A DNA stretch of 34,464 nucleotides from Thermovibrio sp. Its GTDB lineage: Bacteria > Aquificota > Aquificia > Desulfurobacteriales > Desulfurobacteriaceae. The stretch covers positions 1-34,464 of the forward strand of contig WFYG01000033.1 of assembly GCA_015490195.1 (NCBI GenBank). The letters are read 5' to 3'. Positions 1 through 34,464 of the stretch are shown here, in pieces. The notes beneath the pieces were generated by a model. That model had not been told where the DNA came from, ran no database searches, and was given only the letters and a program-made list of their open reading frames with translations. The position numbers and the translations under genes are program-made. Numbering within the stretch: position 1 is the stretch's first letter; each line of letters opens with the position of its first letter.

Positions 1-215
1 CCTTCAAAGATGGAGTTATAGGGTTTAACGACAGGATAAAACTCCGCCCCTTCGTCGCTGCGGAAAAGGGAGACACAGTCTATATGGCAAGTGAGGAGTC
101 TGCAATCAGGGTTATCTGCGAAACTCCCGACAGGGTCTGGATGCCAAAGGCGGGAGAGCCTGTTATAGCCCTCTTAAACCACTGTAAAGAAGAAGACGTC
201 TGCTACCCAGCTTAA
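1..215 (+). CDS. Glutamate synthase, class-II glutamine amidotransferase domain protein (C-terminal fragment)
   Basis: Only the last 70 codons are present; the frame is open from base 3 to a TAA at 213-215 and the 5' end lies off the left edge. The visible residues (for example [13 protein letters not shown] near the left end and a Cys-rich tail ending CYPA) look like the end of the stand-alone glutaminase subunit of archaeal-type split glutamate synthases. In those enzymes this subunit hydrolyses glutamine and passes ammonia to the FMN subunit. The identification leans on the gene that follows 11 bases later, which encodes the GXGXG subunit of the same enzyme. No catalytic residues are visible because the N-terminal Cys would be upstream of the window. 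Confidence 0.65.
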
Positions 216-226
216 AGGAGTAGGCC

Positions 227-1021
227 ATGGAAGTAAAGCAGATAGGCGACGGCGTTTACGAGATAACCTGCGGAACTACCCACTACAGGGAAGTGAACGC
301 AAAAGTTAGAGAGCTTGTTAATGCGGGAGCTCAGAAAGTTATTCTGAAAGAGGTTTACGGCCAGCGCTACATTGGAACTGGAATTAAGGGAAAAGTGAAA
401 ATAGAGGTTCACGGAACGGCAGGGAACGACCTCGGAATCTTCCTCTACGGCCCTGAAATAGAAGTTTTCGGGAACGCCCAGGACGGCGTTGGAAACACGA
501 TGAGAAATGGGAAGATAGTCGTTAGAGGCCACGCAGGAGACGTCTGCGGCTACGGAATGAGGGGAGGAAAGGTCTACATAGAGGGAGACGTTGGCTACAG
601 GGTTGGAATCCATATGAAAGGTTACAAAAATCTTGTTCCAACATTTATAGTTGGCGGAAAGGCTGGAAACTTCTTTGGCGAGTATATGGCCGGCGGAATT
701 CTCATTCTTCTTGGCCTTAATAGAAAGCCAGGAGAGGACATAGTTGGAGACTACTGCGCTACCGGTATGCACGGCGGAGTTATCTACGTCCGCGGTGAAG
801 TTCCCAAGAGGTATTTAGGGAAAGAGGTTAAAGTTTTTGAGCCGACTTTAGAAGATATGAAACTTCTTACAGAGGAGCTAAAAGGTTTCTCAGAGGCTTT
901 TAACATTCCCGTTGATGAGATACTCTCTGAACCCTTTACGAAAATCGTTCCCGTCAGCGCAAGGCCTTACGGCAGAATGTATGCCCACAGGTGGGGAATT
1001 GCTGCTGGTTTGATTAAGTAA
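227..1021 (+). CDS. Glutamate synthase GXGXG-domain subunit (split GltB type)
   Basis: A 264-residue protein matching the C-terminal right-handed beta-helix domain of glutamate synthase large subunits, encoded here as a separate gene as in archaea and some thermophilic bacteria. The diagnostic series of Gly-rich turns runs from about residue 63 to 190 (NDLGIFLYG, GVGNTMRNG, GDVCGYGMRGG, GNFFGEYMAGG, ATGMHGG). In the family this domain is structural and helps hold the ammonia tunnel between the glutaminase and FMN domains. The ATG at 227 follows AAAGGAG at 214-220, and the amidotransferase gene ends 11 bases upstream, so the two are co-transcribed. The FMN-binding subunit is not in the window and is presumably upstream. 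Confidence 0.85.
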   Translation: MEVKQIGDGVYEITCGTTHYREVNAKVRELVNAGAQKVILKEVYGQRYIGTGIKGKVKIEVHGTAGNDLGIFLYGPEIEVFGNAQDGVGNTMRNGKIVVRGHAGDVCGYGMRGGKVYIEGDVGYRVGIHMKGYKNLVPTFIVGGKAGNFFGEYMAGGILILLGLNRKPGEDIVGDYCATGMHGGVIYVRGEVPKRYLGKEVKVFEPTLEDMKLLTEELKGFSEAFNIPVDEILSEPFTKIVPVSARPYGRMYAHRWGIAAGLIK

Positions 1022-1036
1022 ATTTTGGAGGTTGTA

Positions 1037-1360
1037 ATGGAAGAAAGAGTTATAAAAGCTGTAGTAGAAGAGATAGTGTTTGAATTGAAGGATCCTGATA
1101 AACCTAAAGAAATTCTTATGAGTATTAACGTAGATGAAAAATTAGAATTAACTAATATTAAAATAGATGATGGAAGTTTACTTTACGACCCAAATCAGGG
1201 TTTGATTCTACATTTAACTAAAGGTCCTCTTGTAGAAGCTTCAAATAAAATTGACTTGGAGGTTGGAGAAAGTTTAGAACTGTGCATAGAAATAAAAACT
1301 GATGAAAGCAATCAGAAGAGCTGGAAAATTAAAAGCATAATATTTAAAAGGTTAATCTAA
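1037..1360 (+). CDS. Hypothetical 107-residue protein, partner of the SIR2-like gene
   Basis: I do not recognise this protein. It is acidic and mostly short alternating hydrophobic stretches (VEEIVFELKD, LILHLTKG, LELCIEIKT, WKIKSIIFKR), which suggests a small beta-rich fold. It has no signal peptide or membrane segment and a single Cys. The ATG at 1037 is preferred over an in-frame TTG at 1025 because GGAGG at 1027-1031 sits five bases before the ATG. The stop codon shares its last A with the ATG of the SIR2-like gene (TAATG at 1358-1362), so the two are translationally coupled. Its AT-rich codon use matches that gene and not the glutamate synthase or trpB genes around it. Possible roles are regulator, inhibitor or target sensor of the SIR2-like protein; nothing in the sequence decides. 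Confidence 0.7.
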   Translation: MEERVIKAVVEEIVFELKDPDKPKEILMSINVDEKLELTNIKIDDGSLLYDPNQGLILHLTKGPLVEASNKIDLEVGESLELCIEIKTDESNQKSWKIKSIIFKRLI

Positions 1361-3033
1361 TGAATAATGTCCTGTTTTTTTTCGGGGCTGGTGCAACTGC
1401 GAGTTTGGGTTCTCCTGTTACCTATGTTCAGGAGAGATTTTTCCGTGAGCTAGTAAATATAGATAAATCCGTTGAAGAAAGATTGAAAGCTTTTAAAAAA
1501 GCATTTCCAAATTTGTTTGCTGATTCCCAGAGCTGGAAGGATTTTGTTGATGATATAAGAAGAACCCTCTGGCTTCTTTATGATGGAGATGGTTCACAAA
1601 AAGAGGCAGTAGCTGCCAGTAAAAGAGCTGAAGCTGAGCAGGAACTTATTAAAATTTTAAAATATCAGAAAGAAAAATACAAACTAAATCAATTTCTTAG
1701 AATTTATGTTTATCCGTGGTATGACTGGTTAGCGTTTGTATCTGTTGCAAGAACTCTATTTTCCCAGGGTGATAAAGTAACTCTTCAGGATGTTCTATCT
1801 GTTATAGTCAAAGCTTCTGTTGATGGCATATCACTTCCTACTCGTGAGCTTTTTCAGAAAGAAAAAAAGAGAAAGTTGCCTATATATGTAAATTACCCGT
1901 CTCGTTTAGAGGGAGCTTTAAGAGCTTATAAGCTACTCCTCTTTAAATTATTCAAGCATACTTTAAGAAATAGTGTCAAGCATAATAAGAAGCTGTGGGA
2001 GAAATACGAATCATTTACGAGCGAAATAATAAAAGTTTCTATTAAAAATTTTGAAGTTAAGGAAGCTGATATACGCTCTGCTCTTTTATCTTTATCTTGT
2101 GCTACGCTTAATTGGGATCCTGTCTTTCCGATGTTTTTTATTAAGAGCTATAAGGTTTTAAATGATAGTCTTATAAGAGAGAATAAGAGGATTTATCTAA
2201 GTTATGGCGCCCCTTTTGTTGTTAGGAAATTTTCGGGTAGCGATAGAGGTCTCTATATATTCGGTGAAGAATCTGTATCTCTGGTTAATTCAATGACGTT
2301 AGATAAAAGAAAATGTAGTTTAAAAATGAAAACTCTAAAATTTTTCGTTCCACATGGCTTAATGAATTTGAGAGTTTGCCCACGGTGCCAGAATGCTTTT
2401 ATTATACTGCCTGATGATGTAGGAAGACTTACATATGAAAAGTTTTTAGATATTTTCCTGTTGGATCCTGTTCCCGCAGAAATAGATGTTAAGCTAATGA
2501 ATGAAAGATATAGAGCTTTTTTTGATGAAAAGAATCCGTCTTTTATTAGTTGTCCTGTATGTGATACTCCAACCTATTTTCACGATACAGTGATGTTAAT
2601 ACAATCAGTTATAAAACCTAAAAATGCTCCGATTATGGAAAAGGTTGCTGTTGACTATTGGGTAACTTTTTCAAAAACTGATCATCTTATTTTCTTGGGT
2701 TACTCTTTTCCTGTTGATGATATCCCACATTTACTTTCTCTTTTGACAATGGGAGTTTCAGGGAATAATGAAAATGGTTTGAAAAAGAAATTTTCGGTTG
2801 TTTTGTTTAATAATAAAAATAGACATCTATATAAAGAAAGATGGTTAAGTGTGGATTACGTTTTATCCAAACTGGATAGGAAACGTGAAGAGGATGACAG
2901 AGATTATAAAACGATAGAAAACATACTAAAACTGGCGAAAAAGGAAAACATTAGGCTGAACTTTTTAGGTGTTCCAGACATTTTTGCTAAATTGCCTTTA
3001 GATGATATTATAACCTGGCGAAAGCCAAGTTAA
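1360..3033 (+). CDS. SIR2-like NAD+-binding protein with zinc ribbon, possible defence NADase
   Basis: A 557-residue soluble protein with the motif order of the SIR2 fold: a dinucleotide-binding GAGA at residues 9-12 near the N-terminus ([12 protein letters not shown]), an N-x-D pair in TLNWD (N251, D253), an HG motif (H332) followed at once by CPRC (C340, C343), a second CPVC (C398, C401), and GYSFPVDD at 447-454. In sirtuins the Asn, Asp and His are catalytic and the four Cys bind zinc. The GYSFPxxD block is typical of the SIR2-like domains found in bacterial defence proteins, which often degrade NAD+ on phage infection. Residues 20-240 are a long, mostly helical insert that I cannot assign. 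The start overlaps the small gene upstream. Codon use is AT-rich: bases 2041-2100 are 17/60 G+C against 33/60 at 3181-3240 in trpB, suggesting acquisition. Family membership is fairly sure; the defence role is inference. Confidence 0.75.
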
Positions 3034-3050
3034 CGCAAGGAGGCGAGGTC

Positions 3051-4259
3051 TTGTATAGCTACCCTGACAGCAGAGGTAAGTACGGAGAGTTTGGAGGGAA
3101 ATACGTTCCTGAAACTTTGATGGTGGCTCTTTCTGAGCTTGAGGAGAGCTACCTTAAGATAAAGAACGACCCGGAATTTAAGGAGGAGTTTGAGGAGCTC
3201 CTCAACAACTACGTTGGCCGCCCAACTCCTCTCCAGTTTGCAAAGGGGTTTTCTGAGTACCTCGGGAACGGCATAAAAGTTTACCTGAAGAGGGAGGACC
3301 TGAACCACACGGGAGCCCATAAGATTAACAACGCCTTAGGTCAGGCACTCCTTGCTAAGAGGATGGGAAAGAAGAGAATAATTGCAGAGACAGGTGCCGG
3401 TCAGCACGGCGTTGCAACTGCTACGGCCTGCGCCTTTTTAGGTCTGGAGTGCGTTGTCTACATGGGTGAAGAGGACGTTCGGAGGCAGGCACTAAACGTT
3501 TTCAGGATGGAGCTCCTCGGCGCCCGGGTAGAGGTTGTAAAGAGCGGAAGCAGAACTCTCAAAGACGCCGTTAATGAGGCAATAAGGGACTGGGTTACAA
3601 ACGTTAGAACTACCCACTACATAATCGGTTCAGTTGTTGGCCCTCACCCGTATCCGATGATAGTTAGGGATTTCCAGTCTGTTATAGGTGAGGAGACAAA
3701 GCGCCAGATTTTAGAGGCAGAAGGGCGCTACCCGGACATGATAGTTGCCTGCGTTGGCGGTGGAAGTAACGCAATGGGAATCTTCTACCCCTTTGTTGAG
3801 GATGAAGATGTTGAGCTTGTTGGCGTTGAAGCAGGTGGATACGGTTTAGATACAGACAAACACGCAGCGACATTGTGTAAGGGAAGAGTGGGAGTTTTCC
3901 ACGGTGCTAAATCCTACCTTCTCCAGAATGAAGATGGTCAGGTTACGCCAACTCACTCAGTCTCTGCAGGTCTTGACTATCCAGGGGTTGGCCCTGAGCA
4001 CTCACTCCTTAAGGAGATTGGAAGGGCAAAGTACGATGCTGTAACCGACGATGAAGCTCTTGAGGCCTTTCAGATTCTCTCAAGGACTGAGGGGATAATC
4101 CCCGCTTTAGAGAGCTCCCACGCTGTTGCCTGGGTGATAAAGAATAGGGAGAATTTGAAGGGAAAGCTAATAATCGTTAACCTTTCAGGTAGGGGTGATA
4201 AAGACGTTGCTCAGGTGAAAGAAATTTTAGAAGAGAAAAAGGAACTCCGTTTATGGTAG
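3051..4259 (+). CDS. trpB: Tryptophan synthase beta subunit
   Basis: A 402-residue TrpB of the standard TrpB1 type, a PLP enzyme that joins indole and serine to make tryptophan. The PLP-binding lysine is K91 in NHTGAHKIN, the catalytic glutamate is E113 in AETGAGQHG, and the phosphate-binding loop is GGGSN at 236-240. The N-terminal [15 protein letters not shown] region, typical of subunits that pair with TrpA, is present. The start is TTG at 3051, with AAGGAGG at 3037-3043 seven bases upstream. The gene begins 17 bases after the SIR2-like gene and its stop overlaps the next gene by seven bases. No other trp gene is in the window, so TrpA must be encoded elsewhere. Confidence 0.95.
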
Positions 4260-5473
4260 ACGAAATAACAGGATTTCCTTCAAGGAAGGCTTTTTTTAGG
4301 AGACTGTCTGAGATAAAAGAAGGGACTCCTGTTGTTATTATGCTACTGGATTTTGATGATTTCCGCTACATAAACTTTACCTATGGATACAAAATATCTG
4401 ATACTATTTTGAAATCAGCTGCTCAATATTTTAGCCGTATAGCAACTAAGTTCTTTAACAGGGTATTTCTTGCCAGAACAGGGGCTAACTGTTTTGCTTT
4501 TCTCATTTATGATGACATTCCCCTTTTAAGACTGGAAGAGATTTATAATAGATATCTTCACCTTCTTGAATTTAAACTAAAGTCTGATTTCGTCAGGATT
4601 ACCGCCAGTGCAGGTGTCAGTACGGGTCTTTCTGATTACGAGAAAGTTTTCTCCCAGGCAGAGAGTGCACTTTACTCTGCTAAAGAGTCTGGTAAGAACA
4701 CAATAGTTTTTTACCGTAAAGCCAGAGCCCGAGACATAGAGAAGTTTAAGCAGGTTCGTTTTAAGCTACTTGAGGCAGTAAGAAAGAAGAGTATCGTTCC
4801 GAACTTTCAGCCTATTGTTTCTTTGAGAACAGAAGAGATTTATGGTTACGAGGTTCTCTCCAGAATCTACTACGGAGATGAGGTTCTAAGAGGAGATTAC
4901 GTATTTTTGGTGGCAGATACTCTGGCGCTGACTCCTGAAATAGATAAAATACTATTTCTCCGTGCGATAGACTTTCTTGGAGACTATAAGTTCTTTTTTA
5001 ACCTATCAATGAAGTACTTCTTTCGGGAGCTCAATACCATTTTCCAGATAACAAAAAACAAGGGTTTAGATCTCAGTAATTTTATTTTTGAGATAACGGA
5101 GTCTCAAAAACTTATGGAAGAAGGAGTTGCTGTAAGTATATTTCGCCTTTTTAAAGAGCTTAATGCAGGTATAGCTATTGATGACTTTGGAGCAGGATAC
5201 TCTAACTTTATGTATTTGAAGAAATTTCCGGCAGATGTTCTGAAGATAGATGGAGCTTTTGTTAAAGATGCTAAATCGGACATTAAAGACCTGGCGATAA
5301 TAAAAGCTATAGTTGACGTTGCAAAGTCTTTCAGGTTGAGGACTCTGGCAGAGTTTATAGAAGATGAAGAAACGTACAGGTTGATGAAAAATGTTGGTGT
5401 TTCCCTTGGTCAGGGATACTTTATAGGAAAACCTGAGCCTGAACCCAAGAAGATAAAAATAAATATTTCCTGA
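4253..5473 (+). CDS. Cyclic-di-GMP phosphodiesterase (EAL) with degenerate GGDEF domain
   Basis: A 406-residue cytosolic protein with no membrane segments. Residues 1-155 form a GGDEF-like domain whose active site reads GANCF at 77-81, so it should not make c-di-GMP; it may bind GTP or serve as a regulatory domain. Residues about 165-395 are an EAL domain with the catalytic set apparently intact: E200 in the EVL motif, N250, E280, the DDFGAGYS loop (D310, D311), K331 in LKIDG, E367 and Q387 in [10 protein letters not shown]. Hydrolysis of c-di-GMP to pGpG is therefore likely. The ATG at 4253 overlaps the trpB stop by seven bases, implying co-translation with an amino-acid biosynthesis gene. 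Codon use is more AT-rich than trpB. Confidence 0.85.
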
Positions 5474-5508
5474 TTCTAATGGCGAGCACTGCCTCACCCT
5501 GTATATTT

Positions 5509-5535
5509 GAAAGAAGAAAGGGGGCAAAAGCCCCC
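5509..5535 (-). terminator. Rho-independent terminator after aclA
   Basis: A six-pair G/C stem (GGGGGC at 5520-5525, GCCCCC at 5530-5535) with a four-base loop. On the minus strand it is followed by a T-rich run (TTTCTTTCTTTC) and lies 11 bases past the aclA stop. It also lies about 45 bases past the converging EAL gene, but on the plus strand no T tract follows, so it mainly serves aclA. Confidence 0.8.
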
Positions 5536-5546
5536 AGACCCAGAAA

Positions 5547-7397
5547 TTAAGCTCCTTCGGGACGTTTTACGTCGTAGAGGATGTCATCCCATGGATGCCT
5601 GTAGAGAGGCATTGCAAGGCGCTTCTCGTCTAAGATGTGGCCGATAAATCCGATTGAGCGGCCTAAAACGAAGAATGCGTTAAAGGCTCCGGCTTCAATG
5701 AGTTCGTCAATTTCATCTTCACTGAAACCTAAGTTCCTAAACATGTCAACGAGGAGAACACCGATTGTTCCGTCAACGTTAAGAATGAGGTTTTCCTTCT
5801 TGGAAGTTGTAACTTTCTCTACTTCTAAGGCGTAGTTAAGGAGTTCCGTAGATGGGAAGTTCTCCTTGGCAAAGTTCTTGAGGAGCTCCACCCTCTTATC
5901 AGGGTTCTTCGTTGACTTAATCCTGTGTCCAATTCCAGGAATCGGCTTCTTCTCAACCTTCTTCATGTAGTCAACAAACTCGTAAGGGTCCATTCCCTTC
6001 TCTTTTGCCATCTTGAAGTACTTGGCAGCTCCGTCAATTGCACCGCCGAACCTTGGACCAATGGTTAAAAGACCTGTAACAAGTGAGGAGATAAGGTCTT
6101 TTCCAGCCCTTGCTGTAACTTTAGCGTTGTGGGCACCGGAAACGGCTGGTCCGTGGTCTGCAACGATTTTAAGAACCATATCAATAAACTGAGAAGCCCA
6201 GCTTGGGAACTTCCTTTTGAACCAGAGGAGGCCGATAACGTCTCCGATTGAGTAGCCCTTCTCAACAACTTCAGAGATAGGAACTCCGCAGTAAGTAGCT
6301 TCCTCTCCCCTGTCGTCTGAGATTGTACAGATGAAGTGGGTTGGCCTCCTGACTTTTCCAGCCTTCCTTGCTTTATCGTAGTCTTCAGGAATTGGCGGAA
6401 CTTCAGGCTCTTCAATCTCCCCAATCTCACCTTTAGCCTTCAGCTCCTCGTAAACAGACCTTATAACCTCAGGGAAGTCGTTGAATGAATCTGGAACGAT
6501 AGCTCCGGCCTCTTTGAGAGCCCTGTTCTTTGCGTCTGCCGTTTCCCTATCTGCTCCTGCTTTAGCTCCTGCGTGGCCGAACTGAACCTCTCCGCCGAAG
6601 TGCTTTGCAATTGTTCCGATACACCAGGCGATAACAGGCTTTGTTATGTCTCCCCTCTTAATTGCTTCTGCAACTTTGTATTCAAGCTCTCCACCAACTT
6701 CACCCAGCATAATCATGTACTTAACGGCCGGATTCTTCTGGAACCTCATCAGGTGGTCTAAGAAGTCTGAGCCGGGGAACCTGTCTCCACCGATTGCGAT
6801 ACCCTCAACGATTCCGTCTGCATTCCTTGCGATGATGTTTGAGAGCTCGTTGAAAAGTCCTCCAGACCTTGTTACAAGTCCGCAGGATCCAGGCCTGTGG
6901 AGTTTAGACTTAACGATGTTCTCAAGTGTTCCGCCAGCGTTTCCAATTCTAAAGGCTCCGGCTGCAATTCCTCCAACGGTCGCAGGACCAATTATCCACT
7001 TACCCTCTGCCTTTGCCCTTGCAGCCATGTCTCTGGCAAGCCTTTCAGGAATACCCTCGGCTGTAATTGCAATTGTTCTGATCGTTGGAATGTTGAGAGC
7101 TTCCCTCGTAACGTCGTAGGCAGTTCTGAAAGAGGCAAAGTTTACAAGAACGTCTGCGTCCGGATGGGCTTCAGCAGCTTCTGTTGTTGACCTGTAGATG
7201 GGAATCATTATTTCTTCTGTTCCGTAGAAGAACTTTTCAAACTTCCTGCTCTGTGTGGGAGCAACGATTGCGACGATTGACGGCGAACGGCCGACGAGGT
7301 AGTCGTAGTCAAGCATCCTCTGGATTGCGTTCCTGTTCAGGTTCCAGAATATAGCCTTTGTGTTCCTGTCAAAGAGTATGTAATCAGGCCTTCCCAT
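5547..7397 (-). CDS. aclA: ATP-citrate lyase, large (alpha) subunit
   Basis: A 616-residue protein matching the large subunit of bacterial two-subunit ATP-citrate lyase, which with AclB cleaves citrate with ATP and CoA to acetyl-CoA and oxaloacetate, the defining step of the reductive TCA cycle. The N-terminal part (about 1-330) is the CoA-binding/ligase half and carries the phosphohistidine loop FGHAGAKAGADR (H275). The C-terminal part (about 350-616) is the citrate-synthase-like lyase domain with DHGPAVSGAHN (H415) and PIPGIGHRI (H491). The ATG at 7397 follows AAGGAGG at 7404-7410, which overlaps the aclB stop codon; the genes are 11 bases apart. The order aclB-aclA is that known from Chlorobium. 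Length is normal. Confidence 0.96.
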   Translation of the reverse strand: MGRPDYILFDRNTKAIFWNLNRNAIQRMLDYDYLVGRSPSIVAIVAPTQSRKFEKFFYGTEEIMIPIYRSTTEAAEAHPDADVLVNFASFRTAYDVTREALNIPTIRTIAITAEGIPERLARDMAARAKAEGKWIIGPATVGGIAAGAFRIGNAGGTLENIVKSKLHRPGSCGLVTRSGGLFNELSNIIARNADGIVEGIAIGGDRFPGSDFLDHLMRFQKNPAVKYMIMLGEVGGELEYKVAEAIKRGDITKPVIAWCIGTIAKHFGGEVQFGHAGAKAGADRETADAKNRALKEAGAIVPDSFNDFPEVIRSVYEELKAKGEIGEIEEPEVPPIPEDYDKARKAGKVRRPTHFICTISDDRGEEATYCGVPISEVVEKGYSIGDVIGLLWFKRKFPSWASQFIDMVLKIVADHGPAVSGAHNAKVTARAGKDLISSLVTGLLTIGPRFGGAIDGAAKYFKMAKEKGMDPYEFVDYMKKVEKKPIPGIGHRIKSTKNPDKRVELLKNFAKENFPSTELLNYALEVEKVTTSKKENLILNVDGTIGVLLVDMFRNLGFSEDEIDELIEAGAFNAFFVLGRSIGFIGHILDEKRLAMPLYRHPWDDILYDVKRPEGA

Positions 7398-7408
7398 ATT
7401 TCCCCTCC

Positions 7409-8710
7409 TTATGGATTCTCCTTGAGAGCTTTTTTAACGATTGCTGTGATGTGGGTTTCAGGTCCGTAAACCTCTATCGGAAGCCCAAGCTCCTCAGCAG
7501 CTTTCTTGATTTTTGCAAGACCGACTTCGTAGTTTGGACCACCACGGCGGACGTAGATCTTAACTCCAACCTCTTTGAGCTTGTCTGCGTACTCCTTGAG
7601 GGCGTCAATGATTCCGTCAAAGGTCTTTGCAACGTCTGTGAAGTTTGCAATAGCTCCACCGATTATGAGGATCTTCGGCCTTCCCTGAGGATCTTTGTGG
7701 CGTGTCATGAGGTCAAGAACTGTCTTAACGTATTCCCTTGTTTCTGCCCTTGATGGGTTACCGGAGTATTCACCGTAGTTTGCAAGCTCCTTAACGTATC
7801 CAAGATCTGCAACTGTATCAGCGTAAACTACAGATGCTCCACCACCGGCAACTAACGTCCAGATCCTGCCTTCTGGGTTGAGGATTGTAAGTTTCAGAGA
7901 AGCACCAGATTTCTCGTCCATTTCTTTGATGTACTTCTCCTCTGGGGAGAGCTCCCCTCCAAACCCTGCAGGAAACTCAAGTTCTCCCCACTTCCTTCCA
8001 ACTAAGAACTGGGCTGTGTCGTCAACCCTTCCAACAAAGTCAAGTGGGTAGACCTTGTTTCCAACCATAACTAACGGGTTAATCTCAAGGTATGCAAAGT
8101 GCATATCCCTAAAGAACCTGTAGAGACGCTTAACGAAGTCTGCGTACTTTTCCTTGTCTTTAATTTCAGGAGGAACTTTCTCTTCAATCAGTCTGTCAAT
8201 CTCTTCTTCAGTTGCAAGAGGTGGAATTACAACCTCCTTCACCTTGTCCCAGTTTTCCTCAACGTCAATTCCGCCAAAGGCAGACATGTAGATGTGGTCC
8301 CCATCGTACCCCAGTGTCATTGCAACGTAGTACTCATCTTCAGGTTTGTGGGGGACGCACGGCTCAATGAGGAAGTGGGTGAGCTTACCCTTCTTCCCTT
8401 TAATCTCAACTTCTTCCTGCATCTTCTCTTTAATCCACTGTTTGACAGTTTCGTAGTCAACATCGCAGGGCTTTTCCTTCTTAAAGAGAATGAGTCCTAA
8501 CTTTCCCCTCTTACCGAAGAGCATGTCGGGCTTTGCAACAAGGGGCATCTCCTTGAGCCAGGGGTACTTCTCAAGAAGTTTGTCAAGGTCTGTTTCCGGA
8601 GTTACAAGGACAGACTTAAAGTCGTACTCAAACTCCGGAGCGAAGTACTCGTCCCAGTGCTGGGCAAGTATCCTCTTGCCGTCGTACTCTCTGATACCTC
8701 TCTGTGCCAT
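7409..8710 (-). CDS. aclB: ATP-citrate lyase, small (beta) subunit
   Basis: A 433-residue ATP-grasp protein related to the beta subunit of succinyl-CoA synthetase and to the N-terminal part of animal ATP-citrate lyase. The family signature IREYDGKRIL lies at residues 5-14, the ATP-grasp fold follows to about residue 240, and a Rossmann-like citrate/CoA half begins near LVAGGGASVVYAD. It supplies the ATP-driven citryl-phosphate step to AclA. The ATG at 8710 is preceded by AGGAGGAG. The idh terminator-like hairpin lies about 28 bases upstream of the start, leaving little room for a separate promoter, so aclBA probably depends at least partly on read-through from idh. Confidence 0.95.
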   Translation of the reverse strand: MAQRGIREYDGKRILAQHWDEYFAPEFEYDFKSVLVTPETDLDKLLEKYPWLKEMPLVAKPDMLFGKRGKLGLILFKKEKPCDVDYETVKQWIKEKMQEEVEIKGKKGKLTHFLIEPCVPHKPEDEYYVAMTLGYDGDHIYMSAFGGIDVEENWDKVKEVVIPPLATEEEIDRLIEEKVPPEIKDKEKYADFVKRLYRFFRDMHFAYLEINPLVMVGNKVYPLDFVGRVDDTAQFLVGRKWGELEFPAGFGGELSPEEKYIKEMDEKSGASLKLTILNPEGRIWTLVAGGGASVVYADTVADLGYVKELANYGEYSGNPSRAETREYVKTVLDLMTRHKDPQGRPKILIIGGAIANFTDVAKTFDGIIDALKEYADKLKEVGVKIYVRRGGPNYEVGLAKIKKAAEELGLPIEVYGPETHITAIVKKALKENP

Positions 8711-8725
8711 CTATCTCCTCCTAAG

Positions 8726-8795
8726 TTGTTTACATATGAAAAAGGGGGGCTCTATGCCCCCCTTATTTTAACAACTTTTTTACAACTTGTTTACA
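8726..8795. repeat. Pair of TTGTTTACA direct repeats flanking the idh hairpin
   Basis: The 9-mer TTGTTTACA occurs at 8726-8734 and again at 8787-8795, 61 bases apart, on either side of the idh terminator; the second copy runs into the idh stop codon. The sequence between is A/T-rich apart from the hairpin. It could be coincidence in AT-rich DNA or a binding site upstream of aclB. Confidence 0.35.
8738..8762 (-). terminator. Rho-independent terminator after idh
   Basis: A seven-pair stem (GGGGGGC at 8744-8750, GCCCCCC at 8756-8762) with loop TCTAT, followed on the minus strand by TTTTTC. It lies 28 bases past the idh stop and ends about 28 bases before the aclB start. Confidence 0.8.
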
Positions 8796-10998
8796 GAGAA
8801 TCTATTATCTCGTTGAAGGTCTTTGAAGGCCTCATTGCGGCAGTAGTCTTCTCGTCGTCCGGGTGGTAGTAGCCGCCGATGTCCTTTGGAGAGCCTTCAG
8901 TTGCAGCGATTTCGGAGAGTATCTTTTCCTCATTTTCAATAAGCTTTGCAGCAACTGGCTCAAATATCCTGGCAAGCTCTGGGTCTTCAGTCTGAGCTGC
9001 AAGCTCCTCAGCCCAGAACCTTGCAACCCAGTAGTGGCTTCCCCTGGTGTCAAGCTGTCCAACCTTCCTCTTTGGAGTCTTGTCCTCGTCTAAGTACCTC
9101 TCAACTGCTTTTGAGAGGGTTTCGGCCATAACGAGGATTCTCTTGTTCTCGCTTCCAGCCTGCTTGTAGGCCAGCTTCAAGGCCTCAACAAAGGCAAGGT
9201 ACTCTCCAAGGGAATCCCACCTTAGGTGACCTTCTTTCTGAAACTGCTGAACGTGTTTAGGAGCTGAACCGCCGGCACCTGTTTCAAAAAGTCCGCCACC
9301 TGCGATGAGCGGAACGATTGAGAGTGCCCTTGCAGATGTTCCAACCTCAATAATTGGGAAGAGGTCTGTAAGGTAGTCCCTCAAAACATTTCCAGTAACT
9401 GAGATTGTGTCAAGCCCCTTCCTGAACCTTTCAAGGGTAAACTTCATTGCCTCCCTTGGAGGCTTTATATACCACTCAACGCCCTCAAGGTCGTACTTCT
9501 GGAGCTCCTCCTTAACCTTCTCAATGAGCTCCCTGTCGTGGGCCCTTAAAGAGTCTAACCAGAAGACGATTGGAAGTCCTGTTTCCTTTGCCCTGTTGAC
9601 GGCAAGCTTCACCCAGTCTCTGATTGCAATGTCCTTAGTGTGACAGCTTCTGTAGATGTCCCCTTTCTCTACCTCGTGTTCCATGAGGATGTTTCCATCC
9701 TCATCTACGATTCTGAACTTACCCTTGCTCGGGGCAAACCAGGTCTTGTCGTGGGAGCCGTACTCTTCAGCCTTCATTGCCATAAGGCCGATGTTCTGAA
9801 CAGTTCCAACCTTTGTGGGGTCAAACTGGCCACGAACTTTAATGTCTTCAACGATTTCAGAGTACATTGTTGCGTAGCACCTGTCTGGAACTGTAATTAC
9901 GCAATCGTCTGTTTCTCCACTAGGACCCCATCCCTGAAGGCCGTTCTTAATAACTGCAGGAATTGAGGCGTCAATGATTACGTCGTTTGGCCTGTGGAGG
10001 TTTGTGATACCCCTGTCTGAGTCAACCATGTAGAGCCTTGGGTTCTCTTTGTATATCTCTTCAATCGTTTTCTTAATTTCCTCTTGCTTCTCAGGTGGGA
10101 GCTTTGAAAGTTTGTTCTCAAGGTCAATCAGTCCCTTGTTGGGGTCAAACCCTATCTCCTCAAGCTCCTTTCCATGCTTTTCAAAGAGCTTTTTGTAGTA
10201 AACCCTGATTGCATCTCCGAAAATTGCAGGGTCTGAAACCTTCATCATTGTTGCCTTAACGTGGAGGGAGAAGAGGATATCCTTAGCCTTTGCGTCGTTT
10301 ATTACCTCCTCAAAGAACTCCTTGAGCTTCTTCCTGCTCATAAAGGTTCCGTCAACAACGTCCCCCATTCCCATCTCAAACTCTTTGAGAACCTGGACGT
10401 TCCCGTTCTCGTCAACAAACTCATACCTTATCTTTGTGTCCTTCTTAAGGGTTACAGATTTCTCATTCTCGTAGAAATCTCCGCTCTTCATGTAGGCAAC
10501 GTAAGATTCGGACCCAGGGGAAACATCCTTCATCCTGTGGGGATGTTTCTTAGCGTAGTTCTTAACCGGTGGAGCGATACGCCTGTCTGAGTTACCCTGT
10601 CTGAGAACCGGGTTAACGACGCTACCTACGCACCTGTCGTACTTTGTCTTAATCTCCTTCTCTTCTTCAGTTTGAGGGTTCTCAGGGTAGTCTGGGAGAT
10701 CGTAGCCTTGAGACTGGAGTTCCTTGATACACTCAATAAGCTGCGGAACTGAAGCAGAAATGTTTGGGAGCTTAACGATGTTTGCCTCAGGCTTCCATAC
10801 CAGCTTCCCAAGGTATGCAAGGTCGTCTGGAGCGTAGCCAAACTGGGCAAGGACCCTTCCCGCAAGTGAGATGTCCTTTAGGTCAACGTTTACGTCTGCG
10901 TGCTTTACAAACTGCCTGATGATTGGAAGAAGTGAGTAGGTTGCAAGGAGCGGTGCTTCGTCTGTTTTTGTCCAGACAATAGTTGGCCTTTTAGCCAT
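8791..10998 (-). CDS. Isocitrate dehydrogenase (NADP+), monomeric type
   Basis: A 735-residue protein of the large monomeric NADP-isocitrate dehydrogenase family, unrelated in length to the common dimeric enzyme of about 415 residues. The substrate-binding signature NPVLRQGNSDRRIAPPVKNY followed by KKHPHRMK is present near residues 130-155. In an rTCA organism it would work in the carboxylating direction, fixing CO2 onto 2-oxoglutarate to give isocitrate; the sequence itself cannot show direction. The ATG at 10998 has GGAGGAGG upstream. It lies between acn and aclB in the same orientation with 58- and 80-base gaps, each holding a strong hairpin. Some rTCA bacteria use the dimeric form, so the monomeric form is a useful lineage marker. 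Confidence 0.93.
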   Translation of the reverse strand: MAKRPTIVWTKTDEAPLLATYSLLPIIRQFVKHADVNVDLKDISLAGRVLAQFGYAPDDLAYLGKLVWKPEANIVKLPNISASVPQLIECIKELQSQGYDLPDYPENPQTEEEKEIKTKYDRCVGSVVNPVLRQGNSDRRIAPPVKNYAKKHPHRMKDVSPGSESYVAYMKSGDFYENEKSVTLKKDTKIRYEFVDENGNVQVLKEFEMGMGDVVDGTFMSRKKLKEFFEEVINDAKAKDILFSLHVKATMMKVSDPAIFGDAIRVYYKKLFEKHGKELEEIGFDPNKGLIDLENKLSKLPPEKQEEIKKTIEEIYKENPRLYMVDSDRGITNLHRPNDVIIDASIPAVIKNGLQGWGPSGETDDCVITVPDRCYATMYSEIVEDIKVRGQFDPTKVGTVQNIGLMAMKAEEYGSHDKTWFAPSKGKFRIVDEDGNILMEHEVEKGDIYRSCHTKDIAIRDWVKLAVNRAKETGLPIVFWLDSLRAHDRELIEKVKEELQKYDLEGVEWYIKPPREAMKFTLERFRKGLDTISVTGNVLRDYLTDLFPIIEVGTSARALSIVPLIAGGGLFETGAGGSAPKHVQQFQKEGHLRWDSLGEYLAFVEALKLAYKQAGSENKRILVMAETLSKAVERYLDEDKTPKRKVGQLDTRGSHYWVARFWAEELAAQTEDPELARIFEPVAAKLIENEEKILSEIAATEGSPKDIGGYYHPDDEKTTAAMRPSKTFNEIIDSL

Positions 10999-11022
10999 AT
11001 CTATCCTCCTCCGGATTTGTTT

Positions 11023-11050
11023 TCAAAGAAAAAGGGGGCTTTAAGCCCCC
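11023..11050 (-). terminator. Rho-independent terminator after acn
   Basis: A stem GGGGGC (11034-11039)/GCCCCC (11045-11050) with a five-base loop, followed on the minus strand by TTTTTCTTT, starting six bases past the acn stop. Only about 30 bases remain before the idh start. Confidence 0.8.
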
Positions 11051-11056
11051 GAATTA

Positions 11057-13012
11057 TTAGTTGTTCTTCTGGTTTTCAAACTTCTGCTTAACGTAGGCAA
11101 GAACTCCACCTGCCTTGATTATCTCAACCTGACGCTTGTTGAGGCCATGTTTTGTAGGAATGGAGATGCCCTTTGTCCTGTTGATTACTGTAATAATGTT
11201 GTCCTCTCCTGGGGCAAAGTTTGAGAGGTCTATCTCAAGGATGTCTCCCTGGTCAATCTTGTCGTAGTCTTCCTTGTTGACAAATACCAGAGGAAGAATT
11301 CCGAAGTTTATGAGGTTTGCGTGGTGGATGCGGGCAAAGGACTTGGCAATTACTGCCTTAATTCCAAGGTACATTGGGCCAATTGCAGCGTGCTCACGGG
11401 AGGAGCCCTGTCCGTAGTTCTCGCCACCAACGATGAACCCGCCACCCTTCTCCTTTGCCCTCTGGGCAAAGGTTTCATCTACAACAGAGTAAACGTACTC
11501 AGAGATTGCAGGAATGTTTGAACGGAGCGGCAGGATTTTTGCACCGCCGGGGATGATGTGGTCTGTTGTGATGTTGTCTCCAACTTTCAGGAGAACCTCA
11601 CCTTCTAACTTATCTCCGAGAGGTTCTTTGTATCCAACATAGTTGATTGTTGGCCCTTTGAAAACTTCAACTTCATCTGGGTCTGCAGCAGGTGCAAATA
11701 TCATTGAGTCGTCAATTTCAAACTTCTCAGGTAGGAATACCTTAATCTCTTCAAGGCCTAAGTCTCTTGGGTCTGTAATTACTCCCTTCATTGCTGTGGC
11801 TGCTGCAGTTTCGGGGGATGCTAAGTAAACCTGAGCGTCTTTTGTTCCGGAACGGCCGTAGAAGTTCCTGTTGAAGGTTCTAACAGATACTCCTCCAGAA
11901 GGAGGTGCAAATCCCATTCCGATACAAGGGCCACAGGCGTTTTCAAGGATCCTGAACCCAGCCCTTAAGAATACGTCGTAGTAGCCTTCTTTGTCCATCA
12001 TTCTGAGAACCTGCTTTGAACCGGGAGAGATGGCTGCAGAAACAAGTGGGTGAACCATCTTTCCTGTTCTCTTGAACATCTCTCCAACTGTTTTGAGGTC
12101 TCTGTAGGAGGAGTTTGTGCAGGAGCCGATTGCAACCTGGTGAACCTGTAGTCCTTCAACTTCTTTAACTTTCTTGACGTTGTCGGGCATATGGGGGCAG
12201 GCAATTAACGGCTCAAGTTCAGAAAGGTCTATATCAATTACCTCGTCGTAGGTTGCGTCTGGGTCTGCCTGAAGTGGTCTCCACTGTGCTTCTCTTCCCT
12301 GTGCTTTCATAAAGAGGTAGGTCTGTTCGTCGCTTGGGAAGATGGACGTTGTTGCTCCAAGCTCTGCACCCATGTTTGTAATTGTTGCCCTTTCTGGAAC
12401 TGTAAGGTACTTAACCCCTTCTCCACCGTATTCAAAAATCCTTCCAAGTCCACCCTTAACTGTTAAACGGCGGAGGAGCTCTAAGATAATATCCTTAGCA
12501 GAAACGAAAGGTCTTAATTTTCCATAGAGATTTACCCTTACAACTTTAGGCATTGTGAGGTAGAAGGGTTCCCCTGCCATTGCGAGGGCCACGTCCATAC
12601 CGCCGGCTCCGATTGCCAGCATTCCGATTCCACCGGAAGTTGGTGTATGGGAGTCTGAACCTAAGAGAGTTTTCCCTGGAACTGCAAACCTTTCAAGATG
12701 AACCTGGTGGCAGATACCGTTTCCTGCCTTTGAGAAATAAATTCCATACTTGGCTGCAACAGTCTGGAGGAAGAGGTGGTCGTTTGCGTTCTCAGGACCA
12801 CCTGCCTGGAGGGTGTTGTGGTCTACGTACGAGACGGAGAGCTCCGTCTGTACCTTTGGAAGTCCCATAGCCTCAAAGTGGAGGTAGGCCATTGTTCCGG
12901 TTGCGTCCTGCGTGAGAGTCTGGTCAATCTTAATGGCTATGGGCTTTCCCGGGGTCATATCCCCTTCAACAAGGTGGGTCTTAATGATTTTCTGCACAAT
13001 GTTCAGTCCCAT
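11057..13012 (-). CDS. acn: Aconitate hydratase
   Basis: A 651-residue aconitase most like the mitochondrial/ACO2 branch, interconverting citrate and isocitrate between the Idh and ATP-citrate lyase steps. The three [4Fe-4S] ligands are C298 in IGSCTNSS and C360 and C363 in NACGPCIGMG. Other family motifs are DHN at 64-66, GSDSHTPTSGGIG at 118-130, the swivel-domain DNITTDHI, and YGQGSSREHAA. The ATG at 13012 follows GGAGGAGA. It is the first gene of the rTCA run and has the only convincing promoter for that cluster (see 13064-13092). Confidence 0.93.
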   Translation of the reverse strand: MGLNIVQKIIKTHLVEGDMTPGKPIAIKIDQTLTQDATGTMAYLHFEAMGLPKVQTELSVSYVDHNTLQAGGPENANDHLFLQTVAAKYGIYFSKAGNGICHQVHLERFAVPGKTLLGSDSHTPTSGGIGMLAIGAGGMDVALAMAGEPFYLTMPKVVRVNLYGKLRPFVSAKDIILELLRRLTVKGGLGRIFEYGGEGVKYLTVPERATITNMGAELGATTSIFPSDEQTYLFMKAQGREAQWRPLQADPDATYDEVIDIDLSELEPLIACPHMPDNVKKVKEVEGLQVHQVAIGSCTNSSYRDLKTVGEMFKRTGKMVHPLVSAAISPGSKQVLRMMDKEGYYDVFLRAGFRILENACGPCIGMGFAPPSGGVSVRTFNRNFYGRSGTKDAQVYLASPETAAATAMKGVITDPRDLGLEEIKVFLPEKFEIDDSMIFAPAADPDEVEVFKGPTINYVGYKEPLGDKLEGEVLLKVGDNITTDHIIPGGAKILPLRSNIPAISEYVYSVVDETFAQRAKEKGGGFIVGGENYGQGSSREHAAIGPMYLGIKAVIAKSFARIHHANLINFGILPLVFVNKEDYDKIDQGDILEIDLSNFAPGEDNIITVINRTKGISIPTKHGLNKRQVEIIKAGGVLAYVKQKFENQKNN

Positions 13013-13063
13013 TTCTCCTCCTGTATAGTAATTTCTGAAATAGCTTTCTAAATCTTGCCAAAA

Positions 13064-13092
13064 ATTATGTAAAAATTTTGTAAAAATTTCAA
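13064..13092 (-). promoter_or_regulatory. Sigma-70-type promoter for acn (rTCA cluster)
   Basis: On the minus strand a -35 TTGAAA (13087-13092) and a -10 CATAAT (13064-13069) are separated by exactly 17 bases, predicting transcription from near 13057 and a leader of about 45 bases ending in the acn ribosome site. The spacer is very A/T-rich and contains a tandem 11-base repeat. Confidence 0.6.
13068..13089. repeat. Perfect tandem 11-base repeat in the acn promoter
   Basis: TGTAAAAATTT occurs twice in direct tandem at 13068-13078 and 13079-13089, one DNA helical turn apart, spanning the spacer between the acn -10 and -35. It may be an activator or repressor site, or an A-tract bend. The divergent rtcB gene begins 67 bases further on and could share it. 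Confidence 0.55.
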
Positions 13093-13155
13093 CACTGCCC
13101 TTCAGTGCCTATCTTTTACTTTGAAAAGAAACTGAGATGTTTGGGGGGTCTCTTT

Positions 13156-14331
13156 ATGAAGCCTATTGTCCTTGAAGGGAAGGTTCCTGTTTACATATAC
13201 GCAAATGAGGTTGAACCGGAGGTTCTATCTCAGATTGAAAGGGTTAAAGACCTTCCCTTTTTCAGGGACAAGATAGTGATAATGCCCGACTGCCACGCAG
13301 GTAAGGGCTGCGTTATAGGTTTTACAGGTTACTTTGACGATGTTGTCGTTCCTAACATTGTTGGTGTTGATATAGGGTGCGGCGTCTATACTTACCCGTT
13401 GAATTTCAGAGTTGATCCGGAGAACCCTAAAGAGGATCTTAACCTTCCAAAGTTTGATGCTTTTGTGAAGGGGAACGTTCCAACAGGCTTAACTTCGCGA
13501 ACAAAGTCAAACACAAAAAAACTTCCCATTTCAAAGGAGGACAGGGAGCTCCTCTCCGAAATACGCTCTGTTCTCATAAATACCTACAGGATAGACCTTC
13601 AGGAGCCTCTTCTTCAGGTTGGAACCCTTGGAAGTGGCAATCACTTTTTAGAGTTAGGTGTAGACGATGAAGGTCGGGTTTACCTTACTGTTCATACAGG
13701 TTCAAGAAATTTAGGACTTAGAGTTTGTAACCACTTCCAGAGGAGAGCCTGGGAGTATACGAAAAAGGTTATGCCCAATTTACCAAAAGACCTTGCTTTT
13801 CTTCCGATGAAAAAGGGAGGAAGGGAGTACCTTCGGGCTATGAGGTTAGCCCAGAGGTATGCAGACCTTAACAGGCGGACGATTTTGAAGATTATTGTTG
13901 AGAATTTCTTTAAGGAAGAGTTTGACGAAACCCGTTTAATAAAGAGCGTCCATAACTACATAGACGTTGATAGAGATATGTGCGTTAGGAAGGGAGCCAT
14001 ATCTGCCCACAAAGATGAAAGGGTTGTTATTCCCTTTAACCTTACAACAGGCCTTGTTATAGGCAGAGGAAAAGGGATAAGGGAGCTGAACTTTTCTGCT
14101 CCCCACGGTGCAGGAAGGAGAGTCAGCAGAAGAAAGGCTAAGGAGATGTTCTCTGTTAGTGATTTCAGGAAAGCTGTGGAGGCGGCAGGAGTTTACTCCT
14201 CTACGGTCTCTAAAGAGACTCTTGACGAGGCACCCTTTGCCTACAAGGAGCCGGAGAAGATTTTAGAATTTCTTCCCAGAACTGTTGAGATTGAGAGGTT
14301 TGTAAGACCGATTTACAACTTAAAGGGTTAG
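13156..14331 (+). CDS. rtcB: RNA ligase RtcB family protein
   Basis: A 391-residue RtcB-type protein. The family joins RNA 2',3'-cyclic phosphate or 3'-phosphate ends to 5'-OH ends using GTP and Mn2+. All metal and nucleophile residues of E. coli RtcB have counterparts: D72 and C75 in VGVDIGCG, H163 in GSGNHF, H180 in VHTGSR, H267 in VHNYID, and the guanylylated H317 in APHGAGR. An upstream in-frame GTG at 13105 would add 17 residues, but the ATG at 13156 is better: a G-rich ribosome site lies at 13143-13148 and family similarity begins there. It stands alone, divergent from acn. It could serve tRNA splicing or RNA repair; no archease gene is adjacent. Confidence 0.88.
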   Translation: MKPIVLEGKVPVYIYANEVEPEVLSQIERVKDLPFFRDKIVIMPDCHAGKGCVIGFTGYFDDVVVPNIVGVDIGCGVYTYPLNFRVDPENPKEDLNLPKFDAFVKGNVPTGLTSRTKSNTKKLPISKEDRELLSEIRSVLINTYRIDLQEPLLQVGTLGSGNHFLELGVDDEGRVYLTVHTGSRNLGLRVCNHFQRRAWEYTKKVMPNLPKDLAFLPMKKGGREYLRAMRLAQRYADLNRRTILKIIVENFFKEEFDETRLIKSVHNYIDVDRDMCVRKGAISAHKDERVVIPFNLTTGLVIGRGKGIRELNFSAPHGAGRRVSRRKAKEMFSVSDFRKAVEAAGVYSSTVSKETLDEAPFAYKEPEKILEFLPRTVEIERFVRPIYNLKG

Positions 14332-14350
14332 GGAGGGGCTATCCCTCCCT
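14330..14350. terminator. Hairpin between converging rtcB and NIT-protein genes
   Basis: AGGGAGGG (14330-14337) pairs with CCCTCCCT (14343-14350) around a five-base loop. The hairpin begins at the rtcB stop and overlaps the last codons of the converging gene. It has no T tract on either side, so it is a weak or factor-dependent terminator for rtcB at best. Confidence 0.45.
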
Positions 14351-15346
14351 GACTGAAAGAGCGGTTGCTCCAAGGATGATGAGAATAGCCACGGATGAGA
14401 GGACAATAACAAACGTTAGTTCGTCTTTTGCCTTCTTGATTATGTTGTTAATTCTGTGAATTAAGTCTTGAGCGATGAAGTCCTCTACTTTTTTCATCAG
14501 GTTAATTTTCTCTGTAATGATTTTAAACCACTCATCCGGGTCAATGTTGAAGTTTCCTTCGGCAGACTTGGAGAGGGCAAGTTCCTCGTACTCCTTAACT
14601 GTTTTGTAAGGAAGCGAAGATACTACCGTGTTCAGATAGTATCTGTAAACTTTTTCCGGTGCTGCTAGCTGGAAAGCTTTAAGGAAGGCTTTTTGTTGTG
14701 CCATAAGGTTAACCAGCTTCTCAAGCTGGAGATTTGAGCTGAACTTGTTGTTTGCAAAAACAACAGAGAGAATAGCTCTTTCAAGACCTGCTTTCTCTTT
14801 TGCGTACATAAAGTCGGCGTATGCCAGGAGCTCCCTAGTAATTTCAGGGTTGGTAGATTCTGAAGAGAGCAGTCCTATTGAGTCAATCAGTTCGTTGTCA
14901 AGCTCTGTGTAGAACTTTATGGCACGGTCTAACGGAATGGATAGGTTGTCTACCTGGTTTCTGATTTCCGTTAGCTGAGGTATCTTCTCGTTAAGCAGGT
15001 TTATGAAAAACTCCCTTACCTTTAGAGGTAAGGCCTGAAGGGTCTCTTTTGAGAGTACGTCTCTGAGGAGGGCTATTTTCTTGTCTGTTTCCTGTCTCTG
15101 TTCCTGTAGCTCCTGAACAAAAGTTTTGCCTCCGCTTCCTAAAAATCCGGCTGTTCTTCCCCTCTCTTTCTGAAGTTCGTGAACCAGAAGTGAAACCCTC
15201 TCAGCAATTTCAATGCTGGTTTTGAGTTTTTGAGACTTTACGTATTCTGTGTAACTTGAAGTTACCAGCTGGTAGGAGAGAGCTCCTATAGCCAACAGTG
15301 AAAGAATCGCAATTAGTAGAGCCTTGCCTTTGAATCTATTTCCCAC
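14339..15346 (-). CDS. Membrane-anchored nitrate/nitrite-sensing (NIT) domain protein without output domain
   Basis: A 335-residue protein with an N-terminal membrane helix (about 8-27), a long helical periplasmic domain, and a second membrane helix (about 311-331), ending only a few residues later (SVREG). The segment VSLLVHELQKERGRTAGFLG (51-70) followed by QxxRQxTD is the hallmark of the NIT domain, known as a nitrate/nitrite sensor in chemoreceptors, histidine kinases and transcriptional regulators. Here the HAMP and signalling parts that normally follow the second helix are missing. The start is GTG at 15346 with AGGAGGAG five bases upstream. It is either a truncated receptor or a stand-alone sensor acting through a partner; no kinase gene is adjacent. 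Confidence 0.75.
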   Translation of the reverse strand: MGNRFKGKALLIAILSLLAIGALSYQLVTSSYTEYVKSQKLKTSIEIAERVSLLVHELQKERGRTAGFLGSGGKTFVQELQEQRQETDKKIALLRDVLSKETLQALPLKVREFFINLLNEKIPQLTEIRNQVDNLSIPLDRAIKFYTELDNELIDSIGLLSSESTNPEITRELLAYADFMYAKEKAGLERAILSVVFANNKFSSNLQLEKLVNLMAQQKAFLKAFQLAAPEKVYRYYLNTVVSSLPYKTVKEYEELALSKSAEGNFNIDPDEWFKIITEKINLMKKVEDFIAQDLIHRINNIIKKAKDELTFVIVLSSVAILIILGATALSVREG

Positions 15347-15374
15347 GACTCTCCTCCTGATTAAGGTTTTGTTA

Positions 15375-15403
15375 ATTGTACTTGAGGAGAGCCATGGGGT
15401 TAA
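15375..15403 (-). promoter_or_regulatory. Candidate promoter for the NIT-domain gene
   Basis: On the minus strand TTAACC (15398-15403) and TACAAT (15375-15380) are 17 bases apart, in the 61-base gap after the upstream gene's stop. TACAAT matches the -10 consensus in five of six positions. The -35 is weaker. Confidence 0.4.
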
Positions 15404-15407
15404 GGTC

Positions 15408-16481
15408 TTAAGCTACAGGATATGCGAATTCCGGCCTCTCCTCTACGAGCTTGATGTCTGTGGCCTCTTTAGGTAGAGGAACCACTTTAACTCTCTCAAC
15501 CCACCTTTCTGGAAGATGGATAACTCTCTTTCCTATTCTGATAACTGCCGGTGATACTTTTGTTCTGTATCTTATCCTTACTCCCCAGACCTTCCTTCCG
15601 AACTTGTTTTCAAACTCGTCGGGACCTTCCATCTTTATGTCTTTAGCAGAGCCTGGAAAGTAGATTCTCTTCGCAAAGTGTCTGTTCCTTCCCTTGTGGA
15701 AGTAAACCAGCCAGAGAACTTTTCCTTCTTTGTACTTGGCCTCTGTGGGTATGTACTTCTCGGCTTTCTCCTCTTCCTCTAAGAGCCTCTGGACATACTG
15801 CTCCAGGGTTTCATCTTCCCTCACTTCGTTTTCAGTCCAGATCTCAAACTCAACCTGCCATCCTCTTACTTCGGCAATTATGTTGGCCAGTTTAACGTTT
15901 CTCTCTTCCTCTTTTTCAACCAGTTCGTCTATCTTATCAAGGATGTCGGAGAACCTCTCTCTGAAGTCTTCAAGCCTGGTAATTGCTACTATCAGGTCTC
16001 CCTGTTTCTTAAGTCTTTCAATGGTTTCCTCATCTTCTGCTAGAACCATGGCTTTTCTGATTTCGCAGAAATTCTTTCTGAGCTCTTCAAGAATTGCTGG
16101 AGAAAGCTTAAGATCTACTACGCTTTCCAAAATCTCTTTTATTACTTGTTCTGGAATCTCTTTCAGTTTCTCGTCAATAGTTCTGTTGTCACTGCCCCAT
16201 GGGCTGTACTCTTTGTCCCAGTTTTTGTATTTTGCGATATAGTTTGCAAGCCTCACAGTTACTCTATTTTCTTCAAGGGCTACTTCCCGTAGCTCCTCAA
16301 CCATCGGGCCGAACTTCTTCTTCCAGAACGGTGAGTAGGTAAGTGTACAGAGGTAATCGGATCTTTTCTTCAGGTCTGTGAGTTGTTCAGGGGTTTCAAC
16401 TTCCAGCATTTCATCTCTGATTATGCAGTTTATACGGCGAATGTCCTCTGGGCCTTCTACTTTTCCGTAGATCCTGGCCAT
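15408..16481 (-). CDS. Hypothetical 357-residue protein with a 120-residue internal duplication
   Basis: I do not recognise the family. Residues about 14-115 and 134-235 are a tandem repeat in register at exactly 120 residues without gaps: C19/C139, LKKxxD ending at D42/D162, LANxIA with N80/N200, W88/W208 and W95/W215. Each repeat is charged and mainly helical. Residues about 250-357 are a beta-rich C-terminal domain (VLWLVYFHKG, VWGVRIRYR, AVIRIGKRVIHLPERW). There is no signal peptide or membrane segment. The ATG at 16481 with GGAGGGAG upstream is preferred to an in-frame start 17 codons earlier that lacks a ribosome site and overlaps the hairpin. It lies 68 bases downstream of the multi-winged-helix gene, so the two may act together. 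Confidence 0.75.
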   Translation of the reverse strand: MARIYGKVEGPEDIRRINCIIRDEMLEVETPEQLTDLKKRSDYLCTLTYSPFWKKKFGPMVEELREVALEENRVTVRLANYIAKYKNWDKEYSPWGSDNRTIDEKLKEIPEQVIKEILESVVDLKLSPAILEELRKNFCEIRKAMVLAEDEETIERLKKQGDLIVAITRLEDFRERFSDILDKIDELVEKEEERNVKLANIIAEVRGWQVEFEIWTENEVREDETLEQYVQRLLEEEEKAEKYIPTEAKYKEGKVLWLVYFHKGRNRHFAKRIYFPGSAKDIKMEGPDEFENKFGRKVWGVRIRYRTKVSPAVIRIGKRVIHLPERWVERVKVVPLPKEATDIKLVEERPEFAYPVA

Positions 16482-16518
16482 CTCTCCCTCCTGAACTGAT
16501 TTTTGTTTCCTGATATAA

Positions 16519-16538
16519 GAGGGGGGAGACACCCCCTC
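16519..16538 (-). terminator. Hairpin after the multi-winged-helix gene
   Basis: GAGGGGG (16519-16525) pairs with CCCCCTC (16532-16538) around a six-base loop, starting 11 bases past the upstream gene's stop on the minus strand. The following T run is short (TCTTATAT), so termination is probably partial and the next gene may be read through. Confidence 0.55.
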
Positions 16539-16549
16539 CTTAATTCAAT

Positions 16550-18493
16550 TTAGTTGAGTTTCTCTAACGCTTCAAGTATGAGAAGGCCAGCTTCGTTTAT
16601 TGAGTTCTTACCTACAAGGTTTGAGGCCCTGAGGATAACCATCTCCTTCTCAAAGGATTCTGGATCAAGACCTGAGAGCTTGATTGCTTCCTTTATATTC
16701 TTTGGAAGAATCCTTATTTTCTTCTCCTTAACGTAGAGCGTACCTACCTGTTTGAGAGCTTCAAGGACCCTCACTGCAAGTGGTGTTATTGGGTTTGCAA
16801 AGCCTTCTGGAGTTCCTGAAAGAGCTCTCTTGATGAGTTTACCAGGTTCGGTGAGGATTATGGCCTCGTTCTGGAGGATATCGATGTAGCCTCTTGCCTC
16901 CAGCTTGTTAAGGGCGTAGTCAATCTCTTCGTGCCAAGTTTCGTCAAACTGTTCGTAAACGTCTTTAACGAAGAACCCTTTCTCGGGGAGTTTGTGAAGA
17001 ACTTGGAGTTCAAACCTTGTGATGTGGGGAAGCCTCCTTATCTGGTAGGCCATCTCGGCGTACATCTTTCCTGCTTCTGTAGCTTCTCCTCCGCCTATCA
17101 GCTGTGCTTTTACTCCCCTGTTGTACCAGTCAACGTTCGGAGCTGCAAACTCCTTGTTTGTTATGGTTATGGCCTTAACTGCAACGGCAGGTATCTCTCT
17201 GATACCCCTTACTTTCATATCCTCAAGAACTTTCTTGCCATACTCTGTCAGGTAGTGGACTTTCTTCCCTTCGTACTCTTCAGCCCTTATCAGGTTAAAG
17301 GATTCAAGGGTGTAGAGGGATTCCTGTACAATGTCGTACATCTTCTCGTACCACTTGTTACCCTTCTCGTAGAAAGACTTGAAGAGTTCCTCTACAGTTT
17401 TAACCTCGTTGAACTTCTTCTTAATCTCTTCTTTCTTCTGGTAGCCTAAGTCCTGGTACAGTCTTCTTCCGTAGTGTTCAAGGAGATGTTTGTACTCTTT
17501 AAGTGGCTTGTAGAAAAGGTAGTGAACAAGCTCTTCTACCGTTGGAAGGGTTGACGGATCCTGCTCGTGGTGTTTCCAGACCTCCTCTATTCCTTTGAGG
17601 AGCTCCGCGTCTATTATCTCAACGTTTATTGATTTGACAGGCCTGAAACTCTTCTCTTTCCAGATCCTGTAGGCTTCTAAGAGGTGCTCTCCTGCAGGGA
17701 GCGGGTTTCCTTCGTCATCTATCAAGGCAAGTGCAAATAGAACTTCCTTCTCCTCATCAGTTATAGCATCAAAGCCTTCGTACACTGCCCTTTCAAGTGA
17801 ATCCATTATGTCTTCTGAGATTACCGTTTCTAGCGTTGGGGCTATTGTTTCACATGCGGCCTTTATTTCCCTTCCAAGTGGAGTGAGTGCGTAGATGTCT
17901 GAAGTCGGAACTGAGAAGGCTAACAGCCTCATTGCTCCCATGAGAATCGGAAATCTTCCTCCTGCAGGCAGCATGGAGGACTCTGCGGGACCCGCCGGCA
18001 TCTCTTTAATGTACTGGCAAAGTTCCCTGTCTACGATAAGTCTGGGGTGGGCGTTTCTGAAGACCTCGTAGATGTCTTTTGCGTACTGGTTGATAACTTT
18101 AAATGTTCCCTTCTTCTCTATTTTCCTCTCCTCAATGAATCCCCTCTTCTCAAGCTCTTTTTCTGTAAGGGGTCCGGGGATGTCGCCGTTCTCGATGGCC
18201 GTCTCTATCATCATCAAGACTTCGGAGCCCAGCCATCTGAACTCCTCTGTCCACTTTGAGGGGTGCTCTATCAGTTTCTTCTCAACCATCTCGTCTAAGA
18301 TGTTTGCAAGAACCCTTCCCCAGTAGGTAAGTGAGTACTCAAGGGGTCTTACCATCCTTAAAAGGTTCATCCTCTCAAGCTCTAAGAATGGTGGTTCCTC
18401 GCTCTTTACAAAGAGCTGGCAGGTTGGGGTATCGTTCTTTTCCTCCTCTCTTACTCTAAGGAGTGCAAGGGCGTGTTCTTTTCTGATTACCAT
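16550..18493 (-). CDS. Large protein with repeated winged-helix-like modules (probably DUF505 family)
   Basis: A 647-residue cytosolic protein, from memory most like the uncharacterised DUF505 family of thermophilic bacteria and archaea; I could not check this. The notable feature is a motif of the form (L/I/A)-T/N-x-x-G-(K/R), usually the wing-to-last-helix turn of winged-helix domains, at six places with glycines at residues 59, 207, 419, 475, 551 and 636 (for example LTYWGRVLA, LTPLGREI, LTEYGKKVL, LTEPGKLIK). Several are preceded by short helical pairs such as FELQVLHKLPEKG. It may be a DNA- or RNA-binding scaffold, but no function is known. The ATG at 18493 follows GAGGAGGGA and a good promoter lies upstream. 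Confidence 0.75.
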   Translation of the reverse strand: MVIRKEHALALLRVREEEKNDTPTCQLFVKSEEPPFLELERMNLLRMVRPLEYSLTYWGRVLANILDEMVEKKLIEHPSKWTEEFRWLGSEVLMMIETAIENGDIPGPLTEKELEKRGFIEERKIEKKGTFKVINQYAKDIYEVFRNAHPRLIVDRELCQYIKEMPAGPAESSMLPAGGRFPILMGAMRLLAFSVPTSDIYALTPLGREIKAACETIAPTLETVISEDIMDSLERAVYEGFDAITDEEKEVLFALALIDDEGNPLPAGEHLLEAYRIWKEKSFRPVKSINVEIIDAELLKGIEEVWKHHEQDPSTLPTVEELVHYLFYKPLKEYKHLLEHYGRRLYQDLGYQKKEEIKKKFNEVKTVEELFKSFYEKGNKWYEKMYDIVQESLYTLESFNLIRAEEYEGKKVHYLTEYGKKVLEDMKVRGIREIPAVAVKAITITNKEFAAPNVDWYNRGVKAQLIGGGEATEAGKMYAEMAYQIRRLPHITRFELQVLHKLPEKGFFVKDVYEQFDETWHEEIDYALNKLEARGYIDILQNEAIILTEPGKLIKRALSGTPEGFANPITPLAVRVLEALKQVGTLYVKEKKIRILPKNIKEAIKLSGLDPESFEKEMVILRASNLVGKNSINEAGLLILEALEKLN

Positions 18494-18529
18494 TTACTTC
18501 CCTCCTCACAGATTTTCTTTTCCTGTATT

Positions 18530-18558
18530 AAATTATGTCAAATGGAATTTTAAGTCAA
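18530..18558 (-). promoter_or_regulatory. Promoter for the DUF505-like gene
   Basis: On the minus strand TTGACT (18553-18558) and TAATTT (18530-18535) are separated by 17 bases, in the 99-base gap divergent from the CLC gene. A second TTGACA lies just upstream of the -10. The leader would be about 30 bases and contains the ribosome site. Confidence 0.55.
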
Positions 18559-18592
18559 TCAGTCCTTATTTCCCTTTTAATAACCGAGATTC

Positions 18593-20359
18593 ATGTTTTA
18601 TCATACTCCCATCATGATAAAAGAGCTGTATGAAATAAGGAAGCTGTTGTTTTTATCGGTTCCCGTTGGGATACTTGCAGGCCTTCTTGCTGCTGCTTTT
18701 CTCTATACGCTTGATCACTGTACATTACTGTTTCTGGGAAAACTTGTAGGCTATTATCCCCCTAAACCTGCCGGAGAGGGAGGGAGCTCCGCCTATGCCT
18801 TCTATATTTCCCATAGGTTCCTCCTTCCTTTTGTTACTGCTTTGGGTGGACTCATTGTTGGTGCTATGGTCTACCTGCTTGCTCCTGAAGCAGCTGGAGT
18901 GGGAACAGACGCTGCAATAAAAGCCTTTCACTACGGACTGCCCGTTGGTTTGAGGAGTTCTTTCGTTAAGTTAGTTGCTTCTGCCATAACTATAGGTTCA
19001 GGTGGTGCTTCTGGTAGGGAAGGGCCTATGGCCCTTATTGGCGCAGGTGTGGGTCGCTGGTTGGGAGAGGTTCTCAGGCTAACTCAGAACGAGAAGAACT
19101 TACTTCTTGCAGCAGGACTCGGGGCTGGGATTGGTGCCGTTTTTAGAGCTCCCTTTGCCGGAGGGATTCTCAGTGCTGAAGTCTTTTACAAGGAGGACTT
19201 TGAGGTTGAAGCCCTTATTCCCGGCTTTGTTGCCTCAATAGTCGCCTATCTGGTTGCTGGAAGTTTTGTTGGATATAAACCCCTCTTTAAAACGGCCGTT
19301 CCGTTTCCAACCTTTTCCCCTGAGGAGCTTGCAGGCTACATTGTTTTGGGCATCACCTCTGCTTTTGTCGCAAAGCTTGCAGTTTTCCTCTTCTACCGAA
19401 TCAAGGAGTTCTTCAGGAAGCTTAACCTCCACCCTGTACTGAAGCCGGCTCTAGGGGGGTTCCTTGCGGGAGTCTGCGGCCTTATCACTCCTTTAGCGAT
19501 AGGGAACTCCTACGGATGGATACAGTTCTTTATGGAGAACTCTCTTCTCTACATTTCCCTTCCCCTCCTTGTCCTCAGCGTTCCCCTTGTGATTCTCTCT
19601 TTCTCCTTTACACTTGCCTCTGGAGGGTCTGGAGGTGTTTTTGGCCCTTCCCTTGTAATTGGAGGTATAACGGGGGCAACCCTTTCACTCCTGTTTAACG
19701 ACCTTTTAGGTGGCACTGTTTTTGACATGGGGACTATGACGGTTGTCGGGATGATCTCCGTCTTTACCGCCGCTGCAAGCGCTCCGCTTTCAACTATCGT
19801 TCTGGTCACTGAGATGACTCAGGGGTACAACATCCTTCCCTACGCCCTCCTCTCTCTGGTTATAGCCCACAACCTTGCAGGCTATGAGAGGACACTCTTT
19901 GAGTACCAGCTCCTCAACAGGCTTGAATCCCCAGTCCACAGGGATGAACTGAAGGCTTACATCCTCAAGGTTGCTAAAGTAAAGGACGTTATGACCAAGA
20001 ACGTTATAGCCCTTACTCCCGATTCTCCAGTCCTTAAGGCTAAGAGAATAATGGCGGAGAAGTTTATCGCTGGAATTCCAATCGTTGATGAGAAGAACAG
20101 AGTCGTTGGAATTATCACCACGTCTGACGTTTTAAAGGTAGAGCCTGAGAAGATGGCTACGACAAGGGTTGGGGAGATAATGACCCCAAAGCCTATGTGC
20201 GTTCTGCCGGACTGGAACCTGTTGGAGGTTATTAGGCTGTTTGTCAATAACGGTTATGGGAGAGCTCCCGTTGTCTCAGACTTTGAGTCAATGAGGCTTG
20301 TTGGGATAATTTCGCGGGCCGACATAGCCCGCTACCTGGTAAAGAAGGGGATCGTTTAA
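18593..20359 (+). CDS. CLC-family chloride channel/transporter with C-terminal CBS pair
   Basis: A 588-residue inner-membrane protein. Residues about 15-440 form the CLC fold with GSGGASGREGP at 135-145 (gating glutamate E143) and GGVFGPS at 347-353 (anion-binding loop). Residues about 462-585 are two CBS domains (VMTKNVIALTPDS and IMTPKPMCVLPDW), which in this family bind nucleotides and regulate gating. At the position of the inner proton glutamate of E. coli CLC (E203) the motif APFAGGILSAEV has V197, as in channel-type CLCs, so proton coupling may be absent. The start is uncertain: the ATG at 18593 has no clear ribosome site and an ATG at 18614 (M8) is also possible. Its stop overlaps a converging small gene by four bases. 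Confidence 0.9.
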   Translation: MFYHTPIMIKELYEIRKLLFLSVPVGILAGLLAAAFLYTLDHCTLLFLGKLVGYYPPKPAGEGGSSAYAFYISHRFLLPFVTALGGLIVGAMVYLLAPEAAGVGTDAAIKAFHYGLPVGLRSSFVKLVASAITIGSGGASGREGPMALIGAGVGRWLGEVLRLTQNEKNLLLAAGLGAGIGAVFRAPFAGGILSAEVFYKEDFEVEALIPGFVASIVAYLVAGSFVGYKPLFKTAVPFPTFSPEELAGYIVLGITSAFVAKLAVFLFYRIKEFFRKLNLHPVLKPALGGFLAGVCGLITPLAIGNSYGWIQFFMENSLLYISLPLLVLSVPLVILSFSFTLASGGSGGVFGPSLVIGGITGATLSLLFNDLLGGTVFDMGTMTVVGMISVFTAAASAPLSTIVLVTEMTQGYNILPYALLSLVIAHNLAGYERTLFEYQLLNRLESPVHRDELKAYILKVAKVKDVMTKNVIALTPDSPVLKAKRIMAEKFIAGIPIVDEKNRVVGIITTSDVLKVEPEKMATTRVGEIMTPKPMCVLPDWNLLEVIRLFVNNGYGRAPVVSDFESMRLVGIISRADIARYLVKKGIV

Positions 20360-20475
20360 CTCTGAGACTTCTTCTTCTCCTTCAGTGTGTGCTTCCACGC
20401 CACTATGGCAAAAGAGAGCGGCAGTAAAATGGCTATAACCGTACAGATTATTCCAAGGATGGTGTTCTCGCTCAC
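20356..20475 (-). CDS. 39-residue single-pass membrane peptide
   Basis: A small gene with GTG start at 20475, preceded by AGGAGG at a good distance (AGGAGGTGGCACAGTG), and TAA at 20356-20358. The peptide begins SENTILGIICTVIAILLPLS, forms one hydrophobic helix at about residues 5-27, and ends in a basic tail (HTLKEKKKSQS), predicting the C-terminus in the cytoplasm. Its start overlaps the stop of the upstream MqnE-like gene by four bases (GTGA), so it is translationally coupled as the last cistron of that operon. Its stop overlaps the CLC gene tail to tail. I do not recognise it; it resembles small accessory subunits of membrane complexes only in general shape. Confidence 0.7.
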   Translation of the reverse strand: MSENTILGIICTVIAILLPLSFAIVAWKHTLKEKKKSQS

Positions 20476-21584
20476 TGTGCCACCTCCTGATAGACTTTTA
20501 TAACGTTGTAGAGGGTGTCCCTCTCAACGGGAATTTTCCCGGCTTCCCTTATCAGTTTTATTAGCCTCTCCTTCGGTATAAACTGGCCTGCTCTTGCACC
20601 CGCTGCCTGGGTAATGTCCTCTTCAGTTACGGTTCCGTCTATGTCATCGGCGCCAAACTGGAGTGCTATCTGGGCTACCTTCTCTCCCAGCATTATCCAG
20701 TAGGCCTTCACGTGGTGGAAGTTGTCAAGGAGAAGCCTTGATACTGCAACTGTTTTCAGCTCGTCAAACCCGGTCGTGTAGTTGGCTCCGGGTATTTCTG
20801 TGTTTTTTGGATGGAAGGCTAAAGGGATGAAAGTCTGGAAACCGCCGGTTTCGTCTTGGGCTTCTCTGAGCCTTATCAGGTGGTCTACCCTGTCGGCGTA
20901 AGACTCTATATGGCCAAAAAGCATCGTTGCATTGCTCTTCAGTCCCAGCCTGTGGGCTGTTTTGTGTATCTCAAGGTACTCCTCGCCGGTTATCTTGTCG
21001 GGACAGATTCTCTTTCTAACCTCTTCTGCAAAAATCTCTCCTCCCCCGCCGGGAATGGAGCCAAGCCCTGCCTCTATAAGCTCTTTTAACGTTTCTTCTA
21101 CGCTCTTTCCTCCCTTCTCTGCTATAAACTTTATCTCCTCTGCCGTGTAGGCTTTTACGTGGATTTCCGGGAAGGCCTGTTTAACCTGTTTTACTATCTC
21201 TATGTAGTGCTGGTAACTCCAGTCGGGGTGGAGTCCTCCTACTATGTGAACTTCTGTAAGCCCCGGGTTGAGCTTCCTGTATTCTCTTAGCTTTGAGATT
21301 ATCTCCTCAACTGTCAGCTCGTAGGCTCCTTCTTCTCCCTTTTTCTTCCTGAAAGCACAGAACTTACAGGTTCCTACGCAGACGTTTGTAGGGGTTATAT
21401 GGACGTTTACGTTGAAGTAGGCGAACTTTCCGTTTTTCCTCTCTGCCACAAGGTTTGCAAGGTAGCCTATTGTGTGGATGTCGTCTGACTCAAAGAGGGT
21501 GAGGCCGTCTTCAAAAGAAAGCCTTTTACCCTGAAGGACTTTCTCAACTATGGGAATTAACCGTTTGTCCCTTACCATTTCCAT
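20472..21584 (-). CDS. mqnE: Aminofutalosine synthase-like radical SAM enzyme (paralogue 2)
   Basis: A 370-residue radical-SAM protein with the CX3CX2C cluster motif C69, C73, C76 (NVCVGTCKFCAF). GGLHPDWSY, IPGGGGEIF, ATMLFGHIE and QDETGGF are MqnE-type rather than MqnC-type signatures. MqnE couples 3-[(1-carboxyvinyl)oxy]benzoate to S-adenosylmethionine to give aminofutalosine, an early step of futalosine-route menaquinone synthesis. The conserved GADDIDGT near the C-terminus agrees. The ATG at 21584 overlaps the upstream paralogue's stop (TGATG), with GAGGG a few bases before. Of the two copies this one keeps the textbook MqnE wording (FIPLAFHPKNT) most closely, so it is the better candidate for the true MqnE. 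Confidence 0.85.
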   Translation of the reverse strand: MEMVRDKRLIPIVEKVLQGKRLSFEDGLTLFESDDIHTIGYLANLVAERKNGKFAYFNVNVHITPTNVCVGTCKFCAFRKKKGEEGAYELTVEEIISKLREYRKLNPGLTEVHIVGGLHPDWSYQHYIEIVKQVKQAFPEIHVKAYTAEEIKFIAEKGGKSVEETLKELIEAGLGSIPGGGGEIFAEEVRKRICPDKITGEEYLEIHKTAHRLGLKSNATMLFGHIESYADRVDHLIRLREAQDETGGFQTFIPLAFHPKNTEIPGANYTTGFDELKTVAVSRLLLDNFHHVKAYWIMLGEKVAQIALQFGADDIDGTVTEEDITQAAGARAGQFIPKERLIKLIREAGKIPVERDTLYNVIKVYQEVAQ

Positions 21585-22693
21585 CAGTAAACCCTCAGAA
21601 CGTTGTAGTTTGTGTCTCTCTCAACGGGAACTCTTCCGGCTTCCTTTATAAGTTTTATGAGCCTTTCCTTTGGCATGAAGGAAGAGCCGGGAGCTCCCGC
21701 CGACCGGGTTATTGTCTCCTCAACAACGGTTCCGTCTAAGTCGTCAACTCCAAAGTGGAGGGAGACCTGTGCCAGCTTCTCCCCAAGGGTTATCCAGAAT
21801 GCCCTTACGTGGGGGAAGTTATCTAGCATAAGTCTTGAAACGGCCAGCATCTTCAGGTCGTCAAACCCCGTTGTGTAGTTTCCCCCAAGCTCTGTGTTTT
21901 TAGGCTGGTAAGCGAAGGAGATAAAGGCCTGGAATCCGCCGGTTTCGTCCTGGAGCTCCCTCAACCTTATCAGGTGATCTACCCTTTCCTCAACCGTTTC
22001 TATGTGGCCGTAGAGTATTGAGGCGTTTGTTCTAAGGCCGTAGGAGTGGGCTATCCTGTGTATCTCAAGGTACCTCTCTGCAGAGAGTTTCTGGGGGCAG
22101 AGCTTCTCCCTTACTCTCCTGCTGAAGACCTCGGCTCCTCCGCCGGGTAGAGCGTCAAGTCCTGCCTCTACAAGCTCTTTCAGAACTTCCTCTGCCCTCT
22201 TTCCCGATATCCTGCACAGATGCTCTATCTCCTCAGCCGTAAAGGCCTGAATCTTTGCTTCTGGAACGGCCTCCTTTATTTTCGCTATAAACTCCACGTA
22301 TTTACTGTAACCCCATTGCGGGTGTAGACCGCTAACTACGTGTATCTCCGATACCTTTCCTGCCTCTTTTGCCTTCTCTACCGCCTCCTCCACTGTTAGC
22401 TCGTAGGCGCCTTCTTCTCCCTTCTCCTTTCTGAAGGCGCAGAACTTACACTTTCCAACGCACAGGTTTGTCAGGTTTATATGACGGTTGACTGTAAAGT
22501 AGACTAATAGACCGTTCTTTTTTCTATTTGCAAAATCTGCAATTTTCCCAAGTGTAAGGAGATCGTCTGTTTTAAAGAGCTTTACACCATCCTCAAGAGA
22601 GAGTCTTTCCCCTGCTGCAACCTTTTCTGCTATGGGAAGGAGGGATCTATCTTCAACCAACCTTTCGTCAACAATTTCGCTAACTGTTACCAT
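21584..22693 (-). CDS. Aminofutalosine synthase-like radical SAM enzyme (paralogue 1)
   Basis: A 369-residue close paralogue of the gene that follows it, with the same cluster motif (C78, C82, C85 in NLCVGKCKFCAF), SGLHPQWGY, LPGGGAEVF, ASILYGHIE, QDETGGF and GVDDLDGT. Both copies look catalytically complete. Differences from standard MqnE (VSGLHP for VGGLHP, FISFAYQPKNT for FIPLAFHPKNT) suggest the substrate pocket may have drifted. It might be a second MqnE, a differently regulated isoenzyme, or an enzyme acting on a related enolpyruvyl aromatic; MqnC is less likely on the motifs. The ATG at 22693 has AGAGGAAG upstream and overlaps the DtxR-type gene by 14 bases. Confidence 0.8.
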   Translation of the reverse strand: MVTVSEIVDERLVEDRSLLPIAEKVAAGERLSLEDGVKLFKTDDLLTLGKIADFANRKKNGLLVYFTVNRHINLTNLCVGKCKFCAFRKEKGEEGAYELTVEEAVEKAKEAGKVSEIHVVSGLHPQWGYSKYVEFIAKIKEAVPEAKIQAFTAEEIEHLCRISGKRAEEVLKELVEAGLDALPGGGAEVFSRRVREKLCPQKLSAERYLEIHRIAHSYGLRTNASILYGHIETVEERVDHLIRLRELQDETGGFQAFISFAYQPKNTELGGNYTTGFDDLKMLAVSRLMLDNFPHVRAFWITLGEKLAQVSLHFGVDDLDGTVVEETITRSAGAPGSSFMPKERLIKLIKEAGRVPVERDTNYNVLRVY

Positions 22694-23105
22694 AATCTTC
22701 CTCTTGTTTAAACGGGTCTATTCCTTTTTCTTTCATGAACTGGGTTAGCTTCTCTATCCGTTTAACAGTCTCCTCTGAAAGGTGGTGTTCAACCAAACAC
22801 CCCTCTTCTTCGGCTTTCTCCGGTGGAAGCTTTAGTACCTCTTCAAGGAACTTTATGAGAACTCTGTGTTTCCTGTAAAGCTCCTGGGCGTAAGCTTTTC
22901 CCTTCTCCGTTGTACTTACGTATCCGTAAGGTTCGTACCTTATGTACCCTTTCTCAGAGAGTCTCTTCAAAACTTCTGTAACTGTGGGCATCTTAACGTT
23001 TCTTGCCTTCGCTATCTCCTTAACCCTTGCCACTCTGTTTTCCTGCTCCAGGAGGTAGATGGTCTCAAGGTAGTCCTCAAGGCGGGGAGCAAGCTTCTCT
23101 TCCAT
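22680..23105 (-). CDS. DtxR/MntR-family metal-dependent transcriptional regulator
   Basis: A 141-residue regulator with an N-terminal winged helix (about 5-70) and a metal-binding/dimerisation domain (about 71-141). Ligand positions of the family are D11, E14 (EDYLETIY), H80, C103, E106 and H107 (EGCLVEHHLS). Cys at 103 is the DtxR/IdeR-type choice, associated with iron response, whereas Mn-type MntR has Glu there. There is no SH3-like third domain. The ATG at 23105 is preferred to a TTG seven codons earlier because family similarity begins there and an AGAGGA-like site precedes it. It is the first gene of an operon with two MqnE-like enzymes, so it probably regulates them and itself. Confidence 0.85.
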   Translation of the reverse strand: MEEKLAPRLEDYLETIYLLEQENRVARVKEIAKARNVKMPTVTEVLKRLSEKGYIRYEPYGYVSTTEKGKAYAQELYRKHRVLIKFLEEVLKLPPEKAEEEGCLVEHHLSEETVKRIEKLTQFMKEKGIDPFKQEEDYGNS

Positions 23106-23137
23106 ATCTCTTCCTCTCAAACTCAATTGGCTTTTAA

Positions 23138-23172
23138 AATATATTACTAACTCCGTTAAGTTTCACTAACTC
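23138..23172 (-). promoter_or_regulatory. Promoter and candidate operator of the DtxR-type operon
   Basis: On the minus strand GTGAAA (23161-23166) and TATATT (23138-23143) are 17 bases apart. On the plus strand ACTAACTC occurs at 23146-23153 and 23165-23172, 19 bases apart, overlapping the spacer and the -35, where a repressor would block transcription. The upstream copy lies over the stop codon of the flavoprotein gene. Autoregulation by the DtxR-type protein is inference. Confidence 0.4.
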
Positions 23173-24605
23173 TTAACCTTTATTCCGCAGTGTTGGCAGA
23201 GGGAGCTCTCCGAAACTATAAAGAGGTTTTCTCCTGAAGGCTTCTCGGGCTTTTTCTTGTAAATGTCAACTGTAAACCAGGCTCTCTTTCCGAGTCCGAG
23301 GCTCTTCAGGGCTTTACCTGCCGTTTCTCTGGCTCTGCCACAGGCCTCAACAAAGGTCGTCATTCCAGATGCTGCATCTCCTGTTACAAAGCTTTTCCCT
23401 CCGGCAGAGAGCTCTTTTACCTTTTCTGTATCAACTTCAAACCCAACAGCAGGAACCAGGTAGTCAAACGCAAACTTCCCGCAGTTGAGAATGATTTCTC
23501 TTCCCTTAACCTCTAAGAGGGAACAGTCTGTATATATCTTCACCCCTTCCTTTACGGCCTCAGAGAGTTCTTTCTTTTGAGCTCTTATCCCCTCTGGCTT
23601 CCCCCTGTAGAATACCGAAACGTCTGCTCCCAGCCTTACACCAACCCTTGCAACGTCTATTGCCGTGTCCCCGGCGCCTATAACGGCGAGCTTTTTCCGG
23701 CTGAGCTTCGGCGGCCTTTTCAGGAACTCCAGCGGATATATAACTCTTTCTCCCTCAACGCCTTTGAGCTTCTTCTCTTTTTGAGCTCCTACCGCAACAA
23801 CAACTATGTCGTAACCCTCTGGCCTCTCAGAGATTTCCCTTCCGGTAAGTACCCTAAGGTTCTGGAAAGAGGTAGCGTACTCTATCTCTCTCTCCACAAA
23901 CTCTCTGTCTACCTTAAACTCCGGGATATAGTTGATAATTCCTCCTAGCTCCTTCTCCCTCTCAAAGAGATCAACTTCAACTCCGCAAGAGGCCAGGTAG
24001 TAAGCTGCGGTTATCCCTGCAACACCTCCTCCGATAACGGCAACTCTCTTTTTTACCGGCGGGAAGAAGGGTTTTCTCTTCTTTACTTTCAGGTTCTCAA
24101 GTACCTTCCTTGCCATTTCCCTGTGAACTTCTTTTATCTTTAAGGGTCTTTCCGGCAGTATTCCGCACCTCTCCTCGCAGGGTGCCGGGCAGAGCTCTCC
24201 CAGGGTAAAAGGAAACGGAGAGGAGAGGAAGAAGACCCCGAAGGCCTCTTCAAATCTTCCCTCCTCACAGAAGGCCATAAAGGAGGGGACTTTTACCCCT
24301 GCCGGGCAGAAATCCTCACAGGGAGAAGTCTCCCTGTAAGTTCCCCTGCCGGCGTCGGTCACCTGAAGACCGTAGAGGAGGGCTTGAGCTCCAAATAGTG
24401 TAACCGAGCCGTAGTTTAGGGGGAATCCCAGGAGGTACCAGTAGTAGAACGGAAAAGAGAAGATGGTCAGAAAAGAAAGACCTGTCAGGTACCTTCCCTG
24501 GTAGATCTGTCCCGCCCCTGGAACTAAGGAGGAGAGGATCCTGCTCTTTCTTCTAACCTTGAGTATTTCGTAAGCTTTCAGGGCAACTTTCCTGTCTGGC
24601 TCCAT
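23166..24605 (-). CDS. GltD-like FAD/NAD(P)H oxidoreductase with N-terminal membrane segment
   Basis: A 479-residue protein. Residues 20-84 hold a Pro-Gly turn (VPGAGQIYQGRYLTG) and two likely membrane helices (about 44-61 and 67-84). Residues 95-150 carry the Cys pattern of GltD-type iron-sulphur domains (C96, C100, then C139, C143, C147 in LCPAPCEERC). Two Rossmann folds follow, FAD (IGGGVAG at 191-197) and NAD(P) (IGAGDTA at 309-315), with TGD at 408-410. A C-terminal CQHC (470, 473) may bind metal. The family moves electrons between NAD(P)H, flavin and iron-sulphur centres; the membrane segment suggests a membrane partner such as a quinone- or ferredoxin-linked complex. It is not next to the glutamate synthase genes. 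The ATG at 24605 follows AAAGGAG. Confidence 0.82.
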   Translation of the reverse strand: MEPDRKVALKAYEILKVRRKSRILSSLVPGAGQIYQGRYLTGLSFLTIFSFPFYYWYLLGFPLNYGSVTLFGAQALLYGLQVTDAGRGTYRETSPCEDFCPAGVKVPSFMAFCEEGRFEEAFGVFFLSSPFPFTLGELCPAPCEERCGILPERPLKIKEVHREMARKVLENLKVKKRKPFFPPVKKRVAVIGGGVAGITAAYYLASCGVEVDLFEREKELGGIINYIPEFKVDREFVEREIEYATSFQNLRVLTGREISERPEGYDIVVVAVGAQKEKKLKGVEGERVIYPLEFLKRPPKLSRKKLAVIGAGDTAIDVARVGVRLGADVSVFYRGKPEGIRAQKKELSEAVKEGVKIYTDCSLLEVKGREIILNCGKFAFDYLVPAVGFEVDTEKVKELSAGGKSFVTGDAASGMTTFVEACGRARETAGKALKSLGLGKRAWFTVDIYKKKPEKPSGENLFIVSESSLCQHCGIKVKS

Positions 24606-24630
24606 AGCTTCTCCTTTAAGGGGAACTACA

Positions 24631-24636
24631 ATTATA
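24631..24636 (-). promoter_or_regulatory. -10 element for the GltD-like gene
   Basis: A perfect TATAAT on the minus strand, 25 bases before the ATG, with the ribosome site AAAGGAG between. No good -35 is seen 16-18 bases upstream. The 65-base divergent gap also serves the ADP-ribosylglycohydrolase-family gene. Confidence 0.4.
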
Positions 24637-24670
24637 GAAGTTTTGGACTTTGGGAACTTAAGGAGGAGGT

Positions 24671-25639
24671 ATGCTTGAAGAGAAAGTAGAAGGTGCCGTT
24701 TTCGGAGGAGTGATAGGTGACGCCCTTGGAACTCTTGTTGAGGAGATGGACAGAGAGACTGTGAAGAGGGCTTACGGAGGACCGATACTTGACTTTAAGG
24801 AGCCTTCTCCTCTTTCCGTTTGCCCCCATTTAAAGAAGGGGCAGTACTCCCACGAGTCTCAGATTTTCCTTATGGCTTTAGAGGTTTACGCGGAGAAAGG
24901 CTACTTTGACGAGAACCTCTATATAAAGAAGCTGGTAGAGTGGGTAAAGGATGAGAAATCCCACAGGTACCCGGTAGGTTCCCACGTTAACGCTGCTCTC
25001 TCTTACGCCGCAGGCATTGAACCTGACGAGGCAAGGGTTAAGGCCTGCGACATAGACGGAGCTATTCCTGCTGCAGCTGCAGGTATATTCAGGTGGGATA
25101 GCAGTTACGACGCCTACTCAGAGGGGAGATACATAGCCTCAATTACCCACGGCGACGAGGCACTGGTTGACACGGCAGGAGTTCTGGCAGTTGCCGTCTC
25201 TGAGATAGTAGGCGGAAGGGTTCTCCTTGATACGCCGGAAGACAGGCTAGGCTTTCTAGAGGTTCTCAGAGAGTTCTCACAGACCGAGATGGTACGCTCC
25301 TACTTAGACCTTCTCTACCAGGCTCTGACAAAGGAGTCTGTTTCCCTTGATGACGCCATTCTCCTCCTTGGGAACGGCAGCTTTGCTCCAGAGGCTTTTT
25401 CCCTTGCTCTCTACATAGCTCTCTCTAACGGCAGATCTTACAGAAGGGCTGTTTTAACCGCCGTCAACTCCTACGGGGACTTTGGAGGAGATACGGACGC
25501 CATCGCTTTTATCGTGGGAGCTCTTACTGGAGGTTACCTTGGTATCTTGTCTATTCCGGAAGAGTGGTTAAAGTGCGTTGAAGGGGCAGAGTATATTAGA
25601 CTTCTTACAAAGAAGTTAATTGATAAAATCAAACAATAA
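24671..25639 (+). CDS. ADP-ribosylglycohydrolase (DraG/ARH) family protein
   Basis: A 322-residue all-helical protein. The N-terminal GAVFGGVIGDALGTLVE (8-24) and C-terminal GGDTDAIAFIVGALTGGYLG (272-291) are characteristic of the ARH/DraG family, which removes ADP-ribose from proteins or related ADP-ribosyl compounds using two Mg/Mn ions. The C-terminal metal residues D274 and D276 are kept. The first metal triad, normally TDDT, reads SHES at 60-63, so activity may be altered or lost. H160 in ITHGD fits the family TH motif. The ATG at 24671 follows AGGAGG. It is 25 bases upstream of the folding-factor gene and probably co-transcribed. Substrate unknown. Confidence 0.82.
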   Translation: MLEEKVEGAVFGGVIGDALGTLVEEMDRETVKRAYGGPILDFKEPSPLSVCPHLKKGQYSHESQIFLMALEVYAEKGYFDENLYIKKLVEWVKDEKSHRYPVGSHVNAALSYAAGIEPDEARVKACDIDGAIPAAAAGIFRWDSSYDAYSEGRYIASITHGDEALVDTAGVLAVAVSEIVGGRVLLDTPEDRLGFLEVLREFSQTEMVRSYLDLLYQALTKESVSLDDAILLLGNGSFAPEAFSLALYIALSNGRSYRRAVLTAVNSYGDFGGDTDAIAFIVGALTGGYLGILSIPEEWLKCVEGAEYIRLLTKKLIDKIKQ

Positions 25640-25664
25640 TTTGAATCTAAAACTTGGAGGAAGG

Positions 25665-26924
25665 ATGAGGTGTAGAGAACCTGTTTTAGCCCTTTTTGTT
25701 ACAGCCCTTCTTACAGGAACTGCTCCTGCTGTCTGCACTCCCAGTACTCCCCTTTTAAAGATTGACGGTAGAACGGTTGACTACTCTTACTTTCAGTACG
25801 TTGAGTCAACTATTCCTCAGTGGGCTATGAAAAAGTACTATCCCGGTTTTAAGGGGAAAGAGGAGCTCCTCAAAAAAATTCTGGAAAGGCAGTTAATTCT
25901 TCAGTATTACATTGACAATGGTTTTTTTAAAAAACCTGAAATTAAGGAGCATGTTGAGAGGTTTAAGATAAAGACCCTTGCTTCGTTGTACCTTATGAAG
26001 CATATGAAATCTCCTAAAGTTACTGAGGCTGAAATAGAGAAAACGATAGAGAAGTACTATAGAGGAAAGAAGGTTACGCCGGAGCTCCGCCGTTCTATAA
26101 AGATAAACCTTGAAGCTCAGAAACTGTCCCAGGAGAGGGAACAGATTATTTCAGCTGTAAAGTCCCGTTTGAAAATTGTTAACCTCAACCCTAAGTCATC
26201 AAACGACGTAGTTGCCTTTTATGGGAACAGGAAAATAACCTACGGGGAGGTTAAGCCTCTTATTGGGGAAAGAGCTATACCCCTAAGCTTAAAGAGAGCT
26301 CTTGAAACCTATGCTTTATACCTGAATGCTCTAAAGGAAGGACTTGATAAGGAGCTCCAGTTCAGGAACCAGCTTCTCTCTTTTGAGGAAAACCTTGCCG
26401 TTTCCTCTTTTGAAAGGAAAGTTCTAAACAGTGTAAAAGTTTCAGATAAGGAGATAAAAGACTACTACAAGAAACACAGGGAGGAGTTTAAAACACCGGC
26501 TTCTGCAAAGGTTCTCATTTTTGTTTTTCCTTCAGAAAAAGAAGCGAGGAAATCTCTTAAAGCCCTTGAATCGGGCAAGTCTTTAAAAGAGGCTGTGCCC
26601 GGTTTTGTTTTCTCAACCGGTCGGGAGTGGACTGTCCTATCAAACGATAAGAATAACCCGGTCTCTATGCTCGTCTTCTCCTCTAAGAAGAAGTACAACC
26701 TCCTTAACATGCCCGACGGAAGAACCCTTTTAATAGTTGTTGAGAGCAGGAAACCCTCAAGCTATCTCCTTTTGGGAGATGTTTACTCTACTATAAAGAA
26801 CAGGCTTTCAGAGAAGGGGGCTAAGCAGGTTATAGAGAGAAAGATAGCTGAGCTAAAGAGGAGATACTCTGCCCGAATTTTTCCCGATTCAGACCGTTGT
26901 TTCAGGGAGGAGGAGTCCGAGTAG
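25665..26924 (+). CDS. Exported SurA/PrsA-like peptidyl-prolyl isomerase family protein
   Basis: A 419-residue exported protein. A signal peptide is seen (MRCREP, then hydrophobic VLALFVTALLTGTAPA) with a likely signal-peptidase-I site near residue 22; C24 does not sit in a good lipobox. The body is Lys/Glu-rich and helical, with a SurA-like N-terminal chaperone part and a parvulin-like part (about 260-400) showing the TPASAKVLIFVFPSEKEA and KSLKEAVPGF pattern and the C-terminal GDVYSTIKNRL helix. The parvulin active site is not clearly conserved, so it may act mainly as a chaperone for outer-membrane or periplasmic proteins. The ATG at 25665 is chosen over an upstream in-frame ATG at 25620 because of GGAGG at 25656-25660 and the signal peptide. 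Its end overlaps a converging gene by 36 bases. Confidence 0.75.
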   Translation: MRCREPVLALFVTALLTGTAPAVCTPSTPLLKIDGRTVDYSYFQYVESTIPQWAMKKYYPGFKGKEELLKKILERQLILQYYIDNGFFKKPEIKEHVERFKIKTLASLYLMKHMKSPKVTEAEIEKTIEKYYRGKKVTPELRRSIKINLEAQKLSQEREQIISAVKSRLKIVNLNPKSSNDVVAFYGNRKITYGEVKPLIGERAIPLSLKRALETYALYLNALKEGLDKELQFRNQLLSFEENLAVSSFERKVLNSVKVSDKEIKDYYKKHREEFKTPASAKVLIFVFPSEKEARKSLKALESGKSLKEAVPGFVFSTGREWTVLSNDKNNPVSMLVFSSKKKYNLLNMPDGRTLLIVVESRKPSSYLLLGDVYSTIKNRLSEKGAKQVIERKIAELKRRYSARIFPDSDRCFREEESE

Positions 26925-28103
26925 GGGCTCCTCTCTCAGAAATGAGACCTTCTTCTTGAAAGTCTCAAAGTCTGCTTCTTCAAGGTCTTTCAGAAACTGG
27001 ATTGAGTATCCAATATCCTCCATCACCGTTAGGGCAAATCCTATGCTGTCTGCCTCTGCCTCACCAACTTCCCTTCCAAAGAGCTCTGCTCTGTAGAGCT
27101 TCCTCTTTGCCGTCTCAAACTCCTCTCTGGAGATATCTTTGATTGAGAAACAGAGTTCCTTTATTCTCTCCACTGCCTTTTCAGGGTTTTCTGTAACGGC
27201 TCCTACTGTGAAGTTCGCTCCAAACTTTAAGTTCTGGTAGTTTGATGAGGCTGAGAAAACAATCCCTTTCTCCCTCAGCTCTCTGAATAGGAGAGAGCTC
27301 CTTCCCTGGGAAAGTAGAGAGTCCAGTATGTCGTAGTAGACGTCTTCTCTTCCTGCAGGAGGCAGTTTCCAGCCTATTAGAATGTAGGGGAGTTCAACTG
27401 CCGGGTGGTGAATCTCAAACCTTCCGCTCCCTTCCTTAATCTCTTCAATTGGAGGGTTGAAGGGGTGCTCTTCTTTTGTAAACTCCCCAAAAAGCTCTCC
27501 GATTTTGTCTAAAACTTCATTTCCCTTTACGTTTCCCTCTACGACTACGGTAATTCTTTTTGGCGTGTAGAACCTTTCATAGAAACTTCTTACTCTTTCG
27601 GCTGTAAACGAGCTTACTGTCTTTTCGTACCCCAGTATCGGAAATCTGTAAGGAGCTCTCCTGTAGAGTCTTTTAAGGAACTCTTCTGTGAAAACCTCGT
27701 GGGGATTGTCTTTACTCCTTGCGATTTCTTCAAGGACTATCGGTTTCTCTTTCCTTACATGTTTTTCGTCTATGAGGGGCTTTAGGGTAAGGTCTGCAAG
27801 AACCTCAATTCCCGTCTTCCAGTGCTCTGCTGGAAGGTTTATGTAGTAGTAGGTGTAGTCGTAAGACGTGGCGGCGTTGAGCTCTCCTCCTACACTTTCA
27901 ATAACTCTGTCGGCTTTACCTTCGGGGAAATTCTCACTTCCGTTAAACACTATGTGTTCTAAAAAGTGGGCAATGCCCCTCTCTTCATCTCTCTCGTAAC
28001 CGGCTCCCGCCTTTACCCATACCGCTACGGTTGCAGACGAGAGGTCGTCTCTCTCTTTGACGGCTACTTTTGCTCCGTTTTTCAGTTCCTTTACCTTTAG
28101 CAT
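26889..28103 (-). CDS. M16-family zinc metallopeptidase
   Basis: A 404-residue member of the pitrilysin/mitochondrial-processing-peptidase family. The inverted zinc motif HFLEH (H46, E49, H50) and the distal glutamate E126 in VLEEIAR are both present, so it should be catalytically active. The C-terminal half, with FRELREKGIVFSASS, is the usual second M16 lobe. It has no signal peptide and is probably cytoplasmic. The single-chain length of about 400 is typical of bacterial forms that work as homodimers or with an inactive partner; no partner is adjacent. The ATG at 28103 has no Shine-Dalgarno, and a TATAAT lies only seven bases upstream, so the mRNA is probably leaderless. It converges on and overlaps the folding-factor gene by 36 bases. 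Confidence 0.9.
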   Translation of the reverse strand: MLKVKELKNGAKVAVKERDDLSSATVAVWVKAGAGYERDEERGIAHFLEHIVFNGSENFPEGKADRVIESVGGELNAATSYDYTYYYINLPAEHWKTGIEVLADLTLKPLIDEKHVRKEKPIVLEEIARSKDNPHEVFTEEFLKRLYRRAPYRFPILGYEKTVSSFTAERVRSFYERFYTPKRITVVVEGNVKGNEVLDKIGELFGEFTKEEHPFNPPIEEIKEGSGRFEIHHPAVELPYILIGWKLPPAGREDVYYDILDSLLSQGRSSLLFRELREKGIVFSASSNYQNLKFGANFTVGAVTENPEKAVERIKELCFSIKDISREEFETAKRKLYRAELFGREVGEAEADSIGFALTVMEDIGYSIQFLKDLEEADFETFKKKVSFLREEPLLGLLLPETTV

Positions 28104-28110
28104 GGCGGAA

Positions 28111-28116
28111 ATTATA
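28111..28116 (-). promoter_or_regulatory. TATAAT giving a probable leaderless M16 transcript
   Basis: A perfect -10 TATAAT on the minus strand ends seven bases before the M16 ATG, placing the expected transcription start at or next to the A of the ATG. No ribosome site and no clear -35 are seen. The arrangement matches leaderless genes known in Thermus and Deinococcus. Confidence 0.5.
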
Positions 28117-28143
28117 CTTTAGAAAAACTCAGGGAGGAACGCT

Positions 28144-29403
28144 TTGAGAGCTCTGATACTCGGTAAAGGAGTGAGCGGTAGGGGAGCAGCCCGACTTCTT
28201 AGGAAGCTTGGGGTTTCTTTTTCCTTCTATCAGGATGGAGATGTGTTTCCTGATTTAGGTTCTTTTGATTTTGCTGTTAAGTCTCCTGGTATTCCTATTA
28301 ACCATAAAATTTTACGTTATTTGCGAGAGAAAGGCACCCCAGTCCTCGGCGAAACAGAACTCGCCTACCGCTTTTCCCAGGGAAATATTATTTCAGTCAC
28401 AGGAACAAACGGAAAGAGCACCACAACAGCAATCATCCACTCAGCACTAAAAACAAACGGTTACAAGTCATTCATCGGAGGAAACTTCGGTATCCCCTTC
28501 TCGGAATTTGCACTAAAAACAGACGAAGAGACAATTTCCGTTATTGAACTCTCTTCTTTCCAGATAGAAGATATAATCTCTTATACTTCAGATATTTCCA
28601 TAATTCTCAACATAACACCAGATCACATGAACAGGTACAGCTGTTTTTCTGAATACAGAAGAGCAAAACTAAAACTAATAAAAAATTCAGAACTAACAAT
28701 CCTCAATAGAGACGATCCAGAGCTAAGAAGCGTGAAAGCCGACCAAATATTATTCTTCAGCAAAAAAGAGAAAGCAGACGCATACATAGAAGAAGGAAAA
28801 AAGATATTAGTTAACACAAAAAAAGGAAAAGCAGAAATTCCACTGGAGGAGCTCCCCCTGAAAGGAAGCCACAACCTTGAAAACTATCTGGCATCAGCTC
28901 TGGCTCTAACGGCTGCAGGGCTCTATGAAGAAGAGATAATAAAAGGTCTCAAGTCGTTTAGCGGCCTTCCCCACAGAACAGAAAAGATAGCAGAAATAGA
29001 CAGAATAACCTTTATAAACGACTCCAAATCAACAAACCCTGATTCACTTAAAAAAGCCCTGGAAAGCTTTCAAAACATTATTTTAATAGCAGGCGGAAGT
29101 GATAAGGGACTTGATTTTAAATCCTTAAGACCCCTTTTTAGAGAAAGAGTGAAGTTTGCGGTCTTTATAGGAGAAACTGCAGAAATCCTTGAGAAGACAT
29201 TTAAAGACCTTGTGCCGGTGGAGAGAGCCTTTTCTATGTCGGAAGCAGTAAAAAAGGCTTTCCACGCAGCAGAAGCCGGCGATACTGTTTTACTGTCTCC
29301 AGGATGTGCCAGCTTTGACATGTTCAAAAACTTTGAGGAGAGAGGAGAAGCCTTTAAAAGAGAAGTTCTAAAACTGAAGAGAGAACTGGAGGAGAAGAGT
29401 TGA
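28144..29403 (+). CDS. murD: UDP-N-acetylmuramoylalanine--D-glutamate ligase
   Basis: A 419-residue Mur ligase that adds D-glutamate to UDP-MurNAc-L-Ala in peptidoglycan synthesis. Seen are the N-terminal GKGVSGRGAARLL (7-19), the ATP loop GTNGKST (87-93), NITPDHMNRY in the central domain, LPHRTE, and the C-terminal NDSKSTNPDS and GGSDKGLDF motifs. The start is TTG at 28144 with GGGAGGA at 28132-28138. It begins a tightly packed dcw-like run, overlapping ftsW by four bases. An abrupt codon-usage change occurs near codon 62: T-ending codons are 26 of 38 before it and 4 of 38 after. Confidence 0.95.
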   Translation: MRALILGKGVSGRGAARLLRKLGVSFSFYQDGDVFPDLGSFDFAVKSPGIPINHKILRYLREKGTPVLGETELAYRFSQGNIISVTGTNGKSTTTAIIHSALKTNGYKSFIGGNFGIPFSEFALKTDEETISVIELSSFQIEDIISYTSDISIILNITPDHMNRYSCFSEYRRAKLKLIKNSELTILNRDDPELRSVKADQILFFSKKEKADAYIEEGKKILVNTKKGKAEIPLEELPLKGSHNLENYLASALALTAAGLYEEEIIKGLKSFSGLPHRTEKIAEIDRITFINDSKSTNPDSLKKALESFQNIILIAGGSDKGLDFKSLRPLFRERVKFAVFIGETAEILEKTFKDLVPVERAFSMSEAVKKAFHAAEAGDTVLLSPGCASFDMFKNFEERGEAFKREVLKLKRELEEKS

Positions 29404-30566
29404 AGCTAAGAGAGTACTACGGATGGGCAATTTTCGGATGCGCCCTAATACTTTCAATACTTGGCTTAGTTTTTGTGTACACAGGAAGTTATTTCTGGTG
29501 TATAAAGCACGGAGCTCCCCCCTACGCCTACACGCTGAAACAGGCGGTAGCACTTTTAATCGGGGTTGCGGTAGCGCTCGTCATCTATAGGTATATAGAC
29601 TACAGGAAGTTCGCATCGCGGAAATTTTTATGGGGAATTTACGCAGCCGCCATAGTTCTGCTTCTGGTAGTTCTGATATTTGGACGGGAAATAAACAACT
29701 CAAAGAGCTGGATAGTTATAGGGGGGCTTTCCTTTCAACCGGCAGAGCTTGCAAAAGTCCTGATAATCATATTTGACTCGGCCTACATAAGGTACAAGTG
29801 GTACGACATAAGCCATAATTTTAAGTACTTCCTTGCCTTCATCTCTTTTGGCCTTTTCCTGCCAGACCTTCTGATACTTGCAGAGGGCGACCTTGGCTCG
29901 GCAATGATTCTCTCTATAGCGGTGTTTGCGATTCTGTTCATAACGGGGCTTAATGTTAAATATATTCTCTATCCCGGAGCGCTCGGAGCAGTAATGTTCA
30001 CACTCGCAATAGTAACTGCTCCCTACAGGTTAATGAGGATAAAGATTCTTCTCCACCCGGAGAACTACATGCAAACAGGAGGCAAGTATAGCAGTTATCA
30101 GCTGGTTCAGGCCTTTGTAGCCTTTGCAAAAGGCGGAATTACCGGAATGGGAATAGGAAACGGCATTCTCTCAAAGTTCCAGTTTCTAACCTTTGCGTTT
30201 AGCGACTTTATGTACGCCCACATTGCAGAGGAGACGGGAGTCCTGGGAACTCTCCTCGTTCTTTTAATTTTTTTAATCATCCTCTACCTGGGGCTTTCTA
30301 TAGCAGACAGAACAGACGAACAGGTAGGAAAATACATGGCACTTGGACTTACCCTTTACATTTTCTTACAGGCATCTATTCATATGGGGGTAAACCTGGG
30401 GCTTTTACCGACTACAGGAATAACTCTTCCTTTTATGAGTATGGGAGGGAGCTCCCTCATTTCATCTTTCATTGCGGTTGGAATCATTATGAGCATTGCG
30501 AGAAATCTCCCTCCCGAGTCTCAGATAACAGTAAAACTCCTTAACAAAGGGAGGTATACACATTGA
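29400..30566 (+). CDS. ftsW: SEDS-family peptidoglycan glycosyltransferase FtsW
   Basis: A 388-residue polytopic membrane protein with about ten hydrophobic helices, of the FtsW/RodA/SpoVE family that polymerises lipid II. Recognisable are SWIVIGGLSFQPAELAK (103-119), EGDLGSA with the conserved Asp D164, GMGIGNGILSK, and near the end PTTGITLPFMSMGGSS. FtsW rather than RodA is inferred from its place between murD and murG. The usual QPDLGTA box reads EGDLGSA. The start is TTG at 29400, overlapping the murD stop (TTGA), with GGAGGAG at 29390-29396 just upstream. Confidence 0.9.
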   Translation: MKLREYYGWAIFGCALILSILGLVFVYTGSYFWCIKHGAPPYAYTLKQAVALLIGVAVALVIYRYIDYRKFASRKFLWGIYAAAIVLLLVVLIFGREINNSKSWIVIGGLSFQPAELAKVLIIIFDSAYIRYKWYDISHNFKYFLAFISFGLFLPDLLILAEGDLGSAMILSIAVFAILFITGLNVKYILYPGALGAVMFTLAIVTAPYRLMRIKILLHPENYMQTGGKYSSYQLVQAFVAFAKGGITGMGIGNGILSKFQFLTFAFSDFMYAHIAEETGVLGTLLVLLIFLIILYLGLSIADRTDEQVGKYMALGLTLYIFLQASIHMGVNLGLLPTTGITLPFMSMGGSSLISSFIAVGIIMSIARNLPPESQITVKLLNKGRYTH

Positions 30567-31657
30567 ACTTTCTGATAGCCGGGGGCGGAACAGGAGGTCA
30601 CTACTTTCCCGCCTACGCCCTGGCAACATGCCTTTTGGAAGCAGGCCACAGAGTTCTCTACGTCGGTACAGAGAACGGAATAGAGAAACGGCTGGGATTT
30701 CCCGCAGAGAAAGTTATCCTGCTTAAGATTTCAGGGGTTGTAGGGAGGGGAATTTCAGGACTTCTCTCTTCTTTTCGCTTCCTTACTGCCGGCTTAGAGG
30801 TTGCCAGAGAGATAGAGAGGTTTAAGCCAAACGCCTCTATAGTTTTCGGAGGTTACGTATCTCTCCCTTCGGGGTTCTCTTCTTACTTGAAGGGGATCCC
30901 ACTTTTCGTTCAGGAGCAGAACTCTATCCCGGGAAGGGTAAATAGGTTGCTCTCAAGGTTTTCTGTTTGCTCTTTTTCGGGGTTTCCTAAAGCTGCCGAT
31001 TACCTGTCGGGAAGAACTCTCTTTACCGGAAATCCGGTAAGGAGGGAGATCGTTTCGGCTGCGTCTAAAAGGGAGAACCAGAGGAAAAAAAAACTAGAAA
31101 AGTTAGGGCTCTCCTCCCGGAAGAAAACCCTCCTTGTTCTTGGGGGAAGCCAGGGAGCTCTCTGGATAAACAAAATCTTTTTAAAGGCAGCTTCCCTCTT
31201 GAAGGAGATGGGAATTCAGGTTATTCACGTTACAGGAAGATCAAAAGAAGAAGAGAAACTAAGAGAGCTCTACGGGAAGCTAGGCATTGATGCTCGGGTT
31301 TTCCCATTCTACAAAGAAATATGGGAGCTTTATTCTGTTGCCGACGCTGCCGTGTCAAGGGCTGGAGCTCTGGCGATTTCGGAGCTCTCTCTCTTTGGCA
31401 TTCCCACCCTCTTCATCCCCTACCCGTTTGCAGCAGACAACCACCAACTAGAAAACGCTAAGTACCTCAGCAGCATCGGAGCCGCCCTCTACAGAGAGCA
31501 GAGCTCCCTCACGCCGGAAGAGCTGGCTGAAATCGTTGAAAATCTTCTCTTTAGTATAATTGAAGCCGAAAGACTAAGAGAGAATTTCCTCTCCTTCTCA
31601 AGGCCGAAAGCCACAGAAGAGATAGCAGAGGTGGTATGCGGGAAAAGAGACTTGTAG
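30563..31657 (+). CDS. murG: Lipid II synthase MurG (UDP-GlcNAc transferase)
   Basis: A 364-residue GT-B glycosyltransferase that transfers GlcNAc from UDP-GlcNAc to lipid I at the inner face of the membrane. The glycine-rich loop GGGTGGH is at residues 7-13. FGGYVSLP, QEQNSIPGRVNR, FTGNPVRREI, LGGSQGA and SRAGALAISEL are standard MurG blocks. The start is TTG at 30563, overlapping the ftsW stop by four bases, with GGAGG at 30550-30554. It ends 22 bases inside scpB. Confidence 0.95.
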   Translation: MNFLIAGGGTGGHYFPAYALATCLLEAGHRVLYVGTENGIEKRLGFPAEKVILLKISGVVGRGISGLLSSFRFLTAGLEVAREIERFKPNASIVFGGYVSLPSGFSSYLKGIPLFVQEQNSIPGRVNRLLSRFSVCSFSGFPKAADYLSGRTLFTGNPVRREIVSAASKRENQRKKKLEKLGLSSRKKTLLVLGGSQGALWINKIFLKAASLLKEMGIQVIHVTGRSKEEEKLRELYGKLGIDARVFPFYKEIWELYSVADAAVSRAGALAISELSLFGIPTLFIPYPFAADNHQLENAKYLSSIGAALYREQSSLTPEELAEIVENLLFSIIEAERLRENFLSFSRPKATEEIAEVVCGKRDL

Positions 31658-32160
31658 AGGCTGCCATCTTTCTCTCTCAGGAGCCCGTTAAACCCGAGGA
31701 GCTTTCTGAGAAACTGGGGATACCTCTTGAAAGGGTCGAAGAGCTCCTTTCACAGCTCATAGAGGAGTACAGAGAGAAAGGCATAATAATCAGAAAGATT
31801 GCCGGCGGATACCGTTTCTTTACTGCTCCAGATCTCCACAGCGAGTTAAAGGAGTTTGTAGAAGACAGACCCGTCAAGCTTTCAAGGCACCTTTTAGAGG
31901 TTCTAGCAATCATAGCCTACAACCAGCCAATCACGAGAAAAGAGATAGCCCTCATCAGAGGGCAGAACCCGGACGGTGCCATAAAATCTCTTTTAGAGAA
32001 AGATCTCATTGAGGTTGCAGGGAGAGCTCCCACCCCCGGAAGGCCTAAACTCTACAGAACTACAGAAAACTTTCTTTACCAGTTCGGACTAAATTCAATT
32101 TCAGAACTGCCGGAAATAACCTTAGAGGAAGAAGTTGGAGAGGGTTCAGGAAGCAATTGA
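31636..32160 (+). CDS. scpB: Segregation and condensation protein B
   Basis: A 174-residue ScpB, the winged-helix kleisin partner of the SMC-ScpA chromosome-condensing complex. Family blocks are EAAIFLSQEPV near the N-terminus, RKIAGGYRFFT, LLEVLAIIAYNQPITRKEI and IRGQNPDGAIKSLLEKDLI (two tandem winged helices), and GRPKLYRTTENFL. The last 15 residues are an acidic tail. The ATG at 31636 overlaps murG by 22 bases, and its own end overlaps the next gene. scpA and smc are not in the window. Confidence 0.93.
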   Translation: MREKRLVEAAIFLSQEPVKPEELSEKLGIPLERVEELLSQLIEEYREKGIIIRKIAGGYRFFTAPDLHSELKEFVEDRPVKLSRHLLEVLAIIAYNQPITRKEIALIRGQNPDGAIKSLLEKDLIEVAGRAPTPGRPKLYRTTENFLYQFGLNSISELPEITLEEEVGEGSGSN

Positions 32161-32989
32161 GATGTTATACGAGGATGAATCCCTTGCTCTCTGCTGCGAG
32201 GAGGTTCTGCCCGTAATAGAGGAACTGTTTGTGAAGCTTGATAGGATCCTTCCAGACTTCGTAGATGAGGAGTTTTTCCTTGAACTTGCTGACTCTATTA
32301 GGATAAACTTACTCTCAAACCCGGAGTACAAAAGAAGATTTACGGAGGAGAAGATGGGTGTCATTACCGTTACCTACGAGCTCGGATCAATGGGACTTGA
32401 GGTAGCAAAGAAGGTTTCAGAGAAGCTCGGCTACAGGATGGTTTTTACAGAAATTCTCCAGGAAGTGGCGAAGAGGTTAGGGGTTCCAGAGTGGAAGATA
32501 GAGAACTTTAACGAGTTTAAGTACGTTCCCTCAAAACTTTCACTTTTTGACCTCTTCCAGCTTGATAAAGACCTCATAGACTTTGGCGCCATCTTTGGAA
32601 CCAAGAAGAAAGAGATAACTTTTGAGGAGTTCAGAGAAGCCCTCGTTAAAGCCGTTACGGCTTTTGCCGTTTCAAACAACGTGGTTATTGTCGGCCACGG
32701 AGCTGCCTGTATCCTTCAAGAATACCCAAACTCTCTTCACGTGAAGGTAGAGGCTCCCTTTGCCGACAGGGTTAAGACCTACGCAGAGAAGACAGGAAAG
32801 AGCCTTGACGAGGCAGAGAAGGAACTGAGAAAGATAGATGAGAAGGAGGTTATGTTCTATAAAGACATCTGCGGAGAGGACGTAATAGGGATTAATCTTT
32901 TCCATATGAAGATAAACACCTCCAAAGTTCCCGTTGAAGCTGCAATGGAACTGGTTGTTAACGGCTTTAAGCTCCTTGTAGAGGAGTAG
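32135..32989 (+). CDS. Cytidylate kinase-like family protein
   Basis: A 284-residue protein whose residues about 74-284 match the cytidylate-kinase-like family: VITVTYELGSMGLEVAKKV stands where family members have a YGSGG-type nucleotide loop, then KLGYRMVFTEIL, VVIVGHGAACIL and VKVEAPFADRV. The loop is atypical (ELGSMG). Residues 1-73 are an acidic helical extension with no clear match. Three starts are possible: TTG at 32135 (26 bases inside scpB), ATG at 32162 (two bases past the scpB stop), and ATG at 32354, which has GGAGGAG just upstream and would give only the kinase core. Function beyond a probable nucleotide-binding kinase fold is unknown. Confidence 0.75.
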   Translation: MERVQEAIEMLYEDESLALCCEEVLPVIEELFVKLDRILPDFVDEEFFLELADSIRINLLSNPEYKRRFTEEKMGVITVTYELGSMGLEVAKKVSEKLGYRMVFTEILQEVAKRLGVPEWKIENFNEFKYVPSKLSLFDLFQLDKDLIDFGAIFGTKKKEITFEEFREALVKAVTAFAVSNNVVIVGHGAACILQEYPNSLHVKVEAPFADRVKTYAEKTGKSLDEAEKELRKIDEKEVMFYKDICGEDVIGINLFHMKINTSKVPVEAAMELVVNGFKLLVEE

Positions 32990-32990
32990 A

Positions 32991-33566
32991 ATGGTAAAGC
33001 TGACAATTAAAGACGCTCTCATAGTGGTTGATATGCAAAACGACTTTATGCCCTGGGGAAGGCTTCCGGTTCCCGGGGCAGACAAAATAGTAGAGAAGAT
33101 TAACTACTACTGTAGGCTCTTTTCTTCTAAAAACCTTCCGGTGTTTGCAACGAGAGACTGGCACCCGGAAAACCATGTTTCCTTTGACGTTAACGGGGGC
33201 AGGTGGCCTGTTCACTGCATTCAGTGGAGTAAAGGAGCGGAGTTTGTGGAAGGGCTGGAGCTCCCTCCCGACACGTTCATAATAAACAAGGGAGACAGGC
33301 CGGAACTTGAGGCCTACTCAGGGTTTCAGGGAACCGTTCTTAATGAGCTCCTAAAAGAAAGAGGCATAAGAAGAGTTTTTGTCTGCGGAGTTGCAGCAGA
33401 GTTCTGCGTTAAGAATACCTGCCTGGGAGCTCTTAACCTTGGTTATACTGTTTTCCTTCTGAAGGACGGAGTAAAGGGACTGGGAAAGGAGTCGGAAGAG
33501 AGGGCTGTTGAGGAACTCCTCTCCTCCGGTGCAATTTCCGTTGAGGCCTCTCAGGTTGGCCTTTAG
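32991..33566 (+). CDS. pncA: Nicotinamidase
   Basis: A 191-residue isochorismatase-superfamily protein with the full nicotinamidase set: catalytic triad D14 (VVDMQNDF), K100 (INKG) and C139 (VAAEFCV), and metal ligands D56, H58 and H62 (RDWHPENH). GGRWPVHC at 69-76 is also typical. It deamidates nicotinamide to nicotinate for NAD salvage. The ATG at 32991 is one base past the previous stop, with GAGGAG upstream. It ends tail to tail with ftsZ, overlapping by four bases, and is the last gene of the murD run. Confidence 0.92.
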
Positions 33567-34464
33567 TCCTCCTCCTGAAGTTCCTTAAATATTGATTCAA
33601 GGTCTATCGGGAGATCTGATGTTTCGGGGGAGCTCCCCCTATCACTCTCTTCCCTCTTCCATGGTGTTGTTATCCCTGTTGCTCTTCCCTTCTCGTCAAA
33701 TCCCGTGGCTATAACCGTTACCTGAATGGTTCCTTCAAGGGCTTCGTCAAGGGTTACGCCAAAGAAGAAGTTGGTGTCGTCCCTTTTCGTCCTCTCCTTT
33801 ATGAGACCGGCTGCTGCGTAGGCCTCGTCAAGGGTGAGGTCTGAACCTCCACTGATGTTTACAAGTATCCTGCTTGCCCCTTCCACCTGAACGTTCTCAA
33901 GGAGGGGGTTGTCTATCGCCTTTCTGGCTGCGGTGAGAGCTCTGTCCTCTCCGTCTGCCTCTCCCGTTCCCATGAGGGCGTAACCGCCGCTGTGCATAAC
34001 GGTTTTAACGTCTGCAAAGTCAAGGTTTATAAGGCCGGGCTTTGTTATCACCTCTGTTATCCCCTTAACCGCCTGGTAGAGAACATTGTCGGCAAGTTTG
34101 AAGGCGTCCATAATTCCCAGACCCTTGGGAGCAACGGTTATCAGCTTCTGGTTAGGAACTACCATGAGGGTGTCAACGAACTCCTTAAGCCTTCTGATTC
34201 CCGCCTCTGCATACTCCTGACGACGCCTGCCCTCAAAGTCAAAGGGTCTTGTTACAACTCCTACAGTCAGTATTCCCATGTCTTTGGCTATCTTTGCAAC
34301 TATCGGTGCCGCACCTGTTCCCGTTCCTCCTCCCATTCCGGCGGTTATGAAGACCATGTCGGAGCCTTCTAAAACTTCCCTTATCTTGGGTTCATCCTCT
34401 AAGGCCGCTTGTTCTCCGATTTCAGGCTTTCCTCCGGCTCCTAAACCTTTTGTTAACTTCTCTC
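33563..34464 (-). CDS. ftsZ: Cell division protein FtsZ (5' end beyond window)
   Basis: About 300 codons of FtsZ, the tubulin-like GTPase that forms the division ring. The frame stays open to the right edge, so the start codon and the first GTP-binding residues are missing. Visible are [14 protein letters not shown], the tubulin signature [18 protein letters not shown] (T7 loop that completes the neighbour's active site), and the second domain with VTVIATGFD. The C-terminal tail is short and acidic ([13 protein letters not shown]), without a clear standard C-terminal interaction peptide. It converges on pncA with a four-base overlap and so is transcribed against the murD-ftsW-murG run. Confidence 0.95.

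Follow-up and report, generated by a model that had tools for sequence, protein, structure and literature searches.

The window (the whole 34,464-nucleotide stretch of Thermovibrio sp. DNA analysed) carries an insert at 1022-3050 on the plus strand, which runs from the stop codon of a glutamate-synthase-like (GXGXG-type) ORF, the 5' flank (glt, 227-1021), to the start codon of trpB, the 3' flank (3051-4259). Two genes occupy the insert and both are codirectional with the surrounding metabolic genes. The first (1037-1360, plus strand; ORF call with an ATG start) encodes an orphan, probably all-beta protein of 107 aa, hereafter the partner, and is preceded by a TGGAGG sequence (1028-1033, plus strand) that lies right after the glt stop codon and was read by eye as its ribosome binding site. 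The second (1360-3033, plus strand) encodes a 557-aa SIR2-like protein, a putative effector recognised by its ORF, its motifs, a structural model and both fold and profile matches. Base 1360 is common to the two ORFs (TAATG), and the one-base overlap, the two ORF lengths and the flanking genes are all present as the initial annotation had described them. A promoter for the pair was unsupported, with eight promoter-like sites in the region against 10.2 expected and none just upstream. The pair stands alone inside a metabolic operon, with no defence neighbourhood in the window. An ORF at 24671-25639 reads like an ADP-ribosylglycohydrolase; that the window also encodes a predicted NADase is probably coincidence.

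Overall G+C content is 33.0% in the module (29% in the partner gene, 34% in the SIR2 gene) against 47% in glt and 49% in trpB, GC3 is 22% and 26% in the two genes against 49% and 52% in the flanks, and all other non-overlapping stretches of module length in the window have at least 40.5% G+C. The local counts of 17/60 G+C at 2041-2100 and 33/60 at 3181-3240, quoted earlier for the same contrast, agree when checked by eye. A GGDEF-EAL-like gene at 4253-5473, which shares 7 bases with the 3' end of trpB, has a G+C content of 37%, and DNA similarity continues into it in most relatives, so low G+C alone is no mark of acquisition here.

The near relatives of the window genome are the Desulfurobacteriaceae (Aquificota), according to the public records of two loci (L005 and L009), and 20 of 22 genomes of this family, the window's own included, yielded a trpB gene. 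In all 15 other family genomes with both flanks readable, glt and trpB are adjacent and the pair is absent, the gap between them being 10-87 bp in 13 genomes and 191 and 385 bp in the other two. In one of the relatives, G001, the gap is 45 bp and the flanking DNA matches the window at 96% identity towards glt and 86% towards trpB. The vacant junction in 15 relatives, together with the deviant composition, identifies the pair as an acquired unit. The compact acquired unit proposed in the initial annotation is thereby borne out, and the opposite case that it had named, in which the pair would be present here throughout the relatives and match them in composition, is not what the relatives show. 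A search at the insert for an integrase-like ORF, a tRNA or flanking repeats found none. The 385-bp gap, in another genus (G006, locus L028), holds a different small insertion, and the glt-trpB junction may therefore accept inserts repeatedly.

Eight full-length SIR2 homologues were found, counting the window protein, to which the others are 24-39% identical. They occur in 4 of 61 relatives, in 6 of 136 Aquificota genomes and in two Nitrospirota among 396 genomes; the family is rare and patchy. Searches of IMG/VR with SIR2 profiles and the partner, and tblastn on phage and plasmid records, named no relative and no carrier. None of the eight members matches Pfam SIR2 or SIR2_2 at the curated cut-off, and no usable family assignment came directly from Pfam, NCBIfam, PADLOC, PHROGs or PDB sequences; matches to ING and histone H2B were discarded as chance. 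The residues that are invariant in all eight proteins nevertheless read as the elements of a SIR2 protein. They comprise G9 and G11 in an N-terminal glycine-rich nucleotide-binding motif (FFGAGA), the catalytic-type N251 in a TLNWD motif (residues 249-253, 2107-2121, plus strand), the catalytic-type H332 in an HG motif (2353-2358, plus strand), the two CxxC pairs of a zinc ribbon (C340, C343, C398 and C401; 2377-2562, plus strand) and a GYSFPxDD block (residues 447-454; 2698-2721, plus strand). N251 and H332 are the counterparts of DSR2 N133 and H171, which match N116 and H135 of yeast Hst2 and are needed for DSR2 NADase activity (PMC10981675).

Profile comparison (hhalign) with two shorter SIR2-like proteins gave a probability of 97.4% and an E-value of 9e-12, aligning the His, the zinc ribbon and the GYSFP half. 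One of these two proteins scores above the Pfam SIR2_2 cut-off, the other just below it; in sequence, the link to the SIR2 superfamily runs only through such intermediates, by a profile match on one side and Pfam on the other. The AlphaFold2 model of the SIR2 protein (pLDDT 79, pTM 0.85) contains a helical insert of ~220 aa that separates the first strand from the Rossmann core. Its top PDB fold match is the 390-aa chain R of 8yhx (E 4.4e-4, TM 0.37/0.49, 547 alignment columns), an entry whose title names trimeric HerA; classical sirtuins rank next in the fold list, with non-significant E-values, and for this reason chain R is read as the SIR2 subunit. A search among viral folds returned nothing significant. 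Sequence and model together place the 557-aa protein in the SIR2 superfamily, as an enzyme with a SIR2 fold and intact catalytic and GYSFP motifs. This agrees with the earlier description of a SIR2-like protein with a GYSFPxxD block, GYSFP itself lying at residues 447-451.

Proteins of the SIR2_2 type are said to be without a zinc module (PMC12700824), and the family described here departs from that description in its four invariant Cys. The zinc ribbon does not set the family apart, because a distant SIR2-like protein (L020) has Cys pairs that align with those of the window family; on these alignments, zinc-bearing SIR2-like proteins seem to form a wider group. Among shorter SIR2-like genes of Nitrospirota, that at L020:1375-2514 encodes the two Cys pairs, that at L021:769-1854 is without them and that at L022:1339-2559 is split over two frames.

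In 8 of 8 loci the SIR2 gene is immediately preceded, within ~35 bp and often with an overlap, by a small ORF, consistent with the earlier proposal of a dedicated small partner. The upstream ORFs are 107, 105, 152, 112, 122, 117, 139 and 127 aa long and, judged by eye, seven of the eight look beta-rich; the 127-aa ORF at L006 looks different and may be unrelated, so adjacency need not imply function. Pairwise alignments of the partners are at or near chance (Z at most 3.2) and an alignment of all of them has almost no invariant columns. The 107-aa protein has no match in Pfam, PADLOC or NCBIfam and nothing usable in PHROGs, in keeping with the initial annotation, which had recognised no known match either. 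Its model, built from a two-sequence alignment, is of very low confidence (pLDDT 38) and contains strands only. Weak partner-like matches in other Aquificota were discarded, being mostly short pieces of longer frames.

Evidence that partners are exchanged comes from one genome pair, G002 and G019, each from a different genus. An ungapped 1696-bp alignment of their SIR2 genes shows 90.7% DNA identity, and the encoded proteins are 90% identical, whereas the partners in the two genomes are unrelated in DNA and share 22% protein identity where alignable. Identical positions per 30 rise from 3-13 to 27-30 at the first SIR2 codons and fall to 6-11 past the SIR2 end. Within the gene, differences are sparse over the first 500 bp and increase towards the 3' end, a pattern that recombination would leave. 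Two routes are possible, in that the partner may have been replaced or SIR2 alone may have moved beside another partner; under either route, the same effector now adjoins a different small protein. A partner that is both hypervariable and exchanged somewhat favours a sensor or regulator over a plain immunity protein. Meanwhile, a dN/dS of ~0.12 between the two SIR2 genes shows that the effector is under purifying selection in this sister pair; this ratio, along with a full-length family that retains invariant catalytic and zinc-ligand positions, indicates that the gene pair is more than a chance arrangement.

Several homologues reside among defence genes. In G019 the order is a PLD-SNF2 helicase, a RelE-like protein, a type IIG restriction enzyme, the partner, SIR2 and an E2-like SEC-C protein directly after it (PADLOC E2, E 1.4e-40), followed by a VapC-like protein, a nucleotidyltransferase and a MazEF-like pair, where RelE, VapC, the nucleotidyltransferase and MazEF were assigned by reading the sequences. 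The G019 stretch with the pair has 34% G+C, and the helicase, the type IIG enzyme and the SIR2 pair lie in a large AT-rich island (L073:1-11600, contig C3). At L006 the pair is preceded by a type IIG enzyme (PADLOC E = 0) and a GIY-YIG/RAMA protein, and at L007 cas4 adjoins the SIR2 pair. The defence-unit reading of the initial annotation thus stands in part: several homologues are in defence islands, whereas the window pair itself is alone in a metabolic operon. Elsewhere, regular repeats with the translation ...FKRTSKELK... at L076:1-1330 (G016, contig C1, ~646,000-647,300) resemble a CRISPR array.

The window genome (G000) also carries a 99-codon in-frame remnant at the ribD-purB site of contig C19 (~107,430-107,740; L071:3435-3734). 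The remnant consists of the N-terminal part of a PLD-SNF2 helicase of the G019 type (85% over 48 aa) and the last 44 SIR2 residues, the latter of the G002/G019 type (68% to G019), and implies that this genome once held a second, now lost, member of the family. At the same site G002 has a whole SIR2 pair with a helicase fragment before it, G005 has unrelated ORFs and G001 has other ORFs next to purB, where its contig ends. With four genomes of genus g1 each different there (L071, L072, L079 and L080), ribD-purB looks like a hotspot or turnover site for acquired genes.

Several known systems resemble the pair in part. Sir2-HerA, including its divergent form PD-T7-2, likewise comprises two genes with a SIR2 effector and supplies the best fold match, 8yhx; however, the partner here is a 107-aa protein, the TM-score is only 0.37/0.49, and no HerA ATPase adjoins the window pair, where the neighbours are glt and trpB, or was recognised beside the homologues examined. 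DSR1 and DSR2 are SIR2 NADases that depend on an Asn and a His (PMC10981675), to which N251 and H332 correspond. Phage proteins are sensed by the DSR2 chain itself, while the window protein is nearly all SIR2 plus the helical insert, has a separate small partner, gives no PADLOC match to DSR2 and, at 557 aa in total with GYSFP at 447-451, is without a long C-terminal sensor region. ThsA of Thoeris is a SIR2-type NADase effector and in this resembles the window SIR2, but there is no TIR neighbour and no SLOG or macro domain match in the SIR2 protein. SPARSA (Aga_SIR2) was the sole PADLOC model to be matched at E 0.001, by the first 36 residues of one homologue and far below a useful score, and no Argonaute or APAZ gene or domain was found at the window locus. 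In Sofic-AS1, as here, a defence effector is encoded beside a short protein that may hold it in check, although Sofic is a Fic AMPylase rather than a SIR2 protein, AS1 lies downstream, and the abstract of that study mentions no partner exchange (PMC12249575).

On balance, we regard the pair as probably a mobile, NAD+-depleting abortive-infection module that combines a SIR2 effector with an exchangeable small sensor or regulator. The 557-aa protein would be a SIR2-family NADase in which N251 and H332 act as N133 and H171 do in DSR2, its Rossmann core binding NAD+ and its zinc ribbon stabilising the small subdomain. Translational coupling on a shared transcript would yield the 107-aa protein, which would bind the effector and keep it inactive or poised, and an encounter between this partner and a phage component would then trigger NAD+ depletion. 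Exchange of the partner beside a retained effector, as in relatives, would change what is sensed. We infer NADase activity, partner-SIR2 binding, sensing by the partner and phage protection.

The pair could instead be toxin and antitoxin, with SIR2 as a toxic NADase neutralised by the small protein and activated by loss of the antitoxin, not by direct sensing; we consider this reading less likely than the preferred one. The window pair has the classic layout of such systems, a small gene first and a larger toxin-like gene second with a one-base overlap; toxin-antitoxin genes occur near some homologues, and Sofic, a defence Fic protein, is neutralised by a comparable small neighbour (PMC12249575). 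A dedicated antitoxin should be constrained by its interface, which sits uneasily with partners that are 22% identical where alignable beside effectors that are 90% identical, yet a minimal interface could survive such divergence. Most predictions are common to the toxin-antitoxin and sensor readings, and the main divide between them is the toxicity of SIR2 alone. It is improbable that SIR2 is a stand-alone effector which senses phage through its helical insert, with the upstream ORFs as unrelated passengers or leader genes: the insert is large, the small ORFs have no clear mutual similarity and that at L006 looks different, but a tightly coupled small ORF is present in 8 of 8 loci and seven of these ORFs look beta-rich. 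Least credible is a role outside defence, as an acquired zinc sirtuin (a protein deacylase or ADP-ribosyltransferase) that uses the small protein as substrate or adaptor, for although the protein has a zinc ribbon with four invariant Cys and a catalytic His, and canonical sirtuins need the zinc module for deacetylation (PMC12700824), the family is patchy, mobile, AT-rich and found in defence islands, has no single conserved adaptor, finds its best fold match in a HerA-complex chain rather than a deacetylase, and shares its zinc ribbon with the L020 protein, which matches PADLOC SIR2 models.

SIR2 NADases are common bacterial immune effectors, and both SIR2 chemistry and the general strategy of the proposed module are already known. 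To our knowledge, how small partner proteins might tell such enzymes when to fire is poorly known. With the databases searched and in the literature covered, outside which lie most subscription papers and bioRxiv, no precedent was found for a SIR2 family without a model, for a hypervariable partner or for partner exchange, and no paper was found on such systems in the Aquificota, a deep-branching thermophilic phylum. The members may, as a more tentative extension of the abortive-infection reading that we hold at rather less than even chance, constitute an undescribed two-gene SIR2 immune family of thermophilic Aquificota and of Nitrospirota with a conserved NADase effector and a cassette-like sensor of 105-152 aa, the swap of which would reset the trigger. 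This SIR2 family falls below current defence-annotation models, and its thermophilic proteins may suit structural work. Furthermore, G002 and G019 offer a natural pair of near-identical effectors with different partners, in which a swap of a ~400-bp gene would test whether specificity is set by the partner.
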